Assembly (NCBI GenBank): GCA_002695005.1
Contig: NZNT01000019.1
Coordinates: forward strand, 186,001-250,000
DNA length: 64,000 nt
DNA from: Maritimibacter sp.
GTDB lineage: Bacteria > Pseudomonadota > Alphaproteobacteria > Rhodobacterales > Rhodobacteraceae
Direction: 5' to 3'
Shown here: positions 1 through 64,000 of the stretch, piece by piece
Layout of the letters: each line of letters starts with the position of its first letter
Numbering within the stretch: the first letter of the stretch is position 1
The notes under the pieces: model-generated
Database searches by the model: none
What the model was told of the DNA's origin: nothing
Seen by the model: the letters and a program-made list of their open reading frames with translations, nothing else
Translations under genes and position numbers: made by a program

Positions 1-57
1 GTGACCGTCCTGATCGACGGGCTGGACCGGATCATCCACAACCTGCGACACCTGTAG
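1..57 (+). CDS. 3' end of a truncated gene, unknown product
   Basis: Frame 1 is open from the first base and ends in TAG at 55-57, giving 18 residues that finish in ...IIHNLRHL. A GTG sits at base 1 but is probably internal to a gene that starts outside the window. It is tail to tail with the acetoacetyl-CoA synthetase gene. Eighteen residues are too few to assign a family, and chance openness cannot be excluded. Confidence 0.35.
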   Translation: MTVLIDGLDRIIHNLRHL

Positions 58-112
58 GCGCCTGAGCTCTGCCGAGACGCTGGCGCACTTCAGCCACAGT
101 AATTGCGCGACG

Positions 113-2125
113 TCACTCTCTTTTACTTAGCCTCTTCGCAGCGAATTCCGCGAACCAGTCGAGCGCCGCGGGATTGCGTGTGGCATCCTTTGAGGCGACT
201 TTTTCCGGATTTTCGCCCAGAAGCATCCGGCGCACCGGAACCTCCATCTTCTTTCCCGTGAGGGTGGTCGGAATCTCGGGCACCTCGACGATCACGTCGG
301 GCACATGACGCGGCGAGCGCTCCGAGCGGAGGCGTCGAACGATTTCTTTTTCGATGTCCCCGGTCAGCCGGACACCCTGCGCCATCTGAACGAACAGTGG
401 CATGTAGTATCCGCCGTCCGCCTCTTCGATACAGACGATCAGACTGTCGGCGACCTCGTCGAACCCTTCGATGGTGCGGTAGATCTCGGCCGATCCGATG
501 CGAACGCCGAAGCGGTTAAGCGTGGCATCCGAGCGTCCGAGCACATAGGAGCCGCCGCGCTCGTTGAACCGCACGCGGTCGCCATGGCGCCAGACGCCCG
601 GGTACATATCGAAGTAACTGTCGGCATATCGTTTGAATCCGTCGTCGCCCCACAGAAACAGCGGCATGGAAGGCATCGGCTGACGCATGACCAACTCGCC
701 AACGGCGCCGGTCTCCGCTACCTTGCCGTTTTCATCGAAGGCCGCCGCGTCGCATCCGAGCGCCGGCGCCTGAATCTCGCCCGCATGTGCCGGGAGAAGG
801 GGAGAGCCTGCGAGGATTCCTGAGCAGACCTCCGTCCCGCCGGATTGGGTCGTCGCGTAAATGTCCGGTTTCACCGCCTCGTGAATCCAGGCAAGAATTT
901 CGGGCGTCACAGGCGAGCCGGTGAGAAGGATCGTCTCAAGGGGAGCGATGTCGAACTCCTCACCCGGTCGGATACCTTCGTTACGCACCATCTGCATAAA
1001 AGTGGGTGACACGCCGAAGGTCGTCACGCCCGTGTCCGCCATCAGACGCCAGAGTGCGCGGGCGTCGGGATAAGTCGGGTGACCGTCATAGAGCGTCACG
1101 TGCCCATTCAGCAGCGGCCCCATCATCAGCGTGTTCCACACCATCCAGCCGGTGGTGGAATAGCAGAACTGTACGGCGTCTTCGTGCATATCGAGATGGA
1201 ACGCCCCGGACTTGAGGTGTTCCAGCACGATTCCGTGGTGGCCGTGAACGATAGGCTTCGGCAAGCCGGTCGTGCCGGACGAAAACAAAACCCACAGCGG
1301 ATGGTCCGAGGGCACGCGCGTATAGTTGAACGCCTCCCGCGATACCTCCGGCCCGTCCAGCAGACTGTCCCAAGCGAGTGTCTCGCCGGAGAAATCGGGA
1401 GTGCCTGCATCAGGCAGATAGTCCAGAAGCACCAGTCGTTCGGCTTTGGGCAGTTGACCCAGGATATTGGTCAGCTCATCCGTGCGGTCGTAGTCCTTTC
1501 CCCCGTAAAGGTAACCGTTCACGGCGAAGACCAGCTTGGGTTCGATCTGGCCGAACCGGTCAATTACGGTCTGAGCGCCGAACTCGGGCGCGGCGGAGGA
1601 CCATGTGGCACCGATCGCGGTGGTGGCCAGCATTGCGATGAAGGTCTCGGGTATATTGGGCATGTAGGCGACGATACGGTCGCCCGGTTCCACACCCATC
1701 TCGCGCAGCCGCGTGGCCATCTTGCGAACGTCGCGACCAACGTCGGCCCAGCTCAGGTTGCGTGTCTCTGGCCGGGTTTCGGACAGGTGCGCGATCATCG
1801 GACGCGTTGGGTCGCCGGTCGCCTCATGCCGTAGAACGTGCTCGGCGTAGTTGAGGCGCGTGCCCGTGAACCAGCGCGTACGTGGCATCGGGTCGCTGGT
1901 CATGACTTCGTCGATCTCGCCGTCGTGGATGATGTCGAAGTAATCCCAGACCGCGCGCCAGAAGCCCGGCACATCCTCGATCGACCAGCGCCAGAGGTCG
2001 AAATAGCCGTCGAATTCCTTGCCTCGCTCGGCGGCGAGCCAGTGCAGGAAGCGCGTGGTGTGGACGCGCGTGCGCCGTTCTTCCGACGCGCGCCAGAGTT
2101 CCTGGCCTTCGATCACTCTTGTCAT
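113..2125 (-). CDS. aacS: Acetoacetyl-CoA synthetase (acetoacetate-CoA ligase)
   Basis: Cytoplasmic adenylate-forming enzyme that activates acetoacetate to acetoacetyl-CoA with ATP, feeding ketone bodies or PHB breakdown products into acetyl-CoA metabolism. The 670-residue length is that of the family. The N-terminal acetyl-CoA-synthetase cap (W..SIEDVPGFWRAVWDYF, about residues 46-63) and the AMP-binding loop FSSGTTGLPKP (281-291) are visible. A GRSDATLNRFGVRIGSAEIY-type hinge follows, and TLTGKKMEVP near the C terminus carries the expected catalytic lysine. It stands alone on the reverse strand, divergent from the GFA gene. The TRFLHWLAAERG-type N terminus favours acetoacetate over acetate as substrate; that preference is inferred from family resemblance. 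Confidence 0.9.
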   Translation of the reverse strand: MTRVIEGQELWRASEERRTRVHTTRFLHWLAAERGKEFDGYFDLWRWSIEDVPGFWRAVWDYFDIIHDGEIDEVMTSDPMPRTRWFTGTRLNYAEHVLRHEATGDPTRPMIAHLSETRPETRNLSWADVGRDVRKMATRLREMGVEPGDRIVAYMPNIPETFIAMLATTAIGATWSSAAPEFGAQTVIDRFGQIEPKLVFAVNGYLYGGKDYDRTDELTNILGQLPKAERLVLLDYLPDAGTPDFSGETLAWDSLLDGPEVSREAFNYTRVPSDHPLWVLFSSGTTGLPKPIVHGHHGIVLEHLKSGAFHLDMHEDAVQFCYSTTGWMVWNTLMMGPLLNGHVTLYDGHPTYPDARALWRLMADTGVTTFGVSPTFMQMVRNEGIRPGEEFDIAPLETILLTGSPVTPEILAWIHEAVKPDIYATTQSGGTEVCSGILAGSPLLPAHAGEIQAPALGCDAAAFDENGKVAETGAVGELVMRQPMPSMPLFLWGDDGFKRYADSYFDMYPGVWRHGDRVRFNERGGSYVLGRSDATLNRFGVRIGSAEIYRTIEGFDEVADSLIVCIEEADGGYYMPLFVQMAQGVRLTGDIEKEIVRRLRSERSPRHVPDVIVEVPEIPTTLTGKKMEVPVRRMLLGENPEKVASKDATRNPAALDWFAEFAAKRLSKRE

Positions 2126-2388
2126 ACGGGTGCTTTCTTCATCTCGACGTCGTCTACGATGGCCGCGCTTCGGGCCGTCGCCATCTTCCCGGCGCGTAAT
2201 CCGTTGTTATTATCCATCAATGCTCCCCCCCCAAGCTTTGCGCGGAGTATGCCGCGCCCCCGTCGCGGCTTCCAGCCCTGACACGACGAACCTCGATCAG
2301 TCGCCGGGCGCAGGCGGGAGAAGGCCCGGAACTGGACAGTTGCGATCCTCCCGGTGCGCGCGACAAGATGGAAAAAGGGAGGACGGTC

Positions 2389-2814
2389 ATGAGCGAAATA
2401 CACGAAGGCGGCTGCCAATGCGGTGGCGTACGGTATCGCACCACGGGCCAGCCTCACCGGACCGGTGTCTGTCACTGCCGTTTCTGCCAGACCCGGACCG
2501 GGAGTGCCTTTGGTGTGTCCGTCTATTTCGACGCGGATCAGGTGGAAATCCTGTCTGGGGATCTAAAGGACTACAGTTTTACGACCGACGGCGGGCGACG
2601 CTTTACGACGCGCTTCTGCAAGACCTGCGGGACGAGCGTGTTCTGGACGCTTGAGCTGTTCGACGATGCCATCGCCGTGGCAGGTGGCACGTTTGATCCG
2701 CCCACCTTCTGGTTCGATGTGGGACGCGAAATCTTCACGCGCAGCAAGGCACCCTTCGTTCACCTCGACGTCGCCGAGAGCGACGAGACCACGCCGGGAG
2801 CTGCGCAGGAATAG
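2389..2814 (+). CDS. GFA-family zinc protein (CENP-V/GFA domain)
   Basis: Small zinc-binding protein of the glutathione-dependent formaldehyde-activating (GFA) fold. The 141 residues show the usual cysteine pattern: GGCQCGGVRY near the N terminus, CHCRFCQ about 20 residues later, and FCKTCGTSVFW in the second half. The start at 2389 is preferred over an in-frame ATG at 2368 because GGGAGGA lies just upstream of 2389. Family members are mostly uncharacterised, and activity on S-hydroxymethylglutathione is not established for most of them. No neighbour points to formaldehyde metabolism, so the substrate is unknown. Confidence 0.8.
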   Translation: MSEIHEGGCQCGGVRYRTTGQPHRTGVCHCRFCQTRTGSAFGVSVYFDADQVEILSGDLKDYSFTTDGGRRFTTRFCKTCGTSVFWTLELFDDAIAVAGGTFDPPTFWFDVGREIFTRSKAPFVHLDVAESDETTPGAAQE

Positions 2815-2983
2815 TCATTCCCATCCCGGCGCGAGGATTGGCCGGATCATCTCGGTATCGTCCGTTTTCACGGTTACGGCAGTTGACGGATGCCCCGCAG
2901 GTTGGTTTCCTGAAATCTGGTCCGGTCGGGAAACGCGCGGCAGGACACTGGCCCGACAGAGGCCGATCAACTGGGAGGAAATC

Positions 2984-3943
2984 ATGAAGCTTTTCAAGGC
3001 CGTTGCGGCCACAGCTATGCTTGCGGCGACGCCTGTTGTCGCACAAACCCCGCTCTCCGTCGCCACCGGCGGCACCGGCGGCGTCTACTATCCGATGGGC
3101 GGGGGCCTCGCCGAAGTCATCAACAACCATGTCGAAGGCTATTCTGCCACCGCAGAGGTGACCGGCGCTTCCGTCGAGAACATGGGTCTCGTCGCCACCG
3201 GCGACGCAGACCTCGCCATCGGGCTTGCGGACACCGTCTATCAGGCACGCACCGGCACGGGCCGTTTCGAAGGTCAGCAGCTCGAGATGGTCCATGGCGT
3301 CGCGTCGCTCTACGCCAACATGATCCAGATCGTGACGCTCGCCGACAGCGGCATCACGTCGCTTGACGATCTGACCGGCAAGCGCGTGTCGATCGGTGCG
3401 CCCGGATCGGGCACCGAGGTGAACGCCGAGCAGGTGCTGACCGCCGCCGGCATCAGCTACGACGATATCGAGGAACAGCGCCTCAACTTCAACGAAACCG
3501 CCGACGCGCTGGCGAACGGCGACATCGACGCCGGTTTCTGGAGCGTGGGCGCGCCGACTTCGTCGATTCTCAACCTCGCGACAACGCAGGATATCGTCGT
3601 CATCGAACTGACGGACGAGCAGATCGCGGCGGCGCAGGAGGCCCAGCCGCTCTTCGCGCGCACGACCCTCTCCGCCGGCATCTATGACGGTGTGGACGAG
3701 GATGTGACGGTGCTCGGCGTACCCAACGTACTCGTCGCTTCGTCGGAAATGTCCGAGGACCTCGCCTACGAGATCACCAAGGCGATGTTCGAAAATATCG
3801 CGGACCTGCAGGCGGTGCACCCGGCAGCGAACCAGACCACAGTCGAGTTCACCCTGTCGGCGACGCCGATCCCGCTGCACCCCGGCGCCCTCAAGTATTA
3901 CGAGGAAACCGGCGCGGACATTCCCGACAAACTCCGTCCGTGA
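2984..3943 (+). CDS. TRAP transporter, TAXI-family solute receptor
   Basis: Periplasmic substrate-binding protein of a TAXI-type TRAP transporter. Of its 319 residues, the first 20 or so form a signal peptide ending ...PVVAQ. The mature protein starts with the TAXI hallmark SVATGGTGGVYYPMGGGLAEVIN, with ASVENMGLVATGDADLAIG further on. The start at 2984 has a strong GGGAGGA site; an in-frame extension back to 2651 overlaps the GFA gene and is rejected. First gene of an operon with a DUF1850 protein, a fused TRAP permease and a class V aminotransferase, each overlapping the next by a few bases. TAXI ligands are often glutamate or other carboxylates, but no ligand can be read from the sequence. 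Confidence 0.9.
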   Translation: MKLFKAVAATAMLAATPVVAQTPLSVATGGTGGVYYPMGGGLAEVINNHVEGYSATAEVTGASVENMGLVATGDADLAIGLADTVYQARTGTGRFEGQQLEMVHGVASLYANMIQIVTLADSGITSLDDLTGKRVSIGAPGSGTEVNAEQVLTAAGISYDDIEEQRLNFNETADALANGDIDAGFWSVGAPTSSILNLATTQDIVVIELTDEQIAAAQEAQPLFARTTLSAGIYDGVDEDVTVLGVPNVLVASSEMSEDLAYEITKAMFENIADLQAVHPAANQTTVEFTLSATPIPLHPGALKYYEETGADIPDKLRP

Positions 3944-4416
3944 TCGCCAAAACCGGAGGAGCGCTCGCCGCGCTCCTCCTCTTCCACACCGCTATGCCAG
4001 GCCATGCCGGAACGCTCACCGCGTCGCTGGCGGCGACGGGCGAGGTGCTGGCCCGTATCGAGGTCGCGCAGGGCACGGGCTGGTGCGTTCTTTGGCGCCA
4101 TTCGGTGCAGGGGTTCGAGGTGGAGGATTGTTATGAAAACCGGTCGGGCCGGATGGTGCTCCACCGCTCCCACTTGCCGGATTTCGCTGCCGGGCTCGAC
4201 CATATCCCCGGTCGCGGGCGGCAGATCTCGGACGGGCAGGGGGGCTATTGGATCGAAGACCTGGATGAAGCTGTGCCGGGCAACGCCTATATCCTGCGAC
4301 CCGGTACCATGAATGTCGATCACAGGCTGCGCGCGGGTGAGACCGTCATCTCCCTCTCTGCGCTGGCCGCACATGAACGGGTGCGCATCGCGCTCACACC
4401 GGATGAGGATCAATGA
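3940..4416 (+). CDS. DUF1850 protein of the TRAP-TAXI operon
   Basis: 158-residue exported protein of the DUF1850 family, which is typically encoded between a TAXI receptor and its fused permease, exactly as here. A GTG start overlaps the receptor stop by four bases (GTGA). Residues 1-23 form a signal peptide (hydrophobic ALAALLLFHTAMPGHAG). The mature part includes WCVLWRHSVQGFEVEDCYE, with two cysteines, and a tail rich in short beta-like segments. Its role in TRAP transport is unknown; accessory or assembly functions are only inferred from the invariant gene order. Confidence 0.8.
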   Translation: MIAKTGGALAALLLFHTAMPGHAGTLTASLAATGEVLARIEVAQGTGWCVLWRHSVQGFEVEDCYENRSGRMVLHRSHLPDFAAGLDHIPGRGRQISDGQGGYWIEDLDEAVPGNAYILRPGTMNVDHRLRAGETVISLSALAAHERVRIALTPDEDQ

Positions 4417-6422
4417 CGGACTTCCAGACCGAGACCCGAGCAGAAGTCGTGCAGCCCAGATTCGTGCTTGGCCTGATCTCTGTCGTCGGGATCGCCCTTT
4501 CCCTGTTTCAACTCTATGCCGCTGGCATCCAGCCGCTTGGCCTGTTCTATCAGCGCCCCATCCACCTCGGTTTCATCCTTGTCCTGTGTTTTCTGATCTA
4601 CCCGGTCTTCGGCAAGCACCGGCCGCGCGGGTTGGTCGGCTGGCTTATCGACGGGCCGCTCATCCTGTGCGGCATCCTTGTGGGCTTCTGGGTGCCTTAC
4701 AACATCGACACCATCGCCAACGCGATTTTCCCGCGCAGCATCGACGTGGCCGTCGGGATCGTTTCGGTGCTCGTCGTGCTGGAGGCCGCGCGGCGTGCGG
4801 TCGGCCTGGTCCTGACCATCATCGGCGCTTTCTTCGTGGTCTATGCCTTCGCCGGTCTGCGCGGGGAGTTGCCGTGGCTCGCCGACCTGATGCCGGGTAT
4901 CCTGAACCACCGTGGCTATTCCATCGACCGGGTGGCGAGCCAGCTGACCCTTGGCGCCGAAGGGCTCTTTGGTATCCCACTGGGCGTGGCAGCCACGTTC
5001 ATTTTCATCTTCGTCCTTTTCGGAGCACTCCTCGAGGTAACCGGGGCGGGGAAGTTCTTTATCGATCTCGCCTATGCTGCGACCGGGCGGCAGCGTGGCG
5101 GGCCGGCCAAGGCCGCAGTCATCGCGTCGGCGGGAATGGGGTCCATCTCGGGCTCAGCCATCGCCAACGTCGTGACGACGGGTGCCTTCACCATCCCGCT
5201 CATGAAGAAACTCGGATACCGCCCCGCGCAGGCCGGCGGGATCGAGGCGGCGGCGTCCACCGGCGGTCAGATCATGCCGCCTCTGATGGGCGCGGGCGCC
5301 TTCCTGATGAGCGAGTTCACACAGGTGCCTTACATCGAGATCGTGCTCGTCTCGATCTTCCCGGCGATGCTTTACTTCGGCTCGGTCTACCTTCTCGTAC
5401 ATATTGCGGCGGTGAAGCTGGGGCTGAAGGGCATACCGGCGATTGACCTGCCGCGCGTCCGCGACGTGCTGGCGCAGGGGTGGCATTTCCTCCTGCCTCT
5501 CGTGGTGCTCGTCTATTTTCTCGTCTCTGGCTACTCGCCGCTGCGCGTGGGTTTCTTTGCGGTGGTCTCGGTCGCCGCGGCCGCGATCGCGCGGGCACTT
5601 TGGGATTTCCTGCGCGACAAACCTTCAATGGCGGGGGCTGGTGCATTGGCCCGACGAGGTCTGGCGCTCACACTTCAGGCTTTGGAATTAGGCGCGCGTA
5701 ACGCCGTCGCCGTGTCGATGGCCTGCGCCGTGGCAGGCATCATCGTGGGCGTGGTCGGCCTCACCGGACTGGGTCTCAAGTTCTCGGCCATGATGCTCGC
5801 TTTCTCTGGCGGCAACATGGTTCTGGCTCTCCTGCTCGTCATCATCGCGAGCCTTATCCTGGGCATGGGCCTTCCAGTGACTGCGGCCTATATCGTGCTC
5901 ATCATCCTCGTCGGCCCCGCGCTGACCAGCGAGTTCGGTGTCCCGATCCTCATCGCCCACCTGGTCGTCTTCTGGTACTCGCAGGACTCAAACGTCACGC
6001 CACCCGTGGCGCTCGCGGGCTTCGCGGGCGCGGCCATTGCCGGATCGAAACCCATGGAGACGAGTTTCCAGGCGTGGAAATTCGCCAAGGGCCTCTACCT
6101 CATCCCCATGTTCATGGTTTTCAACGAACCGATCATTCTCGGCGGTCCGGTGCCGCTCGTGATCTGGAACGGCGCGCTGGCGATCATCGCCCTCACCGCC
6201 TTTGCGGCCATGCTGGAGGGATATCTTTTCGCGACGATTCCCCTTTGGCAACGGATCATTCTCGCCCCTGCCATCGTTGCGGTTTTCTGGCCGGTGTTCG
6301 AGGTCGAGGCGGCCGGGGCGGCGGTGATCGTGGTCCTGCTGGGGCTGAACTGGCTTGCGAAGGGTCGCGGCGACGTGACAGGAGAGGCGCGTAATCCGGA
6401 GCCCGTGAATGACCAAGCCTGA
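4413..6422 (+). CDS. TRAP transporter fused permease (4TM+12TM, DctQM-type)
   Basis: 669-residue polytopic inner-membrane protein that joins the small (DctQ-like) and large (DctM-like) TRAP subunits in one chain, as is usual for TAXI systems. It moves the substrate delivered by the upstream receptor using an ion gradient rather than ATP. Hydrophobic segments run through most of the chain. DctM signatures include GSISGSAIANVVTTGAFTIP and the helical-hairpin motif ASTGGQIMPPLMGAGAF, with a repeat-like second half containing LILGMGLPVTAAYIVL. ATGA overlap with DUF1850. The 3' end overlaps the aminotransferase by 14 bases, so the two are probably translationally coupled. Confidence 0.92.
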   Translation: MTDFQTETRAEVVQPRFVLGLISVVGIALSLFQLYAAGIQPLGLFYQRPIHLGFILVLCFLIYPVFGKHRPRGLVGWLIDGPLILCGILVGFWVPYNIDTIANAIFPRSIDVAVGIVSVLVVLEAARRAVGLVLTIIGAFFVVYAFAGLRGELPWLADLMPGILNHRGYSIDRVASQLTLGAEGLFGIPLGVAATFIFIFVLFGALLEVTGAGKFFIDLAYAATGRQRGGPAKAAVIASAGMGSISGSAIANVVTTGAFTIPLMKKLGYRPAQAGGIEAAASTGGQIMPPLMGAGAFLMSEFTQVPYIEIVLVSIFPAMLYFGSVYLLVHIAAVKLGLKGIPAIDLPRVRDVLAQGWHFLLPLVVLVYFLVSGYSPLRVGFFAVVSVAAAAIARALWDFLRDKPSMAGAGALARRGLALTLQALELGARNAVAVSMACAVAGIIVGVVGLTGLGLKFSAMMLAFSGGNMVLALLLVIIASLILGMGLPVTAAYIVLIILVGPALTSEFGVPILIAHLVVFWYSQDSNVTPPVALAGFAGAAIAGSKPMETSFQAWKFAKGLYLIPMFMVFNEPIILGGPVPLVIWNGALAIIALTAFAAMLEGYLFATIPLWQRIILAPAIVAVFWPVFEVEAAGAAVIVVLLGLNWLAKGRGDVTGEARNPEPVNDQA

Positions 6423-7674
6423 TATCTCCGCCGCGCTGATGAATGATGTACGTGCCCGTTTCGCCCATGTCGACAACTGCCCTTTCGAGGGCGAGCGCGT
6501 GTTCTTCGAGAACGCAGGTGGGGCGCTGACGCTCAATTCCGTGGTTGAAACCTCGGCCCGGATGGCGGCGATTCCGGACAATCAGGGTCGCTCCAACGCG
6601 GCGTCGAAAGCGCTTCAGGACATGATCGACACAGCAAAGGCCGACATGCGCGTGTTCTTCAATGCGCCGGAGGGGCAGTTCTTCGTCGGTGAAAGCGGCA
6701 CCGAGCTTCTATTTCGCCTGATCCGCTCTGCCTGCCTTGGCACACCGTTGGGCCGGGTTCTTGGAAGCACGTTGGAGCATCCGGCAAGTCGGAGCGCTGC
6801 CGCACGATGGTCAAAGGTGGCGGGCAAGCCCCATTTCCTTGTGGCCCATGACGACGCGCGCGGCACGGTCACGGCCGAGGATTACGCGCCGCTCGTGACG
6901 CCGGATACGGTCGTGGCCACCATTCTTCACACCTCGCCCGTCACGGGCATTGGCGTGGACGTGGCCGCAGTGGCCGCGCAGATCCGCGACATAGCCCCCG
7001 ACTGCTTCATCATCGTCGATGGCATCCAACACGCGGCCCATGGACGGCTCGACATCGCGGCATACGGCATCGACGGCTATGTCATCTCGCCTTACAAGGT
7101 TTTTTCGCGCCACGGCTATGGCGTGGCCTGGGTGTCGGACCGCCTGGCCGCGCTGCCCCATGATACGCTCATGGGTGCCCCTACGGCTTCGTGGGAACTT
7201 GGCACGCGTGACACCGGGGCCTATGCGACCTTTTCGGACGTCGTATCCTATTTTGACTGGCTGGGTGGCGAAGTGTCCGGATCAGAAGATCGCCGGTCGC
7301 GGATCGTTGCGGCGGGGGAGGCGATCCATACGCAGGAAACCGCCCTTTGCCACGCGATGATCCACGGAACGGGAAACCAAAAGGGCCTGGCGGAATACGA
7401 GGGTGTCACGATCCTTGGCGGCACCGACAATCCAGGTCGAGAAGGGCTCGTCTGTTTCGCGCTGGACAGCGTCCCTGCGCCGAATCTGGTCGATGCGCTC
7501 AACGCGCGGGGTATCCGCACGCATATCCGCAAGGCCGATCACTACTCAGGCAACATCCTCGATCCGCTCGGCATGGAACACTGCGTGAGGGTTTCGATGT
7601 GCCACTACAACACCGAGGCCGAAGTGGCGCAGTTCCTTCAGGCGATCAAGGAGATCACCGACGCGCAAGGCTGA
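6409..7674 (+). CDS. Class V aminotransferase / cysteine-desulfurase-like PLP enzyme
   Basis: 421-residue cytoplasmic PLP enzyme of the class V (NifS/CsdA-like) fold. Visible elements are the N-terminal FFENAGGAL, the glycine/asparagine loop before NAASKALQDM, the PLP aspartate in IIVDGIQHAAHG, and the Schiff-base lysine in SPYKVFSRHGYG (about K230). I see no catalytic cysteine loop typical of true cysteine desulfurases, so transaminase, lyase or kynureninase-like chemistry is as likely. It starts inside the end of the TRAP permease gene, which suggests that it acts on the compound this transporter brings in. The exact substrate is not inferable. Confidence 0.8.
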   Translation: MTKPDISAALMNDVRARFAHVDNCPFEGERVFFENAGGALTLNSVVETSARMAAIPDNQGRSNAASKALQDMIDTAKADMRVFFNAPEGQFFVGESGTELLFRLIRSACLGTPLGRVLGSTLEHPASRSAAARWSKVAGKPHFLVAHDDARGTVTAEDYAPLVTPDTVVATILHTSPVTGIGVDVAAVAAQIRDIAPDCFIIVDGIQHAAHGRLDIAAYGIDGYVISPYKVFSRHGYGVAWVSDRLAALPHDTLMGAPTASWELGTRDTGAYATFSDVVSYFDWLGGEVSGSEDRRSRIVAAGEAIHTQETALCHAMIHGTGNQKGLAEYEGVTILGGTDNPGREGLVCFALDSVPAPNLVDALNARGIRTHIRKADHYSGNILDPLGMEHCVRVSMCHYNTEAEVAQFLQAIKEITDAQG

Positions 7675-7680
7675 CTGCGC

Positions 7681-8439
7681 TCAGGCGGCCTCCGGCGTTT
7701 TTCCGAGGATGATCATGCCGAGAATGTCCTCATCCGTGACCTCGTCCACATTCACCGTCCCGACAAGCTTTCCGTTCTTCATCACCGACGCCCGGTCGCA
7801 AAGCTTCATCACATTGTGGATGTCGTGTTCGATCAGGAAGATCCCGATGCCTTGGGACTTGAGCTCTTTGATCAGCTCCGCGACCATCTCGGTCTCCTGC
7901 GGGCCGAGGGCGGCTGTAGGTTCGTCCATGATGAGAATACGCGCATTGAAATAGACCGCGCGGGCAATGGCGACCGATTGTCTCTGGCCGCCCGAGAGCG
8001 CCTTCACCGGGTCCTTGAACTTCTTGAAGTTCGAGTTGAGCCGACCCATGATCCTGCGCGTTTCCGCCTCCATCTGGGCATCGTTCACAAAGCCCATCGG
8101 CGTGACCAGTTCACGCCCCAGGAAGAGGTTCGAGGCGGCGTCGAGATTGTCAGCCAGCGCGAGTGTCTGGTAGATCGTCTCGATGTTGTAGGCGCGTGCA
8201 TCGCGCGGATTGCCGATCTCGGCCCGTTCGCCATCAATCAGAATCTCTCCCGCGTCCATCTTGTAGGCGCCCGACAAGCACTTGATGAGCGTCGACTTGC
8301 CCGCGCCGTTGTGCCCCAGAAGGCCCACGACCTCACCGGGGTAAAGATCGACGGTCACGTTGTCGACGGCCTGGATGCCGCCGAAAGCGACCGAGACATC
8401 GCGCATTTCGACAAGAGGGGGGGCTTTGCGGTCCGACAT
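7681..8439 (-). CDS. Xylose-type sugar ABC transporter, ATP-binding protein
   Basis: 252-residue cytoplasmic ATPase with one complete ABC domain: Walker [10 protein letters not shown] (42-50), signature LSGGQRQ (148-154), Walker B ILIMDEP (168-174) and H-loop histidine near 205. It powers the sugar importer encoded upstream on the same strand. Escherichia coli XylG has two fused ABC domains (about 500 residues). This half-size form resembles the FrcA/single-domain ATPases of alphaproteobacterial monosaccharide importers and would act as a homodimer. The start at 8439 overlaps the permease stop by one base (TGATG). An in-frame extension upstream lies inside the permease gene and is not coding. 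Confidence 0.9.
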
Positions 8440-9731
8440 CAGGCGTCTCCCGTCCGTTTGCGGTAGATGATATCGACGAGGACGGCGAGCACGAGCACGG
8501 CGCCAACGACGATGTTCTGGAACGGAGCATCCACGCCGACCATGGCCATACCCGACTGGAGAGACTGCATGATCAGAGCTCCAAGGATGGCGCCGTAAAT
8601 CGTCCCGATCCCGCCGGCGAGCGCAGTGCCGCCGATGACAGCCGCGGCGATCACACGCAGTTCGTCCAGGGTGCCGATGTCGTTGGAATGGAACGACAGG
8701 CGCGCCGAAGCGACCAGCGCGGCAAGCGCGCACAGCGTCCCCATGATCGCAAAGACCTTGACCGTCAGAAGCCGGGTGTTGATGCCCGACAGTTCCGCCG
8801 CGTCCGGGTTCCCACCGGTCGCGAAAATGTAGCGGCCAAGGCGGGTGCGTTGAGCGACGAGCGTCATGACTACGGCCACCGCGACAAGCAGCAGGACCGA
8901 GTAAGGCACGCCGTAGCCCTCGGTGTACCCCTCTGGCATGACCTCGCCCCGGGCCTCGAACCCGCGTTCCAGGACGCGGCTGGGCACTTCGTAGGCGTTG
9001 AGCATACCGATGAAACCGAGGATTAACACGGAGCAGATCAGCATGAGAACGGCTTCTGCCCAGACCGGCTTTACCGGAAACTCATGCGCCACGCGTGCGC
9101 GCCGGGCCTGCCAGATCGCGTAACAGGTGGCGGCCACCGCAATTGCGCCGAAGATCCAGCTCGCCGTCACGCCCATCGTGCCGCCGATGCCGCCAAGGGT
9201 CTGGAATGTGTCGTTGAGCGGCCCGATGGTCTGGCCGGTCGTCAGATACCAGGCCACGTTTCGCCAGACGAGCAGCCCGCCCAGTGTCACGATGAAAGCG
9301 GGGATCGTGAGGTAACCGATCAGCCAGCCGTGGAACGCGCCGATGAGGGCGCCGGTCACGAGGCCCACGACGATGGCGAGAACCGCGATCATTGGGTTCG
9401 AGTAGTCGAAGCCGAGACTTGGCAGAAACTGCGTCTGCGTGATCGCCATCATCGCCGAACAGGTGGCGAGAAGCGATCCGACGCTCAGGTCGATATGGCG
9501 GGTGACGATCACGAAGACCATGCCGGTCGCCATGATGGCGACGCTCACTGTCTGGATCGTCAGGTTGAAGACATTGCGCGACGTCAGGAAACGCCCGTCC
9601 GTCAGGACGTTGAAAATCAGGCAGACGACCACGAACGCCCCGACCATGCCAAGCAGGCGGGTGTCGAATTCGAGGGTCTTGAAGATGTTCTTGCGGCCGG
9701 TCGATGTGCCGGAGGCGCTGGCCTCGGTCAT
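8439..9731 (-). CDS. xylH: Xylose-type sugar ABC transporter permease
   Basis: 430-residue inner-membrane permease of the BPD_transp_2 (ribose/xylose/galactose) family. About ten or more hydrophobic segments can be seen, with the family motif [22 protein letters not shown] about 100 residues before the end and [14 protein letters not shown] near the N terminus. The chain is longer than RbsC, and the extra central segment (about 190-260) is typical of XylH. It lies between xylF and the ATPase gene; a 75-bp gap after xylF contains a stem-loop. Xylose is the best guess because of the XylF-like receptor and the ROK regulator upstream. Confidence 0.88.
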
Positions 9732-9761
9732 GGCGTGACCTCTGGTGCTTGGGGGTGGTGT

Positions 9762-9789
9762 GTCTCACCCGGACGATGCCGGATGAGAC
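9762..9789 (-). promoter_or_regulatory. Stem-loop between xylF and xylH
   Basis: GTCTCA-C-CCGG, a six-base loop, then CCGG-A-TGAGAC form an interrupted 10-bp inverted repeat in the 75-bp gap between the receptor and permease genes. No T-run follows on the reverse strand, so it is not a clear terminator. Such hairpins after a receptor gene commonly stabilise the receptor part of the mRNA; that role is inferred. Confidence 0.45.
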
Positions 9790-9806
9790 CTTGGATCAGG
9801 TGAAGA

Positions 9807-10826
9807 TCAGTTGCAGGGGGCCGGGCCGTCGGTGACGCCCTGGCAGAGCGCGTCCTGCTCGATCCAGCCAGCATCCACGACGACGCTGAGGTTGTCGGCG
9901 GTGACCGGAACCGGCTCGAGGAACTCGGCCCAAAGGGTCGTGCCCGAGGGCGATGTCCACTCGTTTGCGCCTTCAATGTCGGACATGGCAGTGCCACCGG
10001 CCAGCGCGACGGCGATTTCGCCGGCGCGCATGCCGAGGTCACGCGCATCTTTCCAGACCGAGACGGTCTGCGTGCCGCGTGCGATGCGGTTCAGAGCGGC
10101 ATGGTCGCCGTCCTGCCCGGAGACCGGGATGCCTTCCATGCCCTGCGCGGTGAGCGCCGCCACGGTGCCGCCGGCGGTGCCGTCGTTCGAGGCCACGACA
10201 GCGTCGACGTTATTGTCTTCGGCCGTCAGGATCTGTTCCATGTTGCGCTGTGCGTTCGCGGGAAGCCAGCCATCGGTATAAGCCTCGCCGACGATGGTGA
10301 TGTCACCGGCGTCGATGGCGTCTTGGAGCACTTCCTGCTGACCGCCGCGAAGGAAATCCGCGTTCGGGTCGGTGGGCGAGCCCTTGATCATCACATAGTT
10401 GCCGGTCGGCTGCGCTTCGAGCACGGCACGCGCCTGCATCCGGCCCACTTCGACGTTGTCGAAGGTGAGGTAGAACGCGCGCGGATCTTCGATCAGACGG
10501 TCATAGGCGATGACAGGCACACCCTCGTTCGCGGCGGCTTCGACGGCCGGGATAATGGCCTGCGTGTCCTGCGCGAGGATGATGAGCGCGTCTACGCCCT
10601 GCGCCATTAGCGATTCGACGTCCGAAAGCTGCTTGGACGACGACGATTGTGCGTCAGCGGAAATGTATTCGGCGCCGGCGGCTTCGAGAGCCGACTTGAT
10701 TGCGGCTTCATCGGTTTTCCAGCGTTCTTCCTGGAAGTTGGACCAGGAAACGCCAACGGTCTGCGCAGAAGCGGTTGCGGCAAGGCCAACCGCCATGGCG
10801 GTCGCGGCCAAAAGTGTCTTGTACAT
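9807..10826 (-). CDS. xylF: Xylose-type periplasmic binding protein
   Basis: 339-residue periplasmic receptor of the pentose/hexose-binding (Peripla_BP_4) family. Residues 1-21 form a signal peptide ending ATASA. The mature protein opens [19 protein letters not shown], close to the N terminus of XylF, and continues with [19 protein letters not shown] and [20 protein letters not shown], which match the XylF ligand cleft region. First gene of the reverse-strand xyl-type operon and divergent from the ROK regulator. A TGTCCTCCC complement just upstream gives a good ribosome-binding site (GGGAGGACA). Confidence 0.9.
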
Positions 10827-10898
10827 TGTGTCCTCCCATTTGACCCATATCGGGCAGCCCGGCTGACTCGCCGGAACAGAGTCAGGTTGTCTTGAATA

Positions 10899-10921
10899 AT
10901 TTTAGTTGTCAAAATTAAAAT
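10899..10921. promoter_or_regulatory. Palindromic operator candidate upstream of xylF
   Basis: ATTTTAGTT, five bases, AATTAAAAT form a near-perfect 9-bp inverted repeat (one mismatch) in an AT-rich patch about 75 bp upstream of xylF. AT-rich palindromes of this size are typical targets of ROK/NagC/XylR-type repressors, and the ROK gene is divergent. The assignment is inferred from symmetry and position. Confidence 0.5.
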
Positions 10922-11013
10922 TGGCTTTCACAGTGCCCTTCCGTAGGTTTTTTGGACGTATTGCTGCGATGCGGCGAAATATTGCCCCGTTTCGTTGTGA
11001 CTTCCAATCTTAT

Positions 11014-11032
11014 TTATTCACTGGGTGAACTA
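11014..11032. promoter_or_regulatory. Second palindrome, upstream of the ROK gene
   Basis: TTATTCAC-TGG-GTGAACTA is an inverted repeat with a perfect TTCAC/GTGAA core, centred about 30 bp before the ROK regulator start. It could be an autoregulatory site. Its bases differ from the xylF-proximal palindrome, so a single shared operator is not proven. Confidence 0.35.
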
Positions 11033-11052
11033 ACTCCGGGCGGCGGGTCGAG

Positions 11053-12309
11053 ATGCAAATAGGACGGGATACACCGGGTTGCGGCCCCTTGATCCAGCCG
11101 GTCACATCGGCACAGCGCCCGCTGCGGCAGCAGGTCTTCGAGCATGTGCGTGCCCTTGGCGAGATCGCGCGGGTGCAGCTTGCCAAGGACCTGCGCGTGA
11201 GCCCCGCGTCAGTCACGACAATCACGTCTGAACTCATCGAAGCCGGTCTTCTGGAGGAGGTCCAAGCGCCACGCGAGGGCGATTGGGGGCGCGGTCGTCC
11301 GGCAGTCGCGTTGCGCGTGCGGGCCGGCGGCTTTCACGTTGCGGGGATGAAGCTCTCGGACCATGAAAACTCAGCTGTAGTTGTGGACCTGTCCGGGCGC
11401 GTCGTGGCGAGCGCTTCGCTCCCCCGCGCCCCCGGTGCCATGACCAGCGAGCAAGTCATCGACGCCGCCGTGTCGCTCCTCCACCGTGTCTGTGCAGCGT
11501 GCGGTCTTCAGCCGTCCGACCTAGGCGGTGTCGGGCTCGGGGTCCCGGGCTTCATCGACGGTGTGGCAGGTGTCGTGCATTGGTCGCCGATCCTCGAGCA
11601 TCGAGAGATCGACCTCGCCCCGCGTTTGTCCGAACGCATCGGGCTCCCGGTTCAGATCGACAACGACGCGAACCTTTGCACCTTGGCCGAACTGTGGTTC
11701 GGCGCGGGACGCTCACTGTCCGATTTCGCCGTTGTGACGATCGAACATGGTGTCGGCATGGGCTTTGTCATCAACCACCGACTCTATCGCGGGGCGCGCG
11801 GGATGGGGATGGAGCTGGGGCATACCAAGGTGCAACTGGATGGCGACCTTTGTCGCTGCGGTCAGCGCGGTTGCCTCGAGGCATATCTGGCCGACTACGC
11901 ACTAGTGCGCGAGGCGCGGGCGGCCCTGAACCTTCCGGACACCGAAATCCGCTCGGTCGCGGCGCTTCTTGAAACGCTGTTCGGACAGGCCAAGGCGGGC
12001 AACCCGGTCGCGCGTTCCATCTTCGAGCGGGCGGGGCGCTACCTCGCCCTCGCGCTTGCGAACGTGGCCAACCTCTTCGACCCCGAGCTCATCATTTTGT
12101 CGGGCGAGCGGATGCGCTACGACTACCTCTATGCGCGGGAAACATTGTCGGAGATGCAGAAGATGATGCTGGAGACGGGCCGCGATGCACCTACATTGCA
12201 GATCCACGCTTGGGGCGACATGCTCTGGGCACACGGAGCGGCGGCACTCGCGCTGGACGAATTGACCGAGGTGATGCTCGGTGCGGGCCGGGACCTCGCA
12301 GCGCAATGA
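11053..12309 (+). CDS. ROK-family transcriptional regulator (XylR-like)
   Basis: 418-residue regulator with an N-terminal winged helix (about 25-85: RQQVFEHVRALGEIARVQLAKDLRVSPASVTTITSELIEAGLLEE) and a C-terminal ROK sugar-kinase-like domain. The ROK part contains the ATP/sugar-binding GVGLGVPGFIDG, the IDNDAN motif and the zinc site CRCGQRGCLEAY. It is divergent from the xylose-type ABC operon and probably represses it until a sugar binds. The 3' end overlaps the next gene by four bases (ATGA), so the FG-GAP protein may be co-translated with it, an odd pairing. Confidence 0.88.
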   Translation: MQIGRDTPGCGPLIQPVTSAQRPLRQQVFEHVRALGEIARVQLAKDLRVSPASVTTITSELIEAGLLEEVQAPREGDWGRGRPAVALRVRAGGFHVAGMKLSDHENSAVVVDLSGRVVASASLPRAPGAMTSEQVIDAAVSLLHRVCAACGLQPSDLGGVGLGVPGFIDGVAGVVHWSPILEHREIDLAPRLSERIGLPVQIDNDANLCTLAELWFGAGRSLSDFAVVTIEHGVGMGFVINHRLYRGARGMGMELGHTKVQLDGDLCRCGQRGCLEAYLADYALVREARAALNLPDTEIRSVAALLETLFGQAKAGNPVARSIFERAGRYLALALANVANLFDPELIILSGERMRYDYLYARETLSEMQKMMLETGRDAPTLQIHAWGDMLWAHGAAALALDELTEVMLGAGRDLAAQ

Positions 12310-13802
12310 GAGTGCTCAGTTCGTTCCTCCTCATGCCCGCCGTGGCGCTGGGCCAGCCCGCCTTTGAAGACAATTCTGTCGGCCTTCCTTCAGCTCATGT
12401 CTATTCCGGCGGATGGGAGCATTTCGTGGGCGGCGGTGTCGCGGCGTTCGACTGTAATGGTGACGACCTGCCGGAGCTTTTCGCCGCAGGCGGCACCGCG
12501 CCGGCTTCACTTTACGTCAACGCCTCAGAACCGGGCGGCCCTTTGCGTTTTTCGACTGGCGAGATCGCCCCTATGACCGGCGTTACCGGAGCTTATCCCA
12601 TCGACATTGACGGGGACGGCCACCTGGACCTTGCCGTTCTGCGCGTCGGACCGAACGTGATCCTGCGCGGGCAAGGCAATTGCCAGTTCGAGGACGTAAC
12701 CGGGGCGTGGGGACTGCCTCAGCGTGACGCCTGGACTACGGCCTTTGCCGCAACCTGGGAAGATGGCAAGGAATGGCCCACCCTCTTCTTTGGCAACTAC
12801 GTTGACCGAGACGACCCGGAAGGACCGTTCGAAGCCTGCGACACGAGCGAGGTCGCCCGTCCCGAAGGTCGCCGCTTCGGCGCGGTCGATGTGGTCGATC
12901 CCGGCTGGTGTACGCTGTCGGCCCTCATTACCGACTGGCAACGCACCGGCACGCCGGAACTGCGCCTGTCGAATGACCGCCATTACTATGTGCGCGGGGG
13001 ATACGAACAGATGTTCCGTCTCTCGCCGCTCGAAGAGCGCAACGCATGGGATAAGGTCTCTCTCTGGGGGATGGGGATCGCCTCGCGCGACCTTACGGGA
13101 GACGGGTTGCCGGAGGTGATGATGACCTCGATGGGCGACCAGTTACTCCAGTTCAACCGTGGCGACGGATTCGAGGACGCGCCTTATGAGTTGGGCACCA
13201 CAGCGCACCGTCCGCATACTGGCGACGACGGCAGGCCTTCGACCGGCTGGCACGCCGAGTTCGGCGACGTGAACAACGATGGCCTGTCCGACCTGTTCAT
13301 CTCGAAAGGAAATGTGGATCAGATGCCCTCAATGGCGATGCACGATCCGAATTCGCTTCTCATGCAACAGCCGGATGGCAGCTTCACCGAGGCAGGAGCC
13401 GATGCCGGAATCGCGACGATGGACAGGGGGCGAGGCGCGGCATTGGTGGACATGAACGCGGACGGCCTGCTTGACCTCGCGGTCGTGAACCGTCGCGCAC
13501 CAATGGAATTGTGGCGCAACGTAACGGCGGGAACAGGCAACTGGGCCGCCGTAGCGCTCAGCCAACCTGGGACAAACACTCGTGCCGTCGGGGCTTGGGT
13601 CGAACTTCGCAGCGAAGGCCGCGTTCAGGCGCAGGAGGTGACCGTCGGTGGCGGGCACGCAGGCGGGAGCGCAGGTCCGCTCCACTTTGGTCTTGGCGCC
13701 GCGCAGGACGCCGAAGTCAGGGTGATCTGGCCGGACGGGACGACGAGCGCATGGCAACCCGCCGCCTTGGGGGCGATCACTGAGGTCGCCCGGGCGCCTT
13801 AG
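12306..13802 (+). CDS. Secreted FG-GAP/ASPIC-UnbV repeat protein (CRTAC1-like)
   Basis: 498-residue protein with a short signal peptide (MRVLSSFLLMPAVALG). It has several FG-GAP/VCBS-type calcium-binding repeats with DxDGDxxxD signatures (DIDGDGHLDLAV, DVNNDGLSDLFIS, DMNADGLLDLAV) and a C-terminal ASPIC/UnbV-like segment (AEVRVIWPDGTTSAWQP). It should fold as an extracytoplasmic beta-propeller. The start at 12306 overlaps the ROK stop; a longer frame starting inside the ROK gene lacks the signal peptide and is rejected. Its last four bases overlap the convergent di-haem peroxidase gene. Function in bacteria is unknown; carbohydrate or protein binding is only inferred. Confidence 0.8.
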   Translation: MRVLSSFLLMPAVALGQPAFEDNSVGLPSAHVYSGGWEHFVGGGVAAFDCNGDDLPELFAAGGTAPASLYVNASEPGGPLRFSTGEIAPMTGVTGAYPIDIDGDGHLDLAVLRVGPNVILRGQGNCQFEDVTGAWGLPQRDAWTTAFAATWEDGKEWPTLFFGNYVDRDDPEGPFEACDTSEVARPEGRRFGAVDVVDPGWCTLSALITDWQRTGTPELRLSNDRHYYVRGGYEQMFRLSPLEERNAWDKVSLWGMGIASRDLTGDGLPEVMMTSMGDQLLQFNRGDGFEDAPYELGTTAHRPHTGDDGRPSTGWHAEFGDVNNDGLSDLFISKGNVDQMPSMAMHDPNSLLMQQPDGSFTEAGADAGIATMDRGRGAALVDMNADGLLDLAVVNRRAPMELWRNVTAGTGNWAAVALSQPGTNTRAVGAWVELRSEGRVQAQEVTVGGGHAGGSAGPLHFGLGAAQDAEVRVIWPDGTTSAWQPAALGAITEVARAP

Positions 13803-15127
13803 CGGTCCACCGGAAGGCCCGAAGGCACGGCCTCCGGCACGCCGAGCCGTCCCGAAATCGCCGCCGGATCGGTCAGTGTCTCGAGAAAAGCCATGAGCGC
13901 GGCGATCTCGTCCGTGGACAGCAAAATGCCGGGACCCGCCGCTGCCGCGATGGCCGCGACCTCGTCATCCGACGTCAGGATCGCCCAATCGGGCTTTGTG
14001 TCGGGCAGGTCTGGCAAAACGACAGCGCGCGAATACCGCGTCAGCCCGTCGGCCCTTGAGGCGTGGTCGGCGAGGAACGTGGCTAGGTCGTCATGTGCAC
14101 CTGCGTGCCCCCACGGTCCTGTGCGCGTCACATTGCGTAGCGATGGCGTGCGGAACGCAAAGCGGTCTTCCTCACGCCCCGTCACCCGCATCCGCCCATC
14201 GTCGCGCGCGTGGCGCTCGAACCGTTCTGCCTTGCCGGGGCCGATCTGCGGGGCGGCCATGGCGTGAAAGTCGTGATCCGTCTGGAACGGCCCGGAATGG
14301 CAGGACGCGCACCCGGCCTCGCCGTAGAAAAGAGACGCGCCTTCTGCCGCCATACCCACCAACGGCGCCGTGCCGCGCAAGGCCGCGTCGAAGGGACTAC
14401 TGTCCGACCGCCATTCGAAGGCGACGAAGGCGGCGATCGCATTGGAAATATCGGTGAAGCCGATGTCATCCGGCTCGTCGATCTGCGGATAGACATCCGC
14501 GAAGCGCGCCGCATAGTCCTCCACGCCGGCAACCCGTCGCGAAATCACGTCCCAAGCCCCACCGGCACCGGTGATCCGGCCTGAACGCACGGCTTTCGCC
14601 ACGTCGTTCTCGGAATAATGGCCGGCCATCTCGTCGGGCGACAGGACGGGGAACATGGTCTGCGCCGACAGTACGCCTGAGAATCCCGTCACCATTTCCT
14701 CCGCCATCGGCGTGCGGATGCCGCTGGGACGCTTAGGATCAGCCTCGATCCGCCCGTCGTGAAAGAGCGTCGTGAATTCATGTGCGCCCAGGTTGAACAG
14801 AGCTGTTGCGTTGCGCGGTATGCGCTGCTCGGGGCGGTTCTCGTCGGTCACATGGCGTTCGGGGCCCAGGCCCACGCCGCCTTCGCCAAGACCGAGGCTC
14901 AATCCGTCCGAAGTTGCGAAACGCGGGTGGTGGCAGGTGGCGCAGGAAATATTGCGGTTGCCCGAGAGGATAGGGTCATAGAACAGAAGCTGCCCGAGTG
15001 CCGCTTCTCCCGGGTCGATCGAAATGTAGTCGCGGTCGCTCACCGGCGCGGGCAAGGGCGTCTCGGCACCCGCCGTCGCCGCGACGCACACCGACAATAA
15101 CGTTGCGCTGGCGCTGATCCTGATCAT
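13799..15127 (-). CDS. Di-haem cytochrome c peroxidase / MauG-family protein
   Basis: 442-residue periplasmic protein with a signal peptide (1-21, ending TAGA) and two c-type haem motifs, CATCH (62-66) and CASCH (273-277). This is the two-domain layout of bacterial cytochrome c peroxidase and MauG. Family members either reduce hydrogen peroxide with electrons from a small cytochrome or oxidise amino-acid side chains during cofactor maturation. The start at 15127 is chosen because GGGAGGAT precedes it and because it opens the signal peptide; an upstream in-frame ATG adds ten polar residues. It is convergent with the FG-GAP gene and divergent from the LysR gene that precedes the pqq operon. A direct link to quinoprotein metabolism is possible but unproven. 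Confidence 0.85.
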   Translation of the reverse strand: MIRISASATLLSVCVAATAGAETPLPAPVSDRDYISIDPGEAALGQLLFYDPILSGNRNISCATCHHPRFATSDGLSLGLGEGGVGLGPERHVTDENRPEQRIPRNATALFNLGAHEFTTLFHDGRIEADPKRPSGIRTPMAEEMVTGFSGVLSAQTMFPVLSPDEMAGHYSENDVAKAVRSGRITGAGGAWDVISRRVAGVEDYAARFADVYPQIDEPDDIGFTDISNAIAAFVAFEWRSDSSPFDAALRGTAPLVGMAAEGASLFYGEAGCASCHSGPFQTDHDFHAMAAPQIGPGKAERFERHARDDGRMRVTGREEDRFAFRTPSLRNVTRTGPWGHAGAHDDLATFLADHASRADGLTRYSRAVVLPDLPDTKPDWAILTSDDEVAAIAAAAGPGILLSTDEIAALMAFLETLTDPAAISGRLGVPEAVPSGLPVDR

Positions 15128-15261
15128 GAGATCCTCCCTCCCGGCAAGATATGGCATGCGCCCTTGCGTCCCGGCAAGCGTCGCACAATATCACCTATTG
15201 GCCCCCTCTATGAAGAACCGGGCCACTCTGACCTTCACGGAATCGGGAGCGAGGGCACGAC

Positions 15262-16311
15262 GTGGCGACGGCAAAAGGCGAGACGGGTTCGGGGCAGGGG
15301 AGCGAGCCGAAGGTTCGGGTGCCGGGAGATACGTCCAGCGGGCTGACCCTGCGCCGCCTTCAGGTGTTCTGGGCGGTAGCGAACCTGTCGAGTCTCACGC
15401 GGGCCAGCAAACAGCTTGGCCTCGCGCAACCGTCCGTTTCGCAACAGATCGCCTCGCTTGAAGAGATCGTCGGCTCCAAGCTTTTCGACCGTCGCTCGAA
15501 CACTCTCGAGCTGACCGAGGCAGGTCGCCATCTGCTGCGTCATGTCGAGAAAGTGCTTGAAAGCATGCAAGTGCTGGAGGACGGCCTTGCGGCGATTACC
15601 GACGGCTCGCGCCAGACTGTTCACCTTGCCGGCCTCAATTCGATTCTTCGCGTGCTGCTGCCAAGCGCGATGCAATCGCTGCACGCGGAATTTCCGCGGA
15701 TCGACTATGAGATTCACGAAAGCGCCCCGGCGGAAGTGCTGGAGATGCTTTATGCGCGGCGCATCAACCTGGGTCTCATCTCCACCAACGCCATTGCACC
15801 CGCAAGCGCCGGGTTCCAGCAAGTGCCGATTTGCGCGGACCCGTATGTCCTCGCCGTGCCCGATACGCTCGACCTTTCGGGTGTCGAAGACCCGGACCGC
15901 GGACTGAGCTCGGAACAGGGGGCCGTGCTCAGGAGCACGATCCAATTCGCCTTCGGGACTCAGCACGCGAAACGGGTTCAGGCTTGGTACAATGCCGTTC
16001 TTCCGGGCAACTGGCCGCTCGCTCAGGCGCGCAGTTTCGAGGTCGCGCTGGGCATGGTGCAGGCGGGTTTGGGCGTCTGCCTCGCCCCCGCGATGTCCTG
16101 CGTCGTCGGGGGAGAGCCCGTCCGTGGTGTGCGGCTTTACTCTGTGGACTACCCCAGCCGAAACGTTGTTGCGCTCCTGCCCAAACACTACCTGCGGCAG
16201 GAACCTTACGCGAGCCTGGTTCGCGCGCTCGAAACGGCGGGCGCGGCCTATGCGCCACCACGAACCGAGCCGACGCCGCCGTTCCTGAATATGCCGCCCG
16301 AGGTGCGTTGA
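15262..16311 (+). CDS. LysR-family transcriptional regulator
   Basis: 349-residue regulator. The winged helix-turn-helix spans about residues 28-90 (LTLRRLQVFWAVANLSSLTRASKQLGLAQPSVSQQIASLEE, then LFDRRSNTLELTEAG), followed by a LysR substrate-binding domain (from about 110). A 25-residue polar N-terminal extension precedes the domain. The gene lies 166 bp upstream of pqqA on the same strand and is divergent from the di-haem peroxidase gene. It could regulate either; the classic LysR arrangement favours the divergent peroxidase gene. Confidence 0.85.
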   Translation: MATAKGETGSGQGSEPKVRVPGDTSSGLTLRRLQVFWAVANLSSLTRASKQLGLAQPSVSQQIASLEEIVGSKLFDRRSNTLELTEAGRHLLRHVEKVLESMQVLEDGLAAITDGSRQTVHLAGLNSILRVLLPSAMQSLHAEFPRIDYEIHESAPAEVLEMLYARRINLGLISTNAIAPASAGFQQVPICADPYVLAVPDTLDLSGVEDPDRGLSSEQGAVLRSTIQFAFGTQHAKRVQAWYNAVLPGNWPLAQARSFEVALGMVQAGLGVCLAPAMSCVVGGEPVRGVRLYSVDYPSRNVVALLPKHYLRQEPYASLVRALETAGAAYAPPRTEPTPPFLNMPPEVR

Positions 16312-16346
16312 CATGGGCGTGATCGCATGCAACCGACTGAAAAATA

Positions 16347-16438
16347 AGCGTATATATAACGCTGCGCTGCCGTATAGTGGCATCTATCAGGACGATAGAT
16401 TGCGGCAAACCCGCGCTGATCCCTAACGTCGGATCAGC
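16347..16438. promoter_or_regulatory. Three inverted repeats upstream of pqqA
   Basis: The 166-bp gap before pqqA holds three inverted repeats in under 100 bp: AGCGT-N7-ACGCT at 16347-16363 around a TATATA core; ATCTATC-AGGAC-GATAGAT at 16382-16400, perfect; and GCTGATCC-N8-GGATCAGC at 16415-16438, perfect. The last ends about 40 bp before the pqqA start. They could be operators or leader hairpins of the pqq operon. No T-run follows any of them, so termination is unlikely. Confidence 0.5.
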
Positions 16439-16477
16439 AGTAATTCCGCTGCGCAACAGCAACGAAGGGAGGTCCAC

Positions 16478-16558
16478 ATGGCTTGGGACGCACCGAAAGT
16501 CCGCGAAGTTCAGGTCGGCATGGAAATCAACATGTACGCCTGCGCCAAGCAGAAATAA
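16478..16558 (+). CDS. pqqA: PQQ precursor peptide PqqA
   Basis: 26-residue ribosomal precursor of pyrroloquinoline quinone, encoded between LysR and pqqB and easily missed because of its size. Translation gives MAWDAPKVREVQVGMEINMY plus ACAKQK. The invariant glutamate and tyrosine lie at E16 and Y20 in the E-x-x-x-Y spacing that PqqE cross-links. A GGGAGG site lies 6-7 bases upstream of the ATG. First gene of the pqqABCDE operon. Length and motif are those of known PqqA peptides, so identification is firm despite the short length. Confidence 0.93.
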   Translation: MAWDAPKVREVQVGMEINMYACAKQK

Positions 16559-16599
16559 TCGATGCCCCTCCGCCCGATCACACAGAGCCCCGACCACGC

Positions 16600-17523
16600 A
16601 TGTTGAGCATCGTGGTACTCGGCGGCGCTGCGGGCGGAGGGGTGCCCCAATGGAACTGCAATTGCGCCACTTGCAAGGCGGCGCGAAACGATCCGGATCT
16701 GGCCGACGGGCAGGCCTCTATCGCGGTCAGCGCGGATGGCAAGAACTGGTTCCTCGTCAACGCTTCGCCGGACATCCGCCAACAGATCAACGACACATGG
16801 GAACTCCATCCCGATGAAAGCGAGTTGCGCCACAGCCCCATCGCCGGCGTCATCCTGACAAATGGCGAGGTCGACGCGGTGGCCGGGCTCTTGTCCCTGC
16901 GCGAAGGCTCGCCATTCGGTATCTGGGGCCATGAGCGTGTCCTGGGACTGCTCGACGCGAACAGCATCTTCAACGTGCTGGACCGCGAAAAGGTGCCCAG
17001 GCGGGCCATCGCGATTGATGAGCCTTTCGATCTCTTACTACAGGACGGGACGCCGTCGGGCCTGACGGCCGAAGCCTTCGAGGTGCCCGGGAAGTCGGCG
17101 TGGTACCTTGAGACGACCGAACACGGGCATCAGCGGGATGTGTCGGGAGACACGCTCGGGCTCAAGATAACCGGGTCCTGCGGCAAATCGTTCTTCATCG
17201 TCGCGGCCTGCGCCGGGATGGATGACGCACTCGCGGACCGCCTCCGGGGCGCCGACCTCGTCTTCTTCGATGGAACGCTCTGGACGGATGATGAGATCGT
17301 GACGGCGGGCCTCGGGCCCAAGACCGGGCAACGCATGGGGCACATGTCGATGTCCGGCGGCGATGGGGTGATGGCCGCGTTCGAGCCGCTCGACGTCAAG
17401 CGTAAGTTCTTCATCCATATCAACAATTCCAATCCCGCCCATCTGCCGCGTGCGCCGGAGCGCGTCTTGCTGGAGAACGCCGGGTGGGACATTGCCACGC
17501 AGGGTCAGAAAGTGACGCTATGA
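16600..17523 (+). CDS. pqqB: PQQ biosynthesis protein PqqB
   Basis: 307-residue metallo-beta-lactamase-fold protein. The N terminus has the PqqB signature LGGAAGGGVPQWNCNCATC with the structural zinc cysteines, and HMSMSGGDGVMAA and FIHINNSNP appear in the second half. PqqB acts late in the pathway, with hydroxylase activity on the tyrosine of the processed dipeptide reported for the family. The start at 16600 follows pqqA by 41 bp; a longer frame running back through pqqA is not used. The gene overlaps pqqC by four bases (ATGA). Confidence 0.95.
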   Translation: MLSIVVLGGAAGGGVPQWNCNCATCKAARNDPDLADGQASIAVSADGKNWFLVNASPDIRQQINDTWELHPDESELRHSPIAGVILTNGEVDAVAGLLSLREGSPFGIWGHERVLGLLDANSIFNVLDREKVPRRAIAIDEPFDLLLQDGTPSGLTAEAFEVPGKSAWYLETTEHGHQRDVSGDTLGLKITGSCGKSFFIVAACAGMDDALADRLRGADLVFFDGTLWTDDEIVTAGLGPKTGQRMGHMSMSGGDGVMAAFEPLDVKRKFFIHINNSNPAHLPRAPERVLLENAGWDIATQGQKVTL

Positions 17524-18290
17524 GCCTCGATACCGTTTCCCACCCCGAGATTCCCAAGACGCCGCTCAACACGGCCGAAGAGATGGAGGAACGCCTGCGC
17601 CTCATCGGCGAGACGCGGTATCATAACCTGCATCCGTTCCACGACATGCTGCATGGCGGGAAGCTGAACATCGGGCAGGTGCAGGCCTGGGCGATCAACC
17701 GGTACTACTACCAGACCTCGATCCCGCTGAAGGATGCCATAGTCATTTCGCGCTTCACCGACCGGCTCACCCGCGTCGAGTGGCGCCACCGGATCGAGGA
17801 CCACGACGGCGCGCCGGAGAGCGAGGGCGGGATCGAACGCTGGCTGCAACTCACCGACGGGCTCGGGGTGAACCGCGCATATGTGGAATCGACGGAAGGC
17901 ATCCTTCCTGCCACACGGTTTGCCGTGGATGCCTATGTCCATTTCGTTCGCGACCGCACACCGTTGGAGGCAATCGCCTCTTCGCTGACCGAGCTCTTCG
18001 CGCCGACCCTGCACGAACAACGCATCTCGGGGATGCTGGAGCACTACGATTTCATCCGCCCCGAGATCATGACCTATTTCAAGCGCCGCCTGTCACAAGC
18101 GCCGCGGGACGCCGAGTTTGCGCTGAACTACGTCAAGGAACACGCGCAGACCCCTGCGGAGCGGCAGGCGGTCTGCGATGCGCTTCTGTTCAAGACGCAG
18201 GTTCTTTGGGTGCAGCTCGATGCGCTCTACCATGCGTATGTCTCTGGCTTCCCACCGCCCGGCGCTTTCGTTCCGGAGACGATGAAATGA
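17520..18290 (+). CDS. pqqC: Pyrroloquinoline-quinone synthase PqqC
   Basis: 256-residue cofactor-free oxidase that carries out the final ring closure and eight-electron oxidation to PQQ. Helical haem-oxygenase-like fold. Conserved active-site stretches are YHNLHPFHDMLHGGKL, WAINRYYYQTSIPLKDA and WRHRIEDHDG near the N terminus and ELFAPTLHEQRI in the middle. Length matches the family (about 250). ATGA overlaps at both ends (with pqqB and pqqD) indicate translational coupling. Confidence 0.96.
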   Translation: MSLDTVSHPEIPKTPLNTAEEMEERLRLIGETRYHNLHPFHDMLHGGKLNIGQVQAWAINRYYYQTSIPLKDAIVISRFTDRLTRVEWRHRIEDHDGAPESEGGIERWLQLTDGLGVNRAYVESTEGILPATRFAVDAYVHFVRDRTPLEAIASSLTELFAPTLHEQRISGMLEHYDFIRPEIMTYFKRRLSQAPRDAEFALNYVKEHAQTPAERQAVCDALLFKTQVLWVQLDALYHAYVSGFPPPGAFVPETMK

Positions 18291-18607
18291 CCGGCGACGC
18301 GCGCGCGCCGCAGCGGCTGATCGTGACGGGGGAGATGGCCGTGACCCTGCCGCGCCACGTTCAGTTGAGATTCAACAAGCCGCGCGACATGTGGCTCCTC
18401 CTCGCTCCCGAACGGGTGCTCGAGCCGGATGCCATCGCCGTGACAGTGCTTCAGAAATGCGACGGAACCCGCACGATCCGGGACATCTCGCAGGAGTTGG
18501 CCGACATTTACACCGCGCCGGTCGAAACGATCGAGGCCGACGTGACAGCCATGATGCAGGACCTCGCCGACAAGGGGTTTCTGACCGAAGGGAGGACACA
18601 TGAGTGA
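18287..18607 (+). CDS. pqqD: PqqA-binding chaperone PqqD
   Basis: 106-residue RiPP-recognition (PqqD/RRE) protein that holds PqqA and presents it to the radical-SAM enzyme PqqE. Typical segments are [23 protein letters not shown] and [20 protein letters not shown], followed by the helix that ends in DLADKGFLT. About 12 residues longer at the N terminus than many PqqD proteins. Starts inside the pqqC stop and ends eight bases into pqqE, so all three are tightly coupled. Confidence 0.94.
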
Positions 18608-19754
18608 CGCGAGCGCGCTGGAACCGGACACCGGCCTGACGCCGGGCAAGGGGACATCACACGGCTTGCCCGTGGCGGTGTTGCTCGAGGTCACGCATCG
18701 CTGCCCGCTCCAATGCCCCTATTGCTCGAATCCGGTGGAACTGGACCGGCCCAAGAGCGAGCTTTCCACCGAGGAATGGGTGCGCGTCCTGCACGAGATG
18801 CCGGATCTCGGCATCCTTCAGGTGCACTTTTCCGGCGGCGAGCCGATGGCCCGCAAGGACATCGTGGAACTGGTGCAAGCCGCCACGGACGCCGGGCTCT
18901 ACTCGAACCTCATAACCTCGGGCGTGACGCTGACACGCGAGCGGCTGGAAGCCTTGGCCGACGCGGGCCTCAGCCATGTGCAGATAAGCTTTCAGGCCAA
19001 TGACCCTGTCCTGGCCAACCGCGTGGGCGGCTACAAGAACGGCCACGCCAAGAAGCTTGAGGCGGCGAAATGGACGCGCGAGGCAGGGCTTCCACTCACC
19101 GTGAACGCCGTGATGCACCGGCAGAACCTGCATGAACTCCCGGACATGATCGACATGGCGGTCGAGATGGGCGCGCACCGGATCGAGGTCGCGAACGTCC
19201 AGTATTATGGCTGGGCGCTCAAGAACCGCGCGGCGCTCATGCCGACCATGGCCCAGATCGAAGAGTGCAACCGCGTGGTGGAAGAGGCCGAGGAGCGGCT
19301 CAAGGGCATCCTCGCGATCGACTATGTGGTTCCAGACTATTACGCCGTGCGCCCCAAGACCTGCATGGGCGGTTGGGGCCGGCAGTTCTTCAACATCTCG
19401 CCAGCCGGCCGTGTGCTCCCCTGCCACGCTGCCGAGTCGATCACCGGCCTTGAATTCGACAGCGTACGGGACCATGCGCTTGGCTGGATCTGGGACCACT
19501 CCCCGGCGCTCAATCTTTACCGCGGCACGGACTGGATGCCAGAACCCTGCCAAAGCTGCGATTTCAAGGAAGAGGACTTCGGTGGCTGCCGCTGTCAGGC
19601 TTTCGCCCTGACAGGCGACGCGGCAAATACCGACCCGGCCTGTTCATTCTCCCCACACCATGACGCGATCTTCAAGACCGCCGAGACCGAGGCCGAGACG
19701 GGCGAGACGCGCTTTATCTATCGCAACCTTGCGGGCGGAACGCCCGAGGCATAG
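18600..19754 (+). CDS. pqqE: Radical-SAM PqqA peptide cyclase PqqE
   Basis: 384-residue radical SAM/SPASM enzyme that forms the carbon-carbon bond between Glu16 and Tyr20 of PqqA. The SAM cluster motif is C35-x3-C39-x2-C42 ([13 protein letters not shown]). A SPASM region rich in cysteines follows in the last third ([37 protein letters not shown]) for the auxiliary iron-sulfur clusters. The ligand pattern is complete. Overlaps pqqD by eight bases and is followed nine bases later by a peptidase-like gene. Confidence 0.96.
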
Positions 19755-19763
19755 CCTCGCCCG

Positions 19764-20711
19764 ATGAAATGGCTCACCGATGACTTTCTTCCTGTAGGCG
19801 ACGGGCACGAGATCTGCGTTCGTTCGACCGGCAATCCCAAAGGCGTGCCGGTCGTCTATCTCCACGGCGGCCCTGGAAGTGGCGTGCAGGAGGCGCAGTT
19901 GCGGCTCTTCGACCCTAAGACATTCCACCTCATCGCGTTCGATCAGCGCGGGGCGGGGTTGAGCCGCCCGAAAGGCGGGCGCGAATCCAACACCACGGAT
20001 CATCTCGTGACCGACATGGAAAAGATCCGTACACACTTCGGCCTCGAGCGCTGGATGATCGTCGGCGGCTCGTGGGGCGCAACGCTGGCGCTTGCCTACG
20101 CTGTAGCTCATCCGGAGCGTGTGACGGGAATTGTCCTGCGCGCTGTGTTCCTCGGCACCCGCGCTGAACTCGACCGGGCGTTCCTCGCACATCTGCCGAC
20201 GTTCTATCCCTCGCTTTTTGAGGACTTCCTCGGTCTGCTCACTGCGGACGAGCGCGCAGCGCCACTCGAGTCCTACTGGGCCCGCATCCTGTCGGATGAC
20301 TCCGAGATGCATTTGCCCGCCGCCCGTGCATGGGGTGAGACGGAGCGGTCGCTGTCAGTACTCAGCCCCTCCAACCCGTGTCTGGACCTGTCGGCGCTTG
20401 CGCGACCGGGTGCGCCGGTGCCGTCATCGCCGTTCATGGAGGCGCATTACTTCAGCCACGACTGCTTTCTGCGCGTGCCGCTGATGGAACGAGCTGCACG
20501 GCTTTCGGGCATTCCGGGACGCATCGTGCAGGGGCGCTATGACCTTCTGTGTCCGCCCGCCAACGCGCACGCGCTCGCCGAAGCCTGGCCTGACGCGTCG
20601 GTGGACGTCGTGGACGCGGCCGGCCACGATCTCGGCCATCCGCCTATCTGGAAAGCGGTGGAGGCCGCTGTGTCTGAGCTGGGAAAGCAGATCGCCAAGG
20701 CGCGCGCCTAA
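19764..20711 (+). CDS. pip: Prolyl-aminopeptidase-like alpha/beta hydrolase (S33)
   Basis: 315-residue alpha/beta hydrolase with the S33 proline-iminopeptidase features: HGGPGSG oxyanion loop (34-40), FDQRGAGLSRP, nucleophile elbow GGSWGAT with Ser103, a late aspartate in GRYDLLCPP and a histidine in AGHDLGHPP. It lies only nine bases after pqqE, so it is very probably the last gene of the pqq operon. PQQ maturation needs a peptidase to trim PqqA; known helpers are M16 proteases (PqqF/G) or a prolyl-oligopeptidase-type PqqM. None of these is seen here, so a role for this enzyme in precursor processing is an attractive but untested inference. Confidence 0.85.
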   Translation: MKWLTDDFLPVGDGHEICVRSTGNPKGVPVVYLHGGPGSGVQEAQLRLFDPKTFHLIAFDQRGAGLSRPKGGRESNTTDHLVTDMEKIRTHFGLERWMIVGGSWGATLALAYAVAHPERVTGIVLRAVFLGTRAELDRAFLAHLPTFYPSLFEDFLGLLTADERAAPLESYWARILSDDSEMHLPAARAWGETERSLSVLSPSNPCLDLSALARPGAPVPSSPFMEAHYFSHDCFLRVPLMERAARLSGIPGRIVQGRYDLLCPPANAHALAEAWPDASVDVVDAAGHDLGHPPIWKAVEAAVSELGKQIAKARA

Positions 20712-20793
20712 TGCTTCGAAGGAAAATGTTAATCTTCAGTGACTTGCCGGGATTCTTTCATTAATTGGATCGCATGCGTACCAACTGCGAAAT

Positions 20794-21579
20794 TCACACA
20801 GCGGTCGCCCCGATTGCCGTTCTCAATTCGTCCATTGTGGGACGTGGGTAGCGGCTCAATACGTCCGAGATCGCGGACCGTGCGCGGGCGCCGGGCCACC
20901 CGGGACCGAGCAGCACGTCCGGCAGGTCACCGTGGCGCAGGCGCAGGCGGCGCCAGTGGTGAAAGGACAGCAAGCGGATCACGGTCGCTTGCAGCACTCC
21001 GTCAGGGGCTGGCCCCAGTCCGGTGAGCGCCGCCGTCAGCCCCTCGTACTCTCCGAGCGCCTTGGGCGAGATCACGACTTCTGAAACCCAGTCTGGCGCC
21101 GTGCTCGCATCCAGCGGCGCGACTAATGCGCCTTCGGGCAAGTCAGCGCGCGGCCCGGCTGTCAGGCCGGCGCGCGGACTGGGAAAGACCGTATCGTCCG
21201 GCATTGTCTCGGCGAATGAGGGTGTCGACATCGCCGGGTCGGGCAGCACCAGATAGGCAACGCGTCCCGCAACCGACTCTGTGCCATATATCAGCGGACG
21301 CACTGCCTCGCTTCTTGCGCGCCCTTCAGATGTAAGCGCATAAGAAGAGACACGCCCGTCGCGCTCGGCCTCGATCCATCCGTCACGTTTCAGGCGATGG
21401 AGCGCAACGCGAAGCGCCTGATTGTTGATTCCCATTTCCTCGACCAGTCGGGTCAGAACCGGACCTTCGATCCTGTCCGTCGGTGCGCGGCACAGATCGC
21501 CCATGATCGTCATGACGACGGACCAGACCTTGAGAGGGCCGAAGGCGATCAGCCGGTCGATTGGCGCGGTTTGGTTCAT
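20794..21579 (-). CDS. paaX: PaaX-family transcriptional regulator
   Basis: 261-residue repressor of the PaaX family. It has an N-terminal winged helix (about 8-75, LVEEMGINNQALRVALHRLKRDGWIEAERDGR), a central PaaX domain and a C-terminal PaaX_C-like helical part (LLSFHHWRRLRLRHGDLPDVLLGPGWPG). PaaX proteins typically sense phenylacetyl-CoA. The gene follows paaZ on the same strand after 31 bp. A TetR-type regulator also lies in the island, so two controls are likely. Confidence 0.87.
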   Translation of the reverse strand: MNQTAPIDRLIAFGPLKVWSVVMTIMGDLCRAPTDRIEGPVLTRLVEEMGINNQALRVALHRLKRDGWIEAERDGRVSSYALTSEGRARSEAVRPLIYGTESVAGRVAYLVLPDPAMSTPSFAETMPDDTVFPSPRAGLTAGPRADLPEGALVAPLDASTAPDWVSEVVISPKALGEYEGLTAALTGLGPAPDGVLQATVIRLLSFHHWRRLRLRHGDLPDVLLGPGWPGARARSAISDVLSRYPRPTMDELRTAIGATAV

Positions 21580-21610
21580 GGGGCGAGGCTACCCCCGCCC
21601 CGAGGGGGCC

Positions 21611-23641
21611 TCAATAGGCGTTCATCGTCAGCAGTTCGTATTGCGCAACGGGGGCATCATCCTGATTGAGGATCATCACATGCCAACGCACCTCGCCGTA
21701 TTCATCCGTGCGCCGGGTCTTTTTCTTTACCGTAAGCCGGACGTGGATCGAGTCGCCCGCCGGCACCGGCTGCATGAAACGCAGGTTGTCGAGGCCGGTG
21801 TTGGCCAGCACGGGCCCTTCGTCCGGATCGACGAACAGCCCGGCGGCGAAACTCAGGAGCAGGTAGCCATGCGCCACGCGGCCCGGGAAAAACGGGTTCC
21901 GCTTGGCCGCATCGTCGTCCATGTGCGCATAGAACGTGTCGCCGGTGAAGTCTGCGAAATGCTCAATATCCTCCAGCGTGACCTCGCGCTGCTCGGTCGT
22001 GATCGTCTCGCCAATCTCGAGCTCGGTGAAGGTGCGGGTGAAGGGGTGCGCGGGCGCGGGCCGGGGGTTGGACCCCGGTACGAACTCCTGGCCGATGGCC
22101 TGGATCATCTCCGGCGACCCCTGGATTGCGGTGCGCTGCATGAAGTGCTTCACGCCGCGCACACCGCCCATCTCTTCGCCGCCCCCCGCGCGGCCCGGTC
22201 CGCCGTGGATCATGTGGGGCAGGGGCGCACCGTGCCCTGTGCTCTCTTTCATCGAGGTGCGGTTATTAATGTAGATGCGGCCATGATAGGCGCCAGCGCC
22301 GAGCGCGACTTGCCGCGCTGTCGCCGGGTCGTTCGAAATGAGTGAGACGACAAGCGACCCTTGGCCGCGGTTGGCCAGGTCGATCGCGTGGTCGAGGTCT
22401 CGGTAGCCCATGATGGTGGACACCGGCCCGAAGGCCTCGGTCTCGTGAACCTTTGTTGCGCGGTCCGGCTCGGCGCAATGATAGAGCATAGGAGGCAGGA
22501 AAGCGCCCTTGTCGCGGTCGGCGCCCACAACCTCGAAGTTGTCCGGATCGCCGATAACCCGCTCGGCCTCCGTGCCGAGGACGGCGATTTTATCCAGCAC
22601 ATCCGCACGTTGGCCGGTTGAGACGAGCGCGCCCATCCGGGTGCCTTCCGCCGCCGGGTCTCCAATCACGGTCTTCGCCAACCGCTCGCGCAGGGCGTCG
22701 ATCACCGCCTCCACATGAGTCTCCGGCGCAATAATGCGGCGGATCGCGGTGCATTTCTGGCCTGCCTTCACCGTCATCTCGCGCTGCACTTCCTTGACGA
22801 ACAGGTCGAATTCCGGCGTGCCGGGTTCGGCGTCCGGAGCAAGGATCGACGCGTTCAGGCTGTCGGCCTCTGCCGTAAATCGCACGGCGTTGGCGAGGAT
22901 CGCGCGGGTGGAGCGTAACTGGAGCGCGGTGTCCGCCGACCCGGTGAAACTCACCGAATCCTGGCAGGTCAGCCGGTCAAGCAAGTCGCCGGTTCCACCT
23001 GCCACGAACTGCACCGCGCCCTCGGGCAACAGCCCGGACTCCAGCATCAGCCTGACGCAATGCTCGGTCACATAGCTTGTCGCGGTCGCTGGTTTGACGA
23101 TGGCCGGAACCCCGGCGAGCAAGGTCGGGGCGAGTTTTTCCAGCATCCCCCAGACAGGGAAATTATAGGCGTTGATATGCACGGCCACGCCCCGCATCGG
23201 CGTGTAGATGTGCTGACCGAGGAAGGTTCCGTTGCGCGAGAATTGCTCCACGTCGCCGTCCAGCAGAACGTGCCCGTCCGGCAATTCCCGTCGGCCCTTG
23301 GAGGCGAAGACGAAGAGCGTGCCGATGCCGCCGTCGATGTCGAACCCGTGGTCGCCTTGCGTGGCGCCGGTGGCGAAAGAAATGTCGTAGAGCGCCTGCT
23401 TGTGCTCGCTCAGGTATTGCCCGAGCGCCTTGAGCATCTTTGCGCGTTCATGGAATGTCATCTTGCGCAGGGCGGGGCCGCCGACGGTGTGGGCGTGGTC
23501 GAGCATGGCCTGCACGTCGAGGCTGTCGTTGCCTGCGGTCGCGATCACCTCTCCCGTCACGGCGCTTGCGATGTTGCGTGCGCCTGCGCCGGGTTTCACC
23601 CAGTCGCCAGCGGCGTAGCTGGACACATCCATGAGCGTCAT
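21611..23641 (-). CDS. paaZ: Bifunctional oxepin-CoA hydrolase / semialdehyde dehydrogenase PaaZ
   Basis: 676-residue fusion of an aldehyde dehydrogenase (about 1-520) and a MaoC-type hotdog hydratase (about 540-676). The MaoC part opens the oxepin-CoA ring and the dehydrogenase oxidises the resulting semialdehyde to 3-oxo-5,6-dehydrosuberyl-CoA. ALDH landmarks are RFTAEADSLN with the general-base glutamate and KAGQKCTAIRR with the catalytic cysteine. The hotdog part shows FADFTGDTFYAHMDDDAA and PGRVAHGYLLLSF, so both halves look active. The start at 23641 is preferred over 23647 because GGGAGG lies six bases from 23641 but abuts 23647. Divergent from paaG. Confidence 0.95.
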   Translation of the reverse strand: MTLMDVSSYAAGDWVKPGAGARNIASAVTGEVIATAGNDSLDVQAMLDHAHTVGGPALRKMTFHERAKMLKALGQYLSEHKQALYDISFATGATQGDHGFDIDGGIGTLFVFASKGRRELPDGHVLLDGDVEQFSRNGTFLGQHIYTPMRGVAVHINAYNFPVWGMLEKLAPTLLAGVPAIVKPATATSYVTEHCVRLMLESGLLPEGAVQFVAGGTGDLLDRLTCQDSVSFTGSADTALQLRSTRAILANAVRFTAEADSLNASILAPDAEPGTPEFDLFVKEVQREMTVKAGQKCTAIRRIIAPETHVEAVIDALRERLAKTVIGDPAAEGTRMGALVSTGQRADVLDKIAVLGTEAERVIGDPDNFEVVGADRDKGAFLPPMLYHCAEPDRATKVHETEAFGPVSTIMGYRDLDHAIDLANRGQGSLVVSLISNDPATARQVALGAGAYHGRIYINNRTSMKESTGHGAPLPHMIHGGPGRAGGGEEMGGVRGVKHFMQRTAIQGSPEMIQAIGQEFVPGSNPRPAPAHPFTRTFTELEIGETITTEQREVTLEDIEHFADFTGDTFYAHMDDDAAKRNPFFPGRVAHGYLLLSFAAGLFVDPDEGPVLANTGLDNLRFMQPVPAGDSIHVRLTVKKKTRRTDEYGEVRWHVMILNQDDAPVAQYELLTMNAY

Positions 23642-23695
23642 GGTCATCCTCCCTTTCTGTGTCGGTCCGCCCGAGTCGCGGTCAAGATCATTATT

Positions 23696-23707
23696 GACCG
23701 TCCGGTC
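23696..23707. promoter_or_regulatory. TetR (PaaR-type) operator between paaZ and paaG
   Basis: GACCG-TC-CGGTC is a perfect 5-bp inverted repeat in the 107-bp divergent paaZ/paaG promoter region. The same GACCG-NN-CGGTC palindrome occurs upstream of paaJ (32499-32512). Size and sequence fit TetR repressors of phenylacetate genes, and a TetR gene ends the paaGIK operon. Confidence 0.65.
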
Positions 23708-23748
23708 GGTTTAAGCAAGGATAACGCCGAACAGAGGGGGAGGAGTCG

Positions 23749-24540
23749 ATGAGCGATACCGTGCGCGTGGACCGGCAGGACGGAAGGGTGGAAATCACTC
23801 TGAACCGCCCGGACCGGCTCAACAGCTTCAACGAAGAAATGCACTTGGCCCTGCGCGCCGCACTCGAGGATGCTGCAAGTGACGGGACGCGGGCCGTGCT
23901 GCTCACAGGGGCCGGCAAGGGGTTTTGCGCCGGGCAGGACCTTGGCGACCGCGACCCGCGAAAGACCGACAAGATCGATCTCGGCCACACCGTGCGCACC
24001 TTCTGGGCCCCGCTGGTGCGCCAGATCCGCGCGCTTGAGATGCCGGTCGTCTGTGCCGTGAACGGTGTCGCCGCGGGGGCGGGGTCTTCGCTCGCGCTCG
24101 CCTGCGACATGGTCATCGCGTCGGAAAAGGCCAAGTTCATCCAGAGCTTCGCGAATGTCGGGCTGATCCCGGATACAGGCGGCTCATTCTCGCTCACCAA
24201 CCTCGTCGGGCCTGCCCGGGCGCGCGGTCTCGCCCTCACTGCCGAGCCGCTGACGGGCGAGACGGCCGAGGCCTGGGGCCTGATCTGGAAATGCCTGCCC
24301 GAAGACGCGTACCTTGACGCCGCACGCGACCAGGTCGCGAAATTCGCCAAGGGACCGACCTTCGGTTACGCCCAGACGAAAAAGGCAATTCAGGCCGCCG
24401 AGACCAACACGATGAACGCGCAGCTCGACTTGGAGGCGCAGCTCATGTTCGAATGCGGCAACTCGCCGGATTACGCCGAGGGCGTCGGGGCTTTCCTCGA
24501 CAAACGCAAACCGCAATTCACCGGGGAGAAGCCCGAATGA
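23749..24540 (+). CDS. paaG: 1,2-epoxyphenylacetyl-CoA isomerase PaaG
   Basis: 263-residue crotonase-fold enzyme that converts ring-1,2-epoxyphenylacetyl-CoA to oxepin-CoA. The oxyanion-hole motif GAGKGFCAGQDLGDRDP and ACDMVIASEKAKFIQSFANVGLIPDTGG are visible. The latter has an aspartate where hydratases carry the second glutamate, as expected for PaaG rather than PaaF. A GGGGAGGAG site lies just upstream of the ATG. First of four overlapping forward genes (paaG-paaI-paaK-tetR). Confidence 0.9.
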   Translation: MSDTVRVDRQDGRVEITLNRPDRLNSFNEEMHLALRAALEDAASDGTRAVLLTGAGKGFCAGQDLGDRDPRKTDKIDLGHTVRTFWAPLVRQIRALEMPVVCAVNGVAAGAGSSLALACDMVIASEKAKFIQSFANVGLIPDTGGSFSLTNLVGPARARGLALTAEPLTGETAEAWGLIWKCLPEDAYLDAARDQVAKFAKGPTFGYAQTKKAIQAAETNTMNAQLDLEAQLMFECGNSPDYAEGVGAFLDKRKPQFTGEKPE

Positions 24541-24971
24541 CGCCGAAAGAACGCGCCGAAAAGGCATGTTGGGCCATGTGGGACAACGACCAGTCGTCCA
24601 AGTGGTTCGGGATGGAGCTTGGCGATGTGGACGAAGGGCGTGCAACCATGACGCTCAAGGTTCTGCCGCACCACTGCAACGGTCACGCGATCTGCCACGG
24701 CGGGGTGATTTTCGCGCTGGCTGACAGCACGTTCGCCTTCGCTTGCAACAGCCGAAACCAGAGCACGGTGGCCCAGCACAACATGATCTCGTTCCTCGCA
24801 CCGGGGAAAGAAGGCGACGTGCTGACGGCCGTGGCGGAGGAGACTTATATCAAGGGCCGCTCCGGCATCTACGACATCCACGTCACCAATCAGGACGGCA
24901 GCCGCATTGCCGAGATGCGCGGCATGTCCCGCGCCATTCCCGGCACGCTTTTCGAGGAGGAAACCGAATGA
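24537..24971 (+). CDS. paaI: Hydroxyphenylacetyl-CoA thioesterase PaaI
   Basis: 144-residue hotdog thioesterase that hydrolyses dead-end hydroxylated phenylacetyl-CoA products and recycles CoA. The family core HHCNGHAICHGGVIFALADSTFAFACN includes the HGG motif and the catalytic aspartate at LADS. The start at 24537 overlaps the paaG stop (ATGA). A longer in-frame extension lies inside paaG and is rejected. Confidence 0.93.
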   Translation: MTPKERAEKACWAMWDNDQSSKWFGMELGDVDEGRATMTLKVLPHHCNGHAICHGGVIFALADSTFAFACNSRNQSTVAQHNMISFLAPGKEGDVLTAVAEETYIKGRSGIYDIHVTNQDGSRIAEMRGMSRAIPGTLFEEETE

Positions 24972-26278
24972 AAGACCTCACCCCCGACCGCGCGACGCTT
25001 GACCCGATCGAGATCGCCTCGATCGACGAGATCCGCGCGCTGCAACTCGACCGACTGAAATGGTCTGTGCGCCATGCTTACGACAACGTGCCGATGTACA
25101 AGCAGCGGTTCGACGCGGCGGGGGTTCATCCGGACGACCTGCAGCAGCTGTCGGACCTCGCGAAGTTCCCCTTCACCTATAAGACGGACCTACGCGACAA
25201 CTACCCCTTTGGTCTTTTCGCGGTCCCGCGCGAACAGATCCGGCGCATCCATGCCTCCTCCGGCACGACCGGCAAACCGACGGTGGTGGGCTACACGGAA
25301 AACGACCTGAACAATTGGGCCAACCTCGTCGCGCGTTCGATGCGCGCATCGGGGACGCGTTCGGGTGACATCGTGCATGTGGCCTATGGCTACGGGCTAT
25401 TCACTGGCGGCCTTGGCGCACATTACGGGGCCGAGCGGCTGGGCGCGACCGTGGTTCCGATATCCGGCGGGATGACCGAGCGGCAGGTAACGCTGATCCA
25501 AGACTTCAAGCCGACCACGATCATGGTCACCCCGTCCTACATGCTCAACATTCTGGAACAATTCCACAAGGCTGGGCTGGACCCGCGCGACTCGTCGCTC
25601 GAAGTGGGCATCTTCGGCGCCGAGCCGTGGACGGACTCGATGCGCAGGGAGGTCGAGGACGCCTTCGACATGCACGCTGTCGACATCTATGGCCTGTCCG
25701 AAATCATGGGGCCGGGGGTTGCGAACGAATGTGTCGAGACCAAAGACGGCCCCGTGATCTGGGAAGATCACTTCTTGCCGGAAATCATCCACCCGGAAAC
25801 GGGCGAGGTTCTGCCGGATGGCGAAATCGGTGAACTGGTCTTCACAACCCTCACTAAAGAGGGTCTGCCGATGATCCGCTACCGCACCCGCGACCTGACC
25901 CGGCTTCTGCCCGGAACGGCGCGGTCGATGCGGCGGATGGAGAAGATCACCGGGCGCTCGGACGACATGATCATCTTGCGCGGCGTCAACGTCTTCCCGA
26001 CCCAGATCGAGGAGCAGGTGCTGGCGACGGGCGGCATCTCCCCGCACTTCCAGATCGAGCTCTACAAGTCCGGCCGGATGGACGGGATGCGAGTCTATGT
26101 CGAGGCGTCGGAGGACTCTACTGACGAGGCGTCGAAAACGGCTGCCGCACGGATGCTCACCAAGCGGATCAAGGACGTCGTGGGCGTGTCCACCGAGATC
26201 ATCGTGGGCGCACCCGGTGAGGTGGAGCGCAGTCAGGGCAAGGCTCAGCGGGTCGTGGACAACCGGGGGAAGGGCTGA
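24968..26278 (+). CDS. paaK: Phenylacetate-CoA ligase PaaK
   Basis: 436-residue adenylate-forming enzyme that starts the pathway by activating phenylacetate to phenylacetyl-CoA. The ATP loop SSGTTGKPTV is at 97-106. IYGLSEIMGPG and the C-terminal GRSDDMIILRGVNVFPTQIE hinge are typical. Length equals the family norm (about 435). ATGA overlap with paaI; its TGA stop shares its last base with the tetR ATG. Confidence 0.96.
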   Translation: MKDLTPDRATLDPIEIASIDEIRALQLDRLKWSVRHAYDNVPMYKQRFDAAGVHPDDLQQLSDLAKFPFTYKTDLRDNYPFGLFAVPREQIRRIHASSGTTGKPTVVGYTENDLNNWANLVARSMRASGTRSGDIVHVAYGYGLFTGGLGAHYGAERLGATVVPISGGMTERQVTLIQDFKPTTIMVTPSYMLNILEQFHKAGLDPRDSSLEVGIFGAEPWTDSMRREVEDAFDMHAVDIYGLSEIMGPGVANECVETKDGPVIWEDHFLPEIIHPETGEVLPDGEIGELVFTTLTKEGLPMIRYRTRDLTRLLPGTARSMRRMEKITGRSDDMIILRGVNVFPTQIEEQVLATGGISPHFQIELYKSGRMDGMRVYVEASEDSTDEASKTAAARMLTKRIKDVVGVSTEIIVGAPGEVERSQGKAQRVVDNRGKG

Positions 26279-26877
26279 TGGCAGCCCGTTCGATCGCCCG
26301 TGACCATGATGAAAAGCGCGCCCAGATCCTTGCGGCGGCGGCGCGCGTTTTCGCGACCGAAGGGTATGACCGCTCGTCCATGACGCGGCTTGCCGATGAG
26401 GTCGGCATTTCCAAGGCCAACATCTATCACTACTACCCGTCGAAGGAGGCGCTGCTCTACGACATCCTCGACAGCCACCTGCGGTCGCTGCGCGACATGG
26501 TACTCAGTCTCGATCTGACGGGATTGACGGCGGAGGAACAGCTTCGCGCGGTCGTTCGGGCGATCATGCTCGCCTATGAAGGCTACGACTACAAACACCG
26601 TATCCAGATGAACGAAATGGCGCTTCTGCCGGACGATCAGCAGCGCGAACTGCGCGGGCTCCAGCGCGATCTGGTGCGGTTCCTGTCGGACCTCCTCACG
26701 CGTCTCGCGCCCGACCGGCTCGGAGGCGACCCGGCCAAGCAACGCTCGGCGACCATGGCCGTGTTCGGAATGCTGAACTGGTATTTCACATGGGCGCGCG
26801 GTGCCGGACCGGCGGATCGTGAGGACTATTCGGCGGTCGTCGCCGACATGGTACTGGGCGGGGTGAAGTCGGTCTGA
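26278..26877 (+). CDS. TetR-family regulator, probable PaaR
   Basis: 199-residue TetR repressor. The helix-turn-helix is at about 22-55 (ARVFATEGYDRSSMTRLADEVGISKANIYHYYPSKEALLYDIL), followed by an all-helical ligand domain. The ATG shares one base with the paaK stop, so it is made together with the ligase. The GACCG-NN-CGGTC palindromes in both paa promoter regions are plausible targets, making it a feedback regulator of the island; phenylacetyl-CoA is the likely inducer by analogy to PaaR of other proteobacteria. Confidence 0.85.
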   Translation: MAARSIARDHDEKRAQILAAAARVFATEGYDRSSMTRLADEVGISKANIYHYYPSKEALLYDILDSHLRSLRDMVLSLDLTGLTAEEQLRAVVRAIMLAYEGYDYKHRIQMNEMALLPDDQQRELRGLQRDLVRFLSDLLTRLAPDRLGGDPAKQRSATMAVFGMLNWYFTWARGAGPADREDYSAVVADMVLGGVKSV

Positions 26878-26886
26878 AGCCAGCTC

Positions 26887-27648
26887 TTAGGCTGTCCTCA
26901 GCCCCAGTTCCGCCAGGATAGGACGCATACGTTCCATCCAGTCTGACTTCAGCGCGGTGTTCTCGATGTGCCGCAGACCCATCGCCTTGAGCTGTTCCAA
27001 CCGACCGGCATCTCCGATCCCGAAACTGACAGCCACGCGCGGCATCCAGTAGTCGACGGACGGCTGCAATTCGGCGGTCTCAAGGGCCAGGACGCGAGCG
27101 CCCTCAACGGCCAGCGCAGCATGGTGCTCTTCGATCTTGAGGATGTCTCTGAACGCCTCGGCCAGCGGTTGATAGCTCACCTGCCGCAGTTCTTCGAGTT
27201 GGACACACACCGCCGTGCCCATGAGCAGGTTCATCACCACGGAATCCGCCCAGCTTGTGAAGGGATAGTTGAAGACGGCGAGCCGCATGTCATGCTCGAT
27301 CCGGGTCGCACCAATGTCGGCGCTCCGCTCCAGTCGCGTGTCCCACGGGTGCTGGCGAACGTAGCGGTCGGTGTCCGCGCCGAATTCGCCCATCAGGGTC
27401 AGCACCCGGTCGGCATTGGCAAGCTTTTCGGCCACGATCCGTGCCGCAGCGCCTCGCGCCTTGATCCCCGGCGCGCTGTTGATCATATCCGCAAACCCGG
27501 CTGCGCCCGCGAGGTTGGAATCCACGAAAGTCGCCATGATTTTCAGCAACTCCGCCCGGTAGCGCGGCGGCACGTTGCCGGGGGAAGTGAGCCGACCGCC
27601 TTGGGCGAGATAGTCGGAAAGGGTCATTTCCGCGAAATCACTGGTCAT
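26887..27648 (-). CDS. Third PaaA/PaaC-family ferritin-like protein
   Basis: 253-residue all-helical protein of the phenylacetic-acid-catabolic (PaaA/PaaC) family, an extra paralogue besides PaaA and PaaC. It keeps one ExxH-type metal motif (LKIEEHHAALAVEG), but the first half lacks the matching ExxH pair that PaaA has, so a full di-iron centre is doubtful. It starts 11 bases inside the paaE end and is the last gene of the reverse paaJABCDE transcript. It may be a structural subunit, an assembly factor or a separate hydroxylase; its function is unknown. Confidence 0.75.
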   Translation of the reverse strand: MTSDFAEMTLSDYLAQGGRLTSPGNVPPRYRAELLKIMATFVDSNLAGAAGFADMINSAPGIKARGAAARIVAEKLANADRVLTLMGEFGADTDRYVRQHPWDTRLERSADIGATRIEHDMRLAVFNYPFTSWADSVVMNLLMGTAVCVQLEELRQVSYQPLAEAFRDILKIEEHHAALAVEGARVLALETAELQPSVDYWMPRVAVSFGIGDAGRLEQLKAMGLRHIENTALKSDWMERMRPILAELGLRTA

Positions 27649-28708
27649 AGTCCACCACCACCTTGTCGGTCACGGGAAAGCTCTGGCAGGACAGGACATA
27701 GCCCTTCTCTACCTCGTAGTCTTCGAGCGCGTGGTTCGTCACCATCTCGACCTCGCCCTCCAGAACGCGGCAGCGGCAGGTGGAGCAAACCCCCGCCTTG
27801 CAAGCATAAGGCGCGTCGAGGTTCTCGGCCCGCGCCGCGTCCAGTACGGACAGTTGTTTCGAGGCCGCAACGGTGCGCGTTGCCCCGTCCAGCGTGACCA
27901 CGATCTGTGCTTCGTTCGCGGTCTTGCCCGCTTCCTTCGAAATCACGCGCTTTGCGAGGCGACCGGGTTGGGCCGACGCGAATAGCTCGAACTTGATCTG
28001 GTCCTCGGCCATTCCGGCGGCCTTCAGACCGGCGGCGATGCCCAGCATCATCGGCTCAGGCCCACAGATGAACGCCGTGTCGGTCGCGTCGGTGTCGAGG
28101 AAACCCGAGCGGAAAAGCTGGCCCACCTTTTCCTCGGTGACGAGGCCAGTGAACAAGTCGATCTCTTGCGCGTCGGTTTCGAGGATGTGGATGACCGAAA
28201 GCCGACCCATGTAGGTGTTTTTCAGATCCTCCAGTTCCTCGCGAAACATGATGGAGGCCACGCCCTTGTTCGCGTAGACCAACGTGAAGGTCGAACGCGG
28301 CTCGCGCGCCAGTGTCGTCTTGAGGATGGACAGGACCGGCGTGATGCCCGAACCGCCCGCGAAGCCGAGGTAGTTCTTACCTGCATCCGGCTCCAATTCC
28401 GTGAAGAACCGGCCCATCGGGGGCATCGCTTCCAGCGTGTCGCCCACTTTAAGCTCTTCGTTGGCGAAGGTCGAAAATGCCCCGCCGTCGACCCTCTTGA
28501 TTCCGACCTGAAGCTTGCCTTCATCGGTGCCCGCGCAGATCGAATAGGAGCGGCGCAGTTCCTCCCCGTCGAAGTCGCGGCGGAACGTCAGGTATTGGCC
28601 TTGCGTGAAGGCGAAAGCCTCGGGTTCCGACGGTTTCAGCGTGACGACGACCGCATCGCGGATCGTCTTGTGAATGTCGGTGACTTCGAGTTCGTGGAAG
28701 CGAGCCAT
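27638..28708 (-). CDS. paaE: Phenylacetyl-CoA epoxidase reductase subunit PaaE
   Basis: 356-residue NADPH-dependent reductase that feeds electrons to the PaaABC epoxidase. The N-terminal ferredoxin-reductase FAD domain has RRSYSICAGTDEG and the NAD(P) domain follows (FAGGSGITPVLSI, CGPEPMM). The C-terminal plant-type 2Fe-2S domain carries CKAGVCSTCRC and a final cysteine in LSCQSFP. Domain order and length are as in Escherichia coli PaaE. It overlaps the third paralogue by 11 bases. Confidence 0.95.
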   Translation of the reverse strand: MARFHELEVTDIHKTIRDAVVVTLKPSEPEAFAFTQGQYLTFRRDFDGEELRRSYSICAGTDEGKLQVGIKRVDGGAFSTFANEELKVGDTLEAMPPMGRFFTELEPDAGKNYLGFAGGSGITPVLSILKTTLAREPRSTFTLVYANKGVASIMFREELEDLKNTYMGRLSVIHILETDAQEIDLFTGLVTEEKVGQLFRSGFLDTDATDTAFICGPEPMMLGIAAGLKAAGMAEDQIKFELFASAQPGRLAKRVISKEAGKTANEAQIVVTLDGATRTVAASKQLSVLDAARAENLDAPYACKAGVCSTCRCRVLEGEVEMVTNHALEDYEVEKGYVLSCQSFPVTDKVVVDYDQ

Positions 28709-28718
28709 CCGCTCCTCC

Positions 28719-29180
28719 TCAGATGCACTTGAAATAGTCGAAAGGCTCGAGGCAGTCGTTACACCGCCATTGTGCCTTGCAGGGGGTCGAGCCGAACTGG
28801 CTCAGCTTTTCGACACGGGCCGAGCCGCATTGCGGGCATTTCTCGGGTCCGCCCGCAGGTTGCGGCGGCGCGATGCCATAGGCTTCGAGCTTTTCGCGGC
28901 CCCGTTGGCTCATCCAGTCGGTCGTCCAGGCGGGGGAGAGCTGACGCTTCAGTTCGATCCGCTCAAGCCCGTGTTCGCGCAGCGCCGTCTCGATCTCCAT
29001 GTTGATGAGTGACGTAGCCGGGCAGCCGGAATAGGTGGGCGTGACGGTCACGATACAGGTGTCGCCCTCCCAGCCCACGTCCCGAATGATGCCCAGATCG
29101 GTCAGCGTGATCGCCGGGATTTCGGGGTCGGGAATGGAGTCGAGCCAGTCCCAGACCTGATCTGTCGACGGATGGGACAT
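28719..29180 (-). CDS. paaD: Phenylacetyl-CoA epoxidase complex protein PaaD
   Basis: 153-residue MIP18/SufT-like protein needed for a functional epoxidase, probably in iron-cluster or di-iron maturation. The N-terminal DUF59-like part (WDWLDSIPDPEIPAITLTDLGI, PTYSGCPA) is followed by a C-terminal zinc-ribbon-like tail with CPQCGS, a further C-K, and CNDC near the end. It lies between paaC and paaE with gaps of 4 and 10 bp. Confidence 0.94.
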   Translation of the reverse strand: MSHPSTDQVWDWLDSIPDPEIPAITLTDLGIIRDVGWEGDTCIVTVTPTYSGCPATSLINMEIETALREHGLERIELKRQLSPAWTTDWMSQRGREKLEAYGIAPPQPAGGPEKCPQCGSARVEKLSQFGSTPCKAQWRCNDCLEPFDYFKCI

Positions 29181-29184
29181 GACC

Positions 29185-29952
29185 TCACCAAGCCTGACCC
29201 GGGTAAGCCCGTTGCAGCCACTGCATCTGGGTCAGGATATGGCCCAGATGCTCGGTGTGCATCTTGCCGTCCTTGCCCGATCCGCGATGCCCGAAATGCG
29301 CCACGGGCACCTCGAGCGTCGCCTCGGCCAGCACGGCGCGCACTTCGGTGTCCCATGCGTCCTGCAGCGATTTGGGATGCGGGATTACGCCGGCCTCGGC
29401 CATCGCGTCGTCCACCTCGTCGGTGATGAAAAGCTCCTGCGCATAGGGCCACAGGATGTTCAGCGCGTCCTGCATCCGGCGGTGGCTTTCCTCGGTCCCG
29501 TCACCCAGCCCGATCACGGTGCCTTCGGAGCGTTCGACGTGATAGCTGGCCTCTTTCGCGGCCTTCTCGGCAATGTCGGCAATGCGCTGATCGGTGGACT
29601 GCGTCAGCGCCGTGAGGTTCAGGCGGTTGAACACGTCGAACAGGTACTGCCGCATGATCGTCTGCCCGAAATCGCCGTTTGGCAGTTCGACCAGCAGGAC
29701 GTTCCGGAAATCCCACGCATCGCGCAGAAACGCCAGATCATCCGCCGAGCGGCCCTTGCCCTCGACTTCGCCCGCGTATTCCAGCCAGAGGTTCGTCTGC
29801 CCCAGCAGGTCGAGCGCGGTGTTGGCGAGCGCGATGTCCTCTTCCAGCACGGGCGCATGGCCGCACCATTCGCTGACACGGTGTCCGAGGATAAGCGTAT
29901 TGTCTCCGAGCCGCAGAAGCGCCTCGAACTTAGGGTCGGCTGCCTTGGTCAT
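29185..29952 (-). CDS. paaC: Phenylacetyl-CoA epoxidase structural subunit PaaC
   Basis: 255-residue ferritin-fold subunit that pairs with PaaA and holds it in an active state without itself carrying a catalytic di-iron site. PaaC features are LRLGDNTLILGHRVSEWCGHAP near the N terminus and the DFRNVLLVELPNGDFG loop. Both ATG 29952 and an adjacent in-frame GTG at 29955 could start it; ATG is taken because it overlaps the paaB stop in a TGATG arrangement. Confidence 0.94.
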   Translation of the reverse strand: MTKAADPKFEALLRLGDNTLILGHRVSEWCGHAPVLEEDIALANTALDLLGQTNLWLEYAGEVEGKGRSADDLAFLRDAWDFRNVLLVELPNGDFGQTIMRQYLFDVFNRLNLTALTQSTDQRIADIAEKAAKEASYHVERSEGTVIGLGDGTEESHRRMQDALNILWPYAQELFITDEVDDAMAEAGVIPHPKSLQDAWDTEVRAVLAEATLEVPVAHFGHRGSGKDGKMHTEHLGHILTQMQWLQRAYPGQAW

Positions 29953-30236
29953 CACATGTGCCCTATTTCGTCCGGGATGTCGTAGAAGGTCGGGTGACGG
30001 TAGATCTTGCTCTCACTGGGTTCGAAGATCGGGCCTTTGTCACCCGGCGCGGTGGCCGTGATGTGCTTGGCCTCGACCACCCAGATCGACACGCCTTCGT
30101 TGCGGCGCGTGTAGACGTCGCGCGCGTTCTTCACGGCGGTTTCCGCGTCGGGGGCGTGCAAGCTGCCGACGTGACGGTGGCTCAGGCCATGCTGGCCGCG
30201 AATGAAGATTTCCCACAGGGGCCATTCTTTGCTCAT
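29952..30236 (-). CDS. paaB: Phenylacetyl-CoA epoxidase subunit PaaB
   Basis: 94-residue small subunit of the epoxidase that bridges PaaAC heterodimers. The signature WPLWEIFIRGQHGLSHRHVGSLHAPDAETA is near the N terminus, and the chain ends HPTFYDIPDEIGHM. Typical length is 90-95. The start at 30236 follows paaA by 11 bp; longer reading in the same frame through paaA is a high-GC artefact. Confidence 0.96.
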   Translation of the reverse strand: MSKEWPLWEIFIRGQHGLSHRHVGSLHAPDAETAVKNARDVYTRRNEGVSIWVVEAKHITATAPGDKGPIFEPSESKIYRHPTFYDIPDEIGHM

Positions 30237-30247
30237 GTCGCTCGTCC

Positions 30248-31240
30248 TTATTCCGCAGCCACTTTGCGCGCCGCGCGTTTCTCTGCATGGGCCAGCAGAC
30301 CGTCGCGCACCCAGGCACCGTCGTCCCAGGCCTTGCGGCGGGCTTCCAGACGGTCGTTGTTCACGGGGCCCGCGCCCTTCAGCACGTCGAAGAACTCGTC
30401 CCAGTCGGGTTCGGCGAAGTCGTAACCGCCCTTTTCCTCGTTCCACGCGAGCGTCTCGTCGGGAACGGTGAGGCCGAGGTATTCGGCCTGCGGCACGGTC
30501 TGGTCGACGAATTTCTGGCGCAGCTCGTCGTTGGTGTTGATCTTGATCTTCCACGCCATCGACTGCTCGGAATGGACCGAGTTCGCGTCGGACGGCCCGA
30601 ACATCATCAGCGACGGATACCAGAAGCGGTTGAGCGCATCCTGCGCCATGCGGCGCTGCGCCTCGGACCCTTTGGCCATGCGCATCATGATGTCGTAGCC
30701 CTGCCGCTGGTGAAAGCTCTCTTCCTTGCAGATACGCACCATCGCGCGGGCATAGGGGCCATAGGAGGTGCGCTGGAGCGGCACCTGGTTCATGATCGCC
30801 GCCCCATCGACCAGCCAGCCGACCGCGCCGATATCGGCCCATGTCAGCGTTGGGTAGTTGAAGATCGACGAATACTTCATCTTGCCGGACAGAAGCTGCT
30901 CGGTCATGTCGTCGCGGCTGATGCCCAGCGTCTCGGCGGCGCAATAGAGGTAGAGGCCATGGCCCGCCTCGTCCTGCACCTTGGCGAGCAGGATCATCTT
31001 GCGCTCCAGCGTGGGGGCGCGAGTGATCCAGTTGCCCTCGGGCAGCTGACCGACGATCTCGGAATGTGCGTGCTGGCCGATCTGACGGATCAACGTCTTC
31101 TTGTAGCCCTCGGGCATCCAGTCGCGCGGTTCGATGCGAATGTCCGCATCGACCTTTTCTTGGAATTCGCGCTCCACCGGGTCCATTTCGTCCAGCGATT
31201 TAACGCCTTGGCCCGTGGATTTGACCATTTGAGCATACAT
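30248..31240 (-). CDS. paaA: Phenylacetyl-CoA epoxidase catalytic subunit PaaA
   Basis: 330-residue di-iron oxygenase subunit that inserts one oxygen atom into the ring of phenylacetyl-CoA. Both ExxH iron motifs are visible: [13 protein letters not shown] and [12 protein letters not shown]. The N-terminal [23 protein letters not shown] is diagnostic. A GAGGAGGA site lies upstream of the ATG. It follows paaJ by 24 bp and leads the paaABCDE genes. Confidence 0.97.
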
Positions 31241-31264
31241 GTCGTCGGTCCTCCTCTTTGCGGG

Positions 31265-32470
31265 TCAAACCCGCTCGATAATCATCGCTGTGCCTTGGCC
31301 CACGCCCACGCACATCGTGCACAGGGCATAACGCCCGCCGCGACGCTTGAGTTCATAGGCCGCCGTCAGCACCAGCCGCGCCCCGGACATGCCAAGCGGG
31401 TGGCCGATGGCGATGGCGCCGCCATTGGGGTTCACCCGGTCGTCGTCATCCGCGACACCCAGTTCCCGCAGGGTTGCGAGACCTTGCGAGGCGAAGGCTT
31501 CGTTCAATTCTATCACATCCATGTCGTCCATGGTGAGCCCGGTCTTCGCGAGCACTTTGCGCGTCGCCGGCACCGGGCCGATCCCCATGACGCGCGGCTC
31601 GACACCTGCGGCCTGCATCGACACGACGCGGGCGAGGGGGGTGAGGCCGTGGGCTTTCGCACCGGCCTCCGACGCCATCAGGATCGCGGCAGCCCCATCG
31701 TTCACGCCCGAGGCATTGCCTGCGGTGACGCTCAGGTCCGGGCCATTCACTCCCTTGAGCTTGGCGAGCTGTTCGACCCCGGTGCCGGGACGCGGATGCT
31801 CGTCCGTGTCAACGACGACCGGATCGCCCTTGCGCTGCGGCACGGACACCGGCGTGATCTCATCGGCAAAGCGTCCGGCCTCGTGGGCGGCGGCCCAGCG
31901 GGCCTGCGAACGGGCGGCAAAGGCGTCCTGATCTTCGCGATTGATCTGGTAGTCCTGCGCCACGTTGTCGGCGGTTTCAGGCATCGAATGGGTGCCGTGC
32001 TCGGCATGCATTTTCTTGTTCACGAAGCGCCAGCCGATGGTGGTGTCATAGACCGCGTTCTGGCGCGCAAAGGCGCTCGTCGCCTTGGGCATCACGAAGG
32101 GCGCGCGGCTCATGCTTTCCACGCCACCCGCGATGGCGAGGTCATAGTCGCCCGCCTTGAGGCCCCGCGACGCCATGCCCACGGCATCCATACCGCTCGC
32201 GCACAGGCGGTTCACGGTGGTGCCCGGCACGTCGGTCGGCAGACCCGCGAGCAGCGCGGCCATACGCGCCACGTTGCGGTTGTCTTCGCCCGCCTGGTTC
32301 GCGTCGCCATAGATGACGTCGTCCAGCTTGGCCCAATCCACCTGCGGGTTGCGCGCCATGAGCGCGGCGATCGGGATCGCGGCGAGGTCGTCGGTGCGCA
32401 CCGAGGACAGGGCGCCGCCATAGCGGCCAATCGGGGTGCGCTGTGCGTCACAGATGAAAGCGTCTGACAT
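31265..32470 (-). CDS. paaJ: 3-oxoadipyl-CoA/3-oxo-5,6-dehydrosuberyl-CoA thiolase PaaJ
   Basis: 401-residue thiolase that releases acetyl-CoA at two points of phenylacetate breakdown. It shows the nucleophilic cysteine motif NRLCASGMDAV, the GGVESMSRAPFV segment, the NGGAIAIGHPLGMSGAR histidine block and the C-terminal CMCVGVGQG cysteine. The start at 32470 is preferred to an ATG seven codons upstream because GGGAGGATCA precedes it. First gene of the reverse paa operon; the TetR-type palindrome lies about 30 bp upstream. Confidence 0.93.
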   Translation of the reverse strand: MSDAFICDAQRTPIGRYGGALSSVRTDDLAAIPIAALMARNPQVDWAKLDDVIYGDANQAGEDNRNVARMAALLAGLPTDVPGTTVNRLCASGMDAVGMASRGLKAGDYDLAIAGGVESMSRAPFVMPKATSAFARQNAVYDTTIGWRFVNKKMHAEHGTHSMPETADNVAQDYQINREDQDAFAARSQARWAAAHEAGRFADEITPVSVPQRKGDPVVVDTDEHPRPGTGVEQLAKLKGVNGPDLSVTAGNASGVNDGAAAILMASEAGAKAHGLTPLARVVSMQAAGVEPRVMGIGPVPATRKVLAKTGLTMDDMDVIELNEAFASQGLATLRELGVADDDDRVNPNGGAIAIGHPLGMSGARLVLTAAYELKRRGGRYALCTMCVGVGQGTAMIIERV

Positions 32471-32498
32471 TGATCCTCCCAGATCCAACAAGATTTGC

Positions 32499-32512
32499 CG
32501 ACCGCACGGTCG
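32499..32512. promoter_or_regulatory. TetR (PaaR-type) operator upstream of paaJ
   Basis: CGACCG-CA-CGGTCG is a perfect 14-bp palindrome 29 bp upstream of the paaJ start. Its core matches the palindrome between paaZ and paaG, which ties both operons to one regulator, most simply the TetR protein encoded after paaK. Confidence 0.65.
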
Positions 32513-32655
32513 AAATAGGAGGTTGCACGATTCGATTCAAGGAAAAATGTTACTGAAATGTTGATTACTTGGAAAACGTGTAACGCATTATCTCGCATGC
32601 GGCTGCGATGGCGTGGAAGTTCTGAAAAACAAGGTGGGCGCGAGCGCCTGTCGCC

Positions 32656-33897
32656 TTAGACCGTAGCTCGGGACGCCAGCAGGGCCGCCATGGCTTCGAC
32701 GGCGCGGCCCATATCCGCCGCGCTTGCATGTTCCTCGGGCACATGGCTGACGCCGCCCCGGCATCGCACGAATAGCATCGCGATCGGGCAGAGGTCAGCC
32801 ATGGCCGATGCGTCATGCGTCGCGCCCGAGGCGAGCTCGACCCCCGCGCCGCCGCCCGCCATCACGGCCTCCACGAGCCCCGCGCGCAGGTCGGGATCGC
32901 AGGGCTGGGCAGGTTGGGCGTAAGTGCGGGCCATGTCGAGGTCGAGCGACCATCGCCCCGCGATCTCCCGGGCCTTGCGTGTCAGCAAATCCCCTGCCGC
33001 CTCCCGCTGCCGGTCGTCCGGCGCGCGGATTTCCAGCGTAAGCCGCACCTCGCGGGGAACGGCGTTGACCACATTTGGGGATACATCGAGTTGCCCGACC
33101 GTGACGCGCAACTCCGGATCTTCACGACCCAGATGATGCGCCAGAGTGACGAATTCGCTCGCCCCCACCAGCGCGTCGCGCCGCGACCGCATGGGAAGCG
33201 TTCCGGCATGGCCGGTTTCGCCCGTAAAAGCGACAGAGTGACGCTCGATCCCGCAGATCGCCGTGACCACGCCGAGCGCTTCGTCGCTGGTTTCCAGGAC
33301 CGGTCCTTGTTCGATATGGGTTTCGAGATAGCCAATGGCGGCGCCCGGGGCGCGGGCGAGGCCGGTAATATCGGCGGGCGCGAGGCCGAAGCCCTCCATC
33401 ACGGTATCCAGCCGAGCACCGGACTTGTCGGCCAGTGCGAGCACGGACGGATCGAACGTCCCCGCAAGCGCGCGCGGACCGATCAGCGCGGTCGGGAACC
33501 GGACGCCTTCTTCATCGGCAAAGGCCAGCACTTCGAGCGCGAAGGGCAGGGTGTCTCCGTCTTCGGCGAGCTTCTGCACGGCGAGGCAAGCCAGTGCCAC
33601 GCCCATGATCCCGTCGAACGCCCCGCCATGGCGCACGCTGTCCTGATGCGATCCCATGTAGAAGGTCCCGCTATCCGCCGCGCCGGGCTTGCGCCCGACC
33701 AACGTACCCGCCGCATCCAGTTCCGGGGTCAGGCCGGCGGCCTGCATCCAGTCTCGAATCTCGGCCAACGCGGCACGGTGTTCAGGTGTGAAGGGCAGGC
33801 GGGTCACGCCCGGTCCGGGTTCCGAGACCTTCGCGATCCGCGCAAGCCGCTCGGCCGCGAGTGCGCCCCAGTCAGTCAAGGATACGTTCCGGGTCAT
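32656..33897 (-). CDS. M20-family N-carbamoyl/allantoate amidohydrolase-like enzyme
   Basis: 413-residue zinc hydrolase of the hydantoinase/carbamoylase (ArgE/DapE-like M20) family, which cleaves N-carbamoyl or ureido amino acids. Metal-site motifs are GSHQDSVRHGGAFDGIMG, FADEEGVRFP and the C-terminal SGATHDASAMADLCP. The start at 33897 lies 26 bp inside the preceding DUF1028 gene. The gene is divergent from an oligopeptide-type ABC operon, so it may process the imported compound. Substrate unknown. Confidence 0.83.
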   Translation of the reverse strand: MTRNVSLTDWGALAAERLARIAKVSEPGPGVTRLPFTPEHRAALAEIRDWMQAAGLTPELDAAGTLVGRKPGAADSGTFYMGSHQDSVRHGGAFDGIMGVALACLAVQKLAEDGDTLPFALEVLAFADEEGVRFPTALIGPRALAGTFDPSVLALADKSGARLDTVMEGFGLAPADITGLARAPGAAIGYLETHIEQGPVLETSDEALGVVTAICGIERHSVAFTGETGHAGTLPMRSRRDALVGASEFVTLAHHLGREDPELRVTVGQLDVSPNVVNAVPREVRLTLEIRAPDDRQREAAGDLLTRKAREIAGRWSLDLDMARTYAQPAQPCDPDLRAGLVEAVMAGGGAGVELASGATHDASAMADLCPIAMLFVRCRGGVSHVPEEHASAADMGRAVEAMAALLASRATV

Positions 33898-34534
33898 GCA
33901 ATGTCGGCACCTGCCGCGCCCAGAATGCGTACTCGCCGGACGTCGCGCGGGCGAGCAGATCGGACAGGTCGCCAAGCGGGTCTTCGGAATGGTCGATCCT
34001 GAGCGACAGGGGTGCGCGGTCGGGACCGACCACGAGGAGGGCTGCCGAAAACAGCCCCCGCGCGTCGCTGCCGGCGTCCTGAGCCGCCAGAAGTCCGGCC
34101 AGAAGTTGTTCGGGAAAGGTCCCTGAGGCCCCGGAAAATCCGTCGACAAGCGCTGGGATCACGCCTTCGGAGGCCAACAGGTTCCCCGCCGCGACGCCAC
34201 GCTCGAACACTTGATCCGCGATGCGCGGGGAATTGCGCTCGCCAGAGAAAACCGCGCCGGACCCTTCGCGCCCGAGAACGGCCAATTGTCGGAAGGCACG
34301 GCCCCGGTCGGCATCGGTAATGCGGCACACCACGTCCTCTGCGCCCTGTCCCTGTGCCAGAGCATCTACGGCTGCCTCGCCCCAGAGCGTGGAAGGAGAG
34401 GCCCCCTGACTTGCAGACAGCCCCGCATCCGCGCGTCCGCGCAGCACCCAGCCGCCAACGCAGAGCGACCCGGTCGCAGCACCGCCGCCCATCAGGCCGG
34501 TTTCCGGGTCGCGTGCTAGGATGGAAAAAGTCAT
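33872..34534 (-). CDS. DUF1028-family protein (Ntn-hydrolase-like)
   Basis: 220-residue DUF1028 protein. It opens MTFSILARDPETGLMGGGAATGSLCVGGWV and continues with SASQGASPSTLWGE, both family hallmarks. The family has an Ntn-hydrolase-like fold and often sits beside ABC peptide transporters and amidohydrolases, as here. The longer frame upstream of 34534 reads through the promoter region into the ABC receptor gene on the other strand and is rejected. Its enzymatic activity is not known. Confidence 0.82.
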   Translation of the reverse strand: MTFSILARDPETGLMGGGAATGSLCVGGWVLRGRADAGLSASQGASPSTLWGEAAVDALAQGQGAEDVVCRITDADRGRAFRQLAVLGREGSGAVFSGERNSPRIADQVFERGVAAGNLLASEGVIPALVDGFSGASGTFPEQLLAGLLAAQDAGSDARGLFSAALLVVGPDRAPLSLRIDHSEDPLGDLSDLLARATSGEYAFWARQVPTLHDPERILD

Positions 34535-34556
34535 GTAATCTCCCTGAGTCACCCAA

Positions 34557-34595
34557 TTATCATGAAAAATTGACCGATGCAATTTATCATGATAA
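34557..34595. promoter_or_regulatory. Twin palindromic operator in the DUF1028/ABC divergent promoter
   Basis: TTATCATGATAA at 34584-34595 is a perfect 12-bp palindrome. TTATCATGAAAA at 34557-34568 matches it at 11 of 12 positions, 27 bp away. Both sit in a short AT-rich gap between divergent genes. The size fits a GntR/FCD dimer, and a GntR/FCD gene closes the ABC operon. Confidence 0.55.
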
Positions 34596-34651
34596 TTTGA
34601 GTCGCAATGACGAAAGAAAATTCGCGAAAAAACCAACCTGGGAGCCTGATT

Positions 34652-36238
34652 ATGACCTTTTCGACCTGGACCCGCCGGGGCCTGTTTGCCGCCGCGGCGA
34701 GCGCGGCCCTCGCCACCGGCATGGCCCTTACTCCAACGTCTTCGCTTGCACAGACGCCACCGGGCGTTCTGATTGTCGGACAGATTGCCGAACCCAAGGC
34801 GCTCGACCCCGCAGCGGTCACCGCACAGAACGATTTCCGGATCGTGGTGAACCTTTACGAGGGGCTGGTCCAGTATGCCTCCGGCACGCTCGAGGTGGAG
34901 CCGAGCTTGGCCGAGAGCTGGGAGGTGTCGGACGACGGCACCGAATACACATTCATGCTGCGTGAAGGCGTGATGTTCCATGACGGCACGCCGTTCAACG
35001 CCGAAGCAGTCAAATTCAACTTCGACCGGATGCTTGATGAGGAACATCCCTACCACGACACCGGCCCCTTCCCACTGGCCTTCTTCTTCTCGGCGGTTGA
35101 GAACGTGGAAGTCGTGGATGATCTGACCGTGAAATTCACGCTGAACGAGCCCTACGCACCGTTCCTGTCGAACCTTGCCTATCCCACCGGCCTGCTCGTC
35201 TCGCCCGCCGCGGTCGAGGCGAATGGCGCCGATTACGGCCGTAACCCGGTCGGCACCGGCCCGTTCCAGTTCGTCGAATGGCGCTCGAACGAGCGCGTCG
35301 TGGTCGAACGCTACGCCGATTACTGGGGTGAGCCAGCGGCCAGCGAGGCAGTCGTCTTCCGCCCGATCACCGATGCGAACACCCGGGTGGCCGAGATGCT
35401 CTCGGGCGGGATCGACGTGATGGTGGAGGTGCCGCCCACTGCACTGTCCGAGTTCCAGGGCGATGACTACAAGATCCTCGAACAGGCCGGGCCGCACGTC
35501 TGGTTCCTGATCCTGAACGCCAAGGAAGGCCCCTTCGCCGACAAGCTGGTGCGGCAGGCCGCGAACTACGCGATCAACAAGGAAGCGCTGGTCAACGACG
35601 TGCTCGAAGGTACGGCCGACGTCGCCGCCGGACCGATCCCGCCCGCCTTTGCATGGGCCTACAACGAAGAGCTTGACCCCTATCCCTATGACCCCGACCG
35701 CGCCAAGGAATTGCTGGCCGAAGCAGGCGTCGAGAACCCCGAAGTGACCTTCTACGTCACCGAAGGCGGTTCCGGCATGCTCGACCCGATCCCAATGGGC
35801 ACCGCGATTCAGGCCGACCTGAACGCCGTCGGTTTTGATGTGTCCATCGAGACCTACGAGTGGAACACCTTCTTGGGTGAAGTGAACCCGGGGCTCGAAG
35901 GCAAGGCGGACATGGCCGAGATGGCGTGGATGACCAACGACCCGGATACGCTCCCCTTCCTTGCGCTGCGCACGGAGGCGTTCCCGGATCAGGGCGGCTT
36001 CAACTCCGGCTATTACTCCAACCCGGAGGTGGACGAGCTCCTGTCACAGGCCCGTGTGTCCACCAGCCAGGACGAGCGCGCCGCGCTTTACAAGGAGATG
36101 CAGGCCATCGTTCAGGAGGATGCGCCCTGGGTCTTTGTTGCGAACTGGAAACAGAATGCGGTGACGAAGGACTCGGTCGAGAACCTCACGCTCGAGCCGT
36201 CCTTCCTGCTCCAGCTTGAAGACGTCGTGAAGAACTGA
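34652..36238 (+). CDS. Oligopeptide/dipeptide-type ABC transporter receptor
   Basis: 528-residue family 5 (SBP_bac_5) periplasmic receptor. The N terminus has a twin-arginine-like leader (WTRRGLFAAAASAALATGMA, ending SSLAQ). The mature part shows the family motif SLAESWEVSDDGTEYTFMLREGVMFHDGTPF and, later, GRNPVGTGPFQFVEW. The start at 34652 follows GGGAG; the ATG 15 codons upstream adds a charged stretch before the leader. A stem-loop follows the gene. Ligand unknown; family members bind peptides, opines or glutathione. Confidence 0.9.
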   Translation: MTFSTWTRRGLFAAAASAALATGMALTPTSSLAQTPPGVLIVGQIAEPKALDPAAVTAQNDFRIVVNLYEGLVQYASGTLEVEPSLAESWEVSDDGTEYTFMLREGVMFHDGTPFNAEAVKFNFDRMLDEEHPYHDTGPFPLAFFFSAVENVEVVDDLTVKFTLNEPYAPFLSNLAYPTGLLVSPAAVEANGADYGRNPVGTGPFQFVEWRSNERVVVERYADYWGEPAASEAVVFRPITDANTRVAEMLSGGIDVMVEVPPTALSEFQGDDYKILEQAGPHVWFLILNAKEGPFADKLVRQAANYAINKEALVNDVLEGTADVAAGPIPPAFAWAYNEELDPYPYDPDRAKELLAEAGVENPEVTFYVTEGGSGMLDPIPMGTAIQADLNAVGFDVSIETYEWNTFLGEVNPGLEGKADMAEMAWMTNDPDTLPFLALRTEAFPDQGGFNSGYYSNPEVDELLSQARVSTSQDERAALYKEMQAIVQEDAPWVFVANWKQNAVTKDSVENLTLEPSFLLQLEDVVKN

Positions 36239-36244
36239 AGGGTT

Positions 36245-36268
36245 TCGGGCCGGTTTGCGCCGGCCCGA
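36245..36268 (+). promoter_or_regulatory. GC-rich stem-loop after the ABC receptor gene
   Basis: TCGGGCCGG, six bases, CCGGCCCGA form a perfect 9-bp stem seven bases after the receptor stop. No T-run follows, so it is more likely an mRNA stabiliser or attenuator that lifts receptor expression above the permease genes than a terminator. Confidence 0.5.
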
Positions 36269-36289
36269 CCCGCGCGGGGGCTTTGCCAT

Positions 36290-36315
36290 GGTCATGTTTT
36301 CCTGCAAACATGACC
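36290..36315. repeat. Perfect 10-bp inverted repeat before the permease gene
   Basis: GGTCATGTTT-TCCTGC-AAACATGACC lies between the receptor and permease genes. It could be a second leader hairpin, an operator or a copy of a dispersed intergenic repeat; whether it recurs in the genome cannot be told from one window. Confidence 0.45.
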
Positions 36316-36385
36316 CACCGCACCCCCGAGGTATTTTCAGACCGAAGACAGCGCGCGCGCGCTTCAGCCCGAGAGCGGGGTGGCC

Positions 36386-37333
36386 ATGGGCAACTACATC
36401 CTCAAACGCCTGATCTCAGCGATCCCCGTGTTGCTCGGCATCACGATCATCGTGTTTCTCATCATGGCGATGATCCCGGGTGATCCGGCGACCGCGATCC
36501 TCGGCAGCTATGCGACGCCCGAAAACGTGGAGAAGCTGAACCGCGACCTCGGCCTCGATAAGCCACTCGTGGTGCGCTACTTCATCTGGCTCGGCAATCT
36601 GCTCACGGGCGATTTCGGACGGTCGTTCAGCCTGAACCGCCCGGTCATCGACGAAATCCTCGAACGGTTCAACGCGACCCTGATCCTTGCGGGCACCGCC
36701 TGGGTGCTGTGCGCGATCTTCGGCATCCTCGCCGGTGTCGTCTCGGCCTCGCGCCAGTACGGCTTCGCGGACAAGGCGATTACCTTCGTGGTGCTGATCG
36801 GCATTTCGGTCCCGTCCTTCTTCCTCGGCATGATGATGATCCTGTTCTTCGCCGTGAACCTGAAGATCCTGCCCGTCTCGGGCATGTTCGCAATCTACGG
36901 GGGCGGGGACCTCCCCGACCTTTTGCGACACCTCGTGATGCCCGCCATCGCGCTCGCCGTCGTCGCAACAGGGGTCGTCGCACGTCTGTCGCGCTCGGCC
37001 ATGCTGGAGGTGCTGCGGCAGGACTACATCCGCACCGCACGCGCCAAGGGGGTGGGGGAGCGCCGGGTGCTCTACGGTCATGCGCTGCGTGCCGCGATGG
37101 TGTCGATCATTCCGGTGCTGGGCATTCAGGCGGGCTTCGTCCTGTCAGGCTCGGTTTTCATCGAGATCGTGTTCCAGTGGCCCGGCGTGGGCCGGATGCT
37201 GGTCGATGCGATCCTGACCCGAGACATCCTGCTCGTGCAGGGCGGCGTGGTCTTCGTCGCCGCCTGCTATGTATTCTTCAACATCTGCGTGGACGTGGCC
37301 CAGTCGCTCCTCGACCCGAGGATCAAGACATGA
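36386..37333 (+). CDS. Dipeptide/oligopeptide ABC permease (DppB-type)
   Basis: 315-residue inner-membrane permease starting MGNYILKRLISAIPVLLGITIIVF, the DppB/OppB N terminus, with about six hydrophobic segments. The EAA loop is DYIRTARAKGVGERRVLYGHALRAA. GTG at 36380 is an alternative start two codons upstream, but the purine-rich site GAGAGCGGGG is better placed for 36386. It overlaps the next gene by four bases. Confidence 0.9.
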   Translation: MGNYILKRLISAIPVLLGITIIVFLIMAMIPGDPATAILGSYATPENVEKLNRDLGLDKPLVVRYFIWLGNLLTGDFGRSFSLNRPVIDEILERFNATLILAGTAWVLCAIFGILAGVVSASRQYGFADKAITFVVLIGISVPSFFLGMMMILFFAVNLKILPVSGMFAIYGGGDLPDLLRHLVMPAIALAVVATGVVARLSRSAMLEVLRQDYIRTARAKGVGERRVLYGHALRAAMVSIIPVLGIQAGFVLSGSVFIEIVFQWPGVGRMLVDAILTRDILLVQGGVVFVAACYVFFNICVDVAQSLLDPRIKT

Positions 37334-39195
37334 ACTTCGTGCGCCTGATCTTTCGCAATCGGCTGGCGGCACTCGGCGCGGTCGTCCTTGGCCTGATCCT
37401 GCTGTTCGTCATCATCACACCGCTCCTGCCGCTTCAGGACCCGGATGTGACGAACACCGCCGACCGGTTCCTGCCGCCGTTCTCCGAGGGGCACCTGCTG
37501 GGCACCGACCACCTCGGGCGGGACCTGCTCGCCCGGCTCCTGTACGGCACGCGCGTGTCACTGGCGGTGGGCATCTTCGCCGCCCTGATCGCGGGCACGA
37601 TCGGCTCGGCCATCGGCATCGTCGCGGGATATTTCGGCGGGCGCACGGACAATGTCATCATGCGCGGCGTCGACATGCTCATGGCGTTTCCCTACATCCT
37701 GCTGGCGCTTGCCATCGTCGCGGCCCTCGGGCCGGGGCTGTTCAACGCGCTCATCGCCGTGGCCGCCGTGAACATCCCGTTTTTCGCGCGCAACATCCGG
37801 GGTGTGACCGTCTCGCTGGCAGGGCGCGAGTTCATCGACGCGGCGCGACTGGCCGGCATGGGGCACACCCGGATCATCCTGACCGAGCTACTGCCCAACG
37901 TGCTCTCGACCATCGTGATCGCCATGTCCACGACCGTGGGCTGGATGATCCTCGAGACCGCCGGGCTGTCGTTCCTCGGCCTCGGCAGCCAGCCTCCGCA
38001 GGCCGACCTGGGCTCGATGCTGGGCGAGGCGCGCTCGCAGCTCATCACCGATCCGCATACCTCCATCATCCCCGGCATCATGATTTTCCTGATCGTCATG
38101 TCGATCAACCTCTTGGGCGACGGCGTGCGCGATGCGCTCGACCCACGCCTGCGCTCCGGCGCTCTCACCCGCCCGCGCGCTCAGACGCTGGTGGACCGGG
38201 GCGACGATGTGCCGGCAGACGATCAGAAGGGCATCCTGAACCTACAGCGGCTGTCGACGCAGTTCCACGTGGGACCGCGCATCTACAAGGCGGTCAACGA
38301 GGTGTCGCTCTTCGTTAAACCCGGCGAATGCGTGGGGGTGATCGGGGAGTCCGGCTCGGGCAAATCCGTAACCGCACTCTCCGTCATGGGCCTCGTCCCG
38401 TCGCCGCCGGGCGTCGTGACCGGCGGGGCCGTGCGGTACGAAGGTGAGGACCTGCTGGACATGCCGTTCGAGAAGCTGCGCCAGCACCGGGGCGACAGGG
38501 TCGCCTATATCTTTCAGGACCCGCTTTCGACGCTGCACCCGCTCTACAAGGTCGGCGACCAGTTGAAGGAAGCGATCAGCGTCCACCACAAGGTGTCGGA
38601 CAAGGAGCTCACGAACCGGGCCATCGACCTCCTGAAATCCGTGCGCATTCCCAATGCCGAGAACCGCGTCCGAAACTACCCGCACGAGATGTCGGGCGGC
38701 ATGCGCCAGCGCGTCGGCATCGCGATGGCGCTCGCGAACGACCCCGAGGTCATCATCGCGGACGAGCCGACGACAGCGCTCGACGTCACCGTTCAGGCCC
38801 AGATCCTCGCGCTGCTCGACGATCTGAGGCGCGAGCGGGGCCTCGCCATCGTGTTCATTACGCATGATTTCGGCGTCGTCGCTCAACTCTGCGACCGGGT
38901 TGGCGTGATGTATGGCGGCAAGATCGTGGAGGAGGGGTCCACCACCGACATCCTTGACCATCCCGCGCATCCCTACACGAAACGCCTCATGGCCTGCGTG
39001 CCGGAACTGGGCGGTGGCAAGCGTGAGCTTGCCGCGATCCCCGGCTTGCCGCCCATCGTGTCGGACCTGCCGCCCGGCTGCGCCTTCGCACCCCGCTGCG
39101 ACAAGGCGACCGAGGCCTGCAAACAGGGCGAGATCACGCTCGACGGCAGCGCCCACAAGGTGCGCTGCATCCATCCCGAGGAGGAGGTCGCATGA
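37330..39195 (+). CDS. Fused ABC permease-ATPase (DppC-DppD in one chain)
   Basis: 621-residue single reading frame. Residues 1-275 or so are a DppC-type permease ([25 protein letters not shown] and an EAA loop near [17 protein letters not shown]). Residues from about 300 are a DppD-type ATPase with Walker A GESGSGKS (339-346), signature [10 protein letters not shown], Walker [13 protein letters not shown] and an oligopeptide-family C-terminal cysteine tail ([16 protein letters not shown]). The linker (about 276-300, hydrophilic) has no stop or internal start with a good ribosome-binding site, so it is a real fusion. It partners with DppB- and DppF-type proteins. Confidence 0.9.
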
Positions 39196-40151
39196 CCGCT
39201 GCACTCAAGGTCGACAATCTCGCCAAGACGTTTTCCATCTCCGGTGGCCTGTTCGGCGGACAAAAGGCCGGCGTGCGCGCCATCCGCCCGATGTCGTTCG
39301 AGGTTCAGACCGGCGAAACCCTTGGCATCGTGGGGGAATCCGGCTGCGGCAAATCCACACTGGCCCGGATGCTGGTGGGACTGCTTGAGCCGACCGAGGG
39401 CACCATCGAGATCGAGGGCAAGGCGCTCGACAATGCCGACCCTGCGGCTTTCGGGCGGCTGATCCAGTACATGTTTCAGGACCCGGTCTCCTCGCTCAAC
39501 CCGCGCAAGACGATCAAGCAGATCATGGAGGCCCCGCTCAAACGGCTCTACGGCATGAACCGGGCTGAGCGGGACGCGCGGATCGACGAGATTTTCGACA
39601 GCGTGAACCTGCGGCCTGAATTTCTCGAACGCTATCCGCACGAGTTTTCCGGCGGGCAGGCGCAGCGGATCGGGGTGGCCCGTGCGCTCGCCGCCGCGCC
39701 GCGCATCATCATCCTCGACGAACCCGTCTCTGCGCTCGACGTGTCGGTGCAGGCGCAGGTGCTCAACCTGCTCCGGCGGCTGAAGGACGAGTTCAACCTG
39801 ACCTATCTCTTCATCTCGCACGACCTCGCGGTGGTCGAGGCCGTGTCCGACAGGATCGTCGTGCTCTATTTCGGCGCGGTGGTGGAGATCGGGCGGGCGG
39901 AAGAGGTTTTCTCGAATCCGAAACACCCCTATACCAAGCTTCTCGCGGATTCCGCCCCTGTGGTGGGCCGCCCGCTCAAGGCGCCCGAGCAGAAGGACAG
40001 CGAGCTGCCCGATCCGCTGAACCCGCCGCCGGGCTGCGCATTCGCCACGCGCTGCCCGCGGGCGACAGACATCTGCCGGGAGAAAGACCCGGCGCTCGAA
40101 CCCATGGGAAAAGACCAGTTTGCCGCGTGTTTCCACCCCCTCGAAGGCTGA
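39192..40151 (+). CDS. Oligopeptide ABC transporter ATPase (DppF-type)
   Basis: 319-residue second ATPase of the transporter. Walker [10 protein letters not shown] (48-56), signature [10 protein letters not shown], Walker [13 protein letters not shown], and the C-terminal oligopeptide-family segment [18 protein letters not shown]. The start overlaps the fusion gene by four bases; the end overlaps the GntR frame by 32 bases. Confidence 0.92.
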
Positions 40152-40887
40152 AGGCCCGAAGCTGAGTCGTCCGGCACAGGTTGCCGAGGCGATCAAGGAC
40201 TTCATCGTGCGTGAGGGGCTTCAGCCGGGCGACAGGCTGCCCTCGGAGCCGGAATTGATCGAGCGCTTCGGTATGGCCAAAGGGACGATCCGCGAAGCAT
40301 TGCGGCTGCTCGACGCGCAGGGGCTGGTCAAGTCGCGCACGGGGCCGGGCGGCGGGACTTTCGTTCATGAGGTGTCTCAACAGCGGGCCGAGGCGCTGCT
40401 CGCCAACTATTTCTATTTCAAGGATCTGACGATCTCCGACATCTACCAGATCCGGCGTGTGCTCGAACCCGAGCTCGTGGCGGATCTCGCGGGCGCGTTG
40501 AGCCCGCGTGTTATGGAGGAGTTGCGTGACATCCTCGCCTCCTACTCCGACCCGGCCACAACGGACGAGGAGGAGCGGGATCAGCATGTCGCAACCTTGC
40601 AATTCCACAAGTTGCTGGCGGACCAAAGCGCCAATCCGCTCCTGTCCTTTCTGATCGGCTTCATGCTCACGATCCTCACGGACATCACGGTCTACCGGAA
40701 GCTCTACACGCCGATCAACAGGGATCTCTGGGCCCGCGGTCTCGACTACCAGACCCGGTTGCTCGACGCGCTGGAAACCGGCGACAGCGGTGCCGCGCGC
40801 GCGATCATGAAGGCGCACATGCAGACTGCGGGGCCACTGATGGAGGGGCAGGAAGCCTTTTCCCTCAAGCGGTTCCTCTCGCACTGA
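40120..40887 (+). CDS. GntR/FCD-family transcriptional regulator
   Basis: 255-residue regulator with an N-terminal winged helix (about 18-85, IVREGLQPGDRLPSEPELIERFGMAKGTIREALRLLDAQGLV) and an all-helical FCD ligand domain with the expected histidines (HKLLADQ and MKAHMQT). A TTG start at 40120 inside dppF is the only nearby candidate in frame, which implies translational coupling. Probable regulator of the ABC/M20/DUF1028 island through the twin TTATCATGATAA site. Confidence 0.85.
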   Translation: MPRVSTPSKAEGPKLSRPAQVAEAIKDFIVREGLQPGDRLPSEPELIERFGMAKGTIREALRLLDAQGLVKSRTGPGGGTFVHEVSQQRAEALLANYFYFKDLTISDIYQIRRVLEPELVADLAGALSPRVMEELRDILASYSDPATTDEEERDQHVATLQFHKLLADQSANPLLSFLIGFMLTILTDITVYRKLYTPINRDLWARGLDYQTRLLDALETGDSGAARAIMKAHMQTAGPLMEGQEAFSLKRFLSH

Positions 40888-40934
40888 CGCATACCGGCCG
40901 TTGAACTCGGCCCCCGGCGGTCTATACCTGCGCC

Positions 40935-41996
40935 ATGACGTTTCCGCCCCTGCGCCACAACCTGTTCACCTTGCTGCTGCTGATTTGTGGCGGCGCGGCG
41001 GGGTTCGCGTTCGCCTGGATCGGACTGCCGCTCCCGTTCATGCTTGGGAGCCTCTTTGTCTCGGCCATTGCGGCACTGAGCTTTGCGCGCCGGATTCCCG
41101 AAAACTACAGCTATCCACTTCCTTTCCGACAACTCTTCGTGGGCGTCATTGGGGTCATGATCGGCGCACAGGTCTCGCCCGATCTGCTGGCGCTTGCACC
41201 AAACATGGCGGTGACGATCCCTGCCATCCTGTTGTTCGTGGTTCTCGCGCATTCCGGGAATTTCCTGATCTTCCGGAAGGTTGGTGGGCTCGATCGCTCG
41301 ACGGCCTTCTTCTCCGGGTCTCCCGGCGGGCTGCTCGAAGCCATTTCGTTCGGCGAGGAATCGGGCGCCGACATACGCATGCTCACCATCCTTCAATTCC
41401 TGCGCATCATCGTTGTCGTTGTAATCCTCCCGCTGGGCATCTCGATCTACGAAGGGGAGGCGGTCGGCTCGGCAGCGGGCCTGACCTTGTCCGCGACTCC
41501 GGCAACGCTCATCGACGTCATCCTCGTGCTGGGCGCCTCAATCATCGGCGTTTGGCTTGGCGGTAAAGCGAAACTGCCCGCCGCACAGCTCGCCGGGCCT
41601 CTCATCCTCGTTGGGATCGCCACCGCGTTCGGTCTCGTGTCGCTCAGCATCCCCGGCTGGCTCGTCGGGTTCGCACAGGTGGTCGTGGGCACGAGCCTTG
41701 GCCTCCGGTTCGTGGGGATCACCCGGCGGATGCTCTTGGGCGGCCTCGGCCTTGCCCTGGTGTCGGGGGTTTTTATGCTGGCATTGGGCGGCGCGATGTC
41801 GCTGGCTGTGGCCCGGGCGACAGGTTTCGACCTCGAAACGCTCATCATCAGCTTCGCACCGGGCGGCGTGACCGAAATGAGCCTCATCGCCCTGTCACTG
41901 GCCGCCAATCCGGCCTTCGTAACGCTGCATCACCTCGTGCGGATCGTCGCGACCGTCGTGGAACTCGCCGTCGTGCGAAAGCTGCGGCTCGTCTGA
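40935..41996 (+). CDS. AbrB-family membrane protein (PF05145-type)
   Basis: 353-residue integral membrane protein with about ten hydrophobic segments, of the family often misnamed AbrB regulator or ammonia monooxygenase. Two repeats are visible, each with a G-x-P-x-x-ML/LG-like start (GLPLPFMLGSLFVSAI; AGPLILVGIATAFGL), and PGGLLEAISFGEESGADIRML and PGGVTEMSLIALSL match between halves. Probably a transporter of unknown substrate. No DNA-binding domain is present. It follows the GntR gene by 47 bp. Confidence 0.82.
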   Translation: MTFPPLRHNLFTLLLLICGGAAGFAFAWIGLPLPFMLGSLFVSAIAALSFARRIPENYSYPLPFRQLFVGVIGVMIGAQVSPDLLALAPNMAVTIPAILLFVVLAHSGNFLIFRKVGGLDRSTAFFSGSPGGLLEAISFGEESGADIRMLTILQFLRIIVVVVILPLGISIYEGEAVGSAAGLTLSATPATLIDVILVLGASIIGVWLGGKAKLPAAQLAGPLILVGIATAFGLVSLSIPGWLVGFAQVVVGTSLGLRFVGITRRMLLGGLGLALVSGVFMLALGGAMSLAVARATGFDLETLIISFAPGGVTEMSLIALSLAANPAFVTLHHLVRIVATVVELAVVRKLRLV

Positions 41997-41999
41997 GCC

Positions 42000-42284
42000 T
42001 TACTTGTTCGCGTCGATCCAGCGGCTCATGAGGCCCGCGTCGCGGAAACACTCATCCGGAATGGCCCTTCGCTTGATGCGTGCGATCTTCTCGGCGAAGG
42101 CCACCTGCCGCGACGTGGCGACACCTTGTGTGGAACTGCGCGTGCGGTTGCGGTCGATCCAGCTCGACAGCGCCTGCCGCGTCTCGAGGCTCGCGCGTGG
42201 AATAGGGGTGTCGAGCTTGCGCGCGATGGCGCGGGCATAGCCCAGTTGCTTGTCGGTCGGCGGTAAAGGGTTCGTCTCATACAT
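42000..42284 (-). CDS. Small protein made of two copies of a TxxQxxxAxxIA motif
   Basis: 94-residue cytoplasmic protein with no family I can name. It is an internal duplication of about 38 residues: copy 1 runs from TDKQLGYARAIARKLD to LSSWIDRNR, copy 2 from TSRQVAFAEKIARIKRR to MSRWIDANK. Each copy is helical with a basic face, ending in SxWIDxNK/R. The start at 42284 (MYETNPLPP) is preferred to an ATG 13 codons upstream. It is convergent with the AbrB-family gene, three bases away. Confidence 0.7.
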   Translation of the reverse strand: MYETNPLPPTDKQLGYARAIARKLDTPIPRASLETRQALSSWIDRNRTRSSTQGVATSRQVAFAEKIARIKRRAIPDECFRDAGLMSRWIDANK

Positions 42285-42436
42285 GATGCGGTTCTCCCGA
42301 TAATGAGAACAAATATAGAACAAATGTTCTCACCTGCAAAGAGGGAACGCCTCAACTGGCCGTGAAGTTGCACAATGTGTTGGGGGGCACGCAATTGTTG
42401 CCACATCATTGTCCAATTTTCGGTGTACCCGGAGGC

Positions 42437-43510
42437 ATGACGACGCGCGCGCCCGAGAGACAGGAACGCCCCCGCCTGCTCGCCCCGTTCGAGGGGTTGC
42501 GCGGGTTCGCGGCATTGGCAGTCTTCATCTACCATTTCCACCATGTTGCGGGCCTCGACGCCCTGACCGCGCTTGCGCCCGGTTTCTTCGGGTCCGGCTG
42601 GGTCTTCGTGGATGTATTCTTCGTACTGTCCGGCTGGGTCATAGCGCATGTCTATGCTGACCGGCTGGTGACAGGCTCGGCCACGCTGCGGAACTTCTTC
42701 GCAGCCCGGATCGCCCGGCTCTGGCCGCTTCACATGACCGTTCTCGTGGCCTGGTTCGCGCTGGCACCGGCCCTGTTCGGTGCGCCCGGGGTCGCGAGTT
42801 ACGCCGGATGCTTCGGCCAACTCATCACCCTCAGCTTCACATGGGGGCTGCTGGCCTGCGCCGCGCCCGTGCCGCCGGCCTGGTCGATCAGCGCCGAGAT
42901 GGTCGCTTACATGGTCTTCCCGGTGCTGGTTGCACTCGGCTTGACCCGAAACCTACGCGGCGGGGTCATGTTGCTCGTCGCGGGCCTCGGCGGATACTTG
43001 GCCATGCAGGCAGCATGGGGTGGGTTTCACGTCTATGACGGACGCGCACCGCTCAGGGCGGTGGCCGGATTCTCCATAGGTGCCGGGTTGTGGCGAATGG
43101 AAAGGGCGGGCTTTCTGCCGTCGGGGCGCCTTCAGGTTGTTGCCGCGGCGGCCTTGATCGTTGGCGTGGCATCCAACGCCCCACCCTTCGCTTTGCTTCT
43201 TGTCAGCATATTCCTGATCGCCACTCTTGGGGACGGGACCGGACCAGTCGCCCGGTTTTTGTCGAGCCGCCCTGCGATGACCCTTGGCCGATTGAGCTTC
43301 GGGCTCTATCTCTGGCACTGGTTCGCCATCGCGGGCCTCGCCGCTCTGGGCGCCGCCGCAACGCCGATCATGGCTCTGGTCGCGGTGCTCGCGGTGCTGG
43401 GTTTGGCAGAGGTTTCCTACCGGCTGATCGAAATGCCGGCACGGGAGCGGATCAAGTCCGTGATGGGCCGGTCCGGACAAACAGTGCAGGCGACACCGCA
43501 CGAAGGATGA
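42437..43510 (+). CDS. Membrane acyltransferase (acyltransferase 3 family)
   Basis: 357-residue polytopic protein of the OafA/NodX acyltransferase-3 family, which acylates cell-surface sugars. N-terminal motif FEGLRGFAALAVFIYHFHH contains the catalytic histidine. FFVLSGWVIAHVYADRL and RRIARLWPLH-like FFAARIARLWPLH follow. The start at 42437 has GGAGG four bases upstream. Followed three bases later by the DCC-family gene, with which it is probably co-transcribed. Confidence 0.85.
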   Translation: MTTRAPERQERPRLLAPFEGLRGFAALAVFIYHFHHVAGLDALTALAPGFFGSGWVFVDVFFVLSGWVIAHVYADRLVTGSATLRNFFAARIARLWPLHMTVLVAWFALAPALFGAPGVASYAGCFGQLITLSFTWGLLACAAPVPPAWSISAEMVAYMVFPVLVALGLTRNLRGGVMLLVAGLGGYLAMQAAWGGFHVYDGRAPLRAVAGFSIGAGLWRMERAGFLPSGRLQVVAAAALIVGVASNAPPFALLLVSIFLIATLGDGTGPVARFLSSRPAMTLGRLSFGLYLWHWFAIAGLAALGAAATPIMALVAVLAVLGLAEVSYRLIEMPARERIKSVMGRSGQTVQATPHEG

Positions 43511-43513
43511 ACG

Positions 43514-43879
43514 ATGCAAATCGTCTATGACGGAGAATGCCCCTTCTGCTCGCGCTACGTCGCGATGCTGCGCCTGCGTGAGGCAGCGGGGCCGGTCGAA
43601 CTCGTGAATGCGCGCGAGGATCATCCGGCAGTGACGCGCGTGATGGCGGCGGGGTTCGACCTCGACAAAGGCATGGCGCTGATCGATGGCGACACGATCC
43701 ACTACGGGGACGACTGCATTCACCGGCTCGCCTTGATGAGCACCAATTCGACGCTGTTCAACCGCCTGAACGCCCGCATCTTCCGCTCGCCCCGCGTGGC
43801 GAAGCTGCTCTACCCGGTACTCAAGACGGGGCGCAACGTGACCTTGGCCCTGATGGGTCGTCGCAAGATCTCAGGCTGA
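43514..43879 (+). CDS. DCC-family thiol-disulfide oxidoreductase (DUF393)
   Basis: 121-residue DCC-family protein. It begins MQIVYDGECPFCSRYVAMLR with the CxxC pair at C9 and C12 right after the family-naming YDG(E/V)C motif. No signal peptide. DCC proteins are often linked to HTTM-domain membrane proteins, and an HTTM-like gene lies tail to tail six bases away. Substrate unknown. Confidence 0.85.
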   Translation: MQIVYDGECPFCSRYVAMLRLREAAGPVELVNAREDHPAVTRVMAAGFDLDKGMALIDGDTIHYGDDCIHRLALMSTNSTLFNRLNARIFRSPRVAKLLYPVLKTGRNVTLALMGRRKISG

Positions 43880-43885
43880 CCCGGT

Positions 43886-45304
43886 TCAGTGCGAGCAGAC
43901 CTTGGGCCGCGCCCAATCAACCGGTTTGAATGTCAGGAACTTCTGCGCCACCAGCCCGTGCGCTAGATAGGTATTCGCCCAGCCCGGACTCGCCGTCGAA
44001 ACGACCCCCGCTTCGGTCTGCACCATCACCTCAAGCCCCGGTGTCGTCGCCAGCATCCGGTCGAGTTCGTAGCGCACCAGATCGTATCCCGGCGCAACGA
44101 AGCGCGCGTCGAACCCGGGGCTGTTGGACGCCACCGGGGTCACCAACGCCTCTTGATAGCCTGCGCCGAAGGGCAGAACGCCGTGAAACAGGTGGTTCGT
44201 CTCGCCGCCCTCCGTGTGGAGATTCGAAAACATGGCCACCGAGCTTTCGGTCTTGAGGCCGAGGTAGGGGCTCCACCCGTTCGCGAAGTAGAGCATCGGA
44301 ATGATGAGCAGCCAACCCGCACGGTAGCCCTGTTTCGCGCCGCCATCACGCGGCATGAACAGGATGAGGAAGGCATAAAACCCAAGCGCGTAGAGCGCGA
44401 AGAAGGGCATGAAACTTCGGTCGTCAGGAATGAACCGCACCGGGTCGAGCAGTGCGCCCATCGCCGCGACATACGCGATCACGAACAGGATCAGCGCCCA
44501 GCGGCCGAATTTCAGCGCCCGCTCCTGGCTCCCCGCCCAGCGTGTCGCGGCGTCTAGAGCGTTAGTGAAGACCTCTTTCGGCAGAAACAGGGCGTAGAGG
44601 ACCAGCACGATGGTCGAGAAGTCTTTGTAATAGGCGTATCCGGTGAAGCCGATGATGATGTGAAACGGCACACCGATTAGGATACCGATGGTTTTCAGGC
44701 GCGGTATGAAGAGGGCGATCATGGCGATCCCCTCGATGATGAAGGTCGCGTAGATTGCGCCATATTGCCCGAAGGACCAGTTGCCCAGCCCGATACCGTT
44801 GAACAGTGCCTTGTACAGCACCACCGCGCAGCTCACGGCGGGGTCGAGGAAGTCGATGTTGATCTTGTGGTAGATGCCGAAAAAATACATCGCGGGCAGG
44901 ATCAGCCGGCCGGCCGACGCGACGCGATGAAAGAACCGGTCGCGATCCGCTTCGCCCGACGGGCGCACCATGAGCGCGGCCCCCAGTACGACGAGCGAGA
45001 AGGCGAAGGCGGTCGTCTGATTGTTGGAAGCGACGGGCGAATTCAACAGGTATGTTGCCGACCATGCGAACGCGTTGATGAGCAGGACGCCCCAGAGGCG
45101 CGGGTGCACGATCCCTGCCACGCTCATCCCCATGAACACGCCATGCAAGGCCGGGGGCAGGGGGGTGCCGCCCATCGTCAGGCCCCAAATCTGGAAAAAG
45201 TAGATCGACGACAGGAGCGTGATCAGCCCCAGCCGATCCAGAGGCCGCGCCGCGATGCCCGAAATGGTGATGCCGCGCGCCCGTGTTGCCCCGATGTTTT
45301 CCAT
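43886..45304 (-). CDS. HTTM-like polytopic membrane protein
   Basis: 472-residue membrane protein with about eight to ten hydrophobic segments and a hydrophilic C-terminal part of about 100 residues. It resembles the HTTM (vitamin-K-carboxylase-like) group in segments such as RLILPAMYFFGIYHKINIDFLDPAVSC and IIEGIAMIALFIPRLKTIGILIGVPFHIIIGFTGYAYY, which carry the buried histidines and aromatic residues of that family. Its convergent neighbour encodes a DCC thiol-oxidoreductase, a known association. I infer a membrane-redox function; the family call is moderate. Confidence 0.65.
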   Translation of the reverse strand: MENIGATRARGITISGIAARPLDRLGLITLLSSIYFFQIWGLTMGGTPLPPALHGVFMGMSVAGIVHPRLWGVLLINAFAWSATYLLNSPVASNNQTTAFAFSLVVLGAALMVRPSGEADRDRFFHRVASAGRLILPAMYFFGIYHKINIDFLDPAVSCAVVLYKALFNGIGLGNWSFGQYGAIYATFIIEGIAMIALFIPRLKTIGILIGVPFHIIIGFTGYAYYKDFSTIVLVLYALFLPKEVFTNALDAATRWAGSQERALKFGRWALILFVIAYVAAMGALLDPVRFIPDDRSFMPFFALYALGFYAFLILFMPRDGGAKQGYRAGWLLIIPMLYFANGWSPYLGLKTESSVAMFSNLHTEGGETNHLFHGVLPFGAGYQEALVTPVASNSPGFDARFVAPGYDLVRYELDRMLATTPGLEVMVQTEAGVVSTASPGWANTYLAHGLVAQKFLTFKPVDWARPKVCSH

Positions 45305-45421
45305 GTCAGCCCCGATGATCGGTTATCGTCTGATTGTTTTCATCTGGGCATAAATGAGAAATGCGGTGAAAAATGGGCGTGATTGTCCGTCTTTCGCGGC
45401 GCGTGGCGCTGTTTTTCGGCC

Positions 45422-46165
45422 TCAGGCGCGGGCGAGGCGCCCTGGAACATCAGCGGCCAGCGGCACTTCCGCGCGCCGCGCCATATCCCATGCCATCACG
45501 AGGTTCGATGACATCACGGGCATGTCCAGCTCAGCTTCCAGATCGTCGATGATGCCAAGCGCGCGCAGGTTGGTGCAGGACATGAACAAAGCGTCCACGC
45601 CCCCCGATTCCACGAGTGCACGTGCGGCTTGCTTGATCGAGTCGGGCGAAATGCGCGCGACACGGGCCTCTGACGAGACGTTGAAGCTGCCGAATACCGG
45701 CGTCTCGACACCGCCCTCGGCCAAGACCGCGCAAATCCGGTCCGACACTTCCGCGAGGTAGGGCGACAGGAAAGCGATGCGTTGTATGCCAAGTGCATTG
45801 CAGGCGGCGAGAAGCGCCGAGACCGGCTCGGTCACGGCCCGCGTCTGCGCGGCACCCGAGATCAACTCTGCCACCCTGGCGCGCCCGATTTGGGCCGTGC
45901 CGGAGGTGCAGCCGTATCCGATCGCGCCGAATTGCGTCCAAGGGCACAGAAGCCCGGCACTGGTGCCGAGGTCGGCCTCCATCGCGGCCAGTGTCTCGGG
46001 CGTAACATCGGCACCGGACCGGATGCGGCTGAATTGCAGGTCCACGTCCGGTCCGAAAAGGCGGCGGAAATCCTGCTCGATGGTCTCGTCGGACTGGAGA
46101 ACGATGACGCCGAGCTGGGCCGGAAAGGTCTCGACAGGTTCAAAAGGGAAGGTGCGAAAACTCAT
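45422..46165 (-). CDS. Asp/Glu-racemase-superfamily protein (EutA/maleate-isomerase-like)
   Basis: 247-residue protein of the aspartate/glutamate racemase fold, group of maleate cis-trans isomerase, arylmalonate decarboxylase and the ectoine-utilisation protein EutA. Both catalytic-type cysteines are present: C86 in GYGCTSGT and C197 in FMSCTNLRA. This favours racemase/isomerase chemistry over decarboxylase, which has one cysteine. The start at 46165 overlaps the M24 gene stop (ATGA). Last gene of a four-gene reverse operon. Confidence 0.8.
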   Translation of the reverse strand: MSFRTFPFEPVETFPAQLGVIVLQSDETIEQDFRRLFGPDVDLQFSRIRSGADVTPETLAAMEADLGTSAGLLCPWTQFGAIGYGCTSGTAQIGRARVAELISGAAQTRAVTEPVSALLAACNALGIQRIAFLSPYLAEVSDRICAVLAEGGVETPVFGSFNVSSEARVARISPDSIKQAARALVESGGVDALFMSCTNLRALGIIDDLEAELDMPVMSSNLVMAWDMARRAEVPLAADVPGRLARA

Positions 46166-47322
46166 GGGGCCACCTCGAGGATGTCGTGGCCGGTCGGGGA
46201 CGACAGCCACCGCGCGCCGGTCTCGGTTACCACGATGTTCTCTTCGTGAACCATGATGCGCCCGCCCGAGAGGTCGATGACCGGTTCAAGGGTCAGCACC
46301 ACGCCGGGGGCCAAAGGCGTGTGGTCGGCCGGGATAAGCGAGGGTGGCTCCGTGAGTTGCATCCCGAGTCCGTGACCTAGACGCCCCTTCACCGGACCAC
46401 CGCCGCCGGTCAGGACATAGTCCATCGCGGCGTAAAGCTCGGCAGGTGTCGCGCCGGGGCGGGCCGCCTCGAACCCGGCCTGCGTCGCGTCGACCAGCCG
46501 GGCATGCGCGTCTGCGACCTCTGCCGTCGGCGGGCCGATCGAGAAGTTGCGGTCGAAGTCGCAGAAATAGCCATCCCACACCGCGCCAGTGTCGAGCATG
46601 AGCACATCGCCCTCGCCCAACGCCGCGTCCGTGGCCGGGGAAATCACGTCACCATAACCGCCCGGCGCTGCCGCACCCGCGACATAGGGCACCCAGTCTG
46701 CGCCTTCTTCCAGCAGGGCCGCCTGGAACCCTCGAAAGACATCGGCGAGGGGCACGCCCGCACCCGCAAGGTCGTTCATCCGGGCAAAGGCCGCGTCGGC
46801 AATGCCGCAGGTCCAGCGGATCTTGGTGATTTCGGCTTCGGATTTCACCATCCGGCAGGCCCGCAGTATGCCGGCGTCGTCTCCGAATTTGCGGTCCCCA
46901 AGCCGGTCGCGCAGAGCGGTCCAATCGTGGAGCGGCATCCGGAGGTGCGTTTCCATGCCCGAGGGCTGTCCGATGGTGCCGCCGACCGGGGTGACCGCCG
47001 CAAGCACATCCGCCAGAAGGGATACGCCGTCGTCGGAATAGTCGGGCGAAACCCAGGTGCGGATGTCGTCCACCCATGTCTGGCGCATCAGGTGCGCACC
47101 GATCTCCGGGACGACCGCAATTGGTTTTCCTGTCTCGGGCACCACCACGAACCACGGGCGGGTCGGGCTTTCCCAAAAGCGGGTCAGGAACCCGGTGACG
47201 TATCTCACCTCTGGTTCTGTGGTCAGAAGCAGCGCGGAAATCCCGGCTTCGGCCATGCGCGACTGGATAGGGTCGATCCGCGCCGCGAACTCGGCTGCCG
47301 GAAACCCGCGCGCCGGGGTCAC
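46162..47322 (-). CDS. M24-family metallohydrolase (creatinase/ectoine-hydrolase-like)
   Basis: 386-residue pita-bread-fold enzyme. Creatinase-type N domain (about 1-140, ISALLLTTEPEVRYVTGF) and M24 catalytic domain with the full metal set: aspartates in LMLDTGAVWDGYFCDFDR, histidine in GRLGHGLGMQ, glutamates in LTLEPVI and MVHEENIVV. A GTG start at 47322 that overlaps the PLP-lyase stop (GTGA) is preferred to a longer frame inside that gene. Family members include Xaa-Pro peptidases, creatinase and the ectoine hydrolase DoeA/EutD. The neighbours favour a small-molecule amidine or amide substrate over a peptide. Confidence 0.82.
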   Translation of the reverse strand: MTPARGFPAAEFAARIDPIQSRMAEAGISALLLTTEPEVRYVTGFLTRFWESPTRPWFVVVPETGKPIAVVPEIGAHLMRQTWVDDIRTWVSPDYSDDGVSLLADVLAAVTPVGGTIGQPSGMETHLRMPLHDWTALRDRLGDRKFGDDAGILRACRMVKSEAEITKIRWTCGIADAAFARMNDLAGAGVPLADVFRGFQAALLEEGADWVPYVAGAAAPGGYGDVISPATDAALGEGDVLMLDTGAVWDGYFCDFDRNFSIGPPTAEVADAHARLVDATQAGFEAARPGATPAELYAAMDYVLTGGGGPVKGRLGHGLGMQLTEPPSLIPADHTPLAPGVVLTLEPVIDLSGGRIMVHEENIVVTETGARWLSSPTGHDILEVAP

Positions 47323-48353
47323 GGCGCTTCCGACAGGATGGTAAGTATGCGTGCTTTCGGCCCGAACCCGAGCTCGGGCGGGGGCTTTGCGAGCAGCGCG
47401 GCGATGCCCGCAGCACCGGAGGGCGTGGACGCGAAACCACCCTCCGCCGCCCTGTCGCAGCCTTGCTGCGCCTCGTCCTCGGTGATCGTCACGAACCAGT
47501 CGGCGTCCCGCGCAAGGCCTTTGAGCGCGATGAGCGAGGGCATCTTGCAATCCAGCCGTCCCATGATCGAAACCGGCCCGCCGCTCTCCGTGGGGGCACC
47601 GGCCTCTATGGACCCGATGAGGGCCGGGGCGGCGTCCGGCTCCACAACGACGATCACGGGGTCATCGCCCCAGATGCGCCGGGCGTGGGCCGCGGCCGCT
47701 CCCGCCAGCCCGCCGACACCAGCCTGCAAAAGGATATGCGTCGGCGGCTCGGGCATCTGGTCCGCCACTTCGGCCATCAGGATCAGGTAGCCCTCCATCA
47801 GGACATGGGGCATCTCGGTATAGCCCGGCCACGAACTGTCCGAGAGAAGCGTAAGACCCTCGGCTTGCGCCTCGGCCAGAGCGGCGGCCATGCTGTCTTC
47901 ATAGGTCGCGCCCGCACGGCGCACTTCGGCACCCTCGGCGCGAAGGCGTTCAGCGAAGCTCTCGGGCACCGTTTCGGCAAGATAGATGCGCGAGGCCGCC
48001 CCGAACGCCGCGGCCCCGGCAGCAACGGAGAGACCGTGGTTTCCGGCGCTCGCCGCGACATAGGTGCGTCCCTTCGCCCGGCCCGCAGCGGCATCGCAGG
48101 CGATAACGTGGGCCGCGCCGAGCGCCTTGAAGCTTCCCAGCCCCATCCGGTCGCGCTCATCCTTGATCAGGACGCTCCCGACACCCGCCAGATCCCCAAG
48201 CTCCGTGCAGGGCAGAAGCGGCGTGATCTGATGTCTCGGGCAACGAGCCACGCGGGCCAGCGCCGCGTCCGCGTCTTCGGCGGGATAGGGAATATCGGCG
48301 AGGGCCGGGTGATCCAGCCCCGCGCCGCGATAAGGGTTCCGAACAGCGCGCAC
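47319..48353 (-). CDS. PLP-dependent ammonia-lyase (EutB/threonine-dehydratase-like)
   Basis: 344-residue fold-type II PLP enzyme. The Schiff-base lysine is K76 in GLGSFKALGAAH. The phosphate loop is QAGVGGLAGAA, and SAGNHGLSVAAGAAAFGA is typical of threonine dehydratase, diaminopropionate ammonia-lyase and EutB. A GTG start sits directly after the aminotransferase TAG. Expected to remove ammonia from a hydroxy- or diamino acid; the substrate cannot be told from sequence. Confidence 0.8.
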   Translation of the reverse strand: MRAVRNPYRGAGLDHPALADIPYPAEDADAALARVARCPRHQITPLLPCTELGDLAGVGSVLIKDERDRMGLGSFKALGAAHVIACDAAAGRAKGRTYVAASAGNHGLSVAAGAAAFGAASRIYLAETVPESFAERLRAEGAEVRRAGATYEDSMAAALAEAQAEGLTLLSDSSWPGYTEMPHVLMEGYLILMAEVADQMPEPPTHILLQAGVGGLAGAAAAHARRIWGDDPVIVVVEPDAAPALIGSIEAGAPTESGGPVSIMGRLDCKMPSLIALKGLARDADWFVTITEDEAQQGCDRAAEGGFASTPSGAAGIAALLAKPPPELGFGPKARILTILSEAP

Positions 48354-49736
48354 CTAGCCGAACACCGCAGTCAGCGCGCCGTCGACCGCATCGGTGATCG
48401 CGTCGATATCGGCGGGCGTGGCGATGAGGGCGGGCGAGAAACACAACACGTTGTTCAGCCCCGGCACGGAGCGGTTGGAGGCGCCGATGATGACGCCCCG
48501 TTCGGCGCAACCCGCGACCACCGCCCCGATATCGGCTTCCGCCACAGGCTCCTTGCTCTCCCGGTCCTTGACCAGTTCCAGCCCCTGAAACAGGCCGATG
48601 CCGCGCACGTCCCCGATCACCTCGTGCTTTTCTTCCAGCGCCTTGAGGTTCGCGGTCAGCCGCTCCCCCATCTTCTCGGCGTTTTCGACCAGCCCCTCGT
48701 CCTCGATGATCCGCATGTTTTCCAGCGCCGCCGCCGGACCGCCGGTGCAGCCCCCGAAGGTCGAGATGTCGCGGAAATGATCCATCGGATCGGTCGGGTC
48801 GGACTTGAAAAGGTCGAACACCTTTTCGGTCGTCACACAGCAGGCGATGGCGGCGTAGCCCGAGGCCACACCTTTCGCGAGCGTCACGAAATCCGGCTCG
48901 ATCCCGTAATGCTGATAGCCGAACCACTTGCCGGTCCGGCCCATGCCGCAGACGACCTCGTCGATATGGAGCAGCACGTCATACTTGCGGCAGATCTCCT
49001 GCACCCTGTCCCAGTAGCCCGGCGGAGGCGTGATGACCCCACCGCCCGCCGTGATCGGTTCGAGGCAGAGCGCGCCGACCGTTTCAGGCCCTTCGCGCAG
49101 GATCACTTCTTCGATCGCGTCGGCGGCCTTGCGGCCGTATTCCTCGCCCGATAGGTCCCACTGCGCGCGGTATTCCATGCAATGCGGCACGCGCACGAAA
49201 TCGGGTGCCATAGGTCCGTACTGCATCACGCGCTCGTCCTGCCCGCCCGCGCTCATCGTCCCGTAGGTGCCGCCGTGGTAATCGCGGTCGCGGTAGAGGA
49301 TCTTTGTCTTCTTGCCGCCATAACGCTTGTGCGCGATCTGGCGGATCATCTTGAACGCCTTCTCGTTCGCCTCGGACCCGGAGTTGGTGTAGTAGACCCG
49401 GCTCATCCCCGGCATCTTCTCGATCAGCTTTTCGGCGAAGATCGCCCCCGGAATGGTCCCCGCGGCGCCTGCAAAATAGTTCATCTTCACCAGCTGTTCC
49501 CGCACCGCATCCGCAATGCTCTCGCGCCCGTAACCAACGTTCACGGTCCAGACCGCACCCGACACGGCGTCGATGAATTCGCGACCCTTCTGGTCCCAGA
49601 CACGGATGCCTTTGCCCTCGACGACGATGCGCGGCTCGCCCGTTTCGAACGGTTTGTGTTGGATCAGGTGGTGCCAGACATGGGCCTTGTCGGCCTCGAC
49701 CACATGGGAAATATCGTTGTCGGTATAGCCGTCCAT
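48354..49736 (-). CDS. Class III aminotransferase, taurine-pyruvate-aminotransferase-like
   Basis: 460-residue PLP transaminase, first gene of the four-gene operon. N-terminal HVWHHLIQHKPFETGEPRI and VSGAVWTVNVGYGRESIADAV resemble marine taurine:pyruvate aminotransferase (Tpa). Class III landmarks are YYTNSGSEANEKAFKMIRQ, the PLP aspartate in LLHIDEVVCGMGRTG and the Schiff-base lysine in FVTLAKGVASGYA. GGAGG precedes the ATG. Pyruvate as acceptor is inferred from the Tpa similarity; no sulfoacetaldehyde genes (xsc, pta) or taurine transporter are nearby, so taurine may not be its substrate. Confidence 0.85.
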   Translation of the reverse strand: MDGYTDNDISHVVEADKAHVWHHLIQHKPFETGEPRIVVEGKGIRVWDQKGREFIDAVSGAVWTVNVGYGRESIADAVREQLVKMNYFAGAAGTIPGAIFAEKLIEKMPGMSRVYYTNSGSEANEKAFKMIRQIAHKRYGGKKTKILYRDRDYHGGTYGTMSAGGQDERVMQYGPMAPDFVRVPHCMEYRAQWDLSGEEYGRKAADAIEEVILREGPETVGALCLEPITAGGGVITPPPGYWDRVQEICRKYDVLLHIDEVVCGMGRTGKWFGYQHYGIEPDFVTLAKGVASGYAAIACCVTTEKVFDLFKSDPTDPMDHFRDISTFGGCTGGPAAALENMRIIEDEGLVENAEKMGERLTANLKALEEKHEVIGDVRGIGLFQGLELVKDRESKEPVAEADIGAVVAGCAERGVIIGASNRSVPGLNNVLCFSPALIATPADIDAITDAVDGALTAVFG

Positions 49737-49862
49737 CGGGACCTCCTGCGGGGCTTTTGTCTTTTTGATCAAAAAAACCCTATTGGCGGTGCCGGTTGAT
49801 GTAAATGGACGACTTGCCGCCCCGGCAGGGTCCGCTAGGGTCGCGCGAAACAGGAGGGGACG

Positions 49863-50246
49863 ATGACCGAAACCATGCCACAGGGCCACGCCGTTCTGCG
49901 CACCGTCGCCATGCCTGCCGACGTGAACGGCGCGGGCGACATCTTCGGCGGCTGGGTTCTGAGCCAGATGGACATCGCGGGCGGCATCGTGTCCGCCGAG
50001 CGGGCGCGGGGGCGCGTGGCGACCGTCGCCATCGAGGCGATGAAGTTCATCCGGCCCGTGAAGGTCTCCGACATTCTGTGTATCTACGGCGAGGTCGAGC
50101 GGGTCGGGAACACGTCGGTCGCCGTCCGGCTCGACGCGTGGGTCGTGCGGGGGCAGGGGGCGACGACAGAGAAGGTGACGGAGGGCGTCTTTACCTTCGT
50201 CGCGCTGGATTTCGAGGGGAACAAGCGACCGATTGACAACACCTGA
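49863..50246 (+). CDS. YciA-type acyl-CoA thioesterase
   Basis: 127-residue hotdog thioesterase. The catalytic segment ADVNGAGDIFGGWVLSQMD matches the YciA/BACH N-x-N-G-D-I-F-G-G-W pattern and is followed by VAIEAMKFIRPVKVSDIL. Broad acyl-CoA specificity is typical. An AGGAGGGGAC site precedes the ATG. It is divergent from the aminotransferase operon. Confidence 0.87.
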   Translation: MTETMPQGHAVLRTVAMPADVNGAGDIFGGWVLSQMDIAGGIVSAERARGRVATVAIEAMKFIRPVKVSDILCIYGEVERVGNTSVAVRLDAWVVRGQGATTEKVTEGVFTFVALDFEGNKRPIDNT

Positions 50247-50329
50247 GCCGCCACCGTCCGGCCGCCGCTTGCAAAGCATCCGGCCCCGGTTCACCGTGCC
50301 GCAGAACCCGCGCATTCAGGATCGTTACC

Positions 50330-51364
50330 ATGTCACCGCGACTTGTCCGCTTTCCCCGGATCTGCTTGCCCAAAGCGTTCTTTTTCCTCGGCTTCGTCCT
50401 GCTCTGGCTCGTCCAGCCCGCACAGGCGCAATCGCAATTCAAATTCAGCTTCGGCGACGCCGTCCCGAGTTTTCAGGGCGGCTATTACATCGACGGTATC
50501 CCCTCCACCGCCTTCATCGACACCGGAGAAAACCGGTTCCAGAAGGCGGGACGCGTGTTTGGCGAGGCCATCGGCGGCGTCGAGGGTATTGGCGATGACC
50601 TGACCGATATCGCTTTCTTCCCATTTCGTGAGCCGCTCCTGTTCGGCGCGGCCGCGCTGGGCGTGGGGGCATTGGTGGCGACGGATTACCCGGTGACGGC
50701 CTACTATCAGGACAAGATCGAACCGATCTTCGCAGGCTTCACACCGCCGCCGATCATCCCGCGCAAAGGCGTGCTGAGCGCGCTGGCGGTGGAGGATCAA
50801 TACCTCCTCGCGGGCATCGGCCTGACCTATGCCTACGGTGTCGCTGCCAATGACGAACGGGCTCAGGTCGCGGCCCTGCTGTCGTCCAAGGCGGTCGCCT
50901 ATTCCTATCTCGTGTCTCACCTGCTTCTGAAGCCGGCGATCGGTCGAATCCGGCCGGCGCGCAACCTGTCGTCCTATGGCGGGCCTGTCGATATCCTGAC
51001 ACCCGCACAGCGCTCGCCGAACCCCTACAACTGGGGCAACGCCGTCGCGCCCACTCTGCGGCCGAGCAGCTTTGGCACATCTTTCCCGAGCTTTCACTAC
51101 ACGCTCTATTTCTCGGTCGCGCGGGTTTATTCCGGCGTCTACGACAACTCGATCCTGCCTTATGTCGCTGCCGGGATACTGTCCGTGTCCAATATTCGCG
51201 GCCACAATCACTGGGTCAGCGACATGGCCGCCGGGGCACTGATCGGCACGGTGATCGGCCAGTCGATCCTGAACAACTACTCTGAGCGAAAAGGTCTCTC
51301 GACCAGCTTCACGCCGGTCGTATCCTCGAACGGTGTCGGCGCACAGTTCACGATGCGGTTCTGA
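50330..51364 (+). CDS. PAP2-family phosphatase with signal peptide
   Basis: 344-residue exported protein with a PAP2 (type 2 phosphatidic acid phosphatase) domain in its second half. The three motifs are present: KPAIGRIRPA (K-x6-RP), SFGTSFPSFHYTLYFS (PSxH with S-F) and the final SNIRGHNHWVSDMAAGALIG (R-x5-H-x3-D). Residues 1-34 form a signal peptide ending AQAQ. The region between (about 60-200) resembles an outer-membrane-type or linker segment. Probably a periplasmic lipid phosphatase. Confidence 0.8.
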   Translation: MSPRLVRFPRICLPKAFFFLGFVLLWLVQPAQAQSQFKFSFGDAVPSFQGGYYIDGIPSTAFIDTGENRFQKAGRVFGEAIGGVEGIGDDLTDIAFFPFREPLLFGAAALGVGALVATDYPVTAYYQDKIEPIFAGFTPPPIIPRKGVLSALAVEDQYLLAGIGLTYAYGVAANDERAQVAALLSSKAVAYSYLVSHLLLKPAIGRIRPARNLSSYGGPVDILTPAQRSPNPYNWGNAVAPTLRPSSFGTSFPSFHYTLYFSVARVYSGVYDNSILPYVAAGILSVSNIRGHNHWVSDMAAGALIGTVIGQSILNNYSERKGLSTSFTPVVSSNGVGAQFTMRF

Positions 51365-51443
51365 CAGGCGCAGCGGCGCGGACCGGGGTAGAACATTCCC
51401 CGAACACCTTTTCCTCTCGCAGGGCTTTGTGTAGTCTCGCGCC

Positions 51444-53918
51444 ATGAGCAGCCAAGACGACTCCCCCGCCATGTCCGGTGCGCGCCCGAGCCTGAGCCAG
51501 ATGGCGATGGCCGCGCGTCCGATGCCCTATCTCGACGACCTCAATCCCGAGCAGCGCGCGGCGGTCGAGGCGCTCGACGGCCCCGTCCTGATGCTCGCGG
51601 GCGCGGGCACCGGCAAGACCAAGGCGCTGACGGCCCGGATCGCCCATTTGCTCAACACGAACACCGCGCGCCCGAATGAAATCCTCGCGGTGACGTTCAC
51701 CAACAAGGCCGCGCGGGAAATGAAGAACCGGGTCGGCCGCCACCTTGGCGAGGCGGTTGAGGGGATGCCGTGGCTCGGCACCTTCCACGCGATCTGCGTC
51801 AAGCTCCTGCGCCGCCACGCAGAACTCGCCGGGCTGAAGTCGAATTTCACGATCCTCGACACCGACGACCAGATCCGGCTGATGAAGCAGCTATTGGAGG
51901 CAGAGAACGTCGACACGAAGCGGTGGCCGCCGCGCGTCGTATTGGGAGCAATTGACGGCTGGAAAAATTCGGCGCTTTCACCAGAAGACGTCGGAGCATC
52001 GAGAGACTTCGATATGGAGGCGGATCGGATTTTTGATGAAGATCAAGCGGCCAGCTTCGACTCTAAACGAATTTTCAAACACAAGAACCCATACAGCAAA
52101 GCTATTGGGCGTCGGGTCATTAATGGCGCAGCGCTATACGGACAGTATCAGGCCCGTCTCAAGACGCTGAATGCCGTCGATTTCGGCGACCTGCTTTTGC
52201 ATATGGTCACGATCTTTCGCGAGCATGAAGACGTCCTGAAGCAGTACCAGCGCTGGTTCCGCTACATCCTCGTCGACGAGTATCAGGATACCAATGTCGC
52301 GCAGTATCTCTGGCTCCGGCTTCTGGCCTCGGAGCACAAGAACATCTGTTGCGTGGGCGACGACGACCAGTCGATCTATGGCTGGCGCGGGGCCGAGGTG
52401 GGCAACATCCTGCGGTTCGAAAAGGATTTCCCCGGCGCCAAGGTGGTGCGGCTGGAGCAGAATTACCGCTCCACCCCCCATATTCTCGGCGCCGCCGCCG
52501 GTGTGATCCGGGGGAACGCCGACCGCTTGGGCAAGGAACTCTGGACCGAAGCGGAGGAGGGAGAGCTCGTCCGCCTCATCGGCCATTGGGACGGCGAAGA
52601 AGAAGCCCGCTGGATCGGGGAGGAGGTCGAGTCGATGCAAGCGGGCTCGCGCGGCATGAACCCGATGAGCCTCGACGACATGGCGATCCTCGTGCGCGCG
52701 TCCCATCAGATGCGCGCCTTCGAGGACCGGTTCCTGACCATCGGGCTGCCGTACCGCGTCATCGGCGGCCCGCGCTTTTACGAACGGCTCGAAATCCGCG
52801 ACGCGATGGCCTATTTTCGCCTCGCCGTCTCGCCCGACGACGACCTGGCGTTCGAGAGGATCGTGAATACCCCGCGCCGGGGACTGGGAGACAAGGCTGT
52901 CCAGACCATCCAGCGCATGGCCCGCGACCACAATGTGCCGCTTGTCGATGGCGCGGCCAAGTGTCTGGACGAAGGGATCATCAAGGGGAAAGGGGCCAAG
53001 GGGCTCTCCGACCTTGTGCAGGGCATCTACCGCTGGCACGCGCAGGTGCGTGACGAGGCAGATACCCATGTCGAGCTGGCCGAGATGATCCTGGAGGAAT
53101 CCGGCTACACCGAGATGTGGCAGAACGACAAGACGCCGGAAGCGCCGGGGCGGCTCGAAAACCTCAAGGAGCTCGTGAAGGCGCTTGAGGAATTCGACAA
53201 CCTCCAGGGCTTCCTCGAACACGTCGCGCTCATCATGGACAACAGCTCCGAGGAGGCGGAGGAGAAGGTCACGATCATGACCCTTCACGCCGCCAAGGGC
53301 CTCGAATACCCCGCCGTGTTCCTGCCGGGTTGGGAAGATGGGCTTTTCCCGTCGCAGCGTTCGATGGACGAAAGCGGCCTCAAGGGGCTGGAGGAGGAGC
53401 GTCGGCTGGCCTATGTCGGCATTACGCGGGCCGAGGAGCTTTGCACCATATCCTTCGCGTCCAACCGCCGGGTCTATGGTCAGTGGCAAAGCCAGATGCC
53501 ATCCCGTTTCATCGACGAGTTGCCCGAGGAACATGTGGACGTCCTTACACCGCCGGGTCTCTACGGCGGCGGTTACGGCGCGGCCGGGGCCTTCAGCGGC
53601 GGTGGCTCGACGCTGGAGGAACGTGCGGCGCGGGCCGATGCCTACAACTCGCCGGGATGGCGAAGGATGCAGGCGCGCGGCGGAGCCGAGCGGTCGATGC
53701 ACAGCCCCAACGAGTCCCGGCATCTGACCATCGATTCCACGGCCGTCGCGGCCTTCACCCAAGGCGACAGGGTGTTTCACCAGAAGTTCGGCTACGGCTA
53801 CGTCATGGGGATCGAGGGCGACAAGATCGACATCGAGTTCGAACATGCCGGCGCGAAGAAGGTCGTCGCCAAGTTTCTCGTCCCCGCCGACCGTGCCGGA
53901 GACGATGTGCCGTTCTGA
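51444..53918 (+). CDS. uvrD: UvrD/PcrA-type DNA helicase with an AT-rich internal insert
   Basis: 824-residue superfamily 1A helicase for repair and replication restart. Motif I AGAGTGKT is near residue 50; others are FTNKAAREMK (Ia), VDEYQDTN (II), GDDDQSIYGWRGA (III), EQNYRST (IV), TLHAAKGLE (V) and VGITRAEE (VI). Compared with usual PcrA proteins, residues about 173-230 contain an extra acidic/basic stretch (ASRDFDMEADRIFDEDQA, then KRIFKHKNPYSKAIGRR) before LYGQYQARLKTLNAVDFGDLL. That DNA (about 51960-52140) is roughly 49% GC against about 67% in the flanking gene and uses codons such as AGA and ATT that neighbours avoid. The frame stays open, so the protein is probably functional. Confidence 0.95.
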   Translation: MSSQDDSPAMSGARPSLSQMAMAARPMPYLDDLNPEQRAAVEALDGPVLMLAGAGTGKTKALTARIAHLLNTNTARPNEILAVTFTNKAAREMKNRVGRHLGEAVEGMPWLGTFHAICVKLLRRHAELAGLKSNFTILDTDDQIRLMKQLLEAENVDTKRWPPRVVLGAIDGWKNSALSPEDVGASRDFDMEADRIFDEDQAASFDSKRIFKHKNPYSKAIGRRVINGAALYGQYQARLKTLNAVDFGDLLLHMVTIFREHEDVLKQYQRWFRYILVDEYQDTNVAQYLWLRLLASEHKNICCVGDDDQSIYGWRGAEVGNILRFEKDFPGAKVVRLEQNYRSTPHILGAAAGVIRGNADRLGKELWTEAEEGELVRLIGHWDGEEEARWIGEEVESMQAGSRGMNPMSLDDMAILVRASHQMRAFEDRFLTIGLPYRVIGGPRFYERLEIRDAMAYFRLAVSPDDDLAFERIVNTPRRGLGDKAVQTIQRMARDHNVPLVDGAAKCLDEGIIKGKGAKGLSDLVQGIYRWHAQVRDEADTHVELAEMILEESGYTEMWQNDKTPEAPGRLENLKELVKALEEFDNLQGFLEHVALIMDNSSEEAEEKVTIMTLHAAKGLEYPAVFLPGWEDGLFPSQRSMDESGLKGLEEERRLAYVGITRAEELCTISFASNRRVYGQWQSQMPSRFIDELPEEHVDVLTPPGLYGGGYGAAGAFSGGGSTLEERAARADAYNSPGWRRMQARGGAERSMHSPNESRHLTIDSTAVAAFTQGDRVFHQKFGYGYVMGIEGDKIDIEFEHAGAKKVVAKFLVPADRAGDDVPF

Positions 53919-54206
53919 TTCTCCTTTAGGTTGATTAACCAGTATGACGCGGCGGCGGAAATGTGACCCTTTCGCCACCTTCCGAGATGCGAGGTACGGT
54001 TTTCGTCACCCTTCGCGGGGTTTATGACGGACCGCGTCAAAAAAGGTCAGGTTTGCCTTACCAAAAAGCCACGCGTGACCCCTTTGCGTCGCAGATTCTC
54101 CAAAACCTACCGGTAAACCATACCCTCATACGGCCTCGGGGGATGCGCCGTGCAGAATCGAGAACGATTTTAACAGAAGGGGCGCCAGAAGGCGTCGAGC
54201 TGCCAA
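53919..54206. other. 288-bp spacer between uvrD and the Hint gene
   Basis: No convincing gene. An 87-residue frame on the forward strand (53963-54226) runs into the Hint gene, has no family look and no ribosome-binding site. The spacer contains CGTCA...CCC-TTCGC-GGG...TGACG near 53999-54028, a possible weak terminator hairpin for uvrD, and an A-rich stretch after it that may hold the Hint promoter. Confidence 0.4.
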
Positions 54207-55214
54207 ATGGCCACTATCAGGGCTGAGAACACCGAGATTGCGAAAGCGACCGGCTCGAACATCAATTCGAGCGGGGACGAGTCGGATTTCGACCTGCCGC
54301 TTACGGACATGACCGATCTGGTCATCTACACGCCGCTGCTCGATTTCGATCCGTACATGTTCGATCTCGGTGAGACGCATACGCTCACCTGGAATGACGG
54401 CGACGGCGCCCACACCATGTACAATGCCGAAGTCGTCCGGTCGGACCTCAAGTGGGGCACCGCCAATCAGGGCGCTGTCGTCTTCGAGGGCACAGACACG
54501 GATGGCAACGATGCACAGATCCTCTGGACACCGGACCTGAACGTTCACCAGTGGTATGCGGACACGCAGGCCGACGGCAAACACCCGATGTTCTGGAATG
54601 TCGACCAACACTCCTCCACCTATGGCTACGTCTGTTTCGCCGCCGAGACGCGGATCGAGACGGACAAGGGGCTCAAGCGCATCGACAGTCTGAAAGTGGG
54701 CGACCGGGTCGCTACGCTGGACAACGGCTATCAGGAAATCCGCTGGGTCGGTCATCACCGGACCGATGGCCGGGGCGACGCCGCGCCGATCCATATCGCC
54801 AAAGGCGCAATGGGCCGCAATCAGGCGCTGCGCCTGTCTCCGCAGCACAAGGTCGTCATCCGGGATGTCGCGTTCAAGCAGGTGCTCGGCCAGGCACAGG
54901 TCATGGTCGCCGCCAAGTCGCTCGAAGGCCGTCCGGGCGTCACGCGCCAGCCGGTCGAGACGGTGGACTACTACAATATCTTGTTCGACCGCCATGAGGT
55001 GATCTTTGCCGAGGGGCTCGCCTGCGAGTCGCTCTACTTGGGACAGATCGCCGAAACGCTGATCGACCCCGACGCGGTCGACCCGACCCAGCACTATCCC
55101 GATCTCGCGCGCCTCAAGATCGACCGCCACCCCGAAATGGCCCGCCCCACGCTGACCGTGGGCGAAGCGCGCCGCTATTTCGGCTTGCTCGATGCGGACC
55201 TGGTTGCCGCCTGA
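54207..55214 (+). CDS. Hint-domain protein with C-terminal Hint_2
   Basis: 335-residue protein. Residues 1-145 are acidic and of unknown fold. A Hint module (hedgehog/intein type, Hint_2 group) starts at CFAAETRIETDKGLKRIDSLKVGDRVATLDNG and runs past DYYNILFDRHEVIFAEGLACESLYLGQ. Hint_2 modules are common at the C terminus of Rhodobacterales secreted proteins and are thought to autoprocess or tether them. No signal peptide is visible, so export may use a type I system. It ends 30 bp before the sRNA array on the other strand. Confidence 0.75.
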   Translation: MATIRAENTEIAKATGSNINSSGDESDFDLPLTDMTDLVIYTPLLDFDPYMFDLGETHTLTWNDGDGAHTMYNAEVVRSDLKWGTANQGAVVFEGTDTDGNDAQILWTPDLNVHQWYADTQADGKHPMFWNVDQHSSTYGYVCFAAETRIETDKGLKRIDSLKVGDRVATLDNGYQEIRWVGHHRTDGRGDAAPIHIAKGAMGRNQALRLSPQHKVVIRDVAFKQVLGQAQVMVAAKSLEGRPGVTRQPVETVDYYNILFDRHEVIFAEGLACESLYLGQIAETLIDPDAVDPTQHYPDLARLKIDRHPEMARPTLTVGEARRYFGLLDADLVAA

Positions 55215-55235
55215 GCGCGAAAAACCTCCCCTACG

Positions 55236-55278
55236 AAAACAAAAACGGTGACGCCCGGGAGGAGGTGGGCGCCACCGT
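55236..55278 (-). terminator. Intrinsic terminator of the sRNA array
   Basis: The last array hairpin (read on the reverse strand) has a 12-bp GC-rich stem at 55245-55256 and 55267-55278 with one G-U-type mismatch pair. It is followed on the reverse strand by TTTTTGTTTT (complement of 55236-55245). Strong stem plus T-run is the intrinsic terminator pattern and fixes the transcript direction as reverse. Confidence 0.7.
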
Positions 55279-55585
55279 TCTTGCAAGCAATCGGCTTCAG
55301 GGAGGAGGTAGAAGCCTTTCGCGTATCGCGCGGGGTTGCCCCCGTATGTTGCCCGTCGACCCCAGGGAGGAGGAGAGGGGTGTTCGGGTCACGGTCGCCC
55401 CAGGGAGGAGGAGAGGGGCTTCCGATCTTTTGGCCGGTGACGCCCGGGAGGAGGTGGGCGCCACCGACTATGCAGATCTTCCCGGGAGGAGGTGGGAAGG
55501 TCCGTATTGGGGACCCGGAGGCGCGTTAGGGAGGAGGAGACGCTGTCCGGGTCATCAGGAACCTCAGGGAGGAGGAAGAGGTTCC
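55245..55585 (-). ncRNA. CcsR/cuckoo-type sRNA array, eight CCTCCTCCC-loop hairpins
   Basis: Eight consecutive inverted repeats at 55245-55278, 55293-55316, 55359-55381, 55397-55419, 55435-55466, 55475-55502, 55512-55553 and 55558-55585. The stems differ in sequence (5 to 12 bp, compensatory), while every loop contains the same nine bases, CCTCCTCCC on the reverse strand. This anti-Shine-Dalgarno loop, placed directly after a DUF1127 gene, is the hallmark of the Rhodobacter CcsR1-4 'cuckoo' RNAs, each described with two such hairpins; eight hairpins would make about four sRNAs. They should be co-transcribed with the DUF1127 gene and processed. Copies 1 and 5 are identical over 32 nt. The known members are stress-induced; stress control here is inferred. 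Confidence 0.85.
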
Positions 55586-55594
55586 CGAAAACTG

Positions 55595-55813
55595 TTATTT
55601 TTTTCCGTAGGCCGCTTCGCGGGCGATGAACGGGATTTCGGCGCGCGAGATGCCGAGGTCGGCAAGATCGCGACCGTTGAGGGCGCGCAACTCGGCCAGC
55701 GTGGTGCGGTACACCTTGCGCTGGGCGCGGGCGTCGCCGAAGGATTTCAGCAGAGTGGACACGCGGTCGAAGAGGCCGTGGTCGGAATGGCGGATATCGG
55801 TTGCGTAAGCCAT
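55595..55813 (-). CDS. ccaF1: DUF1127 small protein (CcaF1-like)
   Basis: 72-residue basic protein ending in the DUF1127 block RTTLAELRALNGRDLADLGISRAEIPFIAREAAYGKK. In Rhodobacter sphaeroides the gene in this position (CcaF1) encodes a small RNA-binding protein that affects processing of the CcsR RNAs downstream. The stop lies ten bases before the first hairpin of the array. The start at 55813 is the family start; a longer frame upstream lacks similarity. Gene symbol is given by position and family, not by search. Confidence 0.85.
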   Translation of the reverse strand: MAYATDIRHSDHGLFDRVSTLLKSFGDARAQRKVYRTTLAELRALNGRDLADLGISRAEIPFIAREAAYGKK

Positions 55814-55952
55814 GTCGTCTTTCTTTCTCGTCTTGAGCGCCTGTCTGCGGCGCGGTGCGGATGCCGTTCTGCGAAGCGCTGTGCCCCGCTCGGTTGAGAT
55901 GAAGATGGGCGATTTGCTGCACCTGCACAATCCGCAGAAGGTTCAATGCCGC

Positions 55953-55969
55953 TATGCAGCAAATGCATA
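55953..55969. promoter_or_regulatory. Palindrome in the DUF1127/mrp divergent region
   Basis: TATGCA-GCAAA-TGCATA is a perfect 6-bp inverted repeat about 140 bp upstream of DUF1127 and 125 bp upstream of mrp. It is a plausible operator for one of them. No clear sigma-32-type promoter could be fixed by eye in the same gap. Confidence 0.35.
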
Positions 55970-56093
55970 CATAAGACTGACCTACTCGGTTAACGCTAGG
56001 TAAAGATTGGCGAAACCGTCGGGGCGCGCAGGCGACCCCTTGAGATCAGGGGGAAAAAGGGCATCTATGCCTCAGGATAATCTGGAGGAAATG

Positions 56094-57173
56094 ATGGCGC
56101 TCACACGCGATCGTATCATGTCGGTGCTGGCCACGGTGTCTTTGCCCGACCAAGGTGACCTGGCGTCACGGGACTTGATCCGCGCTTTGACCATCGACGG
56201 CGGCAACGTCAGTTTCGTGATCGAAGCCCCGTCGCCCGAGATCGCGGCCGGCTGGGAAGCGCAGCGCAAGGCCGCCGAGTCGGCCGTCGCCGCGCTCGAC
56301 GGCGTGGAAAAAGTGACCGCCATTCTCACCGCCCACGGTGCCGGCAAGCCCGCCCCGAAGGGTGACGCGCCGAACCTGCGCGTGGGCGGACACCCGAAGC
56401 CCCAGGCCGGCCCTCAGGCCATTCCCGGCGTGAAACAGGTGATCGCCATCGCCTCCGGCAAGGGCGGCGTGGGCAAGTCGACGGTCTCCTCCAACCTTGC
56501 CGTCGCGCTCGCCGCCTCGGGTCGCAAGGTCGGGCTGCTGGACGCCGACATCCTCGGCCCCAGTCAGGCGATGATGATGGGGATTACCGAAAAGCCGACC
56601 TCGTCCGACGGCAAGGTGCTCGATCCGGTCATGGCCCACGGCATCAAGGTCATGTCGGTCGGCATGATCGTGGACCCGGATCAGGCGGTCGTCTGGCGCG
56701 GGCCCATGCTCATGGGCACGCTGCAACAATTCGCGTTTCAGGTGAACTGGGGTGAACTAGACGTGCTTCTCGTCGATTTGCCGCCCGGCACCGGCGACGT
56801 TCAACTGACGCTGGCCCAGAAAGTTGTGATGACCGGCGCGCTTGTCGTGTCCACGCCGCAGGACGTCGCCCTCCTCGACGCGCATAAGGCGATCGACATG
56901 TTCGGCAAGGTCTCGGTCCCCATTCTCGGTCTGATCGAGAACATGTCGTCCTATGTCTGTCCCAATTGCGGGCATGAGGCGCACCTGTTCGGTGAGGGTG
57001 GCGTCGCAGCGGAGGCCGCCAAGATCGGTGCGCCGCTCCTCGGCCAGCTTCCCCTGTCGCTCGATGTGCGGAAGGCAGGCGATGCCGGCATCCCCGTCGC
57101 TCTCACCGACGGGCCGGTGGGCGAGGCTTACCGTGCGCTCGCCGGCGACCTGCTCGCGCGCGGGATCGGTTGA
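56094..57173 (+). CDS. mrp: Iron-sulfur cluster carrier Mrp/ApbC
   Basis: 359-residue P-loop ATPase that binds and delivers iron-sulfur clusters. N-terminal MIP18-like part (1-75), then deviant Walker A SGKGGVGKSTVSSNLA, GLLDADILGPS and VDLPPGTGDVQLT. The C-terminal cluster-binding CPNCG is intact. The start at 56094 (MALTRDRIMSVLATV) fits the family and has GGAGG five bases upstream. ATG 56067, also with a purine-rich site, would add nine residues. Confidence 0.93.
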   Translation: MALTRDRIMSVLATVSLPDQGDLASRDLIRALTIDGGNVSFVIEAPSPEIAAGWEAQRKAAESAVAALDGVEKVTAILTAHGAGKPAPKGDAPNLRVGGHPKPQAGPQAIPGVKQVIAIASGKGGVGKSTVSSNLAVALAASGRKVGLLDADILGPSQAMMMGITEKPTSSDGKVLDPVMAHGIKVMSVGMIVDPDQAVVWRGPMLMGTLQQFAFQVNWGELDVLLVDLPPGTGDVQLTLAQKVVMTGALVVSTPQDVALLDAHKAIDMFGKVSVPILGLIENMSSYVCPNCGHEAHLFGEGGVAAEAAKIGAPLLGQLPLSLDVRKAGDAGIPVALTDGPVGEAYRALAGDLLARGIG

Positions 57174-57217
57174 CTGGGCCTTGGGGATGACGTTTCCTTT
57201 CTGAAAGGAGACATATC

Positions 57218-57679
57218 ATGTCCAGCATCCGCACCTGCCTCTGGTTCGAACGTGATGGCGAGGTCGCCGCGCATTTCTACACCTCGCTGATCGCGAACTC
57301 CGCGATCACGTCAGAGGTCGGCCGGACGCAATCGGGCGCGCCGCTCATGGTCAACTTCCACCTCGACGGCGTGCCCTATCAGGCGTTGAACGGCGGGCCG
57401 ACCTACCAGCCCAGTCCCGCAGCCTCCATCGCGATCACCACACCGGATCAGGCCGAGACGGACCGGATCTGGAACGCGCTCGTGGCTGATGGCGGTCGGG
57501 AAAGCCGATGCGCGTGGTGCATCGACCGGTTCGGCGTAAGCTGGCAGGTCGTTCCCGAGGCGCTGCCCGGTTTCGTGGGCGGCCCGGACCCCGAGGGTGC
57601 GCGCCGGGCGACCGAGGCGATGATGGCCATGACTAAGATCGATATTGCGGCACTCGAAGCCGCCTACGCCGGTCATTAA
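57218..57679 (+). CDS. VOC-family protein (PhnB-like)
   Basis: 153-residue vicinal-oxygen-chelate (glyoxalase-like) protein of the PhnB/3-demethylubiquinone-methyltransferase-like group. It begins IRTCLWFERDGEVAAHFYTSLI and has NGGPTYQPSPAASIAITT and CAWCIDRFGVSWQVVPEAL, the usual two-repeat signature. A GAAAGGAGA site precedes the ATG. Its function is unknown. Its stop overlaps that of the convergent DUF4253 gene. Confidence 0.87.
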   Translation: MSSIRTCLWFERDGEVAAHFYTSLIANSAITSEVGRTQSGAPLMVNFHLDGVPYQALNGGPTYQPSPAASIAITTPDQAETDRIWNALVADGGRESRCAWCIDRFGVSWQVVPEALPGFVGGPDPEGARRATEAMMAMTKIDIAALEAAYAGH

Positions 57680-58512
57680 TCCCACCAGAAGTACCACAGG
57701 TCCGACACCATGAGCGTCGCGGCCAGCGCCGAGAGCGTGCCGCTGCCCTGATCGACGATATCCGGACAGTATTCATACATCTCGCGCGCAAGGGTGAGCG
57801 CGTCTTCACGCGTTGCCGGACGGCGCGTCACCTCCATCTCGATCACGTCACCGCTCATGGCCACGGGCACGGCCCCATAGCGCGCGTTCCAGTCGCGGAA
57901 GGCGGCGACGTGCATTTCGGGCTGCGGATTGAGGTTCCAGCCGCCGAACCGCACCCAGGCGGGCAAGGCGGTCTGGTCCGGGGTCGGGACCTGAGCGATG
58001 AAGACCCTTGGGTGCGGCGCACCGTCCAGCCAGTTGTGGGCGAGCGCCAGCGTCTGTGAGGGTTCCGGCGGGGTTTCAGGCCACTCGCCGGTGATCTGCG
58101 CGGCCCATTCGTCGGGTGTGCCGAGTTCGTCGACGAACTCCGGATCTTCTGCCTCCATCTCGGCGATGAATTCCGCGTGCATCGCACGGTTCCGGGCGAA
58201 CAGGTCTTCGGGGAAGTCGATCGCGTCAGCGGCTTGCAGGATATCGTCCGTCGATTGCATGGGGCCGCTCTTCGCATCCTCCTGAAACATACGCATCAAG
58301 GGCAGGGCGTCCTCCGCCGGACCGACAATGAGGGGCACGGTTCCGTCCGCGTCCCGCATCCCACGCCACCGGGCCAGAGCGGCGGCGCCCGACGTCTCGG
58401 TCAATGCATAAGGAAACGCGCGGCGCGCCTCGCGGAAATCTGGCGGCAGCTCCCATGCAGGAAGGAAAAGACCGAGGACGAACCCCAGCACGGCGTCGAA
58501 CAGGCGTTCCAT
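57676..58512 (-). CDS. DUF4253 protein
   Basis: 278-residue protein with the DUF4253 domain in its C-terminal third (NWLDGAPHPRVFIAQVPTPDQTALPAWVRFGGWNLNPQPEMHVAAFRDWN overall region, ending YCPDIVDQGSGTL and LWYFWWD). The N terminus has a hydrophobic stretch (AVLGFVLGLFLPAWELP) that may be a membrane anchor. No start has a good ribosome-binding site; 58512 is chosen, with ATG 58563 or further upstream possible. Function unknown. Confidence 0.72.
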   Translation of the reverse strand: MERLFDAVLGFVLGLFLPAWELPPDFREARRAFPYALTETSGAAALARWRGMRDADGTVPLIVGPAEDALPLMRMFQEDAKSGPMQSTDDILQAADAIDFPEDLFARNRAMHAEFIAEMEAEDPEFVDELGTPDEWAAQITGEWPETPPEPSQTLALAHNWLDGAPHPRVFIAQVPTPDQTALPAWVRFGGWNLNPQPEMHVAAFRDWNARYGAVPVAMSGDVIEMEVTRRPATREDALTLAREMYEYCPDIVDQGSGTLSALAATLMVSDLWYFWWD

Positions 58513-58890
58513 TACGGCAGGGTGCCAGAGGACGAGGGCGAAGGCGACCGGTAAGCGCCCCATGGGATCACATGCCACCGCGCTCCGGGTGAAACCCGAG
58601 TGGGCAGCTCCGACCATGGTATTCCATCCCACTGCTCCTAAATCACCGATTCAGGATGTTCGATTTATGCAATAATCCGCCTGATTCACCTTGATTCCCC
58701 ATCGAAAACCCGGCATCAGACCGCCGGTCCCCTCGAAATGGCGGGGCGGGGGTGAAAAAAAACAAAAAAATCGCATTCCCCATATCTTGTGCTCTCTTAA
58801 CCGTGATCTCGCAATATCAGGCAATTTGTTCTCTTTTTGATCCGCAATACTTTGTGTTCAAAGGGCCGCCTGTACAACATCTGGTAGCCG

Positions 58891-58918
58891 TTTCCCATAA
58901 AAAGGGGTTGTTTCCCAT
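58891..58918. promoter_or_regulatory. MraZ-box candidates
   Basis: TTTCCCAT occurs at 58891-58898 and again at 58911-58918, exactly 20 bp apart. On the reverse strand each reads ATGGGAAA. MraZ binds direct repeats of TGGGN spaced at ten-bp steps upstream of its own gene; these two boxes would fit two helical turns apart, although the middle box is absent. Confidence 0.4.
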
Positions 58919-59116
58919 GAAGTGCCATGGCATTCCTAAGTCATCGAAGAGACGGGAACATAACGGGGCGACAAAGAACCCCTGAAACATCTCCCAAGTC
59001 AGGTTTCATACAGGCACCCCGCCTCTTCGGAATTGAGAGATCCGACGCGTACGCGAGCAGACATCCCCCCAGGTGGCGCGCGTGATCGGACGAACCCAGA
59101 GATGGGACGAGGGCGG

Positions 59117-59160
59117 CGGATTGGGCAGTGGCAGCAGCTCAATCCGTCGTTTTCGTTTCT
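59117..59160 (+). terminator. Terminator-like hairpin before mraZ
   Basis: A 10-bp stem (59117-59126 with 59137-59146, one G-U pair) and ten-base loop is followed by TCGTTTTCGTTTCT. It ends about 45 bp before the mraZ start. It would end a leader RNA prematurely and lower read-through into the dcw genes. Confidence 0.6.
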
Positions 59161-59204
59161 GGCGGACGTTGGTGAAGGCAAGGGACAGATAGGAGCCGCG
59201 AGCA

Positions 59205-59705
59205 GTGGCCGAAGTGTTTCTGAACGGTGGGCGTCACAAGGTTGACGCGAAAGGTCGGGTGTCCATCCCGTCCGGTTTCCGTTCTGTCATCGCCCAGGGC
59301 GACCCGTCCGACGACACCACCCACCAGCCCCAGTTCGTGATCTTTTTCGGCGATCCCCGACGCAATTACCTCGAATGCTACACGATCGAGGCCTGGGAAG
59401 AGATCGTCGCGCGCATCAAGGCGATGCCGCGCAGTTCCGAAAAGCGCAAGACAGCGCAATTCATGTATTTCCACGGCTCGCAGAAGATGTCGGTCGACGA
59501 TACGGGCCGGATCGTCCTGCCGCAGAAGCTCCGCGACAAGATCGGCCTGTCGGGCGAGGCGGAGTTCGTCGCCGCCGGTGACACCTTCCAGATCTGGGAG
59601 CCGGGCGTCTTCGAAGAATACGAGGCCAGCCGTGTCAGCGTCATCGAGGCGCTGCCGGACCACATCGATGCCGCAGCCCTCCTCGACGAGGATTTCGATC
59701 TATGA
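59205..59705 (+). CDS. mraZ: Transcriptional regulator MraZ
   Basis: 166-residue protein with two SpoVT/AbrB-like repeats, each with the DxxxR core: [14 protein letters not shown] near residue 11 and [14 protein letters not shown] in the middle. MraZ represses its own dcw operon and may counter RsmH. A GTG start at 59205 has AGGAG nine bases upstream. It overlaps rsmH by four bases. Confidence 0.94.
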
Positions 59706-60694
59706 TGGTCGCTGCCGCCGCCAACGCCGCTCCGCATATCCCCGTTCTGTTGCGCCCCCTTCTGGACGCGGTCGCCCCGGTTTCGGGTGTCTGGGTCGAC
59801 GGAACCTTCGGGGCAGGGGGCTATGCGCGCGGATTGGTCGAGGCCGGCGCTGACCGCGTGATCGGCATCGACCGCGACCCGCTTGCGCTCGATATGGCCC
59901 GGGAGTGGATCGCCGATTTCGACGGCCGGATCGAGCTGGCTCAGGGCACGTTTTCCGAGATGGACGACATCGCGGGCGACCTGGTGGACGGGATCGTGCT
60001 GGACCTCGGCGTCTCCTCGATGCAACTGGACCTCGCAGAGCGCGGGTTTTCCTTCATGCGCGACGGCCCGCTCGACATGCGGATGAGCCAGGACGGGCCG
60101 TCTGCGGCCGACCTCGTGAACGAGGCGCCGGAGGAGGAACTTGCGGACATCCTCTACCACTACGGCGAAGAACGCGCGTCGCGCCGGATCGCGCGTCAGA
60201 TCACCAAAACCCGCACAACGGACCCATTCAAGACAACGGCGCAACTGGCGGAAACCATTGAAAAATGCTTGCCGCGCGCGAAGCCCGGTCAGAGCCACCC
60301 GGCCACTCGGAGCTTCCAGGCGATCCGCATCGCGGTGAACGACGAATTCGGGCAGCTTGCCGAAGGGCTGGACGCCGCAGAACGCGCGCTCAGACCCGGC
60401 GGCAAGCTGGCCGTCGTCACGTTCCATTCGCTCGAAGACCGGGTCGTCAAACGCTTCCTGCAACTTGCCGCCTCCACCGGCGGCGGCGGCTCACGCTATG
60501 CCCCCGAGCCCGACGCGCACACGCCGCGCTTCGACCTCACCCCGCGCCGCGCCATCGGACCGGACGAGGACGAACTCGCCCAGAACCCGCGTGCCCGCTC
60601 CGCCCGCCTGCGAGTCGCCACCCGGACCGAGGCACCGGCAGAAGTCACCGACCGCTCCAAACTGGGCCTTCCCGCGCCCGCATTCCGAGGCTGA
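59702..60694 (+). CDS. rsmH: 16S rRNA (cytosine1402-N4)-methyltransferase RsmH
   Basis: 330-residue SAM methyltransferase (formerly MraW) that methylates C1402 in the ribosomal P site. SAM loop [15 protein letters not shown] is near residue 35; [26 protein letters not shown] and [13 protein letters not shown] are diagnostic, as is the C-terminal [17 protein letters not shown] overlap with mraZ. Confidence 0.96.
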
Positions 60695-60697
60695 CCG

Positions 60698-61090
60698 ATG
60701 ATGCGTTCCGCTCTCTATGTGCTCTCGACGCTGATCGTGATGGGGCTGGGCTACTGGGCTTATGTGGAGAACTACAAGACGCAGGCGGCGCTTGACGAAG
60801 TCGAGACGCTCCAGCGCGACATCGGCCAGATGCGAGAGCGGCTTGTGGTCCTGAAAGCCGAATGGGCGTATCTCAACCGCCCCGACCGGCTGCGCGACCT
60901 GGCCGAGATGAATTTCGACCGTTTAGGCCTGCTCCCGCTGGCCCCGGAGCAATTCGGGCGCGTGGACCAGATCGCCTATCCGCAGGAAGCCGACGCGTTG
61001 CCCCTGATTTCGTCCGAGGACTCGGTGGACGTGCAGGGCGACCTCACCGTGCCGCTTGACGGGATTGAAGACCTGGAGACCCAACCATGA
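60698..61090 (+). CDS. ftsL: Cell division protein FtsL
   Basis: 130-residue bitopic division protein. One membrane helix (about 3-20, SALYVLSTLIVMGLGYWAYV) is followed by a periplasmic coiled coil (NYKTQAALDEVETLQRDIGQMRERLVVLKAEWAYLNRPDRL). Works with FtsB and FtsQ to activate FtsW and FtsI. It lies three bases after rsmH and overlaps ftsI by four bases. Assignment rests on fold and position because FtsL is poorly conserved. Confidence 0.87.
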   Translation: MMRSALYVLSTLIVMGLGYWAYVENYKTQAALDEVETLQRDIGQMRERLVVLKAEWAYLNRPDRLRDLAEMNFDRLGLLPLAPEQFGRVDQIAYPQEADALPLISSEDSVDVQGDLTVPLDGIEDLETQP

Positions 61091-62874
61091 CCCGTGTGCC
61101 GCTCCGGCCGCTGGCCCGCATCCTTGAAGCCCGTGCCTCGGGCGGCGACCCGAACGCCATCGAGCGCGAGAACAAGCGGCTCCGGCACGAGGAGATGCGC
61201 GACAAGGCCCGGCTGCGGGCCGAAGGTCGCCTCTTGGTCCTCGCGGCTTTGTTCTTCTGCGCTTTCGTGACGGTCGGCGTGCGTATGGGTACGCTGTCGG
61301 CCACGGTCCCGTCCGAACCGCGCGCGCAGGCGCCCGGCGCCCTGATCGCCCAGACCCGGGCCGATATCGTCGACCGGCAGGGGCGACTTCTCGCCACCAA
61401 CTTCGTCACCCACGCGCTCTATGCCGAGACCGAGAACATGGTCGATCCGGCACGCGCGGCGGCGGAACTGGCCAGGATATTTCCGGACCTCGAAGAAGAG
61501 GCGCTCCTGCGCCGCTTCACCGGCAAGACCAAGTTTCTCTGGATCAAGCCACAGATCAGCCCGGAACAGAAACAGGCCGTCCACGACATTGGCGATCCCG
61601 GCCTCCTCTTCGGCCCCCGCGACATGCGCCTTTATCCCAACGGTGGTCTCGCGGCCCACGTCTTGGGCGGTGCTCGCTTTGGCGAACAGGCGGTGCAAGC
61701 CGCCGAACTTATCGGCGTGGCTGGCATCGAACGCGCCTTCGACGAACGACTCTCGGACCCGGCGCGTGCGGGCGAGCCGCTCATGCTCACGCTGGACCTG
61801 ACCGTTCAGGCGGCGGTGGAGCGGGTGCTTGCAGGCGGGATGCAGGTCATGAATGCGCAGGGCGCGGCTGCGATCCTGATGGATGCACATACGGGCGAGA
61901 TCGTTTCGCTCGCCTCGCTCCCTGATTTCGACCCGAACGACCGGCCCAACCCGCCGACCAAAGGTGACCCCTCCGACAGCCCGATCTTCAACCGGGCGGT
62001 GCAAGGGGTCTATGAACTCGGCTCGACCTACAAGATCTTCGCCGCCGCACAGGCGCTGGAACTGGGCCTCGTAAACCCGGAAACCATGATCGACACCCGC
62101 GGCCCGATCCGCTGGGGCAAACACCGGATCAACGATTTCCACGACTACGGCGCGCAACTCTCCGTCACCGACGTGATCGTTCGGTCCTCCAACATCGGCA
62201 CGGCGCGGCTCGCCCAACAGATCGGCGGCGCGCGCCAGCGGGAATTCCTCGACCAACTCGGGCTGACCCAACCAACGGCGCTGGAACTCAGCGAAGCGGC
62301 GCGCATCAAGCCGCTCCTCCCGTCGAACTGGTCGGAGCTTTCGACCATGACGATCTCCTACGGCCACGGCATCTCGGCCAGCCCGCTGCACCTTGCAACA
62401 GCCTATGCCTCGCTCCTGAACGGCGGCACGCGGGTCACGCCCACGCTGGTGCGCAGCGGTCCGGTCGCCCCCGGTCCGCGCGTCGTGAGCGAAAAGACCT
62501 CCGCCATCGCCCGCGACATGCTGCGGCAGGTGGTGGCCTCCGAGAAAGGCACCGCGTCCTTCGGCGAGGTTCCGGGCTACGCGGTGGGCGGCAAGACCGG
62601 CACGGCGGACAAACCCAAGCCGCGCGGTGGCTATTACGAGGACAAGGTGATCGGCACCTTCGCGAGCGTGTTCCCGGCACATGACCCCAAGTACATTCTC
62701 GTGGTCTCGCTCGATGAGCCGGTCATCTCGATCCTGGGCGAGGCGCGGCGCACAGCGGGCTTCACGGCCGTCCCGGTCGCCGCCGAAATCATCCGGCGCG
62801 TCGCGCCCCTCCTTGGCCTGAGGCCGGAGATTGAACCCAAGGGTCCGATCGGTGTAACACTCACTTCGAACTGA
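61087..62874 (+). CDS. ftsI: Septal peptidoglycan transpeptidase FtsI (PBP3)
   Basis: 595-residue class B penicillin-binding protein that cross-links septal peptidoglycan. A 50-residue cytoplasmic part, one membrane helix (about 50-70, LLVLAALFFCAFVTVGV), a dimerisation domain starting RADIVDRQGRLLATN and the transpeptidase domain follow. Active-site motifs are S313-T-Y-K316, VRSSN and GGKTGTADK. Overlaps ftsL by four bases. Confidence 0.96.
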   Translation: MTRVPLRPLARILEARASGGDPNAIERENKRLRHEEMRDKARLRAEGRLLVLAALFFCAFVTVGVRMGTLSATVPSEPRAQAPGALIAQTRADIVDRQGRLLATNFVTHALYAETENMVDPARAAAELARIFPDLEEEALLRRFTGKTKFLWIKPQISPEQKQAVHDIGDPGLLFGPRDMRLYPNGGLAAHVLGGARFGEQAVQAAELIGVAGIERAFDERLSDPARAGEPLMLTLDLTVQAAVERVLAGGMQVMNAQGAAAILMDAHTGEIVSLASLPDFDPNDRPNPPTKGDPSDSPIFNRAVQGVYELGSTYKIFAAAQALELGLVNPETMIDTRGPIRWGKHRINDFHDYGAQLSVTDVIVRSSNIGTARLAQQIGGARQREFLDQLGLTQPTALELSEAARIKPLLPSNWSELSTMTISYGHGISASPLHLATAYASLLNGGTRVTPTLVRSGPVAPGPRVVSEKTSAIARDMLRQVVASEKGTASFGEVPGYAVGGKTGTADKPKPRGGYYEDKVIGTFASVFPAHDPKYILVVSLDEPVISILGEARRTAGFTAVPVAAEIIRRVAPLLGLRPEIEPKGPIGVTLTSN

Positions 62875-62893
62875 GCTTGTCCCGGGGGGGACC

Positions 62894-64000
62894 ATGTCAC
62901 CGTCCAGAACGCTTCCACTCACCGCCCTCGGACTGCGTGCGCAGGGCGGTCAAGATGCTGAAATTTCAGGGCTTTCCGTTGATAGCCGATTGGTCAAACC
63001 CGGCCATCTCTTCGCGGCCTTGCCGGGGTCCGAGGTGCACGGCGGCGAGTTCATCCAGTACGCGCTGCGCATGGACGCCGCCGCGATCCTCACCGATCCC
63101 GAAGGCGCGCGGATTGCCGCCGATGAACTCGCGGCCTCCGACGCCGCGCTGATCGTCACGCAGGACCCGCGCGCGGCACTGGCCTACGCCGCCGCGCTCT
63201 GGTTCGGAGCGCAGCCGGAAGCGATGGTCGCGGTCACGGGCACGAACGGCAAGACCTCGGTCGCCACCTTCACGCGCCAGATTTGGATGGAGCTTGGGCT
63301 TCAGGCCGCCAACCTCGGCACAACCGGGGTCGAGGGCGCCTATACCGCGCCGTCCCGCCACACGACGCCGGAGCCGATCACGCTGCACCGGCTGCTGGCC
63401 GACATGGCGCAGGCCGGAATAACCCACGCCGCGATGGAGGCGTCCTCGCATGGCCTCGACCAGCGCCGGCTCGAAGGGGTCCACCTCGCCGCCGCCGGGT
63501 TCACCAATTTCACGCAGGATCACCTCGACTACCATGCGACCTTCGAGGACTACTTCAACGCCAAGGCGCGGCTCTTCAACCGGGTGCTGCCCGACGACGG
63601 CGTGGCGGTCATCAACGTGGACGATCCGCGCGGGCGAGAACTCGAAGAAATCGCGCAGGCGCGCGGACAGGAGGTCATCTCCATCGGCCGGACCGAGGAC
63701 TGCACCCTCCAACTCACCTCGCAGCGCTACCACACGACCGGCCAGCAGATCCGCTTTCTCTACAACGGACGACCGCAGACCGCCCAACTCGACCTGATCG
63801 GCGGGTTCCAAGCGGAAAACGTGCTGGTCGCCGCCGGTCTGGCCATCGCCTCGGGCTGCGAGCCGGAGGAGGTTTTCTCGACGTTCCCGGCGCTTACGAC
63901 CGTGCGCGGCCGAATGCAGCTTGCCGCCCGGCGCGACAACGGGGCCGCGATCTTCGTGGATTACGCCCACACGCCCGACGCCATCTCGAAGGCGCTCGAG
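62894..64000 (+). CDS. murE: UDP-MurNAc-tripeptide synthetase MurE (3' end missing)
   Basis: 369 codons are open from ATG 62894 to the right edge with no stop, so the gene continues outside; full MurE is about 490 residues. It begins MSPSRTLPLTALGL and shows ISGLSVDSRLVKPGHLFAALPG, the ATP loop GTNGKTS (116-122), HTTPEPITLHRLL, MEASSHGLDQRRL, FTNFTQDHLDYH and VDYAHTPDA near the edge. Adds meso-diaminopimelate to the peptidoglycan stem peptide (inferred from the Gram-negative family). Twenty bases after ftsI, preceded by GGGGGG. Confidence 0.95.
   Translation, partial: MSPSRTLPLTALGLRAQGGQDAEISGLSVDSRLVKPGHLFAALPGSEVHGGEFIQYALRMDAAAILTDPEGARIAADELAASDAALIVTQDPRAALAYAAALWFGAQPEAMVAVTGTNGKTSVATFTRQIWMELGLQAANLGTTGVEGAYTAPSRHTTPEPITLHRLLADMAQAGITHAAMEASSHGLDQRRLEGVHLAAAGFTNFTQDHLDYHATFEDYFNAKARLFNRVLPDDGVAVINVDDPRGRELEEIAQARGQEVISIGRTEDCTLQLTSQRYHTTGQQIRFLYNGRPQTAQLDLIGGFQAENVLVAAGLAIASGCEPEEVFSTFPALTTVRGRMQLAARRDNGAAIFVDYAHTPDAISKALE

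Follow-up and report, generated by a model that had tools for sequence, protein, structure and literature searches.

An eight-hairpin anti-Shine-Dalgarno RNA array downstream of a DUF1127 gene in Maritimibacter, with a conserved RpoH-like promoter core and a candidate LysR-type box

Organization of the locus

In the 64,000-nt stretch of Maritimibacter sp. DNA analysed here (the window), the minus strand carries a gene for a 72-aa DUF1127 protein, followed by eight hairpins that each display a CCUCCUCCC loop (55588-55239). The first of the eight CCTCCTCCC motifs lies 19 nt past the DUF1127 stop codon, on the same strand. The original prediction had placed a CcaF1-like gene ahead of the array, and the profile match listed below bears this out. 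The hairpins were located by motif search and folding, and the T-tract was read from the sequence; in the direction of transcription the features are:

55944-55968, minus strand: putative composite LysR-type (VtlR/LsrB-like) box, ATGCATTTGCTGCATAGCGGCATTG, 0 mismatches
55926-55931, minus strand: -35-like element ATTGTG, within a second box-like stretch, TTGTGCAGGTGCAGCA; TTGTGC is conserved among related leaders (see below)
55903-55909, minus strand: -10-like element CCCATCT, RpoH-like, 16 nt past ATTGTG (compare the S. meliloti RpoH1 consensus, below)
55595-55813, minus strand: DUF1127 gene, 72 aa, CcaF1-like (PF06568, E 4.3e-10)
55555-55588, minus strand: hairpin 1, loop motif 55567-55575
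55512-55553, minus strand: hairpin 2, loop motif 55529-55537
55473-55504, minus strand: hairpin 3, loop motif 55484-55492
55433-55468, minus strand: hairpin 4, loop motif 55446-55454; inner stem the same as in hairpin 8
55392-55424, minus strand: hairpin 5, loop motif 55403-55411
55350-55391, minus strand: hairpin 6, loop motif 55365-55373
55293-55316, minus strand: hairpin 7, loop motif 55300-55308
55239-55284, minus strand: hairpin 8, loop motif 55257-55265; 18-bp stem, doubling as intrinsic terminator
55236-55245, minus strand: terminator T-tract TTTTTGTTTT, overlapping the 3' side of hairpin 8

The array does end in an intrinsic terminator, as had been proposed, formed by hairpin 8 and its T-tract; such a tract follows the last hairpin only. 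Hairpin 8 is missing from the terminator scan because that scan takes loops of at most 8 nt.

Fold and conservation of the array

The CCTCCTCCC motif occurs nine times in the window, against 0.84 copies expected, and nine copies were reached in none of 100 shuffles. Eight of these are located on the minus strand at 55257-55575, and the ninth (52618) falls within the uvrD ORF. When the minus strand of 55236-55600 (365 nt) was folded, all eight motifs were presented in hairpin loops, with a minimum free energy of -169.1 kcal/mol (z -7.95) to which none of 100 dinucleotide shuffles descended. Motif search and fold thus confirm the eight hairpins with an identical reverse-strand loop. The start-to-start spacings of the motifs (38, 45, 38, 43, 38, 65 and 43) are compatible with an arrangement of four two-hairpin units.

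The stems of the array are real, since they shrink to about half their length when 3' arms are exchanged between hairpins. The mean stem in the window measures 9.5 bp, as compared to 5.24 bp (sd 0.92) after swaps among its eight hairpins, and the same operation on 333 hairpins from 45 further Rhodobacterales-type loci reduced the mean from 9.63 to 4.90 bp (sd 0.10). By a simple stem count, five of the eight window hairpins possess at least 6 bp. The description of these stems as unrelated does not hold for all of them: hairpins 4 and 8 have a common stem, GGTGGCGCCC/GGGCGTCACC, and hairpins 5 and 6 a common CCCC/GGGG core, which suggests duplication or conversion within the array.

For a comparison between species, the window was aligned to the sole other genome of the same genus in our draw (G229). 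No change was seen in the 72 loop columns, while 37 of 230 paired columns and 37 of 108 other columns differed. Among 115 base pairs, 84 are unchanged, ten are kept by a one-sided change and five by a two-sided change, with the remainder broken (12) or gapped (4). In these two species, therefore, the loops are held while the stems drift with partial compensation, in line with the selection on RNA put forward by the original prediction.

Assignment to the cuckoo/CcsR family

With the Rfam CcsR1 model (RF02791), hits were obtained to three of the four units (E 4.3e-9, 3.4e-8 and 0.0035), the third two-hairpin unit yielding weak fragments only (E 0.13 and 0.81). The best of these matches, at 45.0 bits, stays below the gathering score of 65.3 bits. 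Likewise, the ar14 model (RF02344) matches at two places with 53.5 and 43.5 bits (E 2.9e-8 and 5e-6), neither of which attains its gathering score of 58.8 bits. The covariance search that had been suggested as a check therefore gives low E-values for both families, so that the refuting outcome named beforehand, a search empty of significant hits, did not arise, yet Rfam's own rule would leave the locus unannotated. When the whole genome was searched with CcsR1, the array took ranks 1 to 3 (E 1.5e-9, 1.2e-8 and 0.0012) and the next place elsewhere had an E-value of 0.03; no match over the gathering cut-off was found anywhere in this genome.

We nonetheless retain the assignment to cuckoo/CcsR, because the gathering score is an annotation threshold and not a structural feature, and the locus presents adjacent CCUCCUCCC-loop hairpins with variable stems and a DUF1127 gene just upstream on the same strand. 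The association of DUF1127 with CcsR-like RNA is known as the CIN1 locus (PMC10253847; also PMC7866481 and PMC8307010), and the window is placed in this ccaF1-CcsR (CIN1/cuckoo) type on account of its DUF1127 gene, four two-hairpin units and terminator. In R. sphaeroides, ccaF1-CcsR1-4 is described as being transcribed from an RpoHI/RpoHII promoter and processed by RNase E (PMC10253847, PMC7866481). The gene order of the window is that of R. sphaeroides, in agreement with the CcsR/cuckoo layout recognized at the outset; the two loci share a DUF1127 gene of about 71 aa, four two-hairpin units, CCUCCUCCC loops, a terminator and, by a loose sequence fit, an RpoH-like promoter. They differ in that the window has a candidate LysR-type box before the promoter, which goes unmentioned in the available portions of the R. 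sphaeroides descriptions, our basis for this comparison, and in that the Rfam scores of the window stay below the cut-off. Like the array, the rhizobial ar14/NfeR1 RNAs consist of adjacent hairpins (two to four) that display this loop; they differ in usually possessing three to four loops per RNA in the loci examined, and in that many of these loci are without a DUF1127 gene within 400 nt. NfeR1 of S. meliloti, moreover, is described as having a sigma-70 promoter (PMC10746234).

The 6C RNA family (RF01066) was also considered, its two hairpins with C-rich loops being alike. The locus scored 27.4 bits against a cut-off of 47 bits (E 0.79), and membership was rejected.

Occurrence of arrays in other genomes

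Three suitably spaced exact loops are found in 121 of 394 family genomes, and a wider contig scan for loop arrays returned at least 120 stretches. Among the matches listed, 80 carried titles, of which 75 are alphaproteobacteria and one is assigned to Pseudomonadota only; the other four are Streptomyces, Bacteroidales, Actinobacteria and Cystobacterineae. The arrays examined range from 3 exact loops, which is the minimum of the search pattern, to 26, and eight is an ordinary number. The largest (L012, genome G165) holds 26 exact anti-Shine-Dalgarno loops in head-to-tail repeats of a unit that comprises three hairpins and measures about 140 nt. Genome G013 possesses two DUF1127-cuckoo operons (L240 and L262), with 6 and 3 exact loops, respectively, and the box described below at both.

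A conserved promoter upstream of the DUF1127 gene

From 151 sequences, 75 loci with an adjacent DUF1127 gene (profile detection) were obtained, 74 of them with a start and 72 with 260 nt upstream. These 72 leaders comprise 46 that precede a protein of at least 65 aa (Rhodobacterales-type, the window included) and 26 that precede a shorter one (rhizobial-type). The 46 leaders contain a conserved block, roughly aTGCAnTTnCTGCATrGCnGCATTG, followed after about 12 nt by ATTGTGCAnncGCAGCAtt. TGCA-N6-GCA[TA] occurs in 44 of the 46 (0.3 expected from shuffles), TTGTGC likewise in 44, with two lacking it, and the 25-nt composite box in all 46 at no more than three mismatches (0.02 of 46 in shuffles). 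The exact TGCA-N6-GCA[TA] form is present in just 13 of 89 arrays from outside the Rhodobacterales, and no comparable promoter block stood out among the 8-mers listed for the 26 shorter, rhizobial-type leaders.

In up to 29 of 44 leaders, C[CT][TCA]AnnT lies 15-17 nt past ATTGTG. In the window, ATTGTG-N16-CCCATCT is a loose fit to an RpoH promoter, for which the S. meliloti RpoH1 consensus is given as CTTGAA-N16-CCTATAT (PMC8844928), and the promoter scan of the window gave no sigma-70 match. Judging from sequence, the promoter core resembles an RpoH promoter, preceded by a candidate LysR-type box.

A strict form of this promoter (42-43 bp) was found in 187 of 394 family genomes, with no hit to its reversed control in the same 394. 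It is nearly always single per genome, two copies being present in G048, G094, G168 and G381. At the 30 strict-promoter loci examined, at least one exact loop lies within 1500 nt downstream in every case, and a DUF1127 gene in 27. With 187 genomes against the 121 recovered by three exact loops, the strict promoter finds cuckoo operons that the loop pattern misses. The observation from which this study started is thus confirmed, and the original reading of it supported; the promoter is an addition to that reading. The array is one more member of a described RNA family, whereas the conserved promoter is the newer observation.

Genes accompanied by the composite box

Only two perfect sites of the composite box exist in this genome: that of the array promoter, and one in the gap between a LysR-type gene and SorX (RF02784; 56.3 bits against a cut-off of 46.6). 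The box with one mismatch precedes a DUF1127 paralogue of this genome (C20, L160), while none within two mismatches was found at two other DUF1127 genes (L181 and L182). At three mismatches, four more sites appear in this genome, as compared to three in the control.

Thirty further genomes were searched at no more than two mismatches, which gave 64 rows in 29 of them and none for the reversed control. With three rows set aside as the opposite strand of a palindromic site, 61 sites remained and were sorted by hand. Cuckoo arrays account for 27 and the LysR/SorX locus for 12; 10 more are at DUF1127 genes that have no array of at least three loops, three of these genes being weak profile matches (E 4e-4 to 2e-3), and the last 12 lie elsewhere. 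Since the box was derived from array leaders, the array sites are expected by construction, and the evidence resides in the 34 non-array sites. Of these, 22 are found at DUF1127 genes or at the LysR/sRNA pair, both of which the Rhizobiales regulon is known to contain. Ten of the 61 sites have two mismatches and none of the expected genes nearby. SorX scores above its cut-off near the LysR gene in five of nine genomes and in three of 20 further loci, all three with a LysR gene; it was not found above cut-off at the LysR loci L252-L254.

Two of the sites elsewhere have neighbours of their own: one precedes a degenerate DUF1127-like ORF (L260), and the other, a perfect box, lies ahead of a gene resembling a sugar ABC substrate-binding protein (L256, genome G268).

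A candidate LysR-type regulator

LsrB/VtlR is a regulator of plant- and animal-associated bacteria. The window carries TGCATTTGCTGCAT, of the TGCA-N6-GCAT or VtlR-like kind, within 55944-55968. NfeR1 is reported to have its LsrB site, TGCA-N6-GCAT, about 60-70 nt upstream of the start (PMC10746234). The VtlR motif reported for Brucella is CAATGCAGCCATGCA, which on the opposite strand reads TGCATGGCTGCATTG (PMC12595884). Many relatives have TGCATGGCAGCATTG, one base off this VtlR motif, and the window itself has TGCATAGCGGCATTG, two positions off.

As a query for the regulator we used an LsrB/VtlR-type protein of Agrobacterium pusense, whose gene neighbours a thioredoxin-reductase-like gene as well as two ar15/AbcR matches. 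Its best match in the Maritimibacter genome is a LysR protein (C15:384523-385389; 250 bits, 41% identity), followed at a distance by one of 126 bits. This protein carries LysR domains, is encoded beside SorX and is the reciprocal best hit in both rhizobial genomes. Counterparts at 72-78% identity exist in all nine further genomes, at least seven of which are Rhodobacterales. LysR trees were built twice, with 32 rows and then with 26 after removal of six long-branched rows; a single clade with LsrB was not rejected (p-AU 0.35) but appeared in just 4% of bootstrap trees.

The arrangement recalls the LsrB/VtlR regulon of Rhizobiales, with its AbcR sRNAs, DUF1127 genes and NfeR1, in that a LysR gene lies beside an sRNA gene, the box is near-identical, and DUF1127 genes and anti-Shine-Dalgarno sRNAs adjoin it. 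It differs in that SorX takes the place of AbcR and in the 41% identity of the proteins. From these sequence likenesses we infer that the LsrB/VtlR-DUF1127-sRNA circuit of Rhizobiales may also be present in Rhodobacterales. More specifically, we consider it moderately likely that SorX, the DUF1127-CcsR array and further DUF1127 genes are under the direct control of one LysR-type protein, the counterpart of LsrB/VtlR whose gene adjoins SorX, acting together with RpoH. No LysR-type regulator tied to CcsR/CcaF1 or SorX was encountered in the available text of the open-licence papers searched.

If this is true, the circuit from a LysR protein to DUF1127 and anti-Shine-Dalgarno sRNAs would predate the split of Rhizobiales and Rhodobacterales, against the recent statement, based on a published tree, that LsrB appears restricted to Rhizobiales (PMC11975290), and the number of anti-Shine-Dalgarno loops (up to 26 exact copies) would represent a fast-evolving output dose. 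The promoter furthermore offers a concrete candidate transcription factor for CcsR and SorX, the control of which is so far described, in the sources consulted, through sigma factors only. It also joins two bodies of literature, that on LsrB/VtlR, AbcR, NfeR1 and DUF1127 in Rhizobiales and that on RpoH, CcsR, SorX and CcaF1 in Rhodobacter.

Proposed function and alternative explanations

We judge it probable that the locus is an operon of the ccaF1-CcsR type, giving rise to sRNAs that act by anti-Shine-Dalgarno pairing under RpoH-type and LysR-type control. This reading is built on the array itself, the loops held over changing stems, the gene order, the conserved promoter, the genes accompanied by the box and the reciprocal best hits, while expression, processing and target pairing are argued from analogy with relatives, and regulator binding is inferred. 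One minus-strand transcript would start slightly upstream of the DUF1127 gene and end at hairpin 8. Its transcription would most likely depend on an RpoH-type sigma factor and an LsrB/VtlR-related LysR regulator acting at 55944-55968; the candidate gene for this regulator lies elsewhere in the genome, beside SorX, which has the same box ahead of it. RNase E, modulated by the DUF1127 protein, would then process the 3' part, yielding some four two-hairpin sRNAs, as suggested by the R. sphaeroides system. Each sRNA would expose two unpaired CCUCCUCCC loops, able to pair with purine-rich Shine-Dalgarno regions and so to block the translation of a set of mRNAs. Such pairing by processed two-hairpin RNAs appears the most likely mechanism, for which NfeR1, an ar14 RNA that silences ntrB through its loops (PMC10746234), serves as the model.

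It is unlikely that the hairpins serve mainly as a sponge for a protein, be it the DUF1127 protein, a cold-shock-like protein or another binder of C-rich RNA, instead of pairing with mRNA. Arrays differ greatly in size, with as many as 26 exact loops, as a titration device might, and CcaF1 of R. sphaeroides is reported to bind RNA (PMC10253847). Against this, the ar14 RNA NfeR1 is described as silencing ntrB in S. meliloti by pairing through its loops (PMC10746234), and several loci (L078 of Yoonia litorea, L298, which is the same as L010, L310 and L322) keep promoter and loops with no detectable DUF1127 gene, so that the neighbouring protein is not an obligatory partner. A reading of the array as neutral repeats of one family, or as a stack of terminators, with no function in trans has hardly any probability. 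Tandem expansion does occur, as the repeated unit of L012 illustrates; however, the loop columns are unchanged between two species whose stems have changed with partial compensation, a search that began from the promoter gave loops at all 30 loci, and a T-tract is present on one hairpin only.

A further alternative leaves the operon as it is and concerns the promoter palindrome, which could be the site of PhaR, the PHB-sensing repressor, instead of a LysR-type regulator. PhaR of R. sphaeroides is reported to bind CTGCNNNGCAG (PMC12542648), and it was considered first because the palindrome fits this consensus in 30 of 46 leaders; a PhaR gene (PF05233) is, moreover, present in this genome. However, CTGCNNNGCAG has no copy in the window and none in the SorX box region, while two perfect copies lie upstream of a phasin-like ORF beside the PhaR gene of the same genome, and for this reason PhaR was set aside. 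At the PhaR locus no composite box was found; the box goes with DUF1127 and LysR/SorX genes. The PhaR explanation is accordingly very improbable, and a LysR-type regulator is retained as the candidate.

Search for targets

For the proposed anti-Shine-Dalgarno pairing, the exact pattern GGGAGGAGG-N3-11-ATG gave six matches in the whole genome, as compared to one for the reversed pattern. One match lies inside uvrD (window 52618) and two represent a single site with two ATGs; the four sites other than that in uvrD lead into two long ORFs, which by the look of their sequences resemble an ABC-type permease and a cytochrome P450, and into ORFs of 22 and 1 codons. Perfect sites are thus rare, a point against the main reading, and too few for a target set to be claimed; none is proposed.

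Avoidance of the operon's own loops by the DUF1127 ribosome-binding site was considered as well, and is not relied on here. GGAGG is present in the DUF1127 leader at one of 46 Rhodobacterales-type loci, as compared to 9 of 143 neighbouring genes, whose starts were called roughly (p 0.46), and to 8 of 42 window genes (p 0.012). The loop-pairing energy of the DUF1127 leaders does not differ from that of the 143 neighbouring genes (p 0.26).

Additional features of the locus

A Hint_2-domain gene (PF13403, E 1e-42) occupies 54207-55214 on the plus strand, convergent with the array, and in Yoonia litorea a second Hint_2 gene (L198, 2422-3540) separates the LysR gene from SorX. An open frame of 210 aa on the plus strand (55265-55897) runs antisense to the DUF1127 gene and the array. 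The GGGAGGAGG repeats probably give rise to it as an artefact, with a risk of mis-annotation. A short hairpin without CCUCCUCCC is located at 55331-55344, in the longer spacer between hairpin pairs, and spacer hairpins devoid of this loop are also seen in four relatives (L030, L048, L096 and L129). Finally, AATACG, GATACG or AATTCG-like stretches are frequent in the spacers before hairpin pairs of many arrays, in the window at about 55505 and 55345, and are possible RNase E sites.
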